Assembly (NCBI GenBank): GCA_015075445.1 | Contig: JABTUJ010000023.1 | Location: forward strand, 1-64,000 | Direction: 5' to 3' | DNA: 64,000 bases | Origin: Verrucomicrobiales bacterium | GTDB taxonomy: Bacteria > Verrucomicrobiota > Verrucomicrobiia > Limisphaerales > J093 | Shown: one piece after another, positions 1-64,000 of the stretch | Layout: each line of letters opens with the position of its first letter | How positions within the stretch are numbered: position 1 is the stretch's first letter | Program-made: the position numbers and the translations under genes | The notes under the pieces: model-generated | What the model was told of the DNA's origin: nothing | Databases searched by the model: none | Seen by the model: the letters and a program-made list of their open reading frames with translations, nothing else

Positions 1-275
1 GCCGTGCTTGGCCCCTGCAACTTCCCTTGAGCTGGAACGAACAGCGCCGCTGGAAGTCGGCGCACTCCAAACGCTCCGCGCCGTGCTTGGCCCCTGCAAC
101 TTCCCTTGAGCTGGAACGAACAGCGCCGCTGGAAGTCGGCGCACTCCAAACGCTCCGCGCCGTGCTTGGCCCCTGCAACTTCCCTTGAGCTGGAACGAAT
201 AGCGCCGCTGGAAGTCGGCGCACTCCAAACGCTCCGCGCCGTGCTTGGCCCCTGGAACTTCCCTTGAGCTTTGAA
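1..275. repeat. 79-bp tandem repeat, three full copies plus part of a fourth
   Basis: Units begin at 1, 80, 159 and 238, a constant 79-bp period. The copies are almost identical; the third has one C-to-T change, and the fourth diverges after about 33 bases. Each unit holds the core CTTCCCTTGAGCT followed by an arm, AGCGCCGCTGGAAGTCGG, that recurs elsewhere in the window. There is no variable spacer, so this is not a CRISPR array. No gene is seen in 1-300. Confidence 0.95.
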
Positions 276-291
276 CCTTGAACTTGGAGTT
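264..291. repeat. short heptamer run (TTGARCY type)
   Basis: Four 7-base units, TTGAGCT, TTGAACC, TTGAACT and TGGAGTT, directly follow the last CTTCCC core of the 79-bp repeat and end just past the stop codon of the minus-strand phosphoesterase gene. The same heptamer type follows the same core at 40836-40884. Confidence 0.8.
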
Positions 292-300
292 TCCCGCTCG

Positions 301-3162
301 TCAGTCGTCGTCGTCGTCGTCCGTCGCCAGGGTAACGGCCCACTGCGGATAGGGGGCGTCGCTGCCTTTCATGGCGTGCCAGAGGATTCGATTGAGCACG
401 TCCTCGGGACAGGCATCCACGCGCCGGAAGTTGAGGCGGCCGGAAACGACCGCGTTGCGGCGCAACAGGGGATCGCGGATGGCTTTCGGGTCCGGGTTCA
501 TCTCGTCGAGCGGCACCTGGTTGGGAACCGCCACGAAGGGCGTGAAGTCCGGCGTGTCGGTGAAGCAGTCGAACATGGGGGTGGCGCTGGCATCGAACTG
601 GTTCATGGGCGGCAGGCCGAGGATCTGCCCGATGGTGCGCAGCAAGCTGGTGGTGTTGTACTGGGTGCTGACGCGGGCGCCGCGCCGCGCATACGGGCTG
701 GCCACATAGGCGGTGGTGCGGTAGCCGCTCACATGGTCGAAGCCGTTCTGCGGGTCGTCTTCGATGCCCAGGATGGCCATCTCCTTCCAGAACCGGCTGC
801 GGCTGAGTGCCTCGACGATGCGGCCGAAGGCGAGGTCGTTGTCGGCCACCGTGGCCGCCGGGGTCGGGCAGTTGCGGCTCGTGCCGCTGGTGTGGTCGTT
901 CGGCAGGCAGATGATCACCAACTGCGGGAACTCGCCCTTCGCCTCGAATTCCTGGAGCTCCCGCAGGATGAAATCGGCGCGGTAGCCGTCGGGCACGGAC
1001 ATCTCCCAGCCCACGTAGTTCGTGGGTGAGAAGGGGCGGATGGACTCGATCATCGGGTAGCTCTCGAAGATCACCTCGTCGGACTCGCCGCGCCAGGTGC
1101 GATAGCAGGCGAGGAAATCCGGCGTGCCTTTGCGGCCGTCGCGCCAGCGGACGTTGGGCGCCATGAACTCGCCGTAGTTGCGGAGGCTCACCCCGTGCTG
1201 GATGGCCTTGTCCCAGATGAAGCCGGCCGGCGAATAGGCGAGCGCATCGTCCTCGTCCTCGCCCATCCCGTCGGGGTAGCTGCGCGGCCAACCGGCGAAG
1301 GAGCGCTCCAGGTAATCGGTGCCGAAGGCGGTGGTGCTCCACTGGTGGCCATCGGCGCTGAGGATGCCGGCGCAGTAGGTGTTGTCGAGCAGCACGAACT
1401 CGCGGACGAGCTTGTGCTGGTTCGGGGTGACGCGTTCGCCAAAGATGCAGAGGCGCGGGTCGCCGCGGCCCTCGGCCAGCGCACCAAAGACTTGGTCGTA
1501 GGTCCGGTTCTCCTTGATGACGTACACGACGTGCTTGATGAGGCTCGGCTCGCCGATGCGCTCGGGGATGGCGCGGGGTGGTTGGTCGGGTCGCGGGGGC
1601 AGCAGGGCCTCGGCGATGCGCGCGCTGCGGAGGTTGTCATAGACCGTCTGCGAGAGCTTCGGCAGCTCGCGCGCTGCGGGCAGGGGCACCAGCGAGACCG
1701 AGCCTTGGTAGTGGTGGGAGTTGAACCCTTCGGCCCCGGGCGCAGCCCCCGCGGTCGTGTAGGGTTTCGGATTGACCGGGTGACCCTTGATGTTGGCCAC
1801 CGCCAGTTGGCGGCGGATCGGGTCGAGGGCGAGGGCACCCGGGTACCAGCCCACGGGGATCAGGCCCAGCAGGCGGGAACGCTTCCGGGCGGGCCGGAAC
1901 TCGACGACGGCCACGGCGTTTTGGGTGCCGTTGGCCACGTAAAGGGTGCGGCCGTCGGGGGCGAACACGAGCGCGTTGGGCGAGGCGCCCAGCAGATCGC
2001 TGGGCTTGGCCTTGGCCCAGATGGTCTCAACGACCGTGTCGCTGCGGGTGTCGATGACGCTGAGGTGGTCCGAGCCGGCATTGGCACAAACGAGCCAGCG
2101 GCGGTTCGGCGAAAGCGCGAGGGCCGATGCGTGGAGGCCGGTGAGGATCTCCGCGGACGGCGGCTCAAGCCCCGTTGCCGCCCCCTCCCCTTCGTCCTTC
2201 GAACTTCGCCCTTCGTCCTTCGCCCTTCGACTTTCGTCCTTCGAACTTCGTCCTTCGTCCTTCGAACTTCGTAATTCGCCCTTCGCCCTTCGCCCTTCAC
2301 CCTTCGCCCCGAGTTCGACGACCGTGACCGAGCCTTCGCTGGCGATGTGGCGGACGGGGTCCACGCGCACCACGGTGCCGCGCCCGGCGGGACCGGTCAG
2401 GTCCCCGGCATCCGGCCGGCGCCCGCCCCAGTTGCTGACGTAGGCCTTGTCCCCGAGCAGCACCACATCGAACGGCGCCACGCCGACGGCGAAGACCCGG
2501 CGGACGCGGCCGGTGGCGACCTCGATTTCGAGCAGCGTGTTGGAGAGGTTGCCGCAGACGTAGAGACGCGCGCCGTCGGGGCTGAGCGCCAACCCGGCGG
2601 GGATTTCCTCTTTCCGACGCGGGGCATCGGCCGGCGGCAAGGCGATCGAGTGCGAGGCTGTGACCTGTCCGTCTGCGCCCACGTGGAAGACCTTGACCGA
2701 GCCGTTGACGTTGCTGAGGAAGATCCGGCGGCCGTCCGGCGAGAAGATGAGGCCGGTGAAGCTGAGCTGCCCTTTGGTGTCGGGCTGGAGGATGTTCGGC
2801 GAGGGCTGGGCGGGTTGGGGTTCGTTCTGCTGTTCGGAGGGCAAGGCCACCCGCTGGCGGATCTCTCCGCTAACCGGGTCCAGGACGAGCAGCTCGCTGG
2901 TCTTGCCCGCGGTCACGAGCAGCGAGCGGTCCGGCGACAGCGCGATGGCCTGGGGACGGAGGCCGGGCAGGTCGACCTGCCGTCCGGCCGGGGTGAGCAC
3001 CTGGTTGACCGGCAAGACCGTGCGCTGGCCGTCGGCCTGCCGTCCCACCCATTCGGTGTCCGTGGGAGTCGCCGGGCCTGCGGCGGCCGCGGCGGAGGGG
3101 TTCACGGCAGACAGGGTGCCAAGGACGAGCAGACCCGGGAGGAGGAAGCGCGAGGCCATCAT
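301..3162 (-). CDS. YncE-like beta-propeller / phosphoesterase (phospholipase C-type) fusion protein
   Basis: Predicted exported two-part protein of about 953 residues. The N-terminal half has YncE/NHL-type propeller repeats such as LALSPDGARLYVCGN and LVFAPDGRTLYVANG. The C-terminal half is a PF04185-type phosphoesterase domain opening with HVVYVIKENRTYDQVFG and continuing through LPNDHTSG and GIEDDPQNGFDHVSGYR, the usual metal-binding regions of the family. I chose the ATG at 3160-3162 (a second lies at 3157-3159) because it begins a clear signal peptide (MMASRFLLPGLLVLG) and sits 28 bases after the upstream gene; a longer frame to 3285 would overlap that gene. Odd features are a heptamer-encoded repeat between blades and a poly-Asp tail. 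The substrate is unknown. Confidence 0.88.
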   Translation of the reverse strand: MMASRFLLPGLLVLGTLSAVNPSAAAAAGPATPTDTEWVGRQADGQRTVLPVNQVLTPAGRQVDLPGLRPQAIALSPDRSLLVTAGKTSELLVLDPVSGEIRQRVALPSEQQNEPQPAQPSPNILQPDTKGQLSFTGLIFSPDGRRIFLSNVNGSVKVFHVGADGQVTASHSIALPPADAPRRKEEIPAGLALSPDGARLYVCGNLSNTLLEIEVATGRVRRVFAVGVAPFDVVLLGDKAYVSNWGGRRPDAGDLTGPAGRGTVVRVDPVRHIASEGSVTVVELGAKGEGRRAKGELRSSKDEGRSSKDESRRAKDEGRSSKDEGEGAATGLEPPSAEILTGLHASALALSPNRRWLVCANAGSDHLSVIDTRSDTVVETIWAKAKPSDLLGASPNALVFAPDGRTLYVANGTQNAVAVVEFRPARKRSRLLGLIPVGWYPGALALDPIRRQLAVANIKGHPVNPKPYTTAGAAPGAEGFNSHHYQGSVSLVPLPAARELPKLSQTVYDNLRSARIAEALLPPRPDQPPRAIPERIGEPSLIKHVVYVIKENRTYDQVFGALAEGRGDPRLCIFGERVTPNQHKLVREFVLLDNTYCAGILSADGHQWSTTAFGTDYLERSFAGWPRSYPDGMGEDEDDALAYSPAGFIWDKAIQHGVSLRNYGEFMAPNVRWRDGRKGTPDFLACYRTWRGESDEVIFESYPMIESIRPFSPTNYVGWEMSVPDGYRADFILRELQEFEAKGEFPQLVIICLPNDHTSGTSRNCPTPAATVADNDLAFGRIVEALSRSRFWKEMAILGIEDDPQNGFDHVSGYRTTAYVASPYARRGARVSTQYNTTSLLRTIGQILGLPPMNQFDASATPMFDCFTDTPDFTPFVAVPNQVPLDEMNPDPKAIRDPLLRRNAVVSGRLNFRRVDACPEDVLNRILWHAMKGSDAPYPQWAVTLATDDDDDD
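2191..2309. repeat. 17 tandem heptamers (TTCGNNN) inside a coding region
   Basis: Seventeen consecutive 7-base units, mostly TTCGCCC, TTCGTCC and TTCGAAC, lie inside the phosphoesterase gene. Read on the minus strand they encode a seven-residue repeat of the form RSSKDEG, a hydrophilic loop between propeller blades. Because 7 is not a multiple of 3, gain or loss of a single unit shifts the frame; three units (21 bases) keep it. Confidence 0.92.
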
Positions 3163-3190
3163 GGCTTCAGTCGGTGATGCGCGCCGTCGG

Positions 3191-3700
3191 TCAGAAGCCG
3201 GCGCGGGCAAGTTCGCGTTCGAGGGCCATCTGGAACTCCTGCATATCCTGCGCCGGCGGACGATAGCCGGGTTCGGCCGGGGCAACGCTGAGGCGGCCCA
3301 GCTCGTCGACCAGCCATTTGCCGGTCTTGCCGTCGCTGAAGGTCACGCCGCCGCTCACCACGGCGCCGGGCTGGGACAACTGGTCCACGGTGATGGCCAC
3401 CCGGCCCCGAGCGGGCGGGAGGCCACCGGTGGGAGGCGGCGGAGGGGACGACGGCGCCGTTGGGCCCGGGGGACGGCCCGAAGCGCCCGGAGGTGGCGGG
3501 GCACCGAGGGTGGGCGTGGGCTCGGCTGGTTCGCGATCCTTGGGCACGAGATTCAGATCACTGATCAGGAGTTTGAGCTCGAGATAGGTCAGCGACACGC
3601 CTTGCTCACGGTTGAGGCGGCTCTGGATCTCGGCGAGCTGCAGGCCCTCACGCAGCCAGGCGCGCACCTGGTCCTTCTGGGCGTCGGTCAACGTCGTCAT
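3191..3700 (-). CDS. conserved hypothetical protein with proline-rich linker
   Basis: A 169-residue protein without signal peptide. Residues 1-55 look like a small helical, HTH-like region (LTDAQKDQVRAWLREGLQLA). A Pro/Gly-rich linker follows at about 58-100, then a small C-terminal beta domain including GGVTFSDGKTGKWLVDELGR. The organisation resembles short verrucomicrobial proteins of unknown function. It lies 28 bases upstream of the phosphoesterase on the same strand, so the two may be cotranscribed. I cannot assign a function. Confidence 0.75.
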   Translation of the reverse strand: MTTLTDAQKDQVRAWLREGLQLAEIQSRLNREQGVSLTYLELKLLISDLNLVPKDREPAEPTPTLGAPPPPGASGRPPGPTAPSSPPPPPTGGLPPARGRVAITVDQLSQPGAVVSGGVTFSDGKTGKWLVDELGRLSVAPAEPGYRPPAQDMQEFQMALERELARAGF

Positions 3701-3870
3701 CGTGGAGGGCTATTCGGCGCGAAGCGCGGGCGGGCTTCAACTGTTTTCTGGCGCCGGTCTCTTGGCGTGGGCCGCGGCCCACGGAGGGGCCCGACGGTGC
3801 GGAGTTCGCGCCAGCGTCTGGAGTGCGTGCGGTTGACCGCCGCTTTGCGGAACGGGAGGGGGGACAGGGG

Positions 3871-3920
3871 GCGAACGAAAAGCGCCGCTGGAAGTCGCCG
3901 CACTCCAAACGCTTCGCGCC
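3871..3920. repeat. dispersed AGCGCCGCTGGAAG repeat, single copy
   Basis: This stretch carries GAACGAAAAGCGCCGCTGG, then GTCGCCGCACTCCAAACGCT, the same element found in the 79-bp units at 1-275 and in the inverted pair at 22090-22201. It lies just downstream of the topoisomerase stop codon, in a 223-base gap (3701-3923) with no convincing gene. Confidence 0.8.
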
Positions 3921-3923
3921 TCA

Positions 3924-6107
3924 CTAAACCAACAACAGCTTCGTGGTGGCGGCTTCCGCGTCCCAACCCCGCGTGGGTTTGCTGGTGATCGAGGCAACGT
4001 CTTTGATCGAGAGCTGACGGCCCCGCGCCTTCGCCCCCTTCACCTCGACCTGTGACGGGTCGCAGGTCTGCTGGTTGATCTTCTGGTACGGCGCGGGCTT
4101 GTAGCGGACGTACAGCAGCGGCGGGGTGTCGGCCTCGAGGAACACCACCTTGGCCTTCTCCGGCGTCAGGCTGTATTCCTTGTTCAGGATCGTGCCCCCG
4201 AACGTGAACCGCTTGAGATAACTCGCGTCCCGCGTGCTGTAGCAGAGCGTGAAAACCCGGTCGCGTTCGGGCAGCCCGGCGTGGAGCAGGTCGGGGCCCA
4301 CGAACAGCTTCTCGGGCAGCTCGATGACCTTGTAGCGGCCGTCGCGGAAGATGAGCAGGAGGCGGTCGAACTTGGTGCAGTCGGTGCGGAACTCCTCCCC
4401 GGCGACCTTGTAGCCGAGGTAACCGCTGGCCCGGTCGTAGGCGACCTTGAACGCCTTGAAGGCCGCCTCGCGGACATCGATTTCGTCGTGCCGACTGCTC
4501 TTGGTGAGGCGGGGGTACTGGGGTTCGTAGGTGGCGAGGAGGTGTTCGAGGTGGGCGATGGCGTAGGGCACGAGCCGCTTGAGGTGCTTGCGGGTTTGCG
4601 CGAGCTCCGCCTTGACCTGGTCGAGCTCGTCGCGGTGCTTGCGGATGTCGAAAAGCGAGATGCGCCGGATGCGGACCTGCAGGAGCCGCTCGACGTCCGG
4701 GTCGGTCAGCGGGCGGACGAGTTCCCCGGTGAAGGGCTGGAACCCGCTGACGACCGCCGCAGCGACGGCCTCGCCGGTCTTGCAGCTCTCGATGCGCTTG
4801 TAGATGCGTTCCTCGATGAAGATGCGTTCGAGGGTGCGGTAGTGGAGCTCGTCCTCGAGCTGGCGGGCCTTGAGTTCAAGCTCGCGCTTCAGCAGGGCGA
4901 CGAGCTGGGCCGTGTTCTCGCGGAGCACCTCGCTCACCGTCAGCTCCACGGGTCGATGGTCGCGGATGACAATGATGCGACTCGACAGAGTCACCTCGCA
5001 GTCCGTGAACGCGTAGAGGGCATCCACCAGCTTGGCCGCCTCGACGCCCGGGGGGCACTTGACCTCGATCTCGACTTCGTCGGAGGTGTAGTCGTGGACG
5101 GCCTTGACCTTCAGCTTGCCCTTGCGCACGGCGTCCTCGATGGAGGCCGTCAGCGACTCGGTGGTGGTGTTCGGCGGCAGCTCCTTGATGACCACGGTCT
5201 GGTCGTCCTTGACCTTGATCCGGGCCCGGACCTGCACGCTGCCGCGGCCGTCCTGGTAACCGCGGGCGTCCATCAGGCCGCCGGTGGGGAAGTCGGGCAG
5301 GCACTTGAAGGGCTGGTTCTTGAGGATGGCGATCTGGGCGGCGAGCAGCTCGGGGAAGTTGTGGGGCAGGATGCGGGCGGCGAGCCCCACTGCGATGCCC
5401 TCGGTGCCGAGCATGAGGACGAGCGGCAGCTTGCAGGGCAGGGTGACGGGTTCCTGATTGCGGCCGTCGTAGCTGGGAACGACCTCGGTGATCTCGTCGT
5501 GGAAGAGCTCGGTGCGGGCGAGCTCGGTCAGCCGGGCCTCGATATACCGCGGTGCCGCGGGGGGATCGCCGGTGTAGAGGTTGCCGAAGTTCCCCTGGCC
5601 CTCGATGAGGTACCGCTTGTTGGCGAGCACGACGAGCGCTTCCCCGATCGCGGCGTCCCCGTGCGGATGGTACTTCATCGTGTCGCCGACGACGTTTGCC
5701 ACCTTCGTGAAGCGGCCGTCGTCGCTGCGATGCATCGCCCAGAGGATGCGGCGCTGCACCGGCTTCAGGCCGTCGGCGAGGTTGGGGATGGCGCGGTCCC
5801 GGATGACGTACGACGCGTAGTCGAGGAAACTCCGGTCCACGCGGCGATGGAGCGGGGCTTCGGCCTGCTTGGGGTCGAAGGGGCGTGACACGGCCACCGC
5901 CGCCGCGGACTCCGCGATGACATGCGCCGCACCCCCGTTCGCCGTCTCACCCGCGGCGGGAACGTTGTCCGACCCGGGGGTCGGGACGCTGCCACCGCCG
6001 GACTGCGGGCGTGCCACCGTCGGCGGCGCGGCGGCCCCGTTGGGGTCCGGCAGCCCGTTCATCCGCAAGGCCAACTGGCCGGGATCTGTCTTTCGCTTCT
6101 TGCCCAT
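3924..6107 (-). CDS. parC: DNA topoisomerase (type IIA) subunit A, ParC/GyrA family
   Basis: A 727-residue breakage-reunion subunit that would pair with a ParE/GyrB-type ATPase to pass DNA through a double-strand break. The winged-helix region has GLKPVQRRILWAM near residues 113-125, and the catalytic tyrosine is Tyr188 in PRYIEARL. The tower and coiled-coil regions follow (about 450-560). The C-terminal part lacks an obvious GyrA-box QRRGGKG motif, which favours ParC over GyrA, although the split is not certain. The ATG at 6105-6107 (MGKKRKTDPGQLALRMN) was preferred to an upstream extension of 107 low-complexity residues. Residues 20-75 are a disordered leader. No partner subunit gene is in the window. 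Confidence 0.9.
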   Translation of the reverse strand: MGKKRKTDPGQLALRMNGLPDPNGAAAPPTVARPQSGGGSVPTPGSDNVPAAGETANGGAAHVIAESAAAVAVSRPFDPKQAEAPLHRRVDRSFLDYASYVIRDRAIPNLADGLKPVQRRILWAMHRSDDGRFTKVANVVGDTMKYHPHGDAAIGEALVVLANKRYLIEGQGNFGNLYTGDPPAAPRYIEARLTELARTELFHDEITEVVPSYDGRNQEPVTLPCKLPLVLMLGTEGIAVGLAARILPHNFPELLAAQIAILKNQPFKCLPDFPTGGLMDARGYQDGRGSVQVRARIKVKDDQTVVIKELPPNTTTESLTASIEDAVRKGKLKVKAVHDYTSDEVEIEVKCPPGVEAAKLVDALYAFTDCEVTLSSRIIVIRDHRPVELTVSEVLRENTAQLVALLKRELELKARQLEDELHYRTLERIFIEERIYKRIESCKTGEAVAAAVVSGFQPFTGELVRPLTDPDVERLLQVRIRRISLFDIRKHRDELDQVKAELAQTRKHLKRLVPYAIAHLEHLLATYEPQYPRLTKSSRHDEIDVREAAFKAFKVAYDRASGYLGYKVAGEEFRTDCTKFDRLLLIFRDGRYKVIELPEKLFVGPDLLHAGLPERDRVFTLCYSTRDASYLKRFTFGGTILNKEYSLTPEKAKVVFLEADTPPLLYVRYKPAPYQKINQQTCDPSQVEVKGAKARGRQLSIKDVASITSKPTRGWDAEAATTKLLLV

Positions 6108-6232
6108 GACTCGATGCGTAACCCTGGCCGACGCCCGCCCGCAGGCGCCGCCAAGCCCGGTATGCTGGCGTCCCGTCCGCCGAAAGGGAAGCCCCCGGCA
6201 ATCCCGGAGGGTGCCGGCTTGCCTGGCGGTGG

Positions 6233-8725
6233 GTGGTTCGGAACACTCGCCCCATGAACCAGCCACCGATGTTCCAACCGCCCCGGGCTTCAGGCGCCGC
6301 CGTGACGTGGGCGAGCGGGTCCCGCAAGCGACGAACGAGCCCGGTGCTTCGGACCATCGTGTCTGCACTCCTAACGAGCTGGATAGCGATGGGCTACGCG
6401 CTGGCCGCCGAGGTGTCGCCCGCGGCAACGGTCCGCGTGGCCAGCTTCGCCTGCGACGTCACCCCGCCCGTGGGACATCCCTTGTGCGGCGGCTGGATCC
6501 GACCGCTCGAGGCGGTGGACGATCCCTTGTGGGCGAAAGGCATCGTGCTGGCCGAGGGGGATCAGCGCCACGTGATCTGCGCCGTGGATTGGTGCCTGCT
6601 CCAGACCGGCGCCCATGACCTCTTCCGTCGGAAGCTGGCGAGCGCGGCCGGCATCGCCGAAGGGCACGTCACCGTCCACACCGTCCATCAGCACAACGCC
6701 CCCCTCGCCGACACCCGGGCGCAGGAACTCCTCGACGCGGTGCCCAACGCCCCGCGCCACCTGGATCCGACCTTCCTTGCCGAGGTGACGGATCGTCTCG
6801 CCATCGCGGCGCGCGAGGCGTGCGGCCGGCTCGAACCCGTGACCCACGTCGGGCACGGGCGGGCGCGGGTCGAGCGGTTTGCGTCGAACCGACGCGTGCG
6901 GTTGGCGGACGGCGCGGTGCACGTGCGGTACAGCGCCACGCGCGATCCGGTCCTGATGTCGGCGCCCGAGGGGCTCATCGATCCCTGGCTGCGCACCGTC
7001 ACGCTCGCGCACCGCGACCGGCCGCTGGTGCGGCTGCACTACTACGCCACCCACCCGATGAGCTACTACGGCGATGGCCGGGCCACCGCCGACACCGTGG
7101 GGCTGGCGCGGGCAAGGCTGGAGCGCGAGGAGGGCGTTCCGCAGCTCTACTTCACGGGCTGCGCCGGCAATATCACGGCCGGCAAGTACAACGACGGCTC
7201 GCCGGAGGCGAGGCGCGAGCTCACCGGGCGGATCCACACCGCCATGCAGCAGGCCATCGCCGCCACCACGTGGGCGCCGCTCTCCGGCTTGGACTGGGCC
7301 GTCGCGGATGTCGCGTTCGCCGCCCGCCAGGAACCGGAATGGTCCACCGACCGCGCCCAGATGGTGCTGGCCGATGCAGGGGCATCAGCTCAAGCCCGCT
7401 TGAAGGCCGCGTTGGACCTGGCCTGGCTCGAACGGTGGCAGGCCCGACCCACGGTCGCGATCAGCCGGCTGCGGCTCGGGCCCGTCACGCTGTTGCATCT
7501 GCCGGGCGAAGCGTTCATCGAGTACCAGCTCTACGCCCAAAGTCTGCGACCGACGGAGTGCGTGGCGGTGGCCGCTTACGGCGAAAGCGGGCCCGGTTAC
7601 ATCTGCTGCGACGCGGCGCTCAGCGAGGGCGGGTACGAACCGACGATGTCCCGCGTCGGGCCGCCCAGCGAATTCCGGCTCAAGGAAGCCATCGCGAAGT
7701 TGGTGGGCACGACGCTGGCCGAAGGCGAAACGCCCTTCTACCCGGACAAGCTCCGGTTGCTCGCCTGGCGCGATGCCCGCGGGGTCGAAGCGGAGATCCG
7801 GACAACGACGGACTGGGCACGGCGCCGCGCCCACATCCTGGCGGCGATGGAACGGGTGATGGGTCAGGCACCCGCGCGTGATTCCGTCGGCGCGCCGCAG
7901 ATCGAAGTCATCAGCGAAGAGCACCTCCCGGCCTACGTCCAGCGCCGGATCCGCTTTGACACCGCGGATGGCGATCACGTTCCGGCGTACCTGTTGATCC
8001 CGTCGGAACCGGCCGGCCGACGGCCAGCGATGCTTTGTCTGCACCAGACCACGCCTGTGGGGAAAGCGGAGCCCGCCGGCCTGGCAGGCAGCACGAACCT
8101 GCATTATGCCCGCGAGTTAGCCAGGCGCGGTTTTGTTGCCCTGGCACCGGACTATCCGAACTTCGGCGATTACCGGGCGGACGCCTATGCCCTGGGCTAC
8201 GCGAGCGCGACGATGAAGGGCATTGCGAACCATCGCCGGGCGGTGGACGTGCTGGTGTCGTTGGCCGAGGTGGACCCGGGGCGGCTGGGTGTGATTGGCC
8301 ATTCCTTGGGTGGGCACAACGCCCTCTTCGTGGCGGCCTTCGAGCCGCGGCTCCGGGCGGTGGTGACAAGCTGCGGGTTCAACTCGTTCTTCAAGTACCA
8401 GAACGGCGACCTGACGGGCTGGAGTCACGCGGGGTACATGCCGCGGATCGCCGCCGAGTTCGGCCGCGACGCGAAGCAGATGCCCTTCGACTTCACCGAG
8501 GTGCTGGCGGCCCTGGCGCCGCGGGCCGTGTTTGTGAATGCACCGCGCGGAGACTCGAACTTCGAGCTGTCTGGCGTGCAGGATTGCTTCGCGGCCGCTC
8601 GGCCGGTCTATGCGCTGCTGGGCGCGTCGGACCGGCTGGTGCTTGAGACACCCGACGCCGGCCATGATTTCCCGCCGGAGGTTCGGAAGCGGGCGTATGC
8701 CTGGCTCGAGGGCGTGCTGGATTGA
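6233..8725 (+). CDS. ceramidase-like domain fused to an alpha/beta hydrolase (secreted)
   Basis: A protein of up to 830 residues with two catalytic-looking halves. Roughly residues 65-470 resemble the neutral/alkaline ceramidase N-terminal family common in PVC bacteria ([61 protein letters not shown]). Roughly 560-830 are an alpha/beta hydrolase of dienelactone-hydrolase or acetyl-esterase type with nucleophile motif GHSLGGHNA and a late histidine in [10 protein letters not shown] hydrophobic segment at about 43-60 ending in ALAAE looks like a signal peptide, so the true start may be the ATG at 6254 or a later codon. It is divergent from parC. Substrates are unknown; the fold calls are by motif only. 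Confidence 0.82.
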
Positions 8726-8790
8726 GACCGTGCCGGAGCCGAGCCCCCCTGCACATGGCGGTTCAGAGCAACGGTGCCCTGAGGGCTGGC

Positions 8791-8864
8791 TCTCTGTGTC
8801 CCTCGCGCCTCTGTGGTGGAAAACCTCGGCTTCGCACCGCAGAGACACGAAGGTCGCAGAGGAA
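8791..8864. repeat. inverted-repeat element of the CACAGAGACACAGAG type
   Basis: The left arm (8791-8820, with CTCTGTGTCCCTCGCGCCTC) and right arm (8834-8864, with CACCGCAGAGACACGAAGG) pair imperfectly over about 30 bases. Similar CCACAGAGACACAGAGG repeats are widespread in bacterial intergenic DNA. It lies in the gene-free stretch 8726-9496. Confidence 0.65.
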
Positions 8865-8928
8865 GAGAGGAGGGTTGGGGACACGCCGGGAACCACCCGA
8901 TCCACTCCCTCCGCACCGTCGACTCCCT

Positions 8929-9005
8929 CAATCCCCGTTGTTCGTAATCAGCGGAGAAACCCCGCGTCCCGAATCCTCCGCGGATTCCGAACATCGGGAA
9001 TTGGG
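8929..9005. repeat. solitary copy of the ATGTTCGCAATCGGCGGAG hairpin element
   Basis: The left arm contains GTTGTTCGTAATCAGCGGAG and the right arm CTCCGCGGATTCCGAACATC; they are near-complementary, giving a long hairpin. The same element forms the array at 18655-19325. Confidence 0.85.
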
Positions 9006-9194
9006 ACGACGGGATGTTCGGCTTGTTCCCCATCCGTCGGCCACCGACTGTGCTGATCCCGTGACACTCAGCCGGTGTCTGGACCTATCCACCAAGTCTC
9101 GGCGCAATCCTCGATCCCGGTCGGTCCTTGGCTGTTGCACCCGGCGCAAACGGTCGCCCAGGGGCGCGCACTTTCCCGCCCATCGACGCTCGGC

Positions 9195-9217
9195 CGCACT
9201 TTTTTGAAAAAAGTGCG
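9195..9217. repeat. 23-base palindrome, possible terminator or recombination remnant
   Basis: The 11-base arms CGCACTTTTTT and AAAAAAGTGCG flank a single G. A one-base loop is too tight for an ordinary terminator, so the role is unclear. Around it, 9006-9496 also has a GTTGCGC/GCGCAAC hairpin near 9338-9358 but no gene I can support. Confidence 0.5.
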
Positions 9218-9496
9218 TTACCATTTTCAGGTTCTTCCTTTTGTACTGGTAGGGGCGCAAGTGGGCGCCCTCACCTAGCCGGGCAAGCCCATGTGCGGCG
9301 ATCGAGTCTTCGGTTGTGCGGGGCGAAACGGGGCGGGTTGCGCTCCAACGGCGCAACGCTCCACTGCCATCGTCGGCGAGGACCGATTGGCAGGTGCTCG
9401 GCAGTGATCACGAATGATGAATGTCATCTGGGACTCGTGGCGCCTCAGGGACTTCGGGGCGCTCAAGTGACAGGCGAAACATCGTAGACACAGCAT

Positions 9497-10447
9497 ATGA
9501 GGACACACCAGATAGCTGCCTTCTTGTTCACAGTAATCGGTACGGTGGCCGTGGCGGGCCCGCCCTTGCCGACTGCGGCGGACTATGAGTTCCACACGTT
9601 CCAGGCTCCTGACGCCTTGGACACCTTGCCCTTCGGCCTGAACAACCAGGGCCTCGCCACCGGGCTCTGGTACGGTTGGGACTTCACCCCTGAGGGATAC
9701 CTCACTGCGGAGTACGGTTTTCTGTACAGCATCGAGGGCGGACTCCGGACGGTGGAGGCTCCATTCCCCGGAGTACGTTACACCCTCCTCTACCAGACCA
9801 ACCAGCGGGGCGATGTGGCTGCGGGCGTGGCGACTGAACCCATGGTGGGTGCGGTGGCGGCGGTTTACCATTCTCGCAGCGACACCTGGACGGTCCTGCC
9901 TGATCCTGATCCGACGTCGCTATCCAGCCAAGCGGTAGGGATCAATGACCGGGGTCAGATCTTCGGAAACTGGGGGGACAATCCCTTCTGGCTGAACAAT
10001 CACGGCTGGATCTACGAGCGTGGTCAGTACACGTTCTTCGACGCACCCGGAGCCTCGCCCGATTCGGTTGGCACCCTGGTCAGCTTCGCCAACAATCGTG
10101 GCGACGTCGTAGGCGACTACTACGACAGCGAAAGCGGGGTCCACGGATACATACGATATGGCCACGACGGTCGGATCGAGACGATTGACGTTCCGGTCGG
10201 CGTGCCGGGAACGACCAGCGCCATGGCGATCAACAATCAGGGCATGATCGTGGGTGGCTACCTCGGGGACGATGGGCGTCGGCACGGGTTCATCCTGAAG
10301 AACACGAGTTACACTGTCTTCGATGCCCCTGGAGCCGTTAACACGGTCCTCTCCGCGATCAACGATCGCGGTGACCTCGCTGGTTATACCTATGTGGATT
10401 GGGATCATGCGAGCGTCGCGTTCATCGCGATCCGAAAGGGGAAATAG
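9497..10447 (+). CDS. secreted HAF-repeat protein
   Basis: A 316-residue protein with a signal peptide (MRTHQIAAFLFTVIGTVAVAG). Several copies of a repeat centred on IN-[DN]-[RQ]-G-x-[IVL]-x-G follow: INDRGQIFG, NNRGDVVG, INNQGMIVGG and INDRGDLAG. Each alternates with an aromatic-rich strand such as YTFFDAPGA, which matches the probable extracellular repeat, HAF family. The molecular role of that family is not established. It stands alone between repeat-rich DNA and a toxin remnant. Confidence 0.8.
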   Translation: MRTHQIAAFLFTVIGTVAVAGPPLPTAADYEFHTFQAPDALDTLPFGLNNQGLATGLWYGWDFTPEGYLTAEYGFLYSIEGGLRTVEAPFPGVRYTLLYQTNQRGDVAAGVATEPMVGAVAAVYHSRSDTWTVLPDPDPTSLSSQAVGINDRGQIFGNWGDNPFWLNNHGWIYERGQYTFFDAPGASPDSVGTLVSFANNRGDVVGDYYDSESGVHGYIRYGHDGRIETIDVPVGVPGTTSAMAINNQGMIVGGYLGDDGRRHGFILKNTSYTVFDAPGAVNTVLSAINDRGDLAGYTYVDWDHASVAFIAIRKGK

Positions 10448-10695
10448 ATCGGGCGGACCGGAGGGTCTGTCACCGCTGACGCGCGCGGTGCAGGGACCAA
10501 GCCCACGGGGTACCAGATCCCATGCTCGCGCGGCGGGCGGTGACAAGGCCCGCTGGGCAGACAGACCTGCCGGGGTCTTGGCTGGCCGATGAGGAGGCGC
10601 AGTCGGCCCAGGCTGGAGGCCAAGGCCCACCTCCGAAAGTGGTGTGTCTCCGGCGCCTTCGGCCCAAGGCAACGGCCAGGGCCAAGGTGTGCGGT
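10448..10695. other. non-coding stretch, nothing recognised
   Basis: The 248 bases after the HAF-repeat gene contain no reading frame with family features, no clear terminator and no member of the repeat families seen elsewhere. Confidence 0.5.
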
Positions 10696-10850
10696 TCAGA
10701 TCCGGGCGATGAGCCGTTGGACGTCGGGCAGATTGAGGAAGGCGCCCGGCGTCACGACGCGCGTGCGTCCGTAGGCGGACCTGTCGAAGTGGCCGCGAGC
10801 GGTGTTCACGGTCAGGAGATATGCAGGTATCAAGGACGGCCTTCAAGGTA
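10696..10850 (-). pseudogene. PIN-domain toxin remnant
   Basis: On the minus strand a toxin-like start, LKAVLDTCI, is followed within a few codons and in another frame by GHFDRSAYGRTRVVTPGAFL and DVQRLIARI, then a stop at 10696-10698. In putative PIN-family toxins LKAVLDTN is the N-terminus and a TRVVTPGEFL-like strand is near the C-terminus, so about 100 central residues appear deleted. Upstream on the same strand (10851-11066) are short overlapping frames (MTDQEAVDFVEAKCRQLALR and HPILEAYAAITATIRARL) that could be antitoxin debris. The call is inferred from two short motifs. Confidence 0.4.
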
Positions 10851-11118
10851 GGGTTTGGCGCGGCGCAGAGCCAGTTGACGGCATTTCGCTTCGACAAAGT
10901 CCACCGCCTCCTGGTCGGTCATGGTGCGTCCGGCGTTGCTTGGGGAACAGCCGGGCCCGGATCGTGGCCGTGATGGCGGCGTATGCTTCGAGGATCGGGT
11001 GGCTGACAGCGGTTGCTGGATCCGCCGGATGCGTGAAGGCGTCAGTGCCGCATATGGACACCCCACGAACCGGGCGGACTGGCGGGAGGGCTCCTTTCGG
11101 GAGGATACGGACCGGGGG

Positions 11119-12905
<1,787 letters not shown>

Positions 12906-12909
<4 letters not shown>

Positions 12910-14690
12910 GGGGATGCGGGTTGAAGCCAGCCCTCGCGTTCGGCCAGCAGGAGGTCCGCGAGGAAGAGGTGATCGGGGAAGCCGGGACTCCACGCGTAGC
13001 GCAACGGGAAGCCGGTGGGCACATTCGTCCGGAGCAGGACTTCGACCGCCAGGCGGGCCCAGTCGTGACTCCGTCCCTGCAGGATGTCGCGGCGGAACGG
13101 GGCGTCCATCGTGAGCGGGGTGAGGAGGAGGGCGGTGAGGTGGTGATGCTCGTCGTTGACCTGGTAGAACGCATCCTGCGCGTCCAACGTCGTCCACACC
13201 GAGGTGCGATCCCCGTACCACGCCGTGGCCCAGGGCATGTCGCTCATGAGGACCTCCGACGACTTCAGCAGGCTGACCGGTTGCTGCAGATGGGGAGGGT
13301 AATACGGCGGGTAAACCACCGGTCCCGGACTGCGCCCGAATACCCCGAGCAACAGCGGCGCCGCCATGCCCGCCACGAGAATCGCGCTCAGGACATGCCG
13401 GAACTCGGGGAACGGCAGATCGAACCGCTCCAGCAAGCCCCGGTAGAATGCCACCCCGAGCAGAAACAGCCCGGGCGTCAGGAGCACCAGCAGATTCTCC
13501 GTGTTCACCGTCGGCGTCGTCGCGCTCAGATGCGTCCGTCCCAACGTCTGGGCCACGGCCAGGGCGACCAGGCTCAGCAACACGAACACCCGCAACCGAC
13601 GCACCCCAGGTTCGCGGTATTGGCCGAGCAGACCCACGAGAACGAAGGCGCCGAACCAACCGCCGCCCAACCGCAGCAGGTCGTCCCGCAGCAGGTCTCG
13701 CAAACCCTCGACCCCTTTCTGAATCACATCGCCGGTCTCGACCAGCGAGAGGTCCGGCTGAAACGAGCGTTCCAGCCGGTCCCCAGGAAAGCGGGGCGTC
13801 TCGGCGTAGAGGGCGTGGCCCGGGACACCAAACCAGGTGCCGCTGACCCGCTCGTTCCGCATCAGCCAGGGCACCATCACCGCCGCGCCCACCACCCACG
13901 TGATCACCAGGACCGGCAACGCCCGCCGCCCCAGGTACAGCACGATGAACGCCGTCACGGGCAGGATCAGCACCAGTCCGCTGTAGCGCGTCAGCCCGAG
14001 TAATCCCAGCAGCAGTCCGGCGCCGGCGCCCCACCCCAGAAACCAGACCGCCCCGCGCCGCGCATCCTCCCGGGCCGCCGCCTCCAACCGCACGAGCACA
14101 TCGAGCAATCCCACCGTCAGCAGCAAAGCCAGCAGGGTGGACAAGCCCGACGCGCTGAACCGCCACAAGAGCTCGGACGCCAGCAGCAGCAACGCCAGCA
14201 ACCACCCCGCCTCGCGCCCCATCAACCGCCCGGCCAGCCGCGCCGCCAGCGCGACCGACGCGAAGAACAAAAGCTGGTTCAGGATCGTGATCAGAAACTC
14301 GGGCTGGTACCGCCAGAACCGCTCTCCGATCGGGTACTGGAACGGCAGCAGCTTCATCCAACCCGCCAGCACCAGCGGGTAGAAGGGTGGGTTGAACAGG
14401 TCCGGATGCGGCCGCCGCCCCAGGCCGGCCTCCACCCCTTGACGGTCCTGCACCCATTGGAGGGTCAGGGGCCGGACCACCTGGGTGGTGAACCCTTCGC
14501 CGCGCGCCAGGTTGCGCGCCACTTGCGCGGCCTCCATCGCCTCCGGTGCCGCGAAGTTCCGCGCCTGCGAAAGGTCGTACCACCACGTCAGCGCGAGCAA
14601 CACCAGCGCCGCCACCAACAGGCGGATCGCGCCGGCCCCGCGGCCGACTTCGAGCCAGTGAACAACCTCTTGAGCGGGTCGTATGCGCAT
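12906..14690 (-). CDS. polytopic membrane protein, GT39/GT-C glycosyltransferase-like
   Basis: A 594-residue integral membrane protein with about ten hydrophobic helices. The first starts near residue 22 (AIRLLVAALVLLALTWWY). The first periplasmic loop contains PEAMEAAQVARNLARGEGF and DLFNPPFYPLVLAGW, the arrangement seen in dolichyl-phosphate-mannose-type GT-C enzymes. The C-terminal soluble part has no recognised motif. The stop codon overlaps the start of the carB half, and the NtrC-type regulator ends 51 bases upstream. Donor and acceptor are unknown. Confidence 0.78.
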
Positions 14691-14741
14691 GGAGTGGCGG
14701 GCCTCCGGATCCGGGGTTGTCCCCGATCGCTCGCCCCGTGT

Positions 14742-16118
14742 TTAAAGCCCGTCCAGGTGATACTCGTGGAGCTTGCGGTAGAGCGTGCGGCGGCCGACGC
14801 CGATTTTTTTCGCGGCGAGGGTGCGATTGCCCTTGGTTTCCTGCAAGGCGCGAATGATGAGCTGTTTCTCCGCCTCCCGCACCGTTTGGGGAGCGGCGTC
14901 CACGGGAGCACGCGCCCCGGATGTCGTCAGCCCTCCTCCCAGGCCGCGGACCGCGGGCGGCAACTCGCGGCGGGTGATCTTGTCGCCCCGCGCCAGGGCC
15001 ACCGCGCCTTCGACGGCATTGCGCAGCTCGCGCACATTCGCCGGCCACGAGTAGCTCAGCAGCGCCTGCAGGGCGTCGGGCGTGAACTCCCGGACCGGTT
15101 TGCCATAGGCGGCGGCAATCTCCTTGAGGAAATGCAGCGCCAGCAACGGCACATCGCCCGGACGCTCCCGCAGCGGGGGCAGCCACAGTTCCACCACCCG
15201 CAACCGGAAATAGAGGTCCTCCCGGAACTGCCCGGCCTTGACCAGCTCGACCAGGTTCCGGTTCGTCGCCGCGATCAGCCGCACGTCCACCGCGATCGTC
15301 TTGCCCGAACCCACCCGCTCGAAGGTGCGCTCGCCCAGCACCCGCAGCAGCTTCACCTGCGTGCTCGCGTCGATCTCCCCGATCTCGTCCAGGAACAAGG
15401 AGCCGCCGTTGGCCTGCTCGAAGCGCCCGATCCGCCGTTCGTGCGCGCCGGTGAACGCCCCTTTCTCATGCCCGAACAGCTCGCTCTCGAGCAACGCCGC
15501 CGGCAACGCCGCGCAATGCACCGTGACCAGCGGCTGGCGCGCCCGCGGGCTGAGCTGATGCACGGCTTTCGCGATCAGTTCCTTGCCCGTCCCGCTTTCC
15601 CCCTGGATCAGCACCGTGGCCGGGGTCGGGGCCACCTGCCGCACGATCTCGAACACCTCGGCCATGGCGGGGGACTTGCCCACGATCTGCTCCAGGCCGA
15701 ACCGGTCGTCGAGCTGCCGGTGCAGGTTCTGGTTCTCGGTCTCGAGTTGCTGGGTGCGCAGCGCCTTGGCAATCCGCAGCTCCAGCTCGTCGATCTGCAG
15801 CCGGCCCTTCGCCAGATAATCGTCCGCCCCCCGCTTCATGGCCTCGACCGCAAGATCCTCCGAGCCGTAGGCCGTCATGAGAAGGCACACCGGCGGACGG
15901 CTCAGCGATTTCGCCCGCGCGATGAGCTGCATGCCGTCCTCCTTCGGCAACCGGAAATCCGTCAGCACCACGTCGAACCGCTCGCGTTCGAGCAACTCCA
16001 TCGCCGTGGCGGCGTCCTCGGCCAGGTACACGTCGTAACGGTCCTCGAGCGCCGCCCGCAGTCCCTCGCGCGTCGGGCGCTCATCATCCACGATCAACAG
16101 CATCGGCTTGGACTCCAT
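14742..16118 (-). CDS. sigma-54-dependent response regulator, NtrC family
   Basis: A 458-residue transcription activator. The receiver domain (1-120) carries DDE at 11-13, the phosphorylation site Asp54 in LTDFRLP and a Thr in LLMTAYGS; the usual KP is KG in YLAKGRL. The AAA+ domain has Walker A GESGTGKE, the sigma-54 contact loop GAFTGA and Walker B SLFLDEIGE. The C-terminus is a Fis-type HTH (GNRTLAAKKIGVGRRTLYRK). The ATG at 16116-16118 gives a full receiver domain; longer frames add only unrelated sequence. No histidine kinase lies nearby, so it is an orphan here. Confidence 0.94.
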   Translation of the reverse strand: MESKPMLLIVDDERPTREGLRAALEDRYDVYLAEDAATAMELLERERFDVVLTDFRLPKEDGMQLIARAKSLSRPPVCLLMTAYGSEDLAVEAMKRGADDYLAKGRLQIDELELRIAKALRTQQLETENQNLHRQLDDRFGLEQIVGKSPAMAEVFEIVRQVAPTPATVLIQGESGTGKELIAKAVHQLSPRARQPLVTVHCAALPAALLESELFGHEKGAFTGAHERRIGRFEQANGGSLFLDEIGEIDASTQVKLLRVLGERTFERVGSGKTIAVDVRLIAATNRNLVELVKAGQFREDLYFRLRVVELWLPPLRERPGDVPLLALHFLKEIAAAYGKPVREFTPDALQALLSYSWPANVRELRNAVEGAVALARGDKITRRELPPAVRGLGGGLTTSGARAPVDAAPQTVREAEKQLIIRALQETKGNRTLAAKKIGVGRRTLYRKLHEYHLDGL

Positions 16119-16215
16119 AACCGGCCCCCAGCTTCCCACGTCCCCCGCCGCGTGGAAAGCGTCCACCTCAAGCCCCGGCGGACGTCGCTCCTCCCCGGCA
16201 TGCAACCGCGACCGA

Positions 16216-16240
16216 CCGTAGGCGCCGACGTGAGGAGGCG
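16216..16240. repeat. single copy of the CCGTAGGCGCCGACGT repeat
   Basis: CCGTAGGCGCCGACGTGAGG and the following AGGCG match the units of the tandem cluster at 55160-55303. This copy lies in the 172-base gap between the divergent regulator and beta-lactamase-like genes, where their promoters should be. Confidence 0.85.
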
Positions 16241-16290
16241 AAGAGTGCGGGCATTGCCTCACCAGCAGGCCCTCGTTACGCTGCCTCCCC

Positions 16291-18640
16291 ATGCGACTCT
16301 CCTCGGTTCTGCCCTTCGCCGGCGCTGCGCTCCTGGCTGGATTGCTGCCCGGCTGCCGCTCGCCGCAACCAGCAGCGGCCCCACCGCGCCCCCTCGAAGC
16401 CGTCTTCCACCCGGCCAAGCTCGCCGAACTCGATGCCACCATCACCAACGCCATCGCCCAGAACAAATGCCCCGGCGGCGTCCTCTGGCTCGAACGCGAC
16501 GGCGTCGCCTACCACCGCGCCTATGGCCAGCGGGCCGTCCTGCCCGAGCCCGAGCCCATGACCGAGGACACCCTCTTCGACGCCGCGTCGCTCACCAAGG
16601 TCGTCGCCTGCACCCCGGCCGTGATGCTCCTCGTCGAACGCGGCCAGGTGCGCCTCGACGCCCCGGTCTCCAACTACCTCCCCGAGTTCACCGGCGGCGG
16701 CCGGGAACTGGTCACCGTGCGCCACCTCCTCACCCACACGTCCGGGCTGCGCCCCGACATCAGCCTCACCCCCGCCTGGTCCGGCCTCGACGCCGCCCTC
16801 AAGTTGTGCTGGGCCGAGAACCTCACCGCTCCTCCCGGAACACGGGTGATCTACAGCGACACCGGCCCCATTCTCCTGGGCGAGATCGTGCGCCGGATCA
16901 CCGGTCGCCCCCTCGATGCCTTCGTCGAAGCCGAGATCTATCGGCCCCTGCAGATGCACGACACCGGCTTCAATCCCCCGGTCGCGAAACGGGCCCGCAT
17001 TGCCCCCACCGAGGTCGAAAACGGCCAGCCCCTTCGCGGCGTGGTCCATGACCCGCGCGCCCGTCGCCTCGGCGGCGTGGCCGGACACGCCGGCCTGTTC
17101 ACCACCGCCGCCGACCTCGCCCGCTTCGCCCGCCTCCTGCTCGCAGGCGGCGAACTCGACGGCGTCCGCCTCTTCCAGCCCGAGACCGTCCACCTGATGA
17201 CCAGTGTCCAGACGCCGCCCAGCCTCCCGCGCCGCGGCCTGGGCTGGGACATCGATTCGCCTTACGCCGGCCCGCGCGGCGAGCTTTTCCCCCTGGGTTC
17301 GTACGGCCACACCGGCTGGACCGGCACCTCGATCTGGATCGACCCTTTCTCCCGCACCTTCGTCATCTTCCTCTCAAACCGGAACCACCCCACCGAGGCC
17401 GGCAACGTCATCGCCCTCCGCCGCGCCCTCGGCACGCTGGCCGCCCAGGCCGTGGTCGGGTTCAATTTCAGCTACGTGCCCGGTGCGCTGTCCCCGGAGC
17501 CCGGTTCGCGCCTGCCCACCGCAGCCGCCACCACCGCCGAACCGCGCGCCCCCGTCCTCAACGGCATCGACGTGCTGGTGAAACGGAAGTTCGCCCCCCT
17601 CCGCGGCCTCCGCGTCGGCCTCATCACCAACCAGACCGGTCACGACCGCGACCGCCGCCCCACCATCGATCTGCTCCGCAGCGCGCCGGAGGTCCAGCTC
17701 GTCGCTCTGTTCAGTCCCGAACACGGCCTCCGCGGCGTCCTCGACGAAGCCGTGGGCGACACCGTGGACGAGCCGTCGGGGCTGCCCGTGTACAGCCTCT
17801 ACGGCGAAACCCGCGCGCCCCGCCCCGCCCAGCTTGCCGAACTCGATGCGCTGGTGTTCGACGTCCAGGACATCGGCTGCCGGTTCTACACCTACATCTC
17901 GACCCTCGGCCTCTGCCTCGAAGCCGCCGCTCAGGCCGGCAAGAAGTTCTTCGTGCTCGACCGCGTCAACCCCAACAACTGCCTCGGCGACGAAGGCCAG
18001 TCCGCAGCCCCTCGGCCTTCGTCGCCTTCCATCGCCTCCCTCCGCCACGGCATGACCGTGGGCGAACTTCCTTTGCCCAGCTCTTCAATCGCAGGCGCAA
18101 CGTGCAAACCGACCTGACCGTGGTCGGTCGAGGGGCTGGTCCAGGCCCACTGGCTGGACCAGACCGGGTTGCCCTGGACCAATCCACTCCCCGAACGCCG
18201 CGCCTCACCGCCGCCATCCTCTACCCGGGCTCGGCCTGCTCAAGCGCGGTGTCCGTCGAGCGCGGCACCGACACCCCGTTCGAGATCGTCGGCGCGCCGT
18301 ATGTCGATGACGTGCGGTTCGCCGCGGAACTGACCCAGGCCGGCGTCCCGGGCGTGCGGTTTGTGCCCGTCCGGTTCACCCGCGGGCCAGCACCTTCAAG
18401 GACCAGCCCTGCGGGCGTGTCGCTGGTCCTCACCAACCGCGATGCCCTCGACGCCGTGGACCTCGGCCTCACCCTCGCGCTCACCCTGCAACGGCTCCAT
18501 CCGGACCAGTTCGCCCTGGGCAAACTCCGTCCCTTGCTGACTGACGCGGCCACCCTCACGGCGATTGAGGCCGGCAAGCCGCTGGCCGAAATCCGCCGCG
18601 GTTGGAGCGCGGAACTCGCCGCCAGCAACGCCAGCATAAC
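16291..18640 (+). pseudogene. broken beta-lactamase-type hydrolase fused to NamZ (DUF1343) domain
   Basis: A lipoprotein-type start (LLAGLLPGC, Cys22) leads into a serine hydrolase/penicillin-binding domain with S100-L-T-K103, YSDTGPILLGE and a GHTGWTG motif. From about residue 440 a NamZ exo-muramidase-like domain begins (GLRVGLITNQTGHDRD, FSPEHGLRGV, FDVQDIGCRFYTYI). The frame ends at 18117, but NamZ sequence continues in other frames: FAQLFNRRRNVQTDLTVV, HWLDQTGLPWTN, then from about 18200 LTAAILYPG and VSVERGTDTPFEIVGAPY. At least three frame changes lie in 18000-18240. The C-terminus degenerates just before the hairpin array. The intact family acts in peptidoglycan turnover; a functional protein here would have only the first domain. 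Confidence 0.82.
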
Positions 18641-18654
18641 CATACTGGGCCCCT

Positions 18655-19325
18655 TTCCCCATCCCCTGTGTTCGCGATCGGCGGAGAGCGCCCTGGATCA
18701 TGGTTTCCAGTTTGTCGGGGAGACAGGCTGAGGATCCCGGGCTCTCTCCCAGTCCCTATGTTTCGCGATCGGTGGAAACCCTTCCCTGGATCCTCCGCAG
18801 ATTTCGAACATCGGGGATTAGGCTGAGGGAATCCCCGGGCTCTCCCCCATCCCCTATGTTCGCAATCGGTGGAGAAGCCCCTTCCCTAGATCCTCCGCCA
18901 GTTTCCAGACATCGGGGACTAGACTGAGGATCCCAGGCTCTCCCAAATCCCTATGATATTCGCAATCGGCGGAGGCCCTTCCCTGGTCCTCCATGGATTT
19001 GGACATCCGGGGTAGACTTGAGGAATCTCCGCCTCCCCGTAATCCCTGGTTCGCCAATCGGCGGAGAGCCCCTCCCCTGGATCCTCCGCAGATTTCGAAC
19101 ATCGGGAATTGGGCTGAGGGGATCTCCGCCTCCCCGTAATCCCCTATGTTCGCAATCGGCGGAGAACCCCCCCGCCCCCGGGTCCTCCGCAGATTTCGAA
19201 CATCGGGGATTGGGGCGAAGGGGATCTGCGGCCTCCCCGAATCCCCTATGTTCGCAATCGGCGGAGAAACACCCTTCCACTGAATCCTCCGCAGATTCCG
19301 AACATCGGGAATTGGGCCGAGGGGA
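18655..19325. repeat. array of about seven hairpin elements
   Basis: Seven units of about 95-100 bases start near 18659, 18753, 18850, 18945, 19045, 19141 and 19244. A typical unit has a left arm with TATGTTCGCAATCGGCGGAG, a short variable loop, and a right arm with CTCCGCAGATTTCGAACATC, so it folds on itself. The first unit's right arm is most degraded. The stretch 18641-19516 contains no gene. A single copy lies at 8929-9005. Confidence 0.93.
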
Positions 19326-19516
19326 GCTTCGGCCTGCGGGAGCTTGGCTTTCTTCGTGGCGGGTGCGGGTCCCGGCTGGCGGGAGGGCAACTCCCGACTT
19401 GATTTGGGCCCACGGACTTTTCAGGATCCGACGCCGAGCGAGCCGGGGGCCTTCGGCAGCAGGTGCGATGGGCTGGCTGGGGCGCTCGCTTCGCGGGAAG
19501 AACCGAAGTCAAGTTT

Positions 19517-19735
19517 GTGCCGAAAGAAGAGCCGATCGAGTTGACGGGAACGGTGACGCAGGTCCTGCCGGGGACGATGTTTCGCGTGGCTTTGCCCACC
19601 AAGCACGAGGTGCTGGCCCACATCTCCGGGAAGATGCGCAAGCATTTCATCCGGATCAGCGTGGGGGACCGGGTCAACCTCGAGATGTCGCCGTACGATC
19701 TGAACAAGGCGCGCATCACCTATCGCCACCCGTGA
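19517..19735 (+). CDS. infA: translation initiation factor IF-1
   Basis: An OB-fold factor that binds the 30S A site during initiation. The protein has the family core: [52 protein letters not shown] and [10 protein letters not shown] chose the GTG at 19517 because it gives MPKEEPIEL and exactly 72 residues, the usual IF-1 length; an ATG at 19463 would add 18 unrelated residues. It stands between the hairpin array and the tonB-like gene. Confidence 0.92.
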
Positions 19736-19794
19736 CGTGACTTCGTAAGGGTCGGAGTTGCCCTCACTTGGCGGCTGCGGCAACCTAAGGCCCG

Positions 19795-20916
19795 GTGGCG
19801 CACGCTTTGACATGGAACTGGCGCAGGCGCACGACGCAAGCCTCGCTCGTGCACGCCTTCGGCTTTTCTTTGCTCCTCCACCTGACGTTCTTCGGCGCCG
19901 TCGAGGCCGGTTACCGCTTCGACCTCTGGCGTTACAGCCCCCTGGCGATGCTGGCCAAGTGGCTGCAGCCCAACCCTGATCTGCGCACCGCGCTCTCGCC
20001 CACCCCGGCCGCCGCCCGCGAACGCGAGGTGCAACAGGTCCCCGTGGTTTTCGTGGACGTGGACCCCTCCCAAGCCACCGAAGAGGAGACCGCCAACACC
20101 CCGTACTACGCCGCGGTCTCCTCGCACGCTGGCAATCCCGATGTCAGCCGCGACACCGACCGCCCCCAACTTGACGGCACCCAGGACCTGGTGCTCAAGA
20201 CCCTCGACTCCGACCGGGCCCGACCACCCGACGCCCCCCCGCCCGCACCTGTCGTCGCCCAACCCATCGAGGTGGCCGAACCCGTTCCTCCCGCCCGCCC
20301 CAAGGAAGCCGTGGCTATCGGGCCGACTCCCCCCCCGGAACCGCCCGCGCCCGCCAGGGAACCGGAGCGCCCTGCCCTTGAACCGGGCGAGGTGGTTGAG
20401 GCGAAGCCCGGACCCGAGGTGCTTCGTCCCACGCCCCCCGTCGCGGCGCCGAACGTCCCGGAAGTCGTCGAGGAACCCCGGGTTCGCCCGCGCACGATCG
20501 CCGCGGCCCGGGCGCAGATGAATCAGAACACCGAGAGCGCGTTGATCGGGCGGAAGATGGTTCAGGACGGCGGCGTGCGCCGGTTCTCGATTGTGTCGTC
20601 GCTCGAGGTCCGCGGGACGCCGCTGGGCAACTACGACTATCGTTTCGTGCAGGCGGTCCAGAACTGCTGGTACGCCCTGCTCGAGGAACAGCGATACAGC
20701 TTTGACCGCCTGGGCAAGGTGGTGCTCGACTTCCGGCTCACGGTGGACGGGCGCATCACCGATCTGCGGGTCACCGAGTCGAACGTGGGCGAGATCTACA
20801 CGACCATCTGCCAGATGGCCATCACCCGCCCTTCGCCGTACGAACGCTGGCCCAACGAGGTGCGCCGCATGGTGGGCGCCGACCACCGGGATGTGCGGTT
20901 TACCTTCTACTATTGA
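19795..20916 (+). CDS. TonB-like energy transducer
   Basis: A 373-residue protein with one N-terminal membrane helix (about 17-40), a long Pro-rich periplasmic spacer (about 100-230, rich in PPAPVV and PPPEPPAPAREPE) and a C-terminal domain (about 280-373) with LGKVVLDFRLTVDGRITDLR, as in TonB/TolA C-terminal domains. With the following exbB and exbD it would pass proton-motive force to outer-membrane receptors. The start is a GTG at 19795. Six bases separate its stop from the next start. No receptor gene lies in the window. Confidence 0.85.
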   Translation: MAHALTWNWRRRTTQASLVHAFGFSLLLHLTFFGAVEAGYRFDLWRYSPLAMLAKWLQPNPDLRTALSPTPAAAREREVQQVPVVFVDVDPSQATEEETANTPYYAAVSSHAGNPDVSRDTDRPQLDGTQDLVLKTLDSDRARPPDAPPPAPVVAQPIEVAEPVPPARPKEAVAIGPTPPPEPPAPAREPERPALEPGEVVEAKPGPEVLRPTPPVAAPNVPEVVEEPRVRPRTIAAARAQMNQNTESALIGRKMVQDGGVRRFSIVSSLEVRGTPLGNYDYRFVQAVQNCWYALLEEQRYSFDRLGKVVLDFRLTVDGRITDLRVTESNVGEIYTTICQMAITRPSPYERWPNEVRRMVGADHRDVRFTFYY

Positions 20917-20922
20917 GTCGGC

Positions 20923-21591
20923 GTGAGCGTGCTGAATTCTATGTTGCAGTTTCTTCAGGCCGGCGGGCCGTTCATGATCCTCCTGGTGCTCACGTCCATC
21001 GTGAGCGTCGCGTTCATCCTCGAGCGAGCCTTCGCCTTGCGCCGCAGCCAGGTTGCGCCCGAGGTGGTCGAGGACGCCCTGGACCAATGCCACAACAAGG
21101 ACGACCTGCCCAACCTCCAGGTCCTCTGCCAGCAGAAGCCCTCCCCGCTCAGCCGCCTGGTCCTGCTGGCCATCGAACACCTGCCCTATCCGAAGGCCGA
21201 CAACGCGGACTGCGTCCAGACGCGGGCCCGGCATGAGGTCGTCCGCCTCGAGCGCGGCCTCGTGGTGCTGGAGATCATCACCGGCATCGCCCCGCTGCTC
21301 GGCCTCGTGGGCACGCTCCACGGGATGATCGTCCTGTTCGGGGACATCGGCCGCGTGGGTCTGGGCGACAACGCCGGCATCGCCCGCGGCATTTCCATCA
21401 CGCTGAACACCACCCTGGCGGGCCTCCTCATCGCCATCCCGTCCCTCATCTCCTGGAGCTACTACAGCAAGCGCGTGGAATCGCTCGCCGTCGAGATGGA
21501 GACCCTGCTCGAAGAGTTCCTGCGCAAGCAGTACCGCGCGCCGGCTGCCACCCGGAAAGCCGCGGCCAAACAGCGGGCGGAAACCCGCTGA
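20923..21591 (+). CDS. exbB: ExbB/TolQ/MotA-family proton channel protein
   Basis: A 222-residue inner-membrane protein with three helices: near 12-30 (GPFMILLVLTSIVSVAFILE), near 115-140 (LEIITGIAPLLGLVGTLHGM) and near 155-180 (NTTLAGLLIAIPSLISW). The second and third carry the conserved family signature around APLLGLLGTVxGM. It starts at a GTG (20923); an ATG six codons later is possible. It is part of the tonB-exbB-exbD cluster and precedes exbD by eight bases. Confidence 0.93.
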   Translation: MSVLNSMLQFLQAGGPFMILLVLTSIVSVAFILERAFALRRSQVAPEVVEDALDQCHNKDDLPNLQVLCQQKPSPLSRLVLLAIEHLPYPKADNADCVQTRARHEVVRLERGLVVLEIITGIAPLLGLVGTLHGMIVLFGDIGRVGLGDNAGIARGISITLNTTLAGLLIAIPSLISWSYYSKRVESLAVEMETLLEEFLRKQYRAPAATRKAAAKQRAETR

Positions 21592-21599
21592 GCCGCGCC

Positions 21600-22016
21600 A
21601 TGCGCTTCCTGGTCCGTCGTCGCCGGCAGCCGCCCTCGATCATCATTGTCTCGCTGATCGACATCCTGGTGGTGTTGCTCATCTTCATGATCGCCACCAC
21701 CACGTTCAAACAGCAGCCGGCCATCAAACTCGTCCTCCCCGAATCCCGGCAGAAGAACGAAGGCGCCGCGGAGAACAACCTCATCATCACCGTGGCCAAG
21801 GAACCGCCGCACTTCTACCTCGGCAAGCAGGCGGTCACGCTCGAACAACTCGAGGCCGAGCTCACCACCCTGGCCGCCCGCAACCCGGACACGCCCGTGG
21901 CCGTGCGCACGGATACGGAGACCCCCGTCGGGCGGTTCGTCAGCGTCATGGACGCCGTCAAGGCCGCCGGGTTCACGAAGCCCGTCAGCGTCTTCACCAA
22001 ACCGCCCGGGACCTGA
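21600..22016 (+). CDS. exbD: ExbD/TolR-family protein
   Basis: A 138-residue protein with one N-terminal helix carrying the expected aspartate (IIVSLIDILVVLLIFMIATT, Asp21) and a periplasmic domain with AENNLIITVAKE and DTPVAVRTDTETPVG. It completes the proton-driven complex with ExbB. Downstream is a strong inverted repeat before the convergent kinase-like gene. Confidence 0.93.
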   Translation: MRFLVRRRRQPPSIIIVSLIDILVVLLIFMIATTTFKQQPAIKLVLPESRQKNEGAAENNLIITVAKEPPHFYLGKQAVTLEQLEAELTTLAARNPDTPVAVRTDTETPVGRFVSVMDAVKAAGFTKPVSVFTKPPGT

Positions 22017-22089
22017 CGGCCGACCGGGCGCGGCGCGGATGGATGGCGCCGACTTCCGGCGTTGCTCTGTATACGGAGACCTGGAGCGG

Positions 22090-22201
22090 ACGCAAAGCGG
22101 CGCTGGAAGACGCCGCACTCCAAACGCTGACGCGCGATCCCGAAGGTCCGGGCAGTTCATGAAGCGTCACAGATGCGGCGTCTTCCAGCGCCGCTTTGCG
22201 T
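22090..22201. repeat. perfect 28-bp inverted repeat between convergent genes
   Basis: Bases 22090-22117 and 22174-22201 are exact reverse complements (core AGCGGCGCTGGAAGACGCC). Each arm is a copy of the dispersed AGCGCCGCTGGAAG family. The pair sits in the 247-base gap between exbD and the convergent kinase-like gene and could end transcription from both sides. Confidence 0.9.
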
Positions 22202-22263
22202 TCTCCGCGCGCTCCTCCCCCCGCACCAGCCTGATCCTCCAGATGAACCGTCCCCGCCATGCG

Positions 22264-22983
22264 TCAACGCTTCGCCTCGGCGTACTGCGGCTCGGTCCGT
22301 TTGAGCATCGCGTCGGCGATCAGTTCGGCGGCGAGCTCGCAAGAAACCCGGTCCGTGTTCACCGTGAGGTCGAACCGGAGCGGGTCATCCAGCTCCGCCT
22401 TGAAGTGCTCGCGCAGGTAGCGGTGGTGACCGCGATCGGCCCGCTCGATGAACTCCGCCGCCGCTTTGCGGTCCAGTTGGAGATGGGTCATCACCCGCTC
22501 GAGCCGTCGTTCGGCCGAGCCCACCAGGCGCACGTGGAACACGTGCGGGAGCTTGGCGGTGATGATGTGAGCGCCGCGGCCGATGAGGATGACGTTCCCC
22601 AGCTCTGCCAGCTTGAGAATCGTCTCGGACTCGGCCCGGACCAGCGTCCAGGTCGGGGGATGGAGACCCAGCACCTCCGCCACCATGTCGTCCAGCAACG
22701 ACACCCGATCCTCGGGCATGAACTCCGCCAGTTTCCTGGGCAGATCGTGGTCGGTGAGGACCTTCTCGACCAGTTCCTTGTCGAAGACGGTCCAGTGCAC
22801 CCCCTCGGCGGGCACCCGTTTGTCCAGCAACCCCACCAGATGCCGGGCGACCAGCCACGCGCCCGAACCGGTCTGCCGGGAAAGCGTCACCGCCAGCCGA
22901 CGCGGTGGAACCGGTCGGGTCGGCGGCCGCAGATGACAACTTACAAAGGCCTGGGCCTGCTCGAAACTCGGTTGTGCATTCAT
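22264..22983 (-). CDS. cytidylate kinase-like family protein
   Basis: A 239-residue P-loop protein. The nucleotide-binding motif is altered from the classic GxxGxGK[ST] to SRQTGSGAW (about 35-43), as in the cytidylate-kinase-like family (PF13189). ILIGRGAHIITA and a basic, Arg-rich LID region (VGSAERRLERVMTHLQLDRK) follow. The ATG at 22981-22983 was chosen because upstream residues are low-complexity. The reaction is not certain; many members are uncharacterised. Confidence 0.82.
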   Translation of the reverse strand: MNAQPSFEQAQAFVSCHLRPPTRPVPPRRLAVTLSRQTGSGAWLVARHLVGLLDKRVPAEGVHWTVFDKELVEKVLTDHDLPRKLAEFMPEDRVSLLDDMVAEVLGLHPPTWTLVRAESETILKLAELGNVILIGRGAHIITAKLPHVFHVRLVGSAERRLERVMTHLQLDRKAAAEFIERADRGHHRYLREHFKAELDDPLRFDLTVNTDRVSCELAAELIADAMLKRTEPQYAEAKR

Positions 22984-23070
22984 GGCTCTTTGCGTCCGCG
23001 GGCCGGGTCCAGCCACACACCGCCGGCGGCCTCCCCACCCATCGTCGCGACGCAAGCTAACATCGCCCGG

Positions 23071-24822
23071 CTAACGCAGCCAGACCGAATCTGGGTCGCC
23101 CCGCCGGACCTCCCAGGACTCGCCGGGTCCGAGGACGCGCCGCCGGGCCGCGCGGTTCGCCTCGCCCTGCCAGTGCACGCCCACGGTCACCGCGCGGGGC
23201 GCATGGTTGTGCAACGTGACCACGCCGCCCGCTCCGCCGGCCGGGGTCGCGAACGTGAAATCCAGCCAGTTCGCCGTGACCAGCGTCGCGCCGGTGAGTT
23301 GCACCGACACCGGGCCCACCGCGACGGCCATCGTGTCCTCCCGTGCCAGTGACGGTCGGTTGCCAAGGAGCCGGATGAACGGTTCCCCCTCGGCGGGTGC
23401 CCGCGCCAGCTCGTGCCAGCCCTGCGCGGGAGGTCGCAGCTCCTCGAGGTCCGCGAAGTCCGCCACCGCCACAAAGCACGCCGCGTCCCCGGACAACAAC
23501 TGCGCCGCCAGTGCCGGGCTGACATGGAATTGATGCCGTTGCAGGTAGAACTCGAGCGTCATCGCGTTGCCCGCGACCGTGAGCGGCAGTTCCGGGGGCG
23601 CGTGCGTCCGCCACCACGTCGCCAGGTCCCGCATCGCCCGGGTCTGGGCGGTGACCTCGCGCGACTCGGCCTTGAGCCGCGTCAGCAACGGCACCATGAT
23701 CAGCACCCCCAAACCCACCACGCCTGCCCCCTGCCAGATCCGCACCGGCCTCACCCCCGCCAGCAGGCGGGCCAACTCCCGACCCGCCAGGAGCGCGGCC
23801 GCCGGCAGGAGCGGCAACAGCAGATCCGCCCGCTTGTGCGGTGCGACCATGAAGATCACCATCCCCACGGCGAACCAGCAGAACAGGAACCGCTCGAAGC
23901 GCCGCTCCGCAAGCCGCGCGGCCGGCCGACGCCAGACCCGCCAGAGACCGAGGCACGTCAGCACGCTCCACGGGGCGAAGCGCGACAGAAAGTACAGCAG
24001 CGGATGGAACGGCTTCGAGCCGGGCCAGTGTCCGCCCGCCGACGCCCCGCTCAGATGGCCGACGAGTTCCCGCCCGACTTGTTTCTCGGTGAGCGCCGAC
24101 CCCACCTCCCCGTACGCCAGCGCGAACCAACCGCCGAACAACAAGGCATACAGCGCCACGCCCGGCCAGGGCCGCACCCGCAGGGGACACGGGTCCCCGC
24201 CGCGTCGTTCCCACCACGCGGCGAGGCACCCGCCCGCCGCCAGCCCCAGTCCCAGTGGTCCCTTCGTCAGCGAAGCCGCGCCGGCGGCCAGCCAGAACCC
24301 GGTCCAGCCGCGCCCGGTCGTCCAGGCGCGATAGGCCGTGAGCGCCGCCAGGGTAACCGTGCCCATGAAGACCGCGTCGGTCCGCGCCAGCACCACGTGC
24401 TTGAGCCCGAACTGGGAGAACATCAGCGACCCGGCGGCCAGCAAACCGGCCGTGACCCCGAACGTGCCCGCGCCCGTGCGGAGCAGCAGCAGGGCCGTCC
24501 CGACCACCGCCAGCGCGCAGGGCAGGTAGAGGGTAAACCGGCTCAGACCTCCCGCGGCCCGCGAGGCGATCGCCGCCAGCCACGGGTACAGCGGCGGCTT
24601 TGAAGCGATCTCCCCGTGCGCATCGCGCTGCACCCACCAGTGCCCGTTCTGCAGGATGTCGAGCACATAGGCCGTCGGGCCCTCCTGGTCGTTGTCGGTC
24701 AGGTCGGCCGGACCGGCCAACCGCAGGGCGAACAGGAGCACCCCGGCCGCAAGCACCAGCCCCACGGCAAGGCGGAGGGGCGGCTCCGGAGCCGGCGGCA
24801 GGGGCTGGCCGGAGGACGCCAT
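23071..24822 (-). CDS. ArnT/GT39-like membrane glycosyltransferase
   Basis: A 583-residue polytopic membrane protein. The first periplasmic loop holds DNDQEGPTAYVLDILQNGHW and SKPPLYPWLAAIASR, matching the acidic plus KPP signature of ArnT-type lipid A or protein glycosyltransferases. Roughly ten helices cover residues 15-430, and a soluble C-terminal part follows. It is in the same minus-strand series as the lipoprotein gene (33 bases upstream). Donor lipid and acceptor cannot be read from sequence. Confidence 0.85.
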   Translation of the reverse strand: MASSGQPLPPAPEPPLRLAVGLVLAAGVLLFALRLAGPADLTDNDQEGPTAYVLDILQNGHWWVQRDAHGEIASKPPLYPWLAAIASRAAGGLSRFTLYLPCALAVVGTALLLLRTGAGTFGVTAGLLAAGSLMFSQFGLKHVVLARTDAVFMGTVTLAALTAYRAWTTGRGWTGFWLAAGAASLTKGPLGLGLAAGGCLAAWWERRGGDPCPLRVRPWPGVALYALLFGGWFALAYGEVGSALTEKQVGRELVGHLSGASAGGHWPGSKPFHPLLYFLSRFAPWSVLTCLGLWRVWRRPAARLAERRFERFLFCWFAVGMVIFMVAPHKRADLLLPLLPAAALLAGRELARLLAGVRPVRIWQGAGVVGLGVLIMVPLLTRLKAESREVTAQTRAMRDLATWWRTHAPPELPLTVAGNAMTLEFYLQRHQFHVSPALAAQLLSGDAACFVAVADFADLEELRPPAQGWHELARAPAEGEPFIRLLGNRPSLAREDTMAVAVGPVSVQLTGATLVTANWLDFTFATPAGGAGGVVTLHNHAPRAVTVGVHWQGEANRAARRRVLGPGESWEVRRGDPDSVWLR

Positions 24823-24855
24823 CGGAACGGGGGCGGGTGTGGCGGCGGCGCGCCG

Positions 24856-25242
24856 TTACGGTTCGAGCACTTCCAGTTGGTAGGTGCCGGTGGTCAGGCT
24901 GTCCGGATGCACCTTTCCAAAGCCGTTGTAGTGGTACTCGAACTTGAAGCGGTAGTTCACGAACTGCTGGCCGGGCGGCAGCGGTACCAGCGCCTCCCAA
25001 CTGTTCGAGGTAAGCAGCGTGCGCTGCATCGGGTGGAACTCCGTGCCGATCACGACGTAGGGCGTGAAGCTCTCGGGCTGGATCGCGCGCTGGTTGCTCG
25101 ACCAGGCCGCCTCGAAACGATGCAGCCCATCCAGCGGCCGCAGCGTCTGGCGCGGCGTGAGGTTGGTGATGCGCTGGGTGGTGCAGCCCCCCGCAAGGAT
25201 CAGGACCACAGCCCACCACGCCAGCACGCAGCGCTTGCTCAT
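24856..25242 (-). CDS. small conserved lipoprotein
   Basis: A 128-residue protein with a lipobox (VVLILAGGC, Cys19) from the ATG at 25240-25242. The mature part reads LTPRQTLRPLDGLHRFEAAW, YVVIGTEFHPMQRT and FVNYRFKFEYHYNGFG, a pattern I associate with short verrucomicrobial lipoproteins of unknown role. It lies in the minus-strand series between the adenylate-forming enzyme and the glycosyltransferase. Confidence 0.8.
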   Translation of the reverse strand: MSKRCVLAWWAVVLILAGGCTTQRITNLTPRQTLRPLDGLHRFEAAWSSNQRAIQPESFTPYVVIGTEFHPMQRTLLTSNSWEALVPLPPGQQFVNYRFKFEYHYNGFGKVHPDSLTTGTYQLEVLEP

Positions 25243-25297
25243 GGCGGCAGCGTTGACGACGTCCGCCGGGGTGTAAAGCCGGAACGAGCCGCCCGGC

Positions 25298-26377
25298 TCA
25301 GTAGACGCCTTCGACGATCGTCTTCTCGAGGGCGCCGAAAGGCCGCACCTCGGCCACGCCATCCCAGGCGTACGGGGCCCGCGGTTCCCGGCGAATGGCC
25401 TCATCCCGCTCGAGGAAGCGCGGCATGAAAAACTCCTGGGTGAGGGTGGTGAGCTCGACCCGCCCCCACTCGCCATAGCCCTTGAGCTGGCTCGGGTTCT
25501 GCGGGTCCACCACGCGCAACACCGCGCGCGGCTGGGGCGCGTAGTAGGTGACCGAGAACTTGTCCTCCGGCGGCAACGGCACGCTGGCGGCCAGACCCAT
25601 CAGCGTGTTGCCGTAGGTGGGGTAGAACCCGATCTTCCCCTCGAGCACCTCCTCGAGGATGTACCGCACGTACTGCGGCGCCATGGTCGTCCCGCCACAG
25701 AACACGCCGCGCACGCCGGCCTCGTACAGGTTGATCTTCTCGGCCAGCGCCTCGAGCAGCTTCGGCGTGGTGAACAGCCCCGCAATCCGCCGGTGCTTCA
25801 ACAACATCACGCCCTGCTCGACCGCGTGGTCCATGTACGCACGCGCCTGGTCGAACTGGCGCGCTGCGATCACCTTCTTCACCCAGCGCGGGTCGAGGTC
25901 CACGAAGTAGCAGGGGCTGCCCCGGAAATTGGCCAGGTGCTCGATGGCGAGCCGCAGGCGACGCGGACCCGTAGGGCCCACCATGAGCCACGCCGCGCCG
26001 CGCGGGAAATGCTCGTCCCGGATCTTCCCGCTGAACTCCTCGTAATCCACCTTGTAGTCGTTCCACCCGATCCGCTGCTTCGGCATCCCGGTCGTGCCGC
26101 CGGTCTCGAAGATGTTGTAGGGCCGGCCGCGGAAGGCCGCGGGCACCCAGACATCGGGCTGGAGATCCCGCAGCCATTCGTCCTGGAAATGCGGGAAGCG
26201 CGCGAGCAGATCCGCAAAAGACCGGACCTCCGTGCGCGGATCCCACCCGGCTTTGGCGGCCCACTCGAGCCAGAACGGACAGCCGGTTTCGGGCGAGAAA
26301 TGCCAGGCCACGATCTCGCGGACGTGGCGGTCGAGCTGGGCCTGGGCTTCCGAGACAGCAGCGGCGGCAACACTCAT
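25298..26377 (-). CDS. adenylate-forming (PaaK/AMP-binding-like) enzyme
   Basis: A 359-residue cytosolic protein. The ATP-binding loop is FETGGTTGMPKQRIGWNDY (about 90-108), and later YPTYGNTLMGL corresponds to the adenylate-contact motif of phenylacetate-CoA ligase relatives. It is shorter than PaaK (about 430), largely lacking the mobile C-terminal domain, so it may make only an acyl-adenylate or use a partner. The substrate is unknown. It is 55 bases from the lipoprotein start and 62 bases from the PQQ protein's stop. Confidence 0.78.
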   Translation of the reverse strand: MSVAAAAVSEAQAQLDRHVREIVAWHFSPETGCPFWLEWAAKAGWDPRTEVRSFADLLARFPHFQDEWLRDLQPDVWVPAAFRGRPYNIFETGGTTGMPKQRIGWNDYKVDYEEFSGKIRDEHFPRGAAWLMVGPTGPRRLRLAIEHLANFRGSPCYFVDLDPRWVKKVIAARQFDQARAYMDHAVEQGVMLLKHRRIAGLFTTPKLLEALAEKINLYEAGVRGVFCGGTTMAPQYVRYILEEVLEGKIGFYPTYGNTLMGLAASVPLPPEDKFSVTYYAPQPRAVLRVVDPQNPSQLKGYGEWGRVELTTLTQEFFMPRFLERDEAIRREPRAPYAWDGVAEVRPFGALEKTIVEGVY

Positions 26378-26439
26378 GGTGAGGGGCGGGAACGGGAGCG
26401 GGAGGCGAATGATCGGATCAGCCGGAGATCACCTGGAGA

Positions 26440-28134
26440 TCACTTCACGGAGACGGGGGCCGGGGCGTCCGGCCGTGCGGCGGCGCGGGCGGAGTCGTAG
26501 AACGCATACAGGTGCGTGTTGCTGCCCACGTACAGGACGCCATTGGCCACCACCGGGGTCGAGTAGATCGGCGCGCCCAGGTTGCACTCGCTGATGAACT
26601 CGGCAGCGTTGGGCGGGGCCCCGGGCCTGACGCGTTCCGGCGGCAGGGGACGTCCCTTGGTGGCCGCCAGCACGACGAAGTCACCGTCTTCATCGCCGAT
26701 ATACACCTTGCCGTCGGCGACGAGCGTGCTGCCCCACATGTGCGCCTTCATATCATACGTCCAGTACACCTGGCCGGTCTCGGCATCCAGACAATGGACG
26801 AACCCGGAGAAATCCCCGACGAACAGCAGGCCGGTCGTGGGATCGATGGACACCGTCGAGATGCTTCGATGGATGCCGCGGTACTCCCAGATCAACTTGG
26901 TAGCGGTGGTGTCGCCGGTGCCGGTGGCATCCACACACACGAGCCGGCCGACGCCCTCGCCGTGCTCGGGGTCCTGGCCGATCGTGATGTACACACGGTT
27001 CTTGTAGAACACCGGCGTCGAGTTGATCTCGCTCGGGCCTTCCGGGTCAGGGTACCGGATGGGTTTGCCATCGCGCATCTTGTACTCGGGTGGGTTGCAG
27101 TCGAACCACCAGAGCTTCTTGAGGTAATCCAGCTCCGGATCCTCCTCGTTGGCCAGCGGCGGGCCGGGCAGGACCGGAACGATGGGCGCGCCGGTGCCCT
27201 TGGAGGGTTCGGCGCCGAAAGCGTAGAGGACGCCGTCGCCGCCGCCGAAGAAGACCTGCCAGCGGCCGTTAACCTGGCCGGCCCCGCCCGAGCCCCACTG
27301 GCCGTGGTAGATGCGCGGGCCGATGCCGGCGTTGTCCTCACCCGCGAGCTCGCCGGTGAGGCGGTTGACGGCCACGAAGCTGGGGGCGAGCGGCGAGGGA
27401 ATGTTGACGTGGGTCCAGTCCTGGCCGTTGGACGTGCACACATACACGAGGTCGCCGAGGAGCAGCGGGGAGCTGTTTGAGGCGTTGTGCGGAAACACCC
27501 CGAGCTCGTCCATCATGTCATAGACCCAGATGATGTCGGCGTCGTGAGGACCCAGTTTCGCCGGCGGCCGGCCGGTGTCCTTGACGAAGTAGCTGGCCTC
27601 GTCGGTGAAGGGGCCGTCGTTGCCGTTGGCCAACCCCTCGGTGTCGAGGCAGATGATCTCGCAGCGGCTGGTGACGAGGTAGACCCGGTTGCCCTCGATG
27701 GTCGGGGAGGACAGCAGGCCGAGGTTCTCCCAGTCATTGACCTTGCCGGACTTGAGCTTGGGCACCACCAGATGCCACAGGAACGCCCCGGTCTGTTCGT
27801 CGAAACACATCAGGATGCTCCGGTCGCCCTGGTGCTGGGGATCGCGCGGGAAATCGTTGTTGGTGCCCACGAAGACCTTGCCGCCGGCCACGCTGGTGTT
27901 GCCGTAGCTTTGCGATCCCAGCTTGCCGACCCACTTCACGTTCTTGGTCGTGGCGAGATCGACGTCATCAGAGCCGGCCTTGAACTGGCCGGGGTCGAAG
28001 CGATCCGGCAGATCCTTCGCCGGCGAATACATGTTGCGCTGGACGGTGCCGCCCCACATCGGCCAGTCATCGGCCACAGCGACCAGCGAACCCAGCGAGG
28101 CGAAGAGCAACGGGGCGAGTGAATGGAACTTCAT
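26440..28134 (-). CDS. PQQ-type beta-propeller protein (exported)
   Basis: A 564-residue protein with a signal peptide (MKFHSLAPLLFASLGSLVAVA) and propeller blades carrying the Trp-docking style repeats: WPMWGGTVQRNMYSP, TSVAGGKVFVGTNND, GNRVYLVTSRCEIICLDTEG, RVYITIGQDPEHG, TGLLFVGDFSGFVHCLDAET and NGVLYVGSNTHLYAF. The quinoprotein fold is clear, but cofactor ligands cannot be confirmed, so enzyme activity is uncertain. Its ATG overlaps the stop of the next PQQ gene as ATGA, so the two are probably coupled. Confidence 0.9.
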   Translation of the reverse strand: MKFHSLAPLLFASLGSLVAVADDWPMWGGTVQRNMYSPAKDLPDRFDPGQFKAGSDDVDLATTKNVKWVGKLGSQSYGNTSVAGGKVFVGTNNDFPRDPQHQGDRSILMCFDEQTGAFLWHLVVPKLKSGKVNDWENLGLLSSPTIEGNRVYLVTSRCEIICLDTEGLANGNDGPFTDEASYFVKDTGRPPAKLGPHDADIIWVYDMMDELGVFPHNASNSSPLLLGDLVYVCTSNGQDWTHVNIPSPLAPSFVAVNRLTGELAGEDNAGIGPRIYHGQWGSGGAGQVNGRWQVFFGGGDGVLYAFGAEPSKGTGAPIVPVLPGPPLANEEDPELDYLKKLWWFDCNPPEYKMRDGKPIRYPDPEGPSEINSTPVFYKNRVYITIGQDPEHGEGVGRLVCVDATGTGDTTATKLIWEYRGIHRSISTVSIDPTTGLLFVGDFSGFVHCLDAETGQVYWTYDMKAHMWGSTLVADGKVYIGDEDGDFVVLAATKGRPLPPERVRPGAPPNAAEFISECNLGAPIYSTPVVANGVLYVGSNTHLYAFYDSARAAARPDAPAPVSVK

Positions 28135-30524
28135 CGGGAATTCAGAGCGGGCTGAGCGTTCGGGGTTACAACGAGGTTGTCAATGAACACGCGCATCGAC
28201 TGCGGCGAGAAGCCGAACAGCCCGGGCGCACCTTCCTGATGGGCGGTGCGATGGGGGACTTCGATATTCCAGGCTTCCGGTTCGGGCTCGCCGGCGGGCC
28301 AGGCCTTGCCGCGCACGACGCCCGAACCATCCGGGGCAACGTCCACGCGCGCCTTCAGCGTGTACCAGACGTTCGGCGACCAGCGGAAGGGCACGGCGAC
28401 CTTGAGGCGTTCCTGGTTCGAGTTGACCTCGAGCTCCTGGGAATTGCCCTTGAGCACGATCAGGTAGCGCTGGTTGATCACGCCCACCTCCGACATCTTG
28501 CGGCGGCTGCCCTCGCTGCGCACGTCCGCCTGGACCGTGTAATTCCGCGAGTCCGCGCGGCCAATGAAAGCGGTGGCGCGCTGGAAAAACTTGTTGTCAA
28601 TGGTCTTGGTCAACGCCTTGGTGCCCGCCACCTCGCGCACCTCGAAGCGGAACCGGGCGCCAATCCAGGGCAGGGGCGGGTAGGTGTAGGCCGTGGGCGG
28701 CTCGGCGGTGTTCGTGGTGGTGTTGCTCAACACGAATCCCTCGAAATCCTCGCGCAACGGCAGCATCGGCAGCACCCGGCCCCGCACATAGCCGTGCAAG
28801 CCGTCGAGCGTGGCCTCCCACGCGCCGGCCGACAACGTGGCTGTGGGCGGCACCTCGAGTTCGCCCGCCGCGTTGAAGGCGCCCTGCATCGTCGCCTTCA
28901 CCAGCGCGGTCGGCGGCACATACTCCTGCCAGCGCAAGGCGCTCACCTCAGCGACCGGCCCGACCAACAGGCCGTTGACATCGAGCTGGCGCGCCCGGAA
29001 GGCCGCCTTCTCGCCCGGCTTGAGCACCACTTCCGCCGGCACGATCTGCAGTTGCGCCGCCGGCCCCGCTGGGGGCCAAACCCGCTCGGCTGCCGGCGGC
29101 GGCAGGCCGGGATTGTTGCCGGGCCGCCCGAAGCAATAGAGCTTGCGGTTGGTTTGCTGGTAGATCTTCCCGTTGTAAGCCACGGGCGAGCCGAAGCAGC
29201 GGCCATCCAGCTCGATGTGCGTGAGCATCTCGGCCGTGTCCCCCTGGTCGCGCAGGATGTAGAACCCGCCTTTGGTGCCGGCCTCGCTCGAGTCGCCCTG
29301 GTCCTTGCCCGCCGGGTTGTCGAGGATCGGGACGTAAAGTTTGCCGTCGGCGTAGAGCGGGCAGGAGTTGCGCTGCTCGATGCCCAGGCGGACGCTCCAA
29401 AAGACCTTGCCGGTGTGCACATCCACGGCGATGAGATCGCCCTTCTCCTTGACCACGTACACACGGTCACCCACCAGGATGGGGGAACTGGTCGAGGTCG
29501 AAGCGTCGTTGGCCCAGAGCTCGACCATGGCGCGCTCGACCAGCACGGGGCCGGACCGCGGAGTGGCGGGTTCCACCTCGGGGATCTTCAGGGCCACCAT
29601 CTCGCCCGGCTCATAGGGCGTGCCGAAGATCGCCACGATCTTGTCGTCGTTGTGGACGACCACCGTGGCGTTGATCCCGGCCTTCGCCAGCGGGACCCGC
29701 CACAGCGGATCCCCCGTCCGGGCATTCACGCACACCACCGCCCCGTCGCCCGTGGCCGCGTACAGCACCCGCTTGCCCCGGAACCAGCCCAGGTACGGAT
29801 GCGAGAAGGAGTTGTCCATCGGGCGATCACCCGGGCTCGCGGACCACACCAGTTCGCCCGTCCGCTTGTCGAACGCGTAGAATCGATCGCCGCCCGTGCC
29901 CTGTGCGCCCCAGTTGCTGGTGATGCCCCGGGTGATCACGAGGTCGCGATCGATCAAGGGCGAGCCGGTGCGCGCGTTGGGGAAGGTGAGCCGTCCGAAT
30001 TCCTCCATCAAGGCGCGCTGCCAGAGCGGCTGGCCGTCCGCCTTGAACCCGGCCAGAATTCCCTGGGTGCCCTGGATGTAAACGTTGCCCGTCTCCGGGT
30101 CCACCGCCGGCGAACTGGTGGCGTACCGCAGGTAGATGACGTCGCTCAGGTAATCGTTGAAGGTCTGTCGCCACAGCAGACGCCCGGTCTCGGCGTCGAA
30201 ACACGCCACCCCTTCCTGCAGGTCCGGCCCGAGGTCCTCGTACCCCAGGATGTAGAGCTTGCCGTTGGCGATGACCGGCGTCGATTGCCCCGGCCAGTCC
30301 ACCGTCCAAAGCGCGGCTTCCTTCGACTCGATCCGGTCTGGCAGGCCGGTCTCGCGCGACACGCCGCTCTGCTCGGGGCCGCGCCAGGCCAGCCAGCCGG
30401 TGACCGCGGCGACGGCCGGCAACGCGCCCAGCCAGGCCGCGAGTCCCAGCGCTGCCCAGCCGACCCGGCCAATGGACCGGCCGCGCCCGGTGAACCTCGG
30501 TGGTGGTGGAGATCCTGTCTTCAT
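28131..30524 (-). CDS. large PQQ-type beta-propeller protein with C-terminal LamG-like domain
   Basis: A 797-residue exported protein. After a signal/anchor segment (about 20-43, VGWAALGLAAWLGALPAVAA) the first 480 residues carry PQQ repeats (TPVIANGKLYILGYEDLG, ACFDAETGRLLWRQTF, AVVCVNARTGDPLWRVPL, LIAVDVHTGKVFWSVRL). The last 230 residues form a beta-rich domain with YTVQADVRSEGSRRKMSE and FGFSPQSMRVFIDNLVV, resembling a LamG/DUF1080-type sugar-binding module. The ATG at 30522-30524 begins the signal region. Together with the downstream PQQ gene it forms a coupled pair. The insertion sequence now lies just upstream of its start. Confidence 0.9.
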   Translation of the reverse strand: MKTGSPPPPRFTGRGRSIGRVGWAALGLAAWLGALPAVAAVTGWLAWRGPEQSGVSRETGLPDRIESKEAALWTVDWPGQSTPVIANGKLYILGYEDLGPDLQEGVACFDAETGRLLWRQTFNDYLSDVIYLRYATSSPAVDPETGNVYIQGTQGILAGFKADGQPLWQRALMEEFGRLTFPNARTGSPLIDRDLVITRGITSNWGAQGTGGDRFYAFDKRTGELVWSASPGDRPMDNSFSHPYLGWFRGKRVLYAATGDGAVVCVNARTGDPLWRVPLAKAGINATVVVHNDDKIVAIFGTPYEPGEMVALKIPEVEPATPRSGPVLVERAMVELWANDASTSTSSPILVGDRVYVVKEKGDLIAVDVHTGKVFWSVRLGIEQRNSCPLYADGKLYVPILDNPAGKDQGDSSEAGTKGGFYILRDQGDTAEMLTHIELDGRCFGSPVAYNGKIYQQTNRKLYCFGRPGNNPGLPPPAAERVWPPAGPAAQLQIVPAEVVLKPGEKAAFRARQLDVNGLLVGPVAEVSALRWQEYVPPTALVKATMQGAFNAAGELEVPPTATLSAGAWEATLDGLHGYVRGRVLPMLPLREDFEGFVLSNTTTNTAEPPTAYTYPPLPWIGARFRFEVREVAGTKALTKTIDNKFFQRATAFIGRADSRNYTVQADVRSEGSRRKMSEVGVINQRYLIVLKGNSQELEVNSNQERLKVAVPFRWSPNVWYTLKARVDVAPDGSGVVRGKAWPAGEPEPEAWNIEVPHRTAHQEGAPGLFGFSPQSMRVFIDNLVVTPNAQPALNSR

Positions 30525-30576
30525 GACGAAACCGACACAGTATTGACCACGCGCCGCCGATTGCAAACGCCCTCCC

Positions 30577-30585
30577 GCGGGCCGG
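30577..30585. repeat. left 9-bp target-site duplication
   Basis: GCGGGCCGG directly abuts the left inverted repeat of the insertion sequence and is repeated exactly at 33142-33150. Confidence 0.95.
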
Positions 30586-30603
30586 CAGCAGTTCTCATTT
30601 TGG
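30586..30603. repeat. left terminal inverted repeat of the insertion sequence
   Basis: CAGCAGTTCTCATTTTGG is the exact reverse complement of 33124-33141. Confidence 0.97.
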
Positions 30604-30726
30604 GAGCTGAGGGCTGAGACCGACAAGGCGGCGGCGGGGGTGACGGAGACTTCCGGCGGCAGGGCCTGAAAGATTTTTGCACTTTTTGCGGGACTCACCT
30701 TCCCCTTCTCGCTATACCTCCCGCGG

Positions 30727-31596
30727 ATGGCGAGCGAGTGGATCGTGCAGGGCCGCACCCTGAGTGCGGAGGACCTGGCCCAGATTCGGGCCTGGCGGGC
30801 CGCCCATCCCACCTGGCACCGGACCCGCCTGGCGCGCGAACTCTGTGCCCGGTGGGGGTGGCGCAACGGGGTGGGGCAGCTCAAGGACATGGCCGCCCGC
30901 TCGCTGCTGCTCAAACTGGAAGCCCGCGGCTGGATCACGTTGCCCCCCCGCCAGGGCCCCTCGGTCAACGGCCGCCGCAACCATCGGGCCCTCGCGCCGG
31001 CGGGGGCGGCGGTGGGGATCCAGGCCTCCCTGGCCAGCTTGCACCCGCTGCACCTGAGGCGGGTCGCTCCGGGCACGGCGGAGGCCCGGGAGTTCGGGGC
31101 CCTGCTCCAGGAGCACCATTACCTGGGTCACCGCAACTGTGTGGGCGAGAACCTCCAGTACCTGGTGCGCGATCGCCAGGATCGCCCGCTGGCGTGCGCG
31201 CTGTTTGGTTCAGCCGCCTGGCAGTGCCAGGCCCGCGACGGGTTCATCGGCTGGAGCCCGCCCGCCCGGCGCCGCCACCTGGGGCTGATCACCAACAACA
31301 CCCGCTTCCTGATCCTGCGCGGGGTGCGGGTGCCGCATCTGGCCAGCCACCTGCTGGGCTGCCTGACCCGCCGCCTGAGCGCCGACTGGCAGGCGCGCTA
31401 CGGGCATCCGATCCACCTGGTGGAAACCTTCGTCGAGCCCGAACGCTTTGCCGGCACCAGTTACCAGGCCGCCGGCTGGATCCGGGTCGGCGCCACCACC
31501 GGCCGCGGTCGCAACGGGGCCGCCCCCCAGCGCCCGATCAAGGAGGTCTGGCTGTGCCCGCTCGGCGCGGACTTCCGGGAGCGCCTCGGCGCATGA
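30727..31596 (+). CDS. DruA-family (DUF4338) protein in an insertion sequence
   Basis: A 289-residue protein with the DUF4338/DruA hallmarks in order: HHYLGHRNCVGENLQYLV (about 136-153), LACALFGSAAWQCQARDGFI, GLITNNTRFLILRGVRVPHL, LVETFVEPERFAGTSYQAAG and GATTGRGRNG. DruA is the signature protein of type I Druantia antiphage systems, but none of DruB-DruE is nearby. Here the gene overlaps the transposase start and lies inside the inverted repeats, so it travels with the element. A DNA-related accessory role in transposition is an inference. Confidence 0.88.
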   Translation: MASEWIVQGRTLSAEDLAQIRAWRAAHPTWHRTRLARELCARWGWRNGVGQLKDMAARSLLLKLEARGWITLPPRQGPSVNGRRNHRALAPAGAAVGIQASLASLHPLHLRRVAPGTAEAREFGALLQEHHYLGHRNCVGENLQYLVRDRQDRPLACALFGSAAWQCQARDGFIGWSPPARRRHLGLITNNTRFLILRGVRVPHLASHLLGCLTRRLSADWQARYGHPIHLVETFVEPERFAGTSYQAAGWIRVGATTGRGRNGAAPQRPIKEVWLCPLGADFRERLGA

Positions 31597-32906
31597 GCCG
31601 CCTGGCTTTCGCCACCCTGGTGGACGGCTTGCGGCGCACCCTGGCCGGGTTGACGGACCGGCGCAGGGGCCGCAACCGCTCCTATGCGATGGCGGACTTC
31701 GGCCTGGCCGCCTTCGCCGTCTTCTTCACCCAATCGCCCTCCTTTCTGGCCCACCAGAAAGCGATGCAGCGGGCCCGGGGGGTCAACAACGCCCTGAGTC
31801 TCTTTGGCATCCAGAGCTTCCCCTCCGACAACCAGATCCGCGGCATGCTCGATCCCGTGTCGCCGGCCGCGCTCTTCCCGGTCTACGACCAGATCTACGA
31901 GGCGCTCGGCGAGCAGGGCCTTCTCCGGCACTTCCGGGGGTTCCACGACTCCACCCTCCTGGCGCTGGACGGCACGTGGTACTACAGCTCCCAGAAGATC
32001 CACTGCCCGTGTTGTTCCTCGCTCCAGCACGCCAACGGCCAGACCACCTTCTATCACAGCGCCCTGACCCCGGTCCTCGTCGCCCCGGGGCGCGCGGAGG
32101 TCATTGCCTTGCGGCCTGAGTTCATCACCCCGCAGGACGGCCACACCAAGCAGGATTGCGAGTTGGCCGCGGCCAAACGCTGGCTGGAGCAGAACGCCGC
32201 CCGCTATGGCCAGGGCCCCGTCACTCTCTTGGGCGACGATCTCTACGCCCACCAACCCTTCTGCCGGCGCGCCCTCCTCCACGGCTTCCACTTTATCTTC
32301 ACCTGCCAGCCCGACTCCCATACCACCCTCTACCGCTGGGTGAACCTGCTCCAGAGGCCGGAGCTGGGAACCCTCTGCCTCCGCGTCAAGGTCGGCGGCC
32401 AGTGGCACACTTACACCTACCGCTGGGCCAACCGGGTCCCGCTGGCCGACGGGGAGGACGCCCTGCGCGTCAACTGGTGTGAACTCACCGTGACCGATCC
32501 GCAGGGTCAGGTCCTCTACCATAACGCCTGGATCACCGACTGGCCGCTGAGCGAGTCGAACGTGGCAGCCGTCGTCGCCTCGGGCCGCGCCCGTTGGAAG
32601 ATCGAGAACGAGAACAACAACACCCTCAAGACCAAGGGCTATCATCTGGAGCACAACTTCGGTCACGGCCACAAACACCTCGCCGCCTTCCTGCTGGCCT
32701 TGAACCTCCTGGCCTTCCTCTTCCACACCGTCCTGGGTTTCACCGACGAGCACTACCGCCTCATCCGGGCCACGCTGCCCTCGCGCCAGACCTTCTTCGA
32801 CGATCTGCGAGCCCTCACCCGCTACCTGCACTTCCCCAGTTGGCAGGCCCTCCTGCGGTTCATGATGCGCGGACTGGAGATCGGCCCCTACGCCAAGCCA
32901 ACCTGA
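31593..32906 (+). CDS. DDE transposase of the druA-bearing insertion sequence
   Basis: A 437-residue transposase. Likely catalytic residues are Asp126 in LALDGTWYY, Asp215 or Asp216 in LLGDDLYAHQ and Glu338 in RARWKIENENNNTLK; the last is followed by GYHLEHNFGHGHKHLA and a hydrophobic helix, as in IS4/IS5-superfamily transposases. A Cys cluster, HCPCCSS, follows the first Asp. The ATG at 31593 overlaps the druA stop as ATGA. An upstream extension in the same frame is only the shadow of druA. Confidence 0.92.
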   Translation: MSRLAFATLVDGLRRTLAGLTDRRRGRNRSYAMADFGLAAFAVFFTQSPSFLAHQKAMQRARGVNNALSLFGIQSFPSDNQIRGMLDPVSPAALFPVYDQIYEALGEQGLLRHFRGFHDSTLLALDGTWYYSSQKIHCPCCSSLQHANGQTTFYHSALTPVLVAPGRAEVIALRPEFITPQDGHTKQDCELAAAKRWLEQNAARYGQGPVTLLGDDLYAHQPFCRRALLHGFHFIFTCQPDSHTTLYRWVNLLQRPELGTLCLRVKVGGQWHTYTYRWANRVPLADGEDALRVNWCELTVTDPQGQVLYHNAWITDWPLSESNVAAVVASGRARWKIENENNNTLKTKGYHLEHNFGHGHKHLAAFLLALNLLAFLFHTVLGFTDEHYRLIRATLPSRQTFFDDLRALTRYLHFPSWQALLRFMMRGLEIGPYAKPT

Positions 32907-33123
32907 GCCAACCGGCCCGCCCAGGCGAGGTGTGCCCACACCCGGCGATCGGGGGCAGGGAGGGTCCCAAGAACCTCCCCGAGGCCGCCGGACCGATCCC
33001 CCCAGGCTTCCAGCCGCGACTCCGGTTGCGCCGTACGCCGCGGTAGCCCTGCCAACACCATCGCCCCTCGCCCTCGCCCTCGCCCAGTTGCCTTCCCAAC
33101 CCCGGCGTGCTGAGCCGTTCATG

Positions 33124-33141
33124 CCAAAATGAGAACTGCTG
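33124..33141. repeat. right terminal inverted repeat of the insertion sequence
   Basis: CCAAAATGAGAACTGCTG is the exact reverse complement of 30586-30603. Confidence 0.97.
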
Positions 33142-33150
33142 GCGGGCCGG
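33142..33150. repeat. right 9-bp target-site duplication
   Basis: GCGGGCCGG matches 30577-30585 exactly and ends four bases before the stop codon of the TPR gene. Confidence 0.95.
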
Positions 33151-33153
33151 GAC

Positions 33154-34815
33154 TCAATCGCCCAACTGGTCCAGCGCCTGCAAAGCCTCCCGCACCTCCT
33201 CGGGATCCGCGCCGGCTTCGAGCAGTTGACGGAAGTGCGTCCGGGCCACCGCCCGCTGCCCGCTGAGGGCAAAGTAGAGGCCCCGCTGGAACCAGAGCTC
33301 GAAGGCCACATCGCGCGGCGGGTTCTCGCCGGCCAGTTGCGTCGCCTTCGCCAGAAACTGCACCGCCCGTGCCCGCGCCGCCTCCTCGCCGGTCTTCAGG
33401 AGCGCGGCGGCGAGCGTGAGGTTGGCGAGGAAATGTTCGGGATAGCGGGCCTGCGCTTCCTCGGCCTCCCGACGCATGGCCGGGACTTGCTGCGCCTTCT
33501 CGTAAGCCTTGACCAGCATCAGGCGGTGATGCGGCGACTCAGCCCTTTCCAGTCGGGCCTGGCACACCTCGACCAGCGCGTCCATCCGCCGCGCCACCAC
33601 CAGCAGGGCCGTGAGCGTCTCCCACGCGCTCGGGTGGTCGGGGTCGAGGGCCAGGGCGCGACGCAGCGTCGCCTCGCCCCGCGTGAGGTCGTTCAGGAGA
33701 AACCCCTGAAACCAGCCGAGCAGGCTGAGGGAAGCGGCCGCGGCGGCCGGTTCCCGCCCCTCGCTCATGCTCTCGAGCCGCGCCAGGGCCTCGCGGACCG
33801 TCACGCGAGCGGACTCGGGCAGGCGGGACCAGCGATTCTCAGCGAGCAGGGCCTCGGCGCCGCGCAGGCCCTGCTGGAGACCCTCCGCCATCAGTTCGAG
33901 CAGCACCGCACAACCCCAAGTCTGGGGGTTGTGCGGGCTCAGCCGCGCCGCCGCCCAAACGTCGGGAAGTGCATCCCGATGAAAGATGGCGCGATTCACG
34001 GCCCAGATCCGGGCCGCGGGCTCCTCCTCGGGCGCTTCCGTGAGCGCGCGCAACGCGGTGGCGAGGCGCCGGGCTGTTCCCACGTTGGCCCGGGCCAGGA
34101 AAGCCTCGGCCTGCTGCGGCCCGAACTTCACCGCGCGTTCCGCTTCCTGCACCGCCTCGGTCAACCGGCGTTCGGCTTCCTCCACGCCCGCTGCGTTGAG
34201 GCGCACGGCGGCCGAATCCGACAAGAGCTGCGCCCAGTCAATGCCCGCGGGCTTTCCCTCGAGGCTGGCCAGGGCGTGCATGGCGGTGAGGCCGAGCAAC
34301 CGCGCCAACGCCGCCCGGGCCTGCCAGTCCTCCGGCGCGACCTCGACCGCCCGGCGCAGCAGCCGTTCCGCGGCTGCGAACTGGTTCTGACCGCGGAGGG
34401 CATCCGCGTAACCCACCAGGACCGCGATCTCGCGCGAGTCCGCCGCCCCCTGTCGCTCGTACAACTCGACCGCCCGCGCATATGCCCGCTGGGCCATCGC
34501 CATCTCGCTCAGCCCATCCAACACCCGACCCAGCCGCACAAACCGCGGCGCGTCGTCGGTCTGGCCGGTCAGCGCCTCCCGCAAGGCGGTCAGCTCGCGC
34601 GCGGGATCGGGCGTGCCCACCGTCAGCTCGAAACCCTCCGTGCCGCGATAGCTGAGGCCGAAGTTGAAGCTGAATCGCGGCAGGCGGGTCAACTGCTGCA
34701 ACCGCTCCTGCCCACCCAGCGGCACCGCCCCCAAACCCGCCAGCACCACCTGCACAGCCAGGAAGACCCGGCACAGTCCCCACCCCACCCGGCGGTTCTG
34801 TGGGCGCACGGCCAT
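33154..34815 (-). CDS. TPR-repeat protein (exported or membrane-anchored)
   Basis: A 553-residue protein from the ATG at 34813-34815, five bases after the purE stop; a TTG at 34824 is an alternative. A hydrophobic segment at about 13-33 (LCRVFLAVQVVLAGLGAVPL) is a signal or anchor. The rest is helical with TPR-like 34-residue units such as AERLLRRAVEVAPEDWQARA, GEATLRRALALDPDHPSAWE and AKATQLAGENPPRDVAFELW. It is likely a scaffold; partners are unknown. The insertion sequence landed four bases after its stop. Confidence 0.82.
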   Translation of the reverse strand: MAVRPQNRRVGWGLCRVFLAVQVVLAGLGAVPLGGQERLQQLTRLPRFSFNFGLSYRGTEGFELTVGTPDPARELTALREALTGQTDDAPRFVRLGRVLDGLSEMAMAQRAYARAVELYERQGAADSREIAVLVGYADALRGQNQFAAAERLLRRAVEVAPEDWQARAALARLLGLTAMHALASLEGKPAGIDWAQLLSDSAAVRLNAAGVEEAERRLTEAVQEAERAVKFGPQQAEAFLARANVGTARRLATALRALTEAPEEEPAARIWAVNRAIFHRDALPDVWAAARLSPHNPQTWGCAVLLELMAEGLQQGLRGAEALLAENRWSRLPESARVTVREALARLESMSEGREPAAAAASLSLLGWFQGFLLNDLTRGEATLRRALALDPDHPSAWETLTALLVVARRMDALVEVCQARLERAESPHHRLMLVKAYEKAQQVPAMRREAEEAQARYPEHFLANLTLAAALLKTGEEAARARAVQFLAKATQLAGENPPRDVAFELWFQRGLYFALSGQRAVARTHFRQLLEAGADPEEVREALQALDQLGD

Positions 34816-34820
34816 GACGA

Positions 34821-35318
34821 TCAAACTAGTTTCTCGGCCAGGATCTTCGCAGCCTGCCCGGCCCGGAACGCCCGCAGCTTGTCGCGCAGTTCCGGTCGTT
34901 TCACCCCCAGAATCGCCACCGCCAGCAACGCGGCGTTGACCGCGCCCGGCTTCCCGATGGCCAGCGTCCCCACCGGGATCCCACCGGGCATCTGCACCGT
35001 CGCCAGCAACGAATCGAGCCCCTTCAACGACGCGCTTTCCATCGGCACGCCCAGCACCGGCATCACCGTGTGCGCCGCGGTCACCCCCGCCAGGTGCGCC
35101 GCCCCGCCCGCCGCCGCGATCAGCACCTCAATCCCTCGCGCCTCCACGCCCTCGACGTACGCGGCCGTCTCGCGCGGTGTCCGGTGCGCGGACAGCACCC
35201 GGCACTCATGCGGCACGCCGAACTGATCGAGCGTGTCATGCGCCGCGCGCATCACGTCCCAATCCGACTTGCTGCCCATCAGAATGCCCACCCACGGCCC
35301 GTTGGTCTCAGTCATCAT
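34821..35318 (-). CDS. purE: 5-(carboxyamino)imidazole ribonucleotide mutase (PurE class I)
   Basis: A 165-residue enzyme that converts N5-CAIR to CAIR in purine synthesis. Motifs are GILMGSKSDWDVM (about 11-23), SAHRTPRE with the catalytic His, AAAGGAAHLAGVTAAHT and VQMPGGIPVGTLAIG. Class I proteins use N5-CAIR from PurK; no purK is in the window. It is immediately upstream of the TPR gene. Downstream of its stop the TPR ATG follows within a few bases, which suggests cotranscription. Confidence 0.96.
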   Translation of the reverse strand: MMTETNGPWVGILMGSKSDWDVMRAAHDTLDQFGVPHECRVLSAHRTPRETAAYVEGVEARGIEVLIAAAGGAAHLAGVTAAHTVMPVLGVPMESASLKGLDSLLATVQMPGGIPVGTLAIGKPGAVNAALLAVAILGVKRPELRDKLRAFRAGQAAKILAEKLV

Positions 35319-35377
35319 CGGCCGAGAGTAGCGGAGAGCCGGTTAGCCTTCAACCGGGGAGCCCTGCAGCAGGGCGA

Positions 35378-36088
35378 CTATCTCTTGAGGATCCTCTCCT
35401 TGACCTCGATGTAGCGGCTCAGCACCTGTTTCAGGGCGAAGCAGTAGGGGGTGAGCTCGATCTTGGCGCCCGCATCGAGGGCGGCTTCCGCGCTTTCGAG
35501 GCCCTTCAGACACCGGCGCGCCTGTTTGAGTGACAGAGTGCGGGTCTTCCCCAGCACCGCGTCGATCTCGCTGCGCCGAAAGGCCGTGAGCCGTTTGTGA
35601 TCAAGCTTCAGCCTCCCGATCGTAGTGGCCGCCGCCCGATCCGCCGCGTTCGCCGGGCGGATCTCGCCGCGGTCATTGAACACGAACCGGTCTTCGCAGC
35701 CAGGGCTCAACGGGGAGACGAACATCCCGGCCTCCGCCGGGCTGGGCCAGTTCCCCTTGGCATGGGCACCAAAGTCGCCCGCTGGGCCGTTGGGTTCCGG
35801 CCAGCAAGCGACCAGATTGTCGTAAGCCACATCCTGTCCGCGCTCGCAGTAACACTGAGGCGTCAGGTGCTCGACATGCGCCGTGTCGTTTCCAACCCGC
35901 CGGCCCGTGTAGGCACACAGTCCTCCTTGTTCGGTGAGCAGTGACTCCAGAAGGAGGCTCGCCCGGGACCGCGACTGCCGAAGGGCAGCGTAGCCGAAAT
36001 TGACACCCTCGCTGGCGGGCGCGGCCTGGCCGGCGGCACGCCACTGACACAGCTCGGGTGGTTCGCTGCGCTTCTCAATCCTCCTCAT
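35378..36088 (-). CDS. ptuB: HNH endonuclease, TIGR02646/PtuB-like (Septu component)
   Basis: A 236-residue protein opening with MRRIEKRSEPPEL, the typical start of TIGR02646 proteins. The nuclease core is LCAYTGRRV (58 region), HVEHLTPQ (71-78), YDNLVACWPEPN (89-100, Asn91) and FGAHAKGNW (106-114). This corresponds to the His-Glu-His, Asn and Lys-Gly-Asn positions of the family's HNH fold, although the classic CxxC zinc pair is not present. Its start overlaps the ATPase gene's end by 14 bases. With that ATPase it forms the PtuA-PtuB pair of Septu; family identification is by motif and gene order. Confidence 0.83.
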   Translation of the reverse strand: MRRIEKRSEPPELCQWRAAGQAAPASEGVNFGYAALRQSRSRASLLLESLLTEQGGLCAYTGRRVGNDTAHVEHLTPQCYCERGQDVAYDNLVACWPEPNGPAGDFGAHAKGNWPSPAEAGMFVSPLSPGCEDRFVFNDRGEIRPANAADRAAATTIGRLKLDHKRLTAFRRSEIDAVLGKTRTLSLKQARRCLKGLESAEAALDAGAKIELTPYCFALKQVLSRYIEVKERILKR

Positions 36089-37358
36089 GCGCCCCGGCTT
36101 CCAGATTGCGGATGCTCGCCTCGAGTCGGACGACTTCGCCTTCCTCGCTGCCGACACTCTCCCGCAGGCGGTGCAACCGGTGCTTCGCTCCGTCGAGATC
36201 GCCTGCTTCGAGGGCATCTTCTACAGCGTGGATATGCCTCGCGGCCTCACCGCTACGCTCCGCCGCGTCCATGACATGCTCCAGGATCCAGTTGGAGTCC
36301 GCGCCATAGGCCACCACCGGTGTCTGAGTCCCCTCTGAGTTCAACACATGCACCCGATCGCGAGTTACCTCGCCGATGATTTGGGGAGAGTGGGTCGTGC
36401 AGAAGAACTGGATCTTGGGGAACGTGCGCCGCAGATCGGTGACAATCCGGCGCTGCCATTTCGGGTGCAGGTGAAGATCCAGTTCGTCGATCAGCACCAC
36501 CCCCGGGGTGCCTGGCACCGCCCGCTCGCCCAGGTTCGGATTCAGCAACGCGGCCTTGATGGCGATGTCCCCCACCATCGCGACCATGTTCCGTTGCCCA
36601 TCGCTGAGCTGATCAAACGCATGGATCCCCTGGTCCGCGAATTCGACCAGCACCTGTTCTTGCTTGGCCGAGAACCAGATTCGCTTGCCGTGCTCGAGAC
36701 AACCCAGCACGGCCTCCTTGACGGCCGTGCTGACCGCTGGCTCGCTCCCTTCCTGGAACGCGATCCATTCCTGCCGGCTGATCCATTTCATGAAGTCCGC
36801 CGGGCTGCACCGTGGATCGACGCTGTTGCGATAGCCGTCCAGGCGCGATGGCCGGTTGCGCCGATCCTTCAGCTCGCTCCGGATGTCGCGGGGAATGTCC
36901 CAAAGCCGCCCGGTGCCGTAATAGGAGATCAGCGGCAAGACCACGGCGGCGTCCCGGCCGTCCCGAATCGCTTGCGCCTGCGCCTCCGCGATGTCGCGGA
37001 TTCCCGAAGCGTCCTTCGTAGTCGTCCGCCCTTTGCGCCCGCGCAGGGCACGTTCCCAGGCCAGGCTCTCGCCATTCACTTGTCCCCAGGCTCGAACCAC
37101 CGTCTGCTCCACCTCCTCGAATCGGAAATCGCCATGGGCGGTTCGGGGCTGCACTCGCACGTCCGCGGCCACCAAATGACGTTTGTCGAAGCCCCGAATG
37201 CCCAGGAACCAAGACCCCGCCGCCACCGCCAGCGCCTCGAGCAAGGACGTCTTGCCCGATCCGTTATCCCCTACCATGAGGTTGAAATCGGACGGAAATC
37301 TGAACTCCGCACGCTCGAAGCAGCGGAAGCCAGTCAGTTCGAGCTTCTGGATGTGCAT
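36075..37358 (-). CDS. ptuA: AAA/ABC-type ATPase, PtuA-like (Septu component)
   Basis: A 427-residue ATPase of the RecF/OLD-like AAA group. Walker A is GDNGSGKT (30-37), the ABC-type signature is LSDGQRN (about 260), Walker B is VVLIDELDLHLHP (about 300), and the switch histidine lies in FFCTTHSPQIIGE. In Septu and in retron Ec78 such an ATPase holds the HNH nuclease PtuB. No reverse transcriptase is adjacent. I chose the ATG at 37356-37358 (MHIQKLELTGFRCFE), the usual first strand. It is shorter than several described PtuA proteins. Confidence 0.83.
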   Translation of the reverse strand: MHIQKLELTGFRCFERAEFRFPSDFNLMVGDNGSGKTSLLEALAVAAGSWFLGIRGFDKRHLVAADVRVQPRTAHGDFRFEEVEQTVVRAWGQVNGESLAWERALRGRKGRTTTKDASGIRDIAEAQAQAIRDGRDAAVVLPLISYYGTGRLWDIPRDIRSELKDRRNRPSRLDGYRNSVDPRCSPADFMKWISRQEWIAFQEGSEPAVSTAVKEAVLGCLEHGKRIWFSAKQEQVLVEFADQGIHAFDQLSDGQRNMVAMVGDIAIKAALLNPNLGERAVPGTPGVVLIDELDLHLHPKWQRRIVTDLRRTFPKIQFFCTTHSPQIIGEVTRDRVHVLNSEGTQTPVVAYGADSNWILEHVMDAAERSGEAARHIHAVEDALEAGDLDGAKHRLHRLRESVGSEEGEVVRLEASIRNLEAGAHEED

Positions 37359-37537
37359 ATGAGGTCGAGCCGTTCCCAGTCCGCCCTGCGGTGATCCCAC
37401 ACTCGCGGCTCGGACGGCTTGGTGAACAGTTTGCTTGCGGTGCACGCCAAGCGCAATCCCCGACCATCGCGCCTGTCAGTGGTCCGACCGGGAGTCGGGC
37501 AAGAGAGGGTACCTTGCCTCGCCAGCGCTTCCCGGGA

Positions 37538-40500
37538 TCACTTCGGCTGCTGCAGGTAGGCCAGCAGATCGGCTACGTCCTGGTGGCTCAGACCCGCCTC
37601 GAGGTTCTCCGGCATCAACGACAGCCCGCTCGAGCTGAAGGAGCGGATCCGTGACCGGGCGATGGACAAGTCCACCCCGCCCGCCGCCCGCAACACCACC
37701 AGCGCTTCCGTCTCGCTGGTCACAATCCCCGAGTACACCTCGTCCTCGTCATCTTCGATCGTGTAGTTCAGGTACTCCGTGTTCACCGCCGCGTTCGGAT
37801 CGAAGAGGTCCGAAAGCAGCGTCTCGGCCCCCTTGCGCGAGATCTCCGTCAGGTCCGGACCCACCGCGAAGCCGAGCGGGCCCATCGTGTGGCACGTGGC
37901 ACAGAGGTTTTCGAAATGCACCTTGCCCCGGTCCGGGTCGCCCGTCAGCCGCACCGCCGGTTGAAGCTGCACGAGCACCTCCGCCCGCGTCACCACGCCG
38001 GCATCGCTGAACAGCGCCTCGGCCCGCGCCCGAATCGCGGCATCGGAGGAGCGCAGCAGGCGGCGGCGGCGCTCCAGGTCGAGGTTCAGTTGCCCCATCT
38101 GCAGGCGGCCTTGCTCCAGCGCCGCCAGGAGCGCGTCGTGGTTCCACGAACGGTTGATGAAGTAGTCGCTCGCCTCGGCCCGCGCCTCGCGGCTCAGACG
38201 CGACCAGGCCCCGATCAGATGCGCCGCCACCGCGGGGTCGCGTTCCTGCACCAATTGACGCAGGGCCGCCTGCTGCAACTCCCGGGGCTCGCGGAAATCG
38301 AGCAACCCAAACAACAGCTCGCGCCGGTCCGGGAATGGCCCGAAGCGCAGGAGGTCCAGGTTCGCCAACCTCTCCGGCAGCGCCGCGTCGCGATTGGCCA
38401 CCACCTGGGCAGCCTCTCCCAGCACCGCTGCCTGTTCCGCGTCGGACCGCAAGCCCAGGTGTTGGCGCAGTTCCCACAGGGCGGCGAGCCGGGCGATCGG
38501 CGCCGACCGGCGCAACGTCGTCAGCGCCGCCTCGAGGCGGTTCCGTGCCGCGTCCGGGAGCTCCAGCGCCCGTTCCCGACTGAGACCGCTGTTCAGCCCT
38601 TGCAGCACCGTGAGCAACTCTTCCGCCGAAGCGGTCCGATCCCGCGCCACCGCGTCCAGCGCCTCCGTCAACTCGACCCCGAGCCGGCGGGCGCCGAGCA
38701 GTTCGCTGAGTTCGGCCAGGAAGGCCAGGCGCGCGGGCGTGGGTTCGCCCGCCGCGGTCCGCATCAGACCGCGGGTTCCCAGCACCGCCTGGAGGCTCAG
38801 CCACGGGGCGCGTGCCGTGGTGGTCAGCAGTGCGAATCGACTCCATTCGTTGGTGCCGTCGCGCTCGAGCAGGGTGAGCAGGGACTTCAGGACGCGGTCG
38901 CGCCGCGCGGGTTCCTCCGCCCAGGCCACGGTGCCGAGGGTGAGCGCCACCTGCATGCGCACGCGAGCCTCCGGATCGTCGGTGAGCGCCAGGACGGCGG
39001 CGAAGCGGGCGGGCGCGGCGGCCAGGCCGGGCTCGGCGAGGACGAGCGCGTTCTCCCGCACACCGGGATGAGGATCCCGCAAGGCGCGCAGGATCAGCGG
39101 CTCGGTCAACGCGCCCTGGGCATGGGGGAGCGGCACGGCGGGAGTGAGGCCGTGGAGGGTCCAGAGAGCGTGGAGCCGGGCTTGCGGGAACGTCGCGTCG
39201 CGCGCGAGCCGTTCGAGCAGCGGCACGCAACGGGGATCGTTCCACCACACGAGCAGGCGTTGGGCGGTGTCGCGCCACCAGCGGTTCCGGTGCTCGAGTT
39301 GCGCCACCACGAACGCGAGGTCCTCCCGCGGAAACCGGGGGGTGACCCGGGGCAGTCCAGCCTGGGGCGTGACGCGGTAGATGCGGCCCTGATTGGTGCC
39401 GGCGTGCAGGTCCAGATGCCGTTCGAGCTCGTCCGGGATCCACTCGGGATGCTCGATCACCGCCCGGTAGAAATCCACGATGTACAGCGCGCCATCCGGC
39501 CCCACCCGCATGTTCACCGGCCGGCTGTGTCGATCGGCCGAGGCCAGGAACTCGACCTTCGGCCGGCCGCGGGCCGCGAGGAAGCTTGGGCCATCCGGCC
39601 GCAGCACGTCGCGGTGGATCAGGTTCATCACCGAGTCCGCCACGAACAGGTTGCCGTTGAATTCCTCCGGGAACGCGCCGCCCCCGTAAAACGTGATGCC
39701 GCAGGAACAGGAGAAGAACCCGGACTGCTCCGGGTGATTCAGCCGCGCCTCCTGCTTGCCGATCGGGTAGGCGCGGTCGAGTCCGCCGGTCTTGTGGTCC
39801 GAGATGTCCGGGTTGCCGCGGGGCCGGAGCTGCGGGTGGGGATCGAGATAGCGCAGGGGGAAAACGAGGTGATTGACGTGGTGCAGGTTGTGGGTGGTGA
39901 AGATCCGGCCCCAGTCGTCGAGGGCCACGTTGAAGCCGGTGGTGGTGCGGCCAAAGAACTCGAGGCGCTGCCCGGGCAGGTCGAACTTGACGTCCCGATG
40001 CAGCATCGGGTGCTTTTCGGCCGGGCGGTCGGGCCAGAACAACGTGCCCGAGTTCCCGCCGTTGCCGGCGTACACCCAGTTGTCCAGCCCGTAGATGAGG
40101 CCATTGAAGTTGTGCTGCGAGTTGCCCACGGCGAAGCCGGACAGGAGCACCTGGCGCACATCCGCCCGGCCGTCCCCGTCGGTGTCCTGCACGAACAACA
40201 AGTCCGGCGGCGCCGCCACCAGCAGGCCACCGCGATAGGGCAAGATCGCGTCCGCATACTGGAACCGGTCCGCGAACACCTGGCGCCGGTCGTACACGCC
40301 GTCGCCGTCGGTGTCCTCGATCCGCACGAGCTTCCCCGGAAACTCGGCCTCGAGTTCCGACGCAAACGGGTAGCCGCCCATCTCGATCACGTACGCGTGG
40401 CCGTGCTCGTCGAACTGGAGGTCCACCGGATCCCGAACCACCGGTTCCACCGCCACCCGCTCGATCCGGAAGGCCGGATGCAGTTCGATTTCGTCCACCC

Positions 40501-40597
40501 CCGTCGGCAGGTTGCCGCCGGCGGGCAGCGGTTGGGCCAGCGTAATCAACCCGCCGCCCAACACCGCGGCTCTGTGCAAGCAAACAAGGAAGGTCAT
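37538..40597 (-). CDS. PVC-type heme-binding CxxCH protein with propeller and HEAT-like regions
   Basis: A 1019-residue exported protein. After a signal-like start (MTFLVCLHRAAVLGGGLITL) comes a glucose-dehydrogenase-like propeller with VDLQFDEHGHAYVIEMGGY, LVRIEDTDGDGVYDRRQVFA and MRVGPDGALYIVDFYRAVIE. A helical, HEAT-like middle follows (about 430-880). A c-type cytochrome module with CATCHTMGPLGFAVGPDLTE lies near residue 905, and Met in SLMPENLEAGL may be the sixth ligand. This layout is the PVC-type membrane-bound dehydrogenase family, presumed to oxidise a sugar or alcohol; the substrate is unknown. The ATG at 40595-40597 follows a tandem-repeat block. Confidence 0.9.
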   Translation of the reverse strand: MTFLVCLHRAAVLGGGLITLAQPLPAGGNLPTGVDEIELHPAFRIERVAVEPVVRDPVDLQFDEHGHAYVIEMGGYPFASELEAEFPGKLVRIEDTDGDGVYDRRQVFADRFQYADAILPYRGGLLVAAPPDLLFVQDTDGDGRADVRQVLLSGFAVGNSQHNFNGLIYGLDNWVYAGNGGNSGTLFWPDRPAEKHPMLHRDVKFDLPGQRLEFFGRTTTGFNVALDDWGRIFTTHNLHHVNHLVFPLRYLDPHPQLRPRGNPDISDHKTGGLDRAYPIGKQEARLNHPEQSGFFSCSCGITFYGGGAFPEEFNGNLFVADSVMNLIHRDVLRPDGPSFLAARGRPKVEFLASADRHSRPVNMRVGPDGALYIVDFYRAVIEHPEWIPDELERHLDLHAGTNQGRIYRVTPQAGLPRVTPRFPREDLAFVVAQLEHRNRWWRDTAQRLLVWWNDPRCVPLLERLARDATFPQARLHALWTLHGLTPAVPLPHAQGALTEPLILRALRDPHPGVRENALVLAEPGLAAAPARFAAVLALTDDPEARVRMQVALTLGTVAWAEEPARRDRVLKSLLTLLERDGTNEWSRFALLTTTARAPWLSLQAVLGTRGLMRTAAGEPTPARLAFLAELSELLGARRLGVELTEALDAVARDRTASAEELLTVLQGLNSGLSRERALELPDAARNRLEAALTTLRRSAPIARLAALWELRQHLGLRSDAEQAAVLGEAAQVVANRDAALPERLANLDLLRFGPFPDRRELLFGLLDFREPRELQQAALRQLVQERDPAVAAHLIGAWSRLSREARAEASDYFINRSWNHDALLAALEQGRLQMGQLNLDLERRRRLLRSSDAAIRARAEALFSDAGVVTRAEVLVQLQPAVRLTGDPDRGKVHFENLCATCHTMGPLGFAVGPDLTEISRKGAETLLSDLFDPNAAVNTEYLNYTIEDDEDEVYSGIVTSETEALVVLRAAGGVDLSIARSRIRSFSSSGLSLMPENLEAGLSHQDVADLLAYLQQPK

Positions 40598-40659
40598 GCG
40601 AGAACCAAGGTTGCCCGTGTCCGACTGAATCCGTTGCGCACCCCGCCAGGAATCCTGAG

Positions 40660-40830
40660 CCCGGTTCCACCCATTGGGATCATGCAGCTTCTTCTGGTGG
40701 TCGTCGTAGTTTGCACTGATTACCGAGGGGCCCGGTTCCGCCCATTGGGATCTTGGAGCTTCTTTTGGTGGTCGTCGTAGTTTGCACTGATTACCGAGGG
40801 GCCCGGTTCCGCCCATTGGAATCCTGGAGC
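40660..40830. repeat. 71-bp tandem repeat, two full copies and part of a third
   Basis: Units start with CCCGGTTCC at 40660, 40731 and 40802, a constant 71-base spacing. Each contains GGTGGTCGTCGTAGTTTGCA and ends TTACCGAGGGG. The block lies upstream of the PVC-cytochrome start. Confidence 0.93.
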
Positions 40831-40835
40831 TTCCC

Positions 40836-40884
40836 TTGAGCTTTGAACTTTGAGCTTTGAGCTTTGAACCTTGAGCTTCGAGCT
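40836..40884. repeat. seven heptamers (TTGARCT type)
   Basis: Seven consecutive units, TTGAGCT, TTGAACT, TTGAGCT, TTGAGCT, TTGAACC, TTGAGCT and TCGAGCT, follow the core GGAGCTTCCC. They lie just downstream of the ispG stop. The same core and heptamers occur at 258-291. Confidence 0.88.
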
Positions 40885-40908
40885 CGGCGGGCGACCGCGG
40901 GTCAACGT

Positions 40909-42717
40909 TCAAGCACCCACGGTCGCTGTCCGCGGCTCCGGCTCGACCCACTTGCCGTGCTCGCGAATCAGGTCCACCAGCCGATCCACGGCCTCCACCT
41001 CGGGGATGTTGAACTTCACCGGCTTCTTGCCCACGTACAGGTTCACCTTGCCCGGCGCCCCGCCCACGTACCCGAAATCCGCGTCCGCCATCTCCCCCGG
41101 GCCGTTCACGATGCAGCCCATGATGGCGATCTTCACGCCCTTGAGGTGGTCGGTCCGGGACTTGATCCGGGCCGTGATGGTCTGGAGATTGAATAGCGTC
41201 CGCCCGCAGCTCGGGCACGCCACGTAATCGGTCTTGAACGAACGGCACCCGGCCGCCTGCAGAATGTTGTAGGCCAGGCGCAGCGCTGCCATCGGGTCGG
41301 GCTCAGACCGCACCAGGATGGCATCCCCGATGCCATCGGCCAACAGGGCCCCGATCACCGCCGCCGAATGCAGCAGGGTCAGCCGCGGCGAGTGAAGCTC
41401 CGCCGGGTGCAGGGTGTCCTTCAGCAGGATCGGGTTGCGACATCCCCGCTGCCGGAGGGTCGCCGCCAGCAGCCGGAACGCCAGGATCGGCGCCAGATCC
41501 AGTCCGTCCCGCACCGACAGAAGCTGCGTTTCCTCGTCGACCGTGAAGTCCGATCGCGGGTCCACCTCATGCACCCGGAGCTCTTCGTAGATGGCTTCGG
41601 GCTGCAGATCCGAACGCGGCGTCAACTTCGGCGCCACCCCCGCAAACACCCGCTCCGTCACCACCACCCGCACCGTTTGCTCACCCCCGCACCGGACGGC
41701 GGGAACACTCCCGTGAGCCACCACGCGCGGCAGTTCGATCTCCGGCGTCGCCCGTCGCTCGAAGCTGAACGGATCAAACGACGGCGGCAGCTCCGGAACG
41801 TGCACCGTCGTGTTGGCCAACCGCGGCGTCAGCGTGATCAGATCCTCACAGACAGGAATCTCGTGCGGCGAATCTTCCGTCAGCGAAACGCGGATCGTAT
41901 CCCCCAGACCGTCGGCCAGCAGCGACCCGATGCCGATGGCGGACTTGATCCGGCCGTCCTCGCCCTCCCCCGCCTCGGTCACGCCCAGGTGCAGCGGGTA
42001 GTTCCAGTCGGGTCCCAGTTCATTCAGCCGGGCCACCAACAGGCGGTAGCACTCGATCATCACCTTCGGGTTGCTCGCCTTCATCGAGAACACGAACTGG
42101 TGGAAGTCGTGCCGGCGACAAATGCGGGCGAACTCGAGGGCGCTCTCGACCATCCCCAGGGGCGTGTCGCCGTATCGGTTGAGGATGCGGTCGCTCAGCG
42201 AGCCGTGGTTCGTACCGATGCGCAGGGCGCGCCCGAGCTGCTGGCAGAGCAGGACCAGTGGGGTGAACTTCTCGTCCAACCGCTCGAGCTCTGCCGCGTA
42301 TTGGGCGTCCGTGTACTCCTTCACCGCGAACTTCTTCGAATCGACGAAGTTGCCGGGGTTGACCCGGATCTTCTCGACCCAGCGCGCCGCCTCGAGCGCC
42401 GCTTCGGGCTTGAAATGAATGTCGGCCACCAACGGCACCCAGCAGTCGCGCCGGCGCAGTTCGGCGGCAATCTGCTCGAGGTTGGCCGCGTCCCGCACGG
42501 TCGGGGCCGTGATGCGGACGATCTGGCAGCCGGCCTCGACCAGGTCCAGCGTCTGCTGCACGCAGGCCGCCGTGTCCATGGTGTCACACGTGATCATGGA
42601 CTGCTGCACCACCGGATGATGGCCGCCGATGATGACCCCGCCCCGATGCGGGTCGCCCACGACCACCTCCCGCGTGAGCCGCCGCTGATAGCGGTAGACC
42701 GAGTCGCAGTACTTCAT
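40909..42717 (-). CDS. ispG: (E)-4-hydroxy-3-methylbut-2-enyl-diphosphate synthase, three-domain form
   Basis: A 602-residue IspG that converts MEcPP to HMBPP in the MEP isoprenoid pathway. The TIM-barrel part has MITCDTMDTAACVQQ, VADIHFKPEAAL, IRVNPGNFVD and HLGVTEAGEGEDGRIKSAIG. The C-terminal iron-sulfur domain has CPSCGRTLF and GCIVNGPGEMADADFGYVGG, which supply the 4Fe-4S cysteines. At about 600 residues it is longer than the E. coli type (372) and fits the form with an inserted central domain found in plants, Chlamydiae and Bacteroidetes. Its ATG overlaps the rseP stop. Confidence 0.97.
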   Translation of the reverse strand: MKYCDSVYRYQRRLTREVVVGDPHRGGVIIGGHHPVVQQSMITCDTMDTAACVQQTLDLVEAGCQIVRITAPTVRDAANLEQIAAELRRRDCWVPLVADIHFKPEAALEAARWVEKIRVNPGNFVDSKKFAVKEYTDAQYAAELERLDEKFTPLVLLCQQLGRALRIGTNHGSLSDRILNRYGDTPLGMVESALEFARICRRHDFHQFVFSMKASNPKVMIECYRLLVARLNELGPDWNYPLHLGVTEAGEGEDGRIKSAIGIGSLLADGLGDTIRVSLTEDSPHEIPVCEDLITLTPRLANTTVHVPELPPSFDPFSFERRATPEIELPRVVAHGSVPAVRCGGEQTVRVVVTERVFAGVAPKLTPRSDLQPEAIYEELRVHEVDPRSDFTVDEETQLLSVRDGLDLAPILAFRLLAATLRQRGCRNPILLKDTLHPAELHSPRLTLLHSAAVIGALLADGIGDAILVRSEPDPMAALRLAYNILQAAGCRSFKTDYVACPSCGRTLFNLQTITARIKSRTDHLKGVKIAIMGCIVNGPGEMADADFGYVGGAPGKVNLYVGKKPVKFNIPEVEAVDRLVDLIREHGKWVEPEPRTATVGA

Positions 42718-44165
42718 GGCGTCGCAGGCGCGGGGGCCGGGGCGGGGGCCGGGGAACTGGGATTGCCGGGCACCGCCGGATTCGCGGGCGCCACCTGCTC
42801 AATCCGTGTCTCCCGATCGAACAGCAGCCGGATCAACGGGAGGCGCTTCAGATCGAAAAACGTCACGTACAGCATGAACGAGATCAGCAGCAGCGCGAAG
42901 CCGGTCGTGGCGTACTCGATGAACTTGAAGCTCAGCGGACGGCCCCGGATCTTCTCGAACAGCGCCATGAGGATGTGCCCGCCGTCCAGCACCGGGATCG
43001 GGAGGAGGTTCAGAATCGCCAGGTTGATGTTCAACAGGACCAGGAAGTTCAACGCCAGCCGGTAGTCCGTGCTCACCTGCGCCGCCAGCATCGCGAAGAT
43101 CCCGACCGGACCCGACAGGTCTTTCGCCCCCACCCCCGTCTGCTTCGAGTAGATCAGGGCGCCGATGGTCCCGATGGTCTTGTTCCAGACATCCACGAAG
43201 TTCTCCCACGGGGTCGGTCCCGGCTTTTGCACCACGTACACCACCTGTGAGCTGCTCCCGATGCTGGCGCCGATCAAGCCCATCTGCGTGGCGGGGTTGA
43301 GCCGCGGCGTGATGGTCAGCGTCAGCGTCTCTTCCCCGCGCTGGATGACGAGCTCGGTCGGCTTCTCCGGCCGCTGCTGAATCAGCTTGATGAACTGCTC
43401 GCGCCCCGCAATCGGCACCTGCGCAAACGAGAGCACCGTGTCGCCCGGCTTGAGCCCGACCGCCTCCGCGGCGCTGTCCTTCATGACCTCGCGCACCACC
43501 GGGTGGTCCTGCGGATCCAGGTTCAGCATCTTGAGCCCGATCACCGGGTTGACCTCCGCTGTCAGATCGTACGTGGCGCGCTGCCCCTCGCGCTCAAACA
43601 TCACCGGCATCGTGTTCACCCGCGAAAGCATCACGATCTCATGCACGTCCTCCCACGACTTCACCGGCTTCCCGGCCACCTCGACCACCCGGTCGCCATC
43701 CCGGATGCCCAGGGCGTACTCGGGCGATTCCGGATCCACATGCCCTACCACCGCGGGATTCACCGGCACCGGCAGGCCTGTGAAGTAAAGAATCGCCGCC
43801 ACCGCGAACGCAAACACCACGTTCATCAACGGCCCCGCAAACGCCACCAGGATGCGGGAAAACGGCGGCGCCGGCGGCAACGGCTTCGCCCCGCCCCCCG
43901 CGGCATTCGCCCCCGCCAGCGCCGGCGCCGTGATCATCTGCGGCAGCCGCACAAAGCCCCCCGCCGGGATCCACCGCACGGAGTACTCGATGCCGTTCCG
44001 GACCTGGCTCCAGATGCGTGGCCCGAACCCAATGGCAAACGCCTCGACCCGCATCCGCTGCCAGAGCGCCACCGCAAAATGCCCCAGTTCATGGACAAAA
44101 ATCGAGGCGCCGAACATCAAAACGACGGCAACGGCCACCCACAGGTATTCGAGAAAGGCGTGCAT
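42714..44165 (-). CDS. rseP: site-2 protease, RseP family
   Basis: A 483-residue intramembrane zinc metalloprotease that clips membrane-bound regulators such as anti-sigma factors. The zinc motif is H25ELGH29 in the first helix. Two PDZ-like regions follow (VGHVDPESPEYALGIRDGDR and VMKDSAAEAVGLKPGDTVL). The third conserved site is NLLPIPVLDGGH near residue 405. The ATG at 44163-44165 places the zinc motif inside the first helix; a longer frame would not. It is coupled to ispG and divergent from an ECF sigma operon. Confidence 0.95.
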   Translation of the reverse strand: MHAFLEYLWVAVAVVLMFGASIFVHELGHFAVALWQRMRVEAFAIGFGPRIWSQVRNGIEYSVRWIPAGGFVRLPQMITAPALAGANAAGGGAKPLPPAPPFSRILVAFAGPLMNVVFAFAVAAILYFTGLPVPVNPAVVGHVDPESPEYALGIRDGDRVVEVAGKPVKSWEDVHEIVMLSRVNTMPVMFEREGQRATYDLTAEVNPVIGLKMLNLDPQDHPVVREVMKDSAAEAVGLKPGDTVLSFAQVPIAGREQFIKLIQQRPEKPTELVIQRGEETLTLTITPRLNPATQMGLIGASIGSSSQVVYVVQKPGPTPWENFVDVWNKTIGTIGALIYSKQTGVGAKDLSGPVGIFAMLAAQVSTDYRLALNFLVLLNINLAILNLLPIPVLDGGHILMALFEKIRGRPLSFKFIEYATTGFALLLISFMLYVTFFDLKRLPLIRLLFDRETRIEQVAPANPAVPGNPSSPAPAPAPAPATP

Positions 44166-44312
44166 GCAACGGATCGCGAAGCCAACAGCGACCCGCAGTG
44201 TAGTGTCCCCACCGCCCGCCTGCAACCGTGCAGAGCACCCCGCCCGCCGTGCGCCCGCCAAGATTGCGTTGTCCAACTCGACAGTCTCAAACGACTAAGT
44301 CCATAACCGGTC

Positions 44313-44891
44313 ATGAATGGTGACTTCAGACAACTGATCGAAGCCGCGGGTCGAGGCGACCTGTCCGCCGCCACCGAACTGGTGGATCGCTTCTACGCCC
44401 CGATCTACGCCTTCCTGCGCCGGTTGGCCGGCAGCGAGGCCGATGCCGCCGACCTCACCCAGAAGACCTTCACCCGCGTCTGGTCCGCCCTTCCCCGCTT
44501 CGCCGGTCGCTCTTCCCTCAGTTCGTGGCTCCACAGCATCGCCTGGCACGTCTGCCAGGATTGGCGCCGCGCCAACCATCGCCTCGAATCCCGCCCGGAC
44601 GCCTGGTGGGAGGATTGCGCCGACCGCCGTCCCACGCCCGATGAGGAAGTCGCCGAGTCCGACCTCGCCGCCACCGTCTACGCGACCGTGGACCGGCTGG
44701 AGGTCGAGTTGCGCGATACCGTGCATCTTCATTACTACCAAGGCCTCACGCTCGCCGAGACCGCCGACGCCTTGGGCGTCGCCGCCAGCACCGTCAAGCA
44801 CCGCCTCCGCACCGCCATCCAGCAACTCCAAACCCACTTTGCCCACCCTCCCCGCTCCGACCGAAACCTGAATTCACTGCGCCAGCCATGA
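44313..44891 (+). CDS. ECF-type RNA polymerase sigma factor
   Basis: A 192-residue sigma-70 family protein. Region 2 (about 18-85) holds AADLTQKTFTRVWSAL and SLSSWLHSIAWHVCQDWRR. Region 4 (about 130-175) holds LRDTVHLHYYQGLTLAETAD and STVKHRLRTAIQQL. The stop overlaps the next gene's ATG as ATGA, the usual coupling of sigma and membrane regulator. It is divergent from rseP with a 147-base gap, which must contain its promoter; no promoter is assigned. Confidence 0.94.
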   Translation: MNGDFRQLIEAAGRGDLSAATELVDRFYAPIYAFLRRLAGSEADAADLTQKTFTRVWSALPRFAGRSSLSSWLHSIAWHVCQDWRRANHRLESRPDAWWEDCADRRPTPDEEVAESDLAATVYATVDRLEVELRDTVHLHYYQGLTLAETADALGVAASTVKHRLRTAIQQLQTHFAHPPRSDRNLNSLRQP

Positions 44892-46009
44892 ATCCGTCCG
44901 AAGACCAAATCGAATCCGTGTTGCGTCAAGCCCCCCGGCCCGAGCCGCCCGCCAGCTTGCGCCCCCAGATCGTGCAGGGCATTCCCCAGCCGCGGACCGA
45001 CCGGCAACCCGCCGTGCCTGCTCACCTTCCGTGGTGGCAACGTTGGTGGCCAACCCTCGCGGCCGGAAGCCTCGCCGCGGTCTGCCTCGTCGTCCTGGCG
45101 GTCCAACAGGTCGAGATCCGGCAGCTCACTCAGGAAATCGAAGCCCTCCGCCAGCAGCAGAATGACACCCGACCGGACGTCCCCGGTAGCATCACGCCCA
45201 CCCGCGGCAACACCACGCCCCCGGCCGTCGTGGTCCCCCAGGCGGATGCCGCGGCCGAACTCGCGCGCCTTCGCACCACCGCCCGTGAGCTGGCCGCCGA
45301 ACTGACTGGCCTGCAAGCCCTGAAGGCGCAGAACGAGCAACTCCGATCCCAGGTCCTCGCCCAGGCTGGCGTGGATCCCGCTGCGGCCGAGGCCCTCGCC
45401 GCCGCCCGCGCCAAGGCCCAGCGCATTGCCTGCGTCAACAATCTCAAGCAACTCGGCCTCGCCGTGCGCGTCTGGGCCACCGATCACAACGACATCTTCC
45501 CGCCCGACGTCCTCACCATGAGCAATGAAATCGGCTCGACCAAGGTCCTCGTCTGCCCGGCCGACGAAGGCCGTCAACCCGCCCCGGATTGGGCCTCCTT
45601 CACCCCGGCCAACACCAGCTACGAATACCTCGCCCCCCTCGGCTCCGACCTCGAACCCCAGCGCGTGATGTTCCTCTGCTCCCAGCACAACAACATCACC
45701 CTGGGCGACGGCAGCGTGCAGCAACTCTCCCCCGAACACCGGGCCAACTTCGTCAACCGCGACGGCAAGTTGTTCTACGAGCGCACCCTCCAGCCGCCGC
45801 CACCCGGGCTACCCACGACCGCGATGCCTGAGGAGATGATGCGGCGCTACGGCTTGCTCCCGCCCCCAGCCCCGGAGAACCCCAACGCCACCCAGCCCGC
45901 ACCCATGTCCGAGGAATTGATGCGCCGGTATGGTCTCCTGCCGCCGAACACCGCTCCCGCCCCGACCGAACCAGCCGAGGAACCTTCGGAGGAGGAACCG
46001 GCGCCATGA
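44888..46009 (+). CDS. membrane-anchored protein with pseudopilin-like domain, candidate anti-sigma factor
   Basis: A 373-residue protein. The first 45 residues are a short cytoplasmic segment (MNPSEDQIESVLRQAPRPEP), followed by one helix at about 52-72 (WPTLAAGSLAAVCLVVLAV) and a coiled coil (about 75-165). The next part (about 175-290) matches the body of verrucomicrobial pseudopilins: CVNNLKQLGLAVRVWATDHN, VLVCPADEG and ITLGDGSVQQL. The tail repeats MRRYGLLPP twice in Pro-rich sequence. Position directly after the sigma gene suggests an anti-sigma role, which is inference; no zinc-finger anti-sigma motif is present. Confidence 0.75.
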   Translation: MNPSEDQIESVLRQAPRPEPPASLRPQIVQGIPQPRTDRQPAVPAHLPWWQRWWPTLAAGSLAAVCLVVLAVQQVEIRQLTQEIEALRQQQNDTRPDVPGSITPTRGNTTPPAVVVPQADAAAELARLRTTARELAAELTGLQALKAQNEQLRSQVLAQAGVDPAAAEALAAARAKAQRIACVNNLKQLGLAVRVWATDHNDIFPPDVLTMSNEIGSTKVLVCPADEGRQPAPDWASFTPANTSYEYLAPLGSDLEPQRVMFLCSQHNNITLGDGSVQQLSPEHRANFVNRDGKLFYERTLQPPPPGLPTTAMPEEMMRRYGLLPPPAPENPNATQPAPMSEELMRRYGLLPPNTAPAPTEPAEEPSEEEPAP

Positions 46010-46731
46010 AACTCCCCACCCTCGGCACCCTTGTCCTGATCGTGGCCGCCCTGGGCGGCGGCTTCGTGGCCGTCCGTCAACACCGCCAGATCGAGCAGCT
46101 CAAGGTCGAAACAACGCAACTTGCAGAACCATCCGTTCCCCACGACCGGCCAGGTACGCACCCGCCCGTTCCGTCTCCACCCGCCCCTTCCGAGCTCAGC
46201 GAAACCGAGAAGCTCGAATTGATCCGGCTGCGCGGCGAGGTCACCCGGTTGCGCCAGCAGGTGCGGGACCTGGACGGTGTCCGGGCCGAACACCAACGGC
46301 TCCGCACCAGCTTGGGCCTTCCGCCAGCGCCCACGAACGCCGCTCCCCCAGGCGCGAGCGGGGCCACGGGAACGGGCGCGGTACTGCCGCCGCCTGCCCG
46401 CTACTTGCGCAGGCAGGACGCGCAGTTCGCCGGGTTCGCCACGCCCGAAGCCGCCCTGCAATCCGTGCTTTGGGCGATCGAGCACCGGGATGCGAACGCG
46501 CTGCTCTCGTCCACGACCGAGGATGTGAGAGGGAGGTTGCTTGAGGTGCTGGCCTCGGATCATGCCGAGCGGATGTGGGAAGGGCTTCGTCTGGTGCAGG
46601 GCTTGCGCCTGCTGTCGACCGAACCGGCGGGCGACGAACTGGTCATCCAAGCCGAGTTTCTGCCGGGAGAACCGGCGGAGAGTATCCGGCTGGTGCGGCA
46701 GGGTAACGAATGGAAGATTCGCACCCTGTGA
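46006..46731 (+). CDS. third gene of the ECF operon, anchored coiled-coil protein
   Basis: A 241-residue protein with an N-terminal helix (LGTLVLIVAALGGGFVAV), a coiled coil at about 65-105 (ETEKLELIRLRGEVTRLRQQ) and a C-terminal alpha/beta domain with FATPEAALQSVLWAIEHRDA and a final strand ESIRLVRQGNEWKIRTL. The last domain resembles small ligand-binding or SnoaL-like folds only in outline. The ATG overlaps the upstream stop (ATGA). The function is unknown. Confidence 0.8.
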   Translation: MKLPTLGTLVLIVAALGGGFVAVRQHRQIEQLKVETTQLAEPSVPHDRPGTHPPVPSPPAPSELSETEKLELIRLRGEVTRLRQQVRDLDGVRAEHQRLRTSLGLPPAPTNAAPPGASGATGTGAVLPPPARYLRRQDAQFAGFATPEAALQSVLWAIEHRDANALLSSTTEDVRGRLLEVLASDHAERMWEGLRLVQGLRLLSTEPAGDELVIQAEFLPGEPAESIRLVRQGNEWKIRTL

Positions 46732-47107
46732 GCAGCCGCCACTCGCGATACGCGGTCACGGTCGGCTGATGCCTCGCCAGGGTTTGGAGCACCACTTCGA
46801 GATCGTCCACATAGCCGCCGTCCCAGGTGTCGGGCCGCCGATCGCGCCACTTGAGGAAGTAGTGCAAGGCGTTCAGAAAATCGGCCAGCGCCGTCAACGG
46901 CAGGCGCGGGAACCGGCCGCACACGGCGTCGCGGACGATGTCTAGGATCAGCCGAACGCCCTGTTCGAGCCGTTCGTGGGCGAGCCGACCGGGGGGCAGG
47001 AGGTTCAGCTTGCCGATCACCGCCTCGGCCAGCGGCCCGGGATGGCAGAGATCCGCCACACTGAAGGCCTCGAGGCCGGCGTCGAACATCGGATAGTCCG
47101 GTTGCAT
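46643..47107 (-). CDS. hypothetical protein with DUF1232/YkvA-like segment
   Basis: A 154-residue protein from the ATG at 47105-47107. The middle reads ADFLNALHYFLKWRDRRPDT then GGYVDDLEVVLQTL, reminiscent of the YkvA family pattern P-D-x(4)-G-x-x-D-D. The last 30 residues overlap the end of the convergent ECF operon (46643-46731), so the annotated end may be too long or the gene false. No neighbour suggests a role. Confidence 0.5.
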   Translation of the reverse strand: MQPDYPMFDAGLEAFSVADLCHPGPLAEAVIGKLNLLPPGRLAHERLEQGVRLILDIVRDAVCGRFPRLPLTALADFLNALHYFLKWRDRRPDTWDGGYVDDLEVVLQTLARHQPTVTAYREWRLLTGCESSIRYPAAPAGYSPPVLPAETRLG

Positions 47108-47186
47108 ATGGCGCGCAGCGTCGCACAGCCCGCCCCCCACATCCCTTATCCGTCCCCGGCCGATTTGTAAGCCCCGTCGAAGCCAA

Positions 47187-47318
47187 TGGGGTCAGGTCCG
47201 TATTGTTGACATTTGGTTGGAGCCACGACCCTCACTGACTTCTCCGCCGCCCATCGCCTGACCGTGGGTTGGCGGTGGCGAAAGGAACGGATATGTCAAC
47301 AATGCGGATCTGACCCCA
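47187..47318. mobile_element. 132-bp inverted-repeat (MITE-like) element, left copy
   Basis: The ends are near-perfect inverted repeats of 26 bases that begin TGGGGTCAGGTCCGTATTG and include TTGACAT. Inside is a second GC-rich palindromic region. It has no coding capacity. The stop codon of the 1020-residue gene (47296-47298) lies inside it. A direct copy is at 50358-50488. The end sequence resembles REP/MITE ends associated with Y1-type transposases. Confidence 0.9.
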
Positions 47319-50300
47319 CGGTCCGCTCGCTCGCCGCGGGCCCGCCGGAGTATGGCTGAACGGCAATCGCCCAATCGGACGGGTACGGAGCATTCCAAGT
47401 CTGTGCCCGGGCCACCAGGAGCCCCAAGTCCAGTTCCCGGTACGGCTGCTTCGTGTCCACTGCGATGGCCGGAGCGGCGGCTTTCAACCCCGAAAGGTCA
47501 AGGCGCAGGCGGTCGGCGTCTTCGCGGTAGAACAGGAGGAGCCCGCCGTCGGCCATTCTGCTGACCAGCGCCACCCCATCGGTCAGGTGGTTGGCCGGCT
47601 GCATCCCCAGCGGGAAACGGCCCGCAAAGAAGCGGGCATAGGTCTGAATCTGTTCCCGGTTAGGATAGGGCCGCGAACCACCCTCCACCGCCGAAGGCAC
47701 CAGGTAACCCCAAATGTTGCCGACGCCTCCTGCCATCGTCGCATGCCACAACCCACGACGGGTCATGTCGAGATCGTAGTCCTTGTCGGGATATGGGCTC
47801 GGCTCCCGCACCCGGAAACGGTCCTCGGAAAGGACGGGCTTGGTCGGGCGCTGCTCGAGCGCGGCAACATAGTCCTGATAACTGGGCCGGAGTTGCTCGT
47901 AACCGGCGTAATCGAGCACCTCGGTGGCCTGGGTGAGCCGCTGCTTCTCCCACCGTCCCCCGAGCAGGTGCGGCCAGCCCAGGTGCCGGTGGACGTAGGC
48001 ATGCCAACCCGCCAGTTGCTCTCCGTTCACCCATTCCCAGAGGTCGAATCCATAGCCCAGGCTCCAGCCAGGCAACGGCCCCAACCGGGCGGCCAGATAA
48101 CGCTGGAGGCGCTGGTCCGCCCGGCCGTTGATGCCCCACTTGATCGGCGTCATCCGCCGGTCTTCATCTCCCCACATCCAGATGTGGACCATGCCTCCGG
48201 CCTGATGCACCCGCGTGATCAGCCGTTCCAGAACTCCGAAGGTCCGCGGGTCCGGGTTCGGGTCCGAATCGCGAATCTGGTCCGCGCTGACCTTCTCGAA
48301 GTCAAACCAACGGCACAGCACGCTCACGTGAAAGCCATTGAACCCATGGTCGACAAGCCAGGTTTGGATGTCGGCGTCGATCTTCGCCGGGTCCTGGTAG
48401 GCGGGCAGATCCCGCGCCATGGCCAACTGCGGCACGAACGGAGTGACTTCGCCGTGCTCGCCGGTCTGCCAGGCCCAGCGGTTGCCCTCGACCGGGGTCA
48501 GAAAGCCGTGCCGGCCCGGGTCCCGGGGCCAGGCGGAAGGCGCGGAGCGGGATGCGACCGGGGCCGTTGCGGCCGGCGGCGGTTGTTTTCGCCCATCGAC
48601 CGTGAGCGTTTGGCGAGCGCGGACGTGCGCCTGCGTTACCACCGTGCCGTCCAGAAACCGAACCACCACGTCCACCGACTCGTGTTGACCGAGGCCGAAG
48701 TGCAGGATCGGGTCGTCCTGCGCCAGATAACCGTGGTTGCTGCGGGACTCCCGCAAGCCCAGCAAGGAACCGCCCGCCTGGCCCGCCGGATGAAGGCGCG
48801 TGCGGGCCCCGAAGGCACCGGCCTGCCCCTGGGGAGAAATCAACTTCACCTTGAGCCAGTTGCCGCCGTCCCCGTCGTTGCGGATCAGCCGGTTCTTCGA
48901 GCGCTTGGCGGCCACAACAAAGTCCAGATCGCCGTCGCCATCCACATCCGCAAACGCGATGGCCCGAGGATCATCGAGGCCGTCCACCGGAAGCGCCGGG
49001 CCGGGCACCAATCTCCCGGAACCGTCGTTGAGATAACAGCGCGGATCGCCGGCGAACACAAGGTCGAGGTGACCGTCCTGGTTCAAGTCCGCGAACCCGC
49101 CCATGTAGCCGTCCGTGCCCCGAAAACTCTGGTGATGGCGGAACGTCCCGTCCCCGCGGTTCAAGTACAACTCGCCGTAGTCGTCGCCGGCCAACAGCAG
49201 GTCCAGATGCCCGTCGTTGTTCACATCCGCAACGCTCACGCCGTCCTTGGCGGGATGGACGAGGCCAATCGAGCGCGGAGGCACGCGCTCGAAACCGCCG
49301 CGGCCGTCGTTGCGCAGGACGTGGAGTTCGCCGGTCCGATTGGCGGCCAGCACGTCCACGTCGCCGTCCCCGTCGAAGTCGGTGTCGGTGGCCCCCTGAC
49401 CGGCCGGCACCGTGAGCAGGAGCTCGGAAGCCGCCGGCACAAAGGCGAAACCACCGCGGTTCAGATACGCCTCGTTCCGCTCGTCCGGCGGATCGTCAGA
49501 ACCCCACGGACCGGAAACCGCGAAGAGGTCCAGTCCTCCGTTGCGGTTTCCGTCGAAGGCAATCGCCCCGCGGGTGGCTTCGGCGCGTGCCTCGAGGGCT
49601 ACGGGCGTCACGTCGGTGAAGTAGCCGCGGCCGTCGTTGCGCTTGATTTGGTTCGACCCGCCCGGCCGCACCGTGCCAGACGCGTAGGTGATCCCGCGAA
49701 AGGCGTCGTACGCCCCGTCGTTGTCCAGGTCGGCGAAGCAGAAGCCGTGTGTTCCGCCGTCGGTGGCGGCGCAGAGTCCGCGCTCGAGGCCCTCGTTCAC
49801 GAAACGGGCGCCGGTGTTGCGGAAGAACCGATCGGGCATGGGTTGGTCCCGATTCATGCTGAGGTAGAGGTCCGGCAGACCGGAGTCGTCCACGTCGGCA
49901 AACGCGACCCCGTGCCCGCCGGCGTCCCGGCCTTCCGGCCCGCCGATGCCGGCCTCGAGGGTGATGTCGGTGAAGCGCAGTCTCGGTTCCGCCGCGGCCT
50001 TGGCGGCGGCCCCAATGGTCACGATTCCCTGCCTGCCATCCAGCGCGGGAGCCGCACTCCGCGTGACGAACTTCCAGACGCCGGTGCGGGTCCCGCTGAA
50101 GCGGAACTTCCACGAGTTGTCGCCGTCGTAAAACAGGCCGGTGGTGCGGCGTTCCCCGCTGGCTGCGTGCGTGAACGTGACGATCGCCTCCCGGTCGAAC
50201 GGGTTGCCGGCGGGATCCGGGTCTTCCAGGCGCCATTCCAGGAGCGGCGTCCAGAGCGTGCCCTGACGGTCCAAGGGTTCAGCGCCCCGAACGCCCGCGC

Positions 50301-50358
50301 TTCCTGCCAAACCGGCTGCCGCGGCCACGAGGCCGAGGAGACTCCACGAGGCCGCCAT
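47296..50358 (-). CDS. secreted DUF5060-like / VCBS / ASPIC-UnbV / glycoside-hydrolase-like multidomain protein
   Basis: A 1020-residue exported protein. The signal peptide is MAASWSLLGLVAAAAGLAGS. Residues 35-115 look like DUF5060 (WKFRFSGTRTGVWKFVTRS). Residues 130-500 carry FG-GAP/VCBS repeats (FADVDDSGLPDLYLS, DTDFDGDGDVDVLAAN, FADVDGDGDLDFVVA). Residues 505-600 match ASPIC/UnbV (LRESRSNHGYLAQDDPILHF and VRARQTLTVDG). The last 390 residues resemble a TIM-barrel hydrolase (GFNGFHVSVLCRWFDF, GYGFDLWEWVNGEQLAGWH). The ATG overlaps the right repeat element by one base and the stop lies inside the left one. No Shine-Dalgarno sequence is visible. The enzyme call is tentative. Confidence 0.78.
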   Translation of the reverse strand: MAASWSLLGLVAAAAGLAGSAGVRGAEPLDRQGTLWTPLLEWRLEDPDPAGNPFDREAIVTFTHAASGERRTTGLFYDGDNSWKFRFSGTRTGVWKFVTRSAAPALDGRQGIVTIGAAAKAAAEPRLRFTDITLEAGIGGPEGRDAGGHGVAFADVDDSGLPDLYLSMNRDQPMPDRFFRNTGARFVNEGLERGLCAATDGGTHGFCFADLDNDGAYDAFRGITYASGTVRPGGSNQIKRNDGRGYFTDVTPVALEARAEATRGAIAFDGNRNGGLDLFAVSGPWGSDDPPDERNEAYLNRGGFAFVPAASELLLTVPAGQGATDTDFDGDGDVDVLAANRTGELHVLRNDGRGGFERVPPRSIGLVHPAKDGVSVADVNNDGHLDLLLAGDDYGELYLNRGDGTFRHHQSFRGTDGYMGGFADLNQDGHLDLVFAGDPRCYLNDGSGRLVPGPALPVDGLDDPRAIAFADVDGDGDLDFVVAAKRSKNRLIRNDGDGGNWLKVKLISPQGQAGAFGARTRLHPAGQAGGSLLGLRESRSNHGYLAQDDPILHFGLGQHESVDVVVRFLDGTVVTQAHVRARQTLTVDGRKQPPPAATAPVASRSAPSAWPRDPGRHGFLTPVEGNRWAWQTGEHGEVTPFVPQLAMARDLPAYQDPAKIDADIQTWLVDHGFNGFHVSVLCRWFDFEKVSADQIRDSDPNPDPRTFGVLERLITRVHQAGGMVHIWMWGDEDRRMTPIKWGINGRADQRLQRYLAARLGPLPGWSLGYGFDLWEWVNGEQLAGWHAYVHRHLGWPHLLGGRWEKQRLTQATEVLDYAGYEQLRPSYQDYVAALEQRPTKPVLSEDRFRVREPSPYPDKDYDLDMTRRGLWHATMAGGVGNIWGYLVPSAVEGGSRPYPNREQIQTYARFFAGRFPLGMQPANHLTDGVALVSRMADGGLLLFYREDADRLRLDLSGLKAAAPAIAVDTKQPYRELDLGLLVARAQTWNAPYPSDWAIAVQPYSGGPAASERTVGSDPHC

Positions 50359-50488
50359 GGGGTCAGATCCATATTATTGACATTTGGTTGGAGCCACGAC
50401 CCTCGCCGACTCCTCCTTGACCCATCGCCTGGCCGGGGTTGGCGGTGGCGGAAGGGACGGATATGTCAACAATACGGATCTGACCCCA
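50358..50488. mobile_element. 131-bp inverted-repeat (MITE-like) element, right copy
   Basis: This is a direct copy of 47187-47318 with about the same internal sequence (GGTTGGAGCCACGACCCTC). Its first base is shared with the start codon of the gene on the minus strand, so that gene's 5' leader is the element itself. An AT-rich TAATAT in the end repeat lies about 18 bases upstream of the ATG. Confidence 0.9.
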
Positions 50489-50526
50489 TGGCCTGCTTTC
50501 AAGGATCCTGATGCCCGCGGACTTTT

Positions 50527-51150
50527 TCATGGTGTCACCAGGAGATACTCCCGATCAAAGCGCTCCCGCAGCGTCCGGGCTGGTTTGACCTCCGGTGGAG
50601 GAGGATCCGGTCGAGGCACAACCGCCAGGTGCAGCACCCCCCGCTCCAGCAAACGTTCGTAGTCCGGTCGGAACGACGAGACCACGACCACCTTCACGGC
50701 CTGCTTCCGCAACGCTTCCACTTCCGGGTCGCTCAGCGCGGGCAGGCCGCCAAAAAGCACCACCGCCGCCACGTTCGCGTGCTTGGCGAGCGCCTCGAAG
50801 AGCCGTTCCGGCGGGATGCCCCCGCCCGTGGCCATCATCAGCATGGGCGTGGCCTCGACCCGCACCGTGATCTGACTCAGGCCACCCCGCTTGTTTAGGC
50901 TCCGCTCGAATGCCCGTAGTTGCGCTTCCACGGAGGGATTCTCGTCCGCACCCGCGCCTCGCACCATGACCAACACCGAGCCCGGAGCTCCCAGCAACTT
51001 CGCGGTCTCCTCGGCCGTCACCGCGCCCAGCACCTCGTACGGGTCGAGATCAATCCTCGGCGAATGGCCCTTGAGCCCCCAATACACCGCCATCACGATG
51101 GCCGCCACGGCCACGCTTCCCACCACCAGGTCTTTCGTGCGCTTGTTCAC
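50527..51150 (-). CDS. membrane-anchored hypothetical protein
   Basis: A 207-residue protein starting at a GTG with a nearby GGAG. It has one N-terminal helix (LVVGSVAVAAIVMAVYWGL, about 8-26) and a soluble domain. PGSVLVMVRGAGADENPSVE and AAVVLFGGLPALSDPEVEAL suggest an alpha/beta fold similar to periplasmic binding or sugar-transport proteins, but no catalytic motif is visible. It is divergent in content from its neighbours and lies 53 bases downstream of the prepilin gene on the same strand. Confidence 0.72.
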   Translation of the reverse strand: MNKRTKDLVVGSVAVAAIVMAVYWGLKGHSPRIDLDPYEVLGAVTAEETAKLLGAPGSVLVMVRGAGADENPSVEAQLRAFERSLNKRGGLSQITVRVEATPMLMMATGGGIPPERLFEALAKHANVAAVVLFGGLPALSDPEVEALRKQAVKVVVVSSFRPDYERLLERGVLHLAVVPRPDPPPPEVKPARTLRERFDREYLLVTP

Positions 51151-51154
51151 GTCG

Positions 51155-51158
51155 CTCC
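51155..51158 (-). promoter_or_regulatory. ribosome binding site fixing a GTG start
   Basis: GGAG lies four bases upstream of the GTG at 51148-51150. It supports that start over a longer frame to 51225, which would add 25 residues before the membrane helix. Confidence 0.6.
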
Positions 51159-51203
51159 GGTTCTTGCCCGCCGCGGTGCCCACCCGGCCGGTCGCCGAAC
51201 CGG

Positions 51204-52022
<819 letters not shown>

Positions 52023-52170
52023 ACCCGCAGGTGCCACCCGCGCGGGGCACGGTGGCGAGTCTTTGGTGCTGCGCGGCCAATAAAGCCCATCCCCCGACCG
52101 CCGACCACAAGAATCCTCGAAACCCAAATCCCACGGTGTCCGAGTCAAGTTCCTGGGACCCACCCCCCCC

Positions 52171-52198
52171 AAATGTTAAATGTTAAGATGCGACCCCA
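52171..52198. repeat. solitary end of a second REP/MITE-like family
   Basis: AAATGTTAAATGTTAAGATG followed by CGACCCC lies in the 253-base divergent gap between the prepilin and gcvP. It resembles the GGGGTC-led ends of the 131-132 bp element in general plan but differs in sequence. No matching inverted end is seen nearby. Confidence 0.5.
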
Positions 52199-52275
52199 AG
52201 ACGAAGTCGGACTTGCGTTGGGCACGTCGCCTTCTAAGTTCGCCCCTCGACGATGTAACGTCGGTGCCTGGCCTG

Positions 52276-55159
<2,884 letters not shown>

Positions 55160-55176
<17 letters not shown>

Positions 55177-55303
55177 GGAGGCGTCTTCCCCGTAGGCGCC
55201 GACGTGAGGAGGCGTCTTCCCCGTAGGCGCCGACGTCAGGAGGCTCCCGCCCTGCCCCGTAGGCGCCGACGTTAGGAGGCGTTTTCGCCCCTTAAGCCTC
55301 CTC
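55160..55303. repeat. tandem CCGTAGGCGCCGACGT repeat cluster
   Basis: Full units start at 55190, 55221 and 55258 (31 then 37 bases apart), and a degenerate unit begins inside gcvP near 55160. Units carry CGACGT, an AGGAGGC and TCTTCC. The last ends in an AGGAGGC/GCCTCCT hairpin (55274-55302). The copy at 16216-16240 is a relative. Confidence 0.88.
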
Positions 55304-55360
55304 ACGGCGGCGCCAAAGGGAAGGGGGCACGGGATGAACCCGGGCTGATAGCACCGCGGG

Positions 55361-56227
55361 TCAGTGGTCTTCCTGGAACACCGTGGCCGCACTCGCCAGG
55401 GCGGGCAGCATCCGCCCCCCTTTGTAGAACCGCTCGAACTTCCCGGCCCGCCAGCGGCGCAGCCGATAGAGGGTGGCGAAAGTGAAGCCGGGCGCCCCGC
55501 CGCCCTGGCCCCCGACCAGCTCGGCGCCCCGTCGGACATTGTCCATCATCCAACTGGGCAGCAGCACGTGATAGGGGTTCCGCCGCACCTCGCCTACGTG
55601 GAAAGACGTGGCCGCGATCAAGTCCGCCACATCCGCCTCGCTGGATTCCACCGCCAGATTCGGGTCGTCGCACTGGCCCCAGAACTCGGTCTCGACCGTG
55701 TAGCAGCCGAAGTCGGGTCCCAACGTGGCGAGGGCATCGGTCACCAGCCAGTGGACACCTTCGTGCGTGCTGTTCCAGTCCTGGTCGTGTGGGAAGAAGA
55801 TCACGCGCGGTCGCTCCTCGCGCAGGATGTCGGCGATCACGCGGACCTTGGCGGACCAGGCCTCGGCGTGGTCGGCCCGGGTTTTCGGGTTGACGTGCTC
55901 GAGCCCGGTGGGCGCGGTCGCGCGCACTTCGAAGCCGAGGAACTCACAGGCCGCCTGCAACTCCGCCCAGCGTTCCGCCTGGCGCTCCTTCTTGCTGCCG
56001 AGGGTCACGGCGACATTGATCACGCGGAGCTGCGCCTCGCGCAGGAACCGCAAGGCCAGGGCCCCGATGATGCACTCGTCGTCCGGGTGGGGCGAGAACA
56101 GGAGGGCCTTGGGGGCATCAGCGGCCAAGGTCGGCCGGGCCAAGGGGGGAAAGCCGCCCAGCGGGAGTTGGGAGCCCAGCCGGGCGAGGCCCACGAAACT
56201 GTGAACGTACTGGCGATAAGCATGCAT
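55361..56227 (-). CDS. PIG-L/LmbE family deacetylase
   Basis: A 288-residue zinc hydrolase-like protein. The metal motif is PHPDDE (46-51) and the distal histidine region is STHEGVHWLVTDA. This family removes acetyl groups from N-acetyl sugars or related amides. The ATG at 56225-56227 was preferred, since 15 extra upstream residues add nothing recognisable. It has no signal peptide. The neighbouring genes do not identify a substrate. Confidence 0.87.
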   Translation of the reverse strand: MHAYRQYVHSFVGLARLGSQLPLGGFPPLARPTLAADAPKALLFSPHPDDECIIGALALRFLREAQLRVINVAVTLGSKKERQAERWAELQAACEFLGFEVRATAPTGLEHVNPKTRADHAEAWSAKVRVIADILREERPRVIFFPHDQDWNSTHEGVHWLVTDALATLGPDFGCYTVETEFWGQCDDPNLAVESSEADVADLIAATSFHVGEVRRNPYHVLLPSWMMDNVRRGAELVGGQGGGAPGFTFATLYRLRRWRAGKFERFYKGGRMLPALASAATVFQEDH

Positions 56228-56475
56228 GACGTGTTGCGGCCTGACGAAAAGCCGGCTGGGCAACGAGGGCAAGCCGATTCTGCACCGCGACGCGCTGCAA
56301 GCCGAACCCGCACCCCGCGCCGGGGCGTGCTGCCAAACCGGGATCCAGCGAGGTGCACCTCAGACTCTCCCCGCCATCCACGTGCATGGATCGCTGGCTT
56401 GGGTCCCGAGCGGGGTCCGCCAAAGCTACTGGCTATCGGACTTGCGGGTCGATCTGCCCCGTGTACGGTCTCGCC

Positions 56476-56688
56476 ATGAAGCCGATCGGCGATCTTGAGC
56501 AACAGGTGCTGCGACTGGACGCATCCGCGCGTGCGAGGTTGGCGGTTCGCCTGTTGGCTTCGCTGCCGGCCGTCCTGGTGGATGAAGATGAAGGCATGGC
56601 CGAGGCCCTCCGACGGGACGCCGAGTTGGACCAGGACTCGGGGGGGGGGATGACTCTGGAGGAACTCCGGAGCTCGCTCAGAGCGTGA
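56476..56688 (+). CDS. addiction-module antitoxin (TIGR02574-like)
   Basis: A 70-residue protein of the putative addiction module component family, with the typical sequence VLRLDASARARLAVRLLASL and a C-terminal ELRSSLRA. It is followed with a start overlap by a RelE/ParE-like toxin fragment, which is the expected gene order. The start is an ATG at 56476; the antitoxin appears complete. Confidence 0.8.
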   Translation: MKPIGDLEQQVLRLDASARARLAVRLLASLPAVLVDEDEGMAEALRRDAELDQDSGGGMTLEELRSSLRA

Positions 56689-56690
56689 CG

Positions 56691-56775
56691 ATGGGCTTGG
56701 TCTTCCACCGGCTTATCCGGGACGACTTGCAGAGCGTCCTGGCCTATTACAGGCGCGAAGGGGGTGACGTTTGCC
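56691..56775 (+). pseudogene. truncated RelE/ParE-type toxin
   Basis: MGLVFHRLIRDDLQSVLAYY matches the first helix of RelE/ParE toxins linked to this antitoxin family. Similarity stops after RREGGD (about residue 27), and the rest of the toxin (normally 90-100 residues) is absent; sequence after 56775 is unrelated. A GTG at 56685 overlaps the antitoxin stop and would add two residues. Confidence 0.7.
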
Positions 56776-56830
56776 GGCCGCCCTTCTTGACCGGAGGACG
56801 AGCAACGCCGGAAGACTCTGCCCGACAACG

Positions 56831-58825
56831 TCACCGCCTCAGCCGGAAGAACCGCAGCGCCTCGCTGGTCGGCACCAGGTGCGGGCTGGTGGCCCCCGCA
56901 ATGTCCTGCCAACCGTCCGTGGGACGCGCCGACGCCTGCAACGTGCCCCCGCCGGTCCATTCAAGCTGCACTCCCCCCGGCGAGCGGGCAATAGCCGTGA
57001 AACGTAGTTCATCGACCGGACCGCCCGTCACCCGCATCGGGTCCGAGAACGGGCTGGTCACGACCACCGTCGTGGACGCCGCGACCGCAGCGGACGCGTA
57101 ATTGGCGGTGATCGTCAGGACGGCCTCGGTCAGGCCGAGCGCGGCCAGGTCGAAGTCGAACCGGCCCGGGACAGGGTCCAGGTCGGCGGGGCTGTTCTCC
57201 ACGAAAGAGCGCAGATAAGTGCGGCCTTGGACGAAGCCGTGGGGCAATTCCGGGATTTGAACGGCCTCACCCGTGGCCAGGCCCACTGGATCGGCCACGT
57301 AGATATCCACCATCGTGACGGGGAAGCCGGCGGCGTCGGCCAGGGGCACGGTGCCGCGCAGGCGGCGGGCCGTTGAGTTGGTCGCGATGGACGGGTACAC
57401 CCCGCCTGCGGGATCGGCGAGCACACCGGCGTAGTAGTTGGCCAGCCAGGCACCGGGCACACCGTCGTCCAACCGGGTGGGACTGGCCGGGAAGGGGAGG
57501 TTGTTCACGAGAGTGTTGCCGCGCAAGGAGATGTGGCTGCCGGCTACCAGACTGTGGAAGGAATTCAGGTCGTTGGGCAGCAGGAAGTCGAAGTAATCCA
57601 GGCTGAACACGGTGTCGGGCCAGTGGTTGAACACCAGGTTGCCTTCCGCCGCGTCGCTGAGACCATCGAGGTTCGAGCCAAAGCGGTAGCGGGCGAGGTT
57701 GCCGGGGGCGCTGAGCGCGGCCACCCCATTGGTGAAAGTCATCTGGCCATCGATGCCCACGCCGAAGTAATTCCCCGCCACCACGATGTTCTTGCCGGGA
57801 TCCGGGTCGTAGAACGCGACGCTTGCCGCGGCCCCACCGTAGAGCGGCGGCAGGGCGCCGCCGAACAGGTTGCGTTCCTGCGCGTCGTTGACGCCGTCGC
57901 CGTCAGTGCCGATGACGGTGTCATTGGCGCCGTATCCGATGCGGATGAAGCCGCCGAAGCTGCCCGAGAAGGCGGGGTCGAGGGCGAGGTTCACGTCCTG
58001 CAGGCCGTCGGGCAGCACCCCGAGGAAGTTGCCGCTGATCCGCGTCCGGTGACCTTCCAGGACGACGGGTACCGCCGGGATGCCGGTGAGGACGTTGAAG
58101 TCGGCCGACGGGGTGGCGGTCGCCGCGGGGACGCCGATCACCACGTCGTTGACGAGCACGTTGCCAGTGACCTGGAGGTTCTCGTCCCGCTGCTGGTAGC
58201 GCAGGCCCGTGATGCCCTTGTTCGGCCCGGCCAGCGTTGTGCCATCGGGCGCCACCCCGATCCAGCAGCCTCGCACCTGGCCGGAAGCGCCCCGCGCGAA
58301 GACAAGCCCGTGAACCTCGACCCCGGCGCCCGGGCCCGTGAAGGGCGGCGCCAGCAGGGCCAAACCGCGGACGACGAATCCCTGGGCCCCGAGGGCGCCC
58401 AACACGGCGCCGGCATTCGGGCCGTAGCCGGTGAGATCGTTCGGGCTGCTTGGGGGAAAGTCCAGGAGGCGGACCTCGCCGTTGCGGGAGTCGAGCACGA
58501 TCTGGAGGCGGGCGTTGTTGGCGGCGAGGATGGGGCTGGTGTTGGGCGCCGCGCCCGGCTGGGTGTAACCGTCGATGACGACATTGTTCCGGGTGATCAG
58601 CGGGTAGCCGCCGGGCGGCGTGGCGATGAAATGCGGCCCGTCGCCCGGGATCTGGAAATGGATCTCGTCGCCGTCCTGGAGATTCGTCAGGGCCTGCAGG
58701 AGCGAGGTCTGGCCGGCGGGCGGATCGGCGTTGTCCGCGGTGGTGACGGTGACGACGCGGGCGTGGCTCGTGGGGAGGGCCAGCAACAGGGTGGCGCCGG
58801 CGAGGAACAGGGCAGTTATCTTCAT
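56831..58825 (-). CDS. secreted beta-helix-like protein of unknown function
   Basis: A 664-residue exported protein with a signal peptide (MKITALFLAGATLLLALPTS). Residues 25-480 show repeated beta-strand turns with N and G, as in right-handed parallel beta-helices (ITRNNVVIDGYTQPG, NIVVAGNYFGVGIDG and SHISLRGNTLVNN). The last 45 residues (VQLEWTGGGTLQASARPTDG and FFRLRR) resemble a C-terminal sorting-type segment found in verrucomicrobial secreted proteins. No catalytic residues are identified. The truncated toxin lies immediately downstream. Confidence 0.78.
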   Translation of the reverse strand: MKITALFLAGATLLLALPTSHARVVTVTTADNADPPAGQTSLLQALTNLQDGDEIHFQIPGDGPHFIATPPGGYPLITRNNVVIDGYTQPGAAPNTSPILAANNARLQIVLDSRNGEVRLLDFPPSSPNDLTGYGPNAGAVLGALGAQGFVVRGLALLAPPFTGPGAGVEVHGLVFARGASGQVRGCWIGVAPDGTTLAGPNKGITGLRYQQRDENLQVTGNVLVNDVVIGVPAATATPSADFNVLTGIPAVPVVLEGHRTRISGNFLGVLPDGLQDVNLALDPAFSGSFGGFIRIGYGANDTVIGTDGDGVNDAQERNLFGGALPPLYGGAAASVAFYDPDPGKNIVVAGNYFGVGIDGQMTFTNGVAALSAPGNLARYRFGSNLDGLSDAAEGNLVFNHWPDTVFSLDYFDFLLPNDLNSFHSLVAGSHISLRGNTLVNNLPFPASPTRLDDGVPGAWLANYYAGVLADPAGGVYPSIATNSTARRLRGTVPLADAAGFPVTMVDIYVADPVGLATGEAVQIPELPHGFVQGRTYLRSFVENSPADLDPVPGRFDFDLAALGLTEAVLTITANYASAAVAASTTVVVTSPFSDPMRVTGGPVDELRFTAIARSPGGVQLEWTGGGTLQASARPTDGWQDIAGATSPHLVPTSEALRFFRLRR

Positions 58826-59072
58826 GGGACGCTTCAGGTACTTCGGCCGCAAGGCCAAGCGACCCCCACATCTACCACCTTGCCGGACCGGAGCAAGCCA
58901 AGGAACCGCTTCGCCGCCGCGGGCGCCACCGTGATGCGGCTTGACCCGGGAGTCGGGAAAGGTCAAACATCGCGGCGTTGCCGTCACCCCAACTTATCCT
59001 CGGACGTCCAGCCGGGCCTGAATGCGCGGGTGCCACGGGCAGTCAAAGCAGCATCGTTAGACATACCTCAAC

Positions 59073-60398
59073 ATGACTATTCAAAATCAGTCCGCCGCGT
59101 CGGCGCCGGTGTCGCGCCGCGGTTTTCTCAAAGCCTCCGCCGCTGTCGGCACGCTGGTGGCCGCTCAGGGTCCCGCGGTGCTCGCCCAGGCGAAGCCCGC
59201 CTTCAACGCCGTGATCCTCGGCATGGGCGGCCGTGGGGGCGGGGCCGGCCAGAACTTCCTCGCGGCCTGCAAGGAAGCGGGCGTGGAAGGCAAGGTCGTG
59301 GCCGTGGCCGACATCTTCCCCGGCCAATCCCGCCGTGGGACCGAGGCGTTCGGCGTGCCGGAAGCCCAGTGCTTCAGCGGGTTTGACTCCTACGTCAAGG
59401 CGCTCGAAGTGCCGGGCGTGAACTACGCGATCCTGGCGGCGCCGCCCGGCTTCCGGCCGCCGCACTTCAAGGCCTGCATCGAGCACGGCAAGCATGTGTT
59501 CATGGAGAAACCGGTGGCGGTGGACGGCCCCGGCTGCCAGATCATGTACGCCGCCTACGAGGAGGCCAAACGCAAGAACCTCAAGGTCGCCGCCGGCACC
59601 CAGCGGCGTCACCAGCCCAGCTACATCGAGACCATCAAGCGCATCCAGGACGGCATGATCGGGGACGTCACGTTCCTGCGCGCCTACTGGGTCAACGGCG
59701 GCCCCATCTGGCACCGCGGCGAGCGCGGCAACAGCGCCCTCGAACGGCAAGTCTACAACTGGTACCACTACGTCTGGCTCTCGGGCGACCACATCTGCGA
59801 ACAGCACGTCCACAACCTCGACGTCTGCAACTGGATCATGGGCACCCACCCGGTCCGCTGCTGGGGCATGGGCGCCCGCCAGCAGTTGGAAGGCAAGTCG
59901 GGCGAAATCTGGGACAACTTCGCCATCGAATACGAGTATGCCAACGGCGTCCGCATGTACAGCTACTGCGGCCAGATCAAACGCTCCTGGTCGTCCGTCA
60001 GCGAAGGCGTCCACGGCACCAACGGCAGCTCGAACCCCGGCGGCAGCATCCAGTCCAACAGCGGCAAGATGCTCTACCGCTTCCGCGCCGAGCGGAACGT
60101 GGACCCGTACGTCCAGGAACACGTCAACCTCCTCAACGCCATCGTCAAGGACGGCGACCTGAACGAGACCAAGAACGTCACGGACAGCACCCTGACCGCC
60201 ATCATGGGACGCGAGGCCGCCTACAGCGGTGGAGGCGTGGACTGGGACGCCATCAGCAAGTCCACCTTCAAGTACGGGCCCGACCAGCTCTACACCAACG
60301 CCAGCAAGATGGAGTTCGGTGATTTCCGGTCCCTCAAGCCGCCCATGCCGAGCATGTTCGACGTCCTCAAGAACCCCCCGGTCGCCCCGGCGGCCTGA
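59073..60398 (+). CDS. TAT-exported Gfo/Idh/MocA-family oxidoreductase
   Basis: A 441-residue NAD(P)-type oxidoreductase. The TAT signal is SRRGFLKASAAVGTLVAAQ (14-32). The Rossmann start is VILGMGGRGGGAGQNFL, the family's EKP motif is in HVFMEKPVAVDGPGCQ, and the substrate region is HICEQHVHNLDVCNWIMG. In PVC bacteria this family often acts on sugars in the periplasm, but the substrate is unknown. A clear terminator follows the stop by 25 bases, so the gene is probably monocistronic. Confidence 0.9.
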   Translation: MTIQNQSAASAPVSRRGFLKASAAVGTLVAAQGPAVLAQAKPAFNAVILGMGGRGGGAGQNFLAACKEAGVEGKVVAVADIFPGQSRRGTEAFGVPEAQCFSGFDSYVKALEVPGVNYAILAAPPGFRPPHFKACIEHGKHVFMEKPVAVDGPGCQIMYAAYEEAKRKNLKVAAGTQRRHQPSYIETIKRIQDGMIGDVTFLRAYWVNGGPIWHRGERGNSALERQVYNWYHYVWLSGDHICEQHVHNLDVCNWIMGTHPVRCWGMGARQQLEGKSGEIWDNFAIEYEYANGVRMYSYCGQIKRSWSSVSEGVHGTNGSSNPGGSIQSNSGKMLYRFRAERNVDPYVQEHVNLLNAIVKDGDLNETKNVTDSTLTAIMGREAAYSGGGVDWDAISKSTFKYGPDQLYTNASKMEFGDFRSLKPPMPSMFDVLKNPPVAPAA

Positions 60399-60422
60399 CC
60401 CACAACCGTCTCTCCCGCTGAA

Positions 60423-60466
60423 CCGCGGGGCGCAGGCCGAACGTCTGTCGCCCCGCGGTCTATTTT
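60423..60466 (+). terminator. rho-independent terminator after the oxidoreductase
   Basis: A perfect 10-bp stem, CCGCGGGGCG (60423-60432) with CGCCCCGCGG (60449-60458), is followed by TCTATTTT. The 16-base loop is long but the stem is strong. Confidence 0.8.
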
Positions 60467-60670
60467 CTCCCCACTTTCGCGTCGGTTAGCGGCTTTCGCG
60501 GGCAGCGGGTCATGCGCGCCGCGCCCCACCGGAATGGAGAGGTTCGTGGAGAAGCCACCTGTTCCTTTCGGACCTGCTCGGGGACCATGAACCACGGAGG
60601 GTGCAGGCTGGAAGCCCGCACCACCGGTTCCTGGAGCGCCTCCCCCAGCCCCATCCCCGATGTTCGTATA

Positions 60671-63600
60671 CTAGTGACCACGTTCGGACCATGGTCCGCG
60701 TTCTCTGAAATACCATTCCGCCCAGGCCCGGTAGAAGGGGTGTTGCTCGGTCGTCAGGATCACGCGCCGCAACGTCAGCAACTCCGCCGCCACGCTGGAA
60801 TGCTGAGGGTCAATGTCCCCCATGTGGCCGTTGCCGTGTCGACCGGCGAGCGCATGCGCCAGCCGCGGCAGCCACTCCGGCGCGGGCACCGGCGCCAGCG
60901 GCCAGCCATGCCGCTCCAACGTCCCGTCCGGATTCAGCACAAACCACGGCCGGCCTTCGCCCGCCCACACCGGCGGGGCACGCCGCGCGTCCATCGTCTG
61001 GAGCGGCTCGCCAATCGTGAAGCCCGTGGCCGCATCCCAGAGCCGCACCACTCCCTCGTGCCCGAAGCTGAGAAACAACCCCCCACCTCCACTCAAGCTC
61101 CCTCGCAGGATCGGTTCTCGGTGAAGTTCAGTTCGAGCCAGCAATCGCCCGGTCGTTGTCTCCCACACCCGGACCGACTTGTCCAGCGACCCCGTCACCA
61201 CCCGATCACCCCGCGGCGTCAGACACGCCGCGCTCACCGTGGCCTCATGCACGAGCGGCGGCGACAGCGGTTCGCCCGTCTGGACGTCCCAAACCCGTGC
61301 CGTGCCATCCATCGAAGCCGTCGCCACCCCCCGTCCGTCCCCACTGAAACGAATGTCCATCACCGGGCCCGCGTGACGTAGCACATGCCGGCGTTGACCC
61401 GTGGCGGCTTCCCAGATGTGTCCCGTGCCGTTGTGGCCGGCCGTCCCAAGCCAAACCCCATCCGGACTGAACGCCGAGGCATAAAGCCGCCCCTGCCCAT
61501 AGATTTCCGCACCACCCACACCTTCGTTGACCCGCAGGAAGGTCGGCGTCGTACCGCTGATTCCCAGCGGAAACATGGCCACCACGTCACCCATCGTCAC
61601 GGCCAACCAACGGTCGTCCGGACCGAACTCAAGTCCAGTGGCCGCCATTTCAAGCGATACCGCGTCCAACAGGCGTGACCCGGTTGTGACCTCGCCCACG
61701 CTCAGCCGCTGGTCCGCCGTCGCGAACGCGATCCGAGCTCCGGCCCGGTCCAGACTGACCGCCGCCACGTTCGTGCCGCAGTGGAAGCCATCACCGACCG
61801 GCAACAACGTCCGGGTGTCCCACACCTGGAGGTCTCCCTCGCCATTGGCGGTGGCCACTCGACCCCCATCTCGGCTGACTGCCAACCGGACGAACGGCTG
61901 GGAACCGCGCACCTGCGCCGCGGGCGACGGAGGCTGTCGCAGATCGTAAACCACGACCTGCTGCGCCGCGTTGCAGACCACCAGGCGTTCGCCATCCGGA
62001 CTGACCTCGAAGTCCTGCACCGGGCTTCCCAAGTCCACCGGTTCGGTGAGCGGCCGCCTCCCTTCGGGATCCCAGAGCCGGAACGATCGTTCGCCGACCA
62101 AGGCCACGTGCGTCTCAGCCGCGAGGACCGCCCGATTCACGGTCCCGTTGGTGGCGCTCCAGAGAGTGGTCAAGCTGGTCGCACTCAGCCAATGCGTCGC
62201 GGGCAGACCGGGGGCCAGGAGTCGGCGCCCCTCCTCCGCGAATCGGATCTCGCCGGCGTAAGCGGACACTTCGGTCCGCGCGATGACCTCTCCCCCCGGC
62301 AACTCCAACAAACACAGCGCCACGGTCCCCGCCCTTCCAGCCGGCCCCACGCCCAGCAGACGAGTCGGTGTAGGGCTGAAGATTAGGTGCGTGATCCGGT
62401 GGGGCACCGTCATAGGCCCCGCCAGCCGTGCTCCGCTCTCCACCTCCCAAACGTTCACCACCCCGATCCCCTCGGCCGTTGCCATCTGGCGACCGTCTTC
62501 GCTCAGCGACGCAACCTGGACAGCCCCCGGTGCCTTGAATCGGGTCGTGGACCGACCCGACTCCAGATCCCACAGCAGCAGTTCGCCGTTCGGCGTCCAC
62601 GTCGAGAGGCCTGTGGCGTTGGTCCCAAACTGGAGTCCTGACAATCCCGCGGGATGCGGCAAGGGCGGAGAGACGGGCGCCCCATCCGCCACGCGCCACA
62701 CACGCACTTCCCGACCCGGACTCGCCTTCCCCACACCCGCGACCGTAGCCAGAAAAGCCCCGCCCGGACTGAACTCCATCAGGTGGATGTTCTCCGCATG
62801 CTGCCATGGGTTGGTGAGCGCCTCGCCCGTCAAGGCATCCCAAATACGCACCTTCCCACCCGCGTGATGGATCGCCACACGCGTGCCGTCCGGATTGAAC
62901 CGGACGTGCAGCGCCCCCGCGCCGGCCTGGTCCAAGACCGTCAGCGGGAGCACATGACGCCGATAGCTCAATGCCGCCATCAGGCGGGAGACCGCCGGCG
63001 CGTGCGCGGGAGCCAGTTCGACGGCTTGGGCGAGGTGGACCAAACCTCGGAGATTTTGACCATCCAGGAACCTCGATTCGGCGTCGCCAAGATGCGAAGC
63101 CGTCATACGTTCGATGAGCCGCGCGTTCGCCTCCACCGCCCGTCGCCACTGCCACAGCGTCGTCCCGAATCCCACGGTCACTGCCACTACCAAGCCGACC
63201 GCCAGCGTGCCCACCACCGGATTGCGCTTCCACCATTTGCCCAGCCGCCTCCCAACACCGCCCGGTCGCGCCTGAATCGGGCGGTTGGCCAGGAAACGAT
63301 CCAGATCCTCCACCAGCGCCCTTGCCGTCCCGTACCGCCGCGCCGACTCCTTCTCGAGACACTTGAGACAGACTGTCTCCAAATCCCGCGGAACGGCTGA
63401 GTTCAATTGCCGCGGCGAGACCGGCGACTGTTCGACGACCTGTCGCAGGGTATCCGCGAGCGTCGTTGCCAGGAAGGGCGGGCGCCCGGTCATGAGGAAA
63501 TACAGGATGGCGCCCAGGGCATACACGTCGCTTGCCGGGCCCACCGCCCCGTGCTCGGCCGAGGCTTGCTCGGGGGGCGCATAAATCGGTGAACCCAGGG

Positions 63601-64000
63601 CATGCCCGCTCAGCGTCAGGCTCGATTCCAGGCCCAACCGCTTCGCCAGCCCGAAGTCGCTCACCCGCGGCCGGTCATCCCGACCGATGAGCACGTTCGC
63701 CGGCTTGAGGTCGCGATGCACCACGCCTTGCTCGTGCGCGTAATGGATCGCATCGGCAATCGCTCGCAGGTAAGCCGCTGCGCGCCGGGCCTCAAGGGGC
63801 CGCCCATCCGCCACCGCCGCGAGATCCGCGCCCTCGACATACTCCATCGAGTAGTAGAGTTGCCCCTCGTGTTCGCCAGTCTCGAACACCGGCACAATCC
63901 CTGGGTGCCGCAGCCCGCCCGCCGCCGCTGCTTCCTGACGGAATCGTCGCCGGAACGCATCGTCGGCATAGGCTCCGCCCAGCAGCAGTTTCAGCGCGAC
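60671..64000 (-). CDS. serine/threonine protein kinase with WD40 propeller, partial at window end
   Basis: The 5' end lies outside the window. The visible start is the ATP-lysine strand (VALKLLLGG), then MEYVEGADLAAV, HRDLKPANVLIG, SDFGLAKRLG and APPEQASAEHG. A membrane helix follows (VVGTLAVGLVVAVTVGF). The C-terminal two-thirds are WD40 repeats such as LEFGPDDRWLAVTMGDVVAM, ASMDGTARVWDVQTGEPLSP and GSLDKSVRVWETTTGRLLAR. This layout fits Hanks-type kinases with sensor propellers in PVC bacteria. The stop is TAG at 60671-60673. Confidence 0.92.
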   Translation of the reverse strand, partial: VALKLLLGGAYADDAFRRRFRQEAAAAGGLRHPGIVPVFETGEHEGQLYYSMEYVEGADLAAVADGRPLEARRAAAYLRAIADAIHYAHEQGVVHRDLKPANVLIGRDDRPRVSDFGLAKRLGLESSLTLSGHALGSPIYAPPEQASAEHGAVGPASDVYALGAILYFLMTGRPPFLATTLADTLRQVVEQSPVSPRQLNSAVPRDLETVCLKCLEKESARRYGTARALVEDLDRFLANRPIQARPGGVGRRLGKWWKRNPVVGTLAVGLVVAVTVGFGTTLWQWRRAVEANARLIERMTASHLGDAESRFLDGQNLRGLVHLAQAVELAPAHAPAVSRLMAALSYRRHVLPLTVLDQAGAGALHVRFNPDGTRVAIHHAGGKVRIWDALTGEALTNPWQHAENIHLMEFSPGGAFLATVAGVGKASPGREVRVWRVADGAPVSPPLPHPAGLSGLQFGTNATGLSTWTPNGELLLWDLESGRSTTRFKAPGAVQVASLSEDGRQMATAEGIGVVNVWEVESGARLAGPMTVPHRITHLIFSPTPTRLLGVGPAGRAGTVALCLLELPGGEVIARTEVSAYAGEIRFAEEGRRLLAPGLPATHWLSATSLTTLWSATNGTVNRAVLAAETHVALVGERSFRLWDPEGRRPLTEPVDLGSPVQDFEVSPDGERLVVCNAAQQVVVYDLRQPPSPAAQVRGSQPFVRLAVSRDGGRVATANGEGDLQVWDTRTLLPVGDGFHCGTNVAAVSLDRAGARIAFATADQRLSVGEVTTGSRLLDAVSLEMAATGLEFGPDDRWLAVTMGDVVAMFPLGISGTTPTFLRVNEGVGGAEIYGQGRLYASAFSPDGVWLGTAGHNGTGHIWEAATGQRRHVLRHAGPVMDIRFSGDGRGVATASMDGTARVWDVQTGEPLSPPLVHEATVSAACLTPRGDRVVTGSLDKSVRVWETTTGRLLARTELHREPILRGSLSGGGGLFLSFGHEGVVRLWDAATGFTIGEPLQTMDARRAPPVWAGEGRPWFVLNPDGTLERHGWPLAPVPAPEWLPRLAHALAGRHGNGHMGDIDPQHSSVAAELLTLRRVILTTEQHPFYRAWAEWYFRERGPWSERGH

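Follow-up and report, generated by a model that had tools for sequence, protein, structure and literature searches.

A free-standing type I Septu pair in a verrucomicrobial genome, with a PtuA tail that may travel together with PtuB

Is a pair of overlapping ATPase and nuclease genes in an environmental Verrucomicrobiota genome a genuine and intact Septu antiphage system, and is it as unusual as it appeared when first read as a Septu-like module? The pair lies in a 64,000-nucleotide stretch of contig JABTUJ010000023.1 from a Verrucomicrobiales bacterium (GCA_015075445.1), referred to below as the window. Both reading frames, their coordinates (35378-37358) and the motifs quoted for them were found exactly as the initial annotation gave them: ptuA (36075..37358, minus strand) encodes an ABC/RecF-type ATPase of 427 aa with intact ATPase motifs (Walker A GDNGSGKTS, LSDGQRN, DELDLHLHP and a switch TTHSP), and ptuB (35378..36088, minus strand) an HNH nuclease of 236 aa that contains both HVEHLTPQ and FGAHAKGNW. 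The assignment to Septu was borne out by the profile check that had been proposed along with it, with strong matches of PtuA to the PADLOC PtuA1 model (PDLC00278, 4.7e-127, residues 1-421 and thus nearly full length) and of PtuB to PtuB1 (PDLC00346, 3e-53). Solved E. coli Septu proteins are the top PDB matches for both, namely 8ee4 for PtuA (3.9e-48) and 8ee7 as the closest solved sequence to PtuB in a profile search, and the TIGR02646 model is passed narrowly by PtuB, at 53.5 bits for a cut-off of 52.15. The predicted structure of PtuA is weak (pLDDT 63). The AlphaFold2 model of PtuB (pLDDT 88.5) has the fold seen in the solved Septu and retron complexes, its best structural match being E. 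coli Septu PtuB (8eea_G; Z 20.2, rmsd 3.2, 210 residues), with retron Ec78 PtuB nearly level at Z 19.3. Two outcomes had been named that would speak against a Septu, best matches to non-defence families and loss of the HNH metal site; the best matches are to Septu, and the metal site appears to be retained, as judged by conserved residues and the overall fold. We therefore consider it very probable that the locus is a free-standing type I Septu (PADLOC PtuA1/PtuB1) with the abortive mechanism proposed below.

The two genes overlap by 14 bp (36075..36088, minus strand). Because the same 14-bp overlap is found in five verrucomicrobial relatives (L038-L041 and L043) and on a Ketogulonicigenium plasmid (L054), translational coupling is likely, and chance can, in our reading, be excluded as the origin of the pair by the profile scores together with this conserved overlap. 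The start of ptuA was placed at the ATG at 37358, as in the relatives; a GTG further upstream, at 37445, which would give a PtuA of 456 aa, has no support for this reason. No other PADLOC-recognised gene was found among the tested neighbours, and the surroundings do not constitute a classical defence island.

The ATPase had initially been described as short, which is true only against the 542-552 aa of the retron PtuA chains in the PDB: free-standing PtuA relatives measure about 414-460 aa, and the best PADLOC PtuA1 models mostly have 421-443 positions. Alignments with these retron chains begin only around residue 54-69, so that the difference in length comes down to a retron-specific N-terminal extension of about 60 residues, which is absent from free-standing PtuA including that of E. 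coli Septu. This bears directly on the alternative that the two genes supply the effector component of a retron I-A system, with the reverse transcriptase and the msDNA gene either located elsewhere or lost. Both proteins do score against NCBIfam models of retron Ec78, PtuA with 227 bits and PtuB with 60.4 bits, and reverse transcriptases are present on other contigs of the same genome. These scores, however, fall far below the equivalog cut-offs of 500 and 150, the window PtuA lacks the retron extension just as E. coli Septu PtuA does, and no RVT_1 match was found on the window's own contig, C17, in line with the original remark that no reverse transcriptase lies nearby, so that no retron operon is seen. 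In addition, the genomes of two relatives (L038 and L041) have no RVT_1 match in assemblies that may be incomplete. Taken together, it seems to us very improbable that the pair is such a retron effector.

A second doubt concerns the nuclease. A typical PtuB has four cysteines, arranged as CxxC ... C ... C, which we take to form a structural zinc site. The initial annotation was right in stating that the window nuclease lacks the CxxC pair (it reads C58-x-x-T61), and another cysteine of the cluster is gone as well: C58 and C95 remain, while the second and fourth cysteines are T61 and G107. The loss of these two positions could suggest that the pair has decayed, with the zinc cysteines gone by degeneration and the nuclease dead. 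The same loss is, however, conserved both in E. coli Septu PtuB and in relatives with 60-70% identity, the reading frames are open, H74 and N91 are kept, and the PtuB model has high confidence near the active site, all of which makes decay a highly unlikely explanation. Among the 59 PtuBs that we compared, the second cysteine is lost in 13, where the fourth is absent too (L051 being ambiguous in the alignment); these include five close relatives, Ketogulonicigenium, Bacteroides and Phocaeicola plasmid copies, and E. coli Septu, whose solved PtuB has lost the same cysteine positions (CCYS...FGG), whereas a retron Ec78-type PtuB (L099) retains its cysteines. An AU test of a single origin of all zinc-less PtuBs gave p 0.077. 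H74 and N91, on the other hand, are present in 59 of 59, and correspond by motif to H75 and N91 of Septu EcB88, mutation of which abolished defence (PMC13096335). Since it is shared with relatives and with E. coli Septu, and since H74 and N91 are universal, the missing CxxC is, judging from this comparison, a normal variant, and marks neither an odd nor a dead PtuB. The suggestion of an unusual branch could thus not be upheld: the length of PtuA is normal, and PtuBs without the CxxC also occur in E. coli Septu, in Alphaproteobacteria and in Bacteroidota. Rather, the window Septu is real, apparently intact and of ordinary architecture, and extends the known Septu systems by one, from an environmental member of the Verrucomicrobiota. 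As a side observation, a Phocaeicola plasmid carries a natural single-gene PtuA-PtuB fusion of 616 aa (L100 1648-3498); nearly the same proteins are encoded by two genes on a Bacteroides plasmid (L064).

By homology with studied relatives, PtuA would be expected to oligomerise, and the resulting complex to restrain PtuB until infection disturbs it. Once released, PtuB would cut an essential nucleic acid, either host tRNA or DNA, and this cleavage would stop phage production, that is, act as abortive infection. Assembly, activation and antiphage function of the window pair are all read across from those relatives, and sequence alone does not decide between tRNA and DNA as the substrate. In studied systems, tRNA-Tyr is the target both of Septu EcB88, which acts abortively and cleaves it in its variable loop, and of retron Eco7, whose PtuAB degrades it, with variable-loop cleavage also reported; the Septu of E. 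coli ATCC 25922 is reported to cut nicked DNA (PMC13096335, PMC11555353).

How did the pair come to reside in this genome? Its close relatives, with PtuA 71-79% identical, are found in a few verrucomicrobial MAGs; of the 320 genomes in the window's order, 4 have a PtuB of the window kind, the window's own genome counted, and all the genus and family mates listed lack it. Moreover, a 5.5-kb block (35360..40868) comprising the Septu and a DUF7133 gene is absent from a syntenic genome of the same genus, G685: by blastn, the flanks at the corresponding locus (L103) are about 90% identical to the window, and 35360-40868 is missing, with about 318 bp in its place. As the pair is sporadic and the block is missing in G685, horizontal gain is probable and transfer the simplest reading, a deletion in G685 being a conceivable alternative for the indel. 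The Septu has a GC content of 64.4% versus 67.8% for the window, and its GC3 is below that of most neighbouring genes. When the flanks of the relatives were compared with the window by tblastx, only linked spurious matches were obtained, and single-protein scans of viral contigs, with the window PtuB and also with an E. coli PtuB fragment, found no relatives.

The same genome holds a second, divergent and complete Septu (L002, at G000 C14:74198; PtuA1 9.9e-128, PtuB1 5.9e-77) and a third, truncated one, consisting of a truncated PtuA with a PtuB-like ORF (L003, at G000 C61:5922). Elsewhere in the window, an insertion sequence at 30586-33141 is bounded by terminal inverted repeats of 18 bp (CAGCAGTTCTCATTTTGG) and has duplicated a 9-bp target, GCGGGCCGG, of which G685 has only one copy. 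The element contains a gene with a DruA domain (PF14236, 3.2e-27), the product of which would be a passenger or partner of the element, and a second ORF that is presumably the transposase and has no Pfam match; five more near-identical full copies are found in the genome. A family of short, interspersed, REP-like palindromic repeats (CATCCCCGATGTTCG...) lies at window positions 8931-8958, 18657-18876, 19078-19268 and 60649-60668, and also at L103 8380-8500, the G685 junction without the Septu block.

The relatives raise the further question of whether PtuA and PtuB have been inherited as a unit. In L043, a MAG labelled Akkermansia, PtuB falls inside the window clade and PtuA groups with L051 (100/100); in L054, from Ketogulonicigenium, PtuB branches as the sister of the window clade (99/97) and PtuA groups with L052. 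Alternatives to these groupings are rejected by AU tests with p-values (6.6e-5, 6.8e-5, 2e-4 and 5e-3) that are optimistic, the groups having been picked after the trees were seen. The break appears to fall inside PtuA, since the L043 sequence is similar to L051 as far as about residue 320 and to the window lineage beyond it. In a tree of the PtuA body, L043 and L051 are joined at 100/100 and placing L043 in the window clade is rejected (p 2e-6), whereas in a tree of the PtuA tail L043 lies in the window clade (98/96) and its pairing with L051 is disfavoured (p 0.02); the tail result for L054 is weak (78/18; p 0.13). Mantel tests of PtuB distances over 47 pairs gave r 0.80 (partial 0.70) for the tail versus r 0.60 (partial 0.25) for the body, and 0.41-0.62 for any 80-residue stretch of the body. 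The mosaic identity profile, the separate trees and the Mantel tests thus point to a C-terminal PtuA segment of roughly residues 330-427 (36075..36371, minus strand) as a module inherited with PtuB. These last ~90 residues and PtuB seem to have travelled together and to have been joined to an unrelated PtuA body once clearly, in L043, and probably a second time, in L054. L043 might conceivably be an assembly chimera, but L054, with a similar pattern, is present in four plasmid records.

One explanation is an exchangeable Septu cassette made up of PtuB and the ~90 residues at the C-terminus of PtuA, in which the tail docks and fixes PtuB while the body, with the ATPase and a presumed sensor, is swapped independently; we advance this tentatively, at slightly less than an even chance. 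The tail may accordingly be the docking place of PtuB, a role that may already be known, and if the proposal is true, sensors and nucleases are reshuffled in nature. Co-inheritance could equally reflect physical linkage, with homologous recombination breaking at the conserved Walker B/switch stretch and carrying along whatever follows it, so that the tail needs no docking role, and this too we hold possible at a little under even. The presumed breakpoint indeed falls within the best-conserved region of PtuA (residues 281-320, 72% identity both to L043 and to L051) and adjoins the ptuB gene. Nothing decisive stands against linkage: the correlation between tail and PtuB persists when the window clade is left out (partial r 0.61 for the tail vs 0.24 for the body), yet linkage predicts the same, and the present data fit both explanations and do not separate them. 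The mosaic relatives offer a testable idea of sensor and nuclease recombination in Septu and retron I-A effectors, and of the possible seat of PtuB specificity.

Compared with known systems, the window pair is closest in organisation to E. coli Septu (8ee4, 8ee7, 8eea), likewise a free-standing pair with a PtuA that lacks the N-terminal extension and a PtuB with an incomplete zinc cluster, the PtuB fold being common over 210 residues. It differs in that PtuB identity in the structural alignment is a mere 20% or so, PtuA has 465 aa in E. coli and 427 aa in the window, and the activity of the window pair is predicted from sequence. The retron I-A systems Ec78/Eco7 and Ec83 (9kjx, 9vh1, 9e8z) share a homologous ATPase and a TIGR02646-type HNH nuclease in identical order, but their PtuA is longer, with an N-terminal extension, a reverse transcriptase lies alongside, and the Ec78-type PtuB has all four cysteines where the window PtuB has two. 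The PtuAB of Ketogulonicigenium vulgare plasmids (L054), finally, has the sister PtuB, which is 42% identical and shares the CAYTG...YGAH motifs, and the same overlap of its genes, but its PtuA body belongs to another lineage, and its genes (3743-5687) lie between those for the specificity subunit and the restriction subunit of a type I restriction-modification operon.
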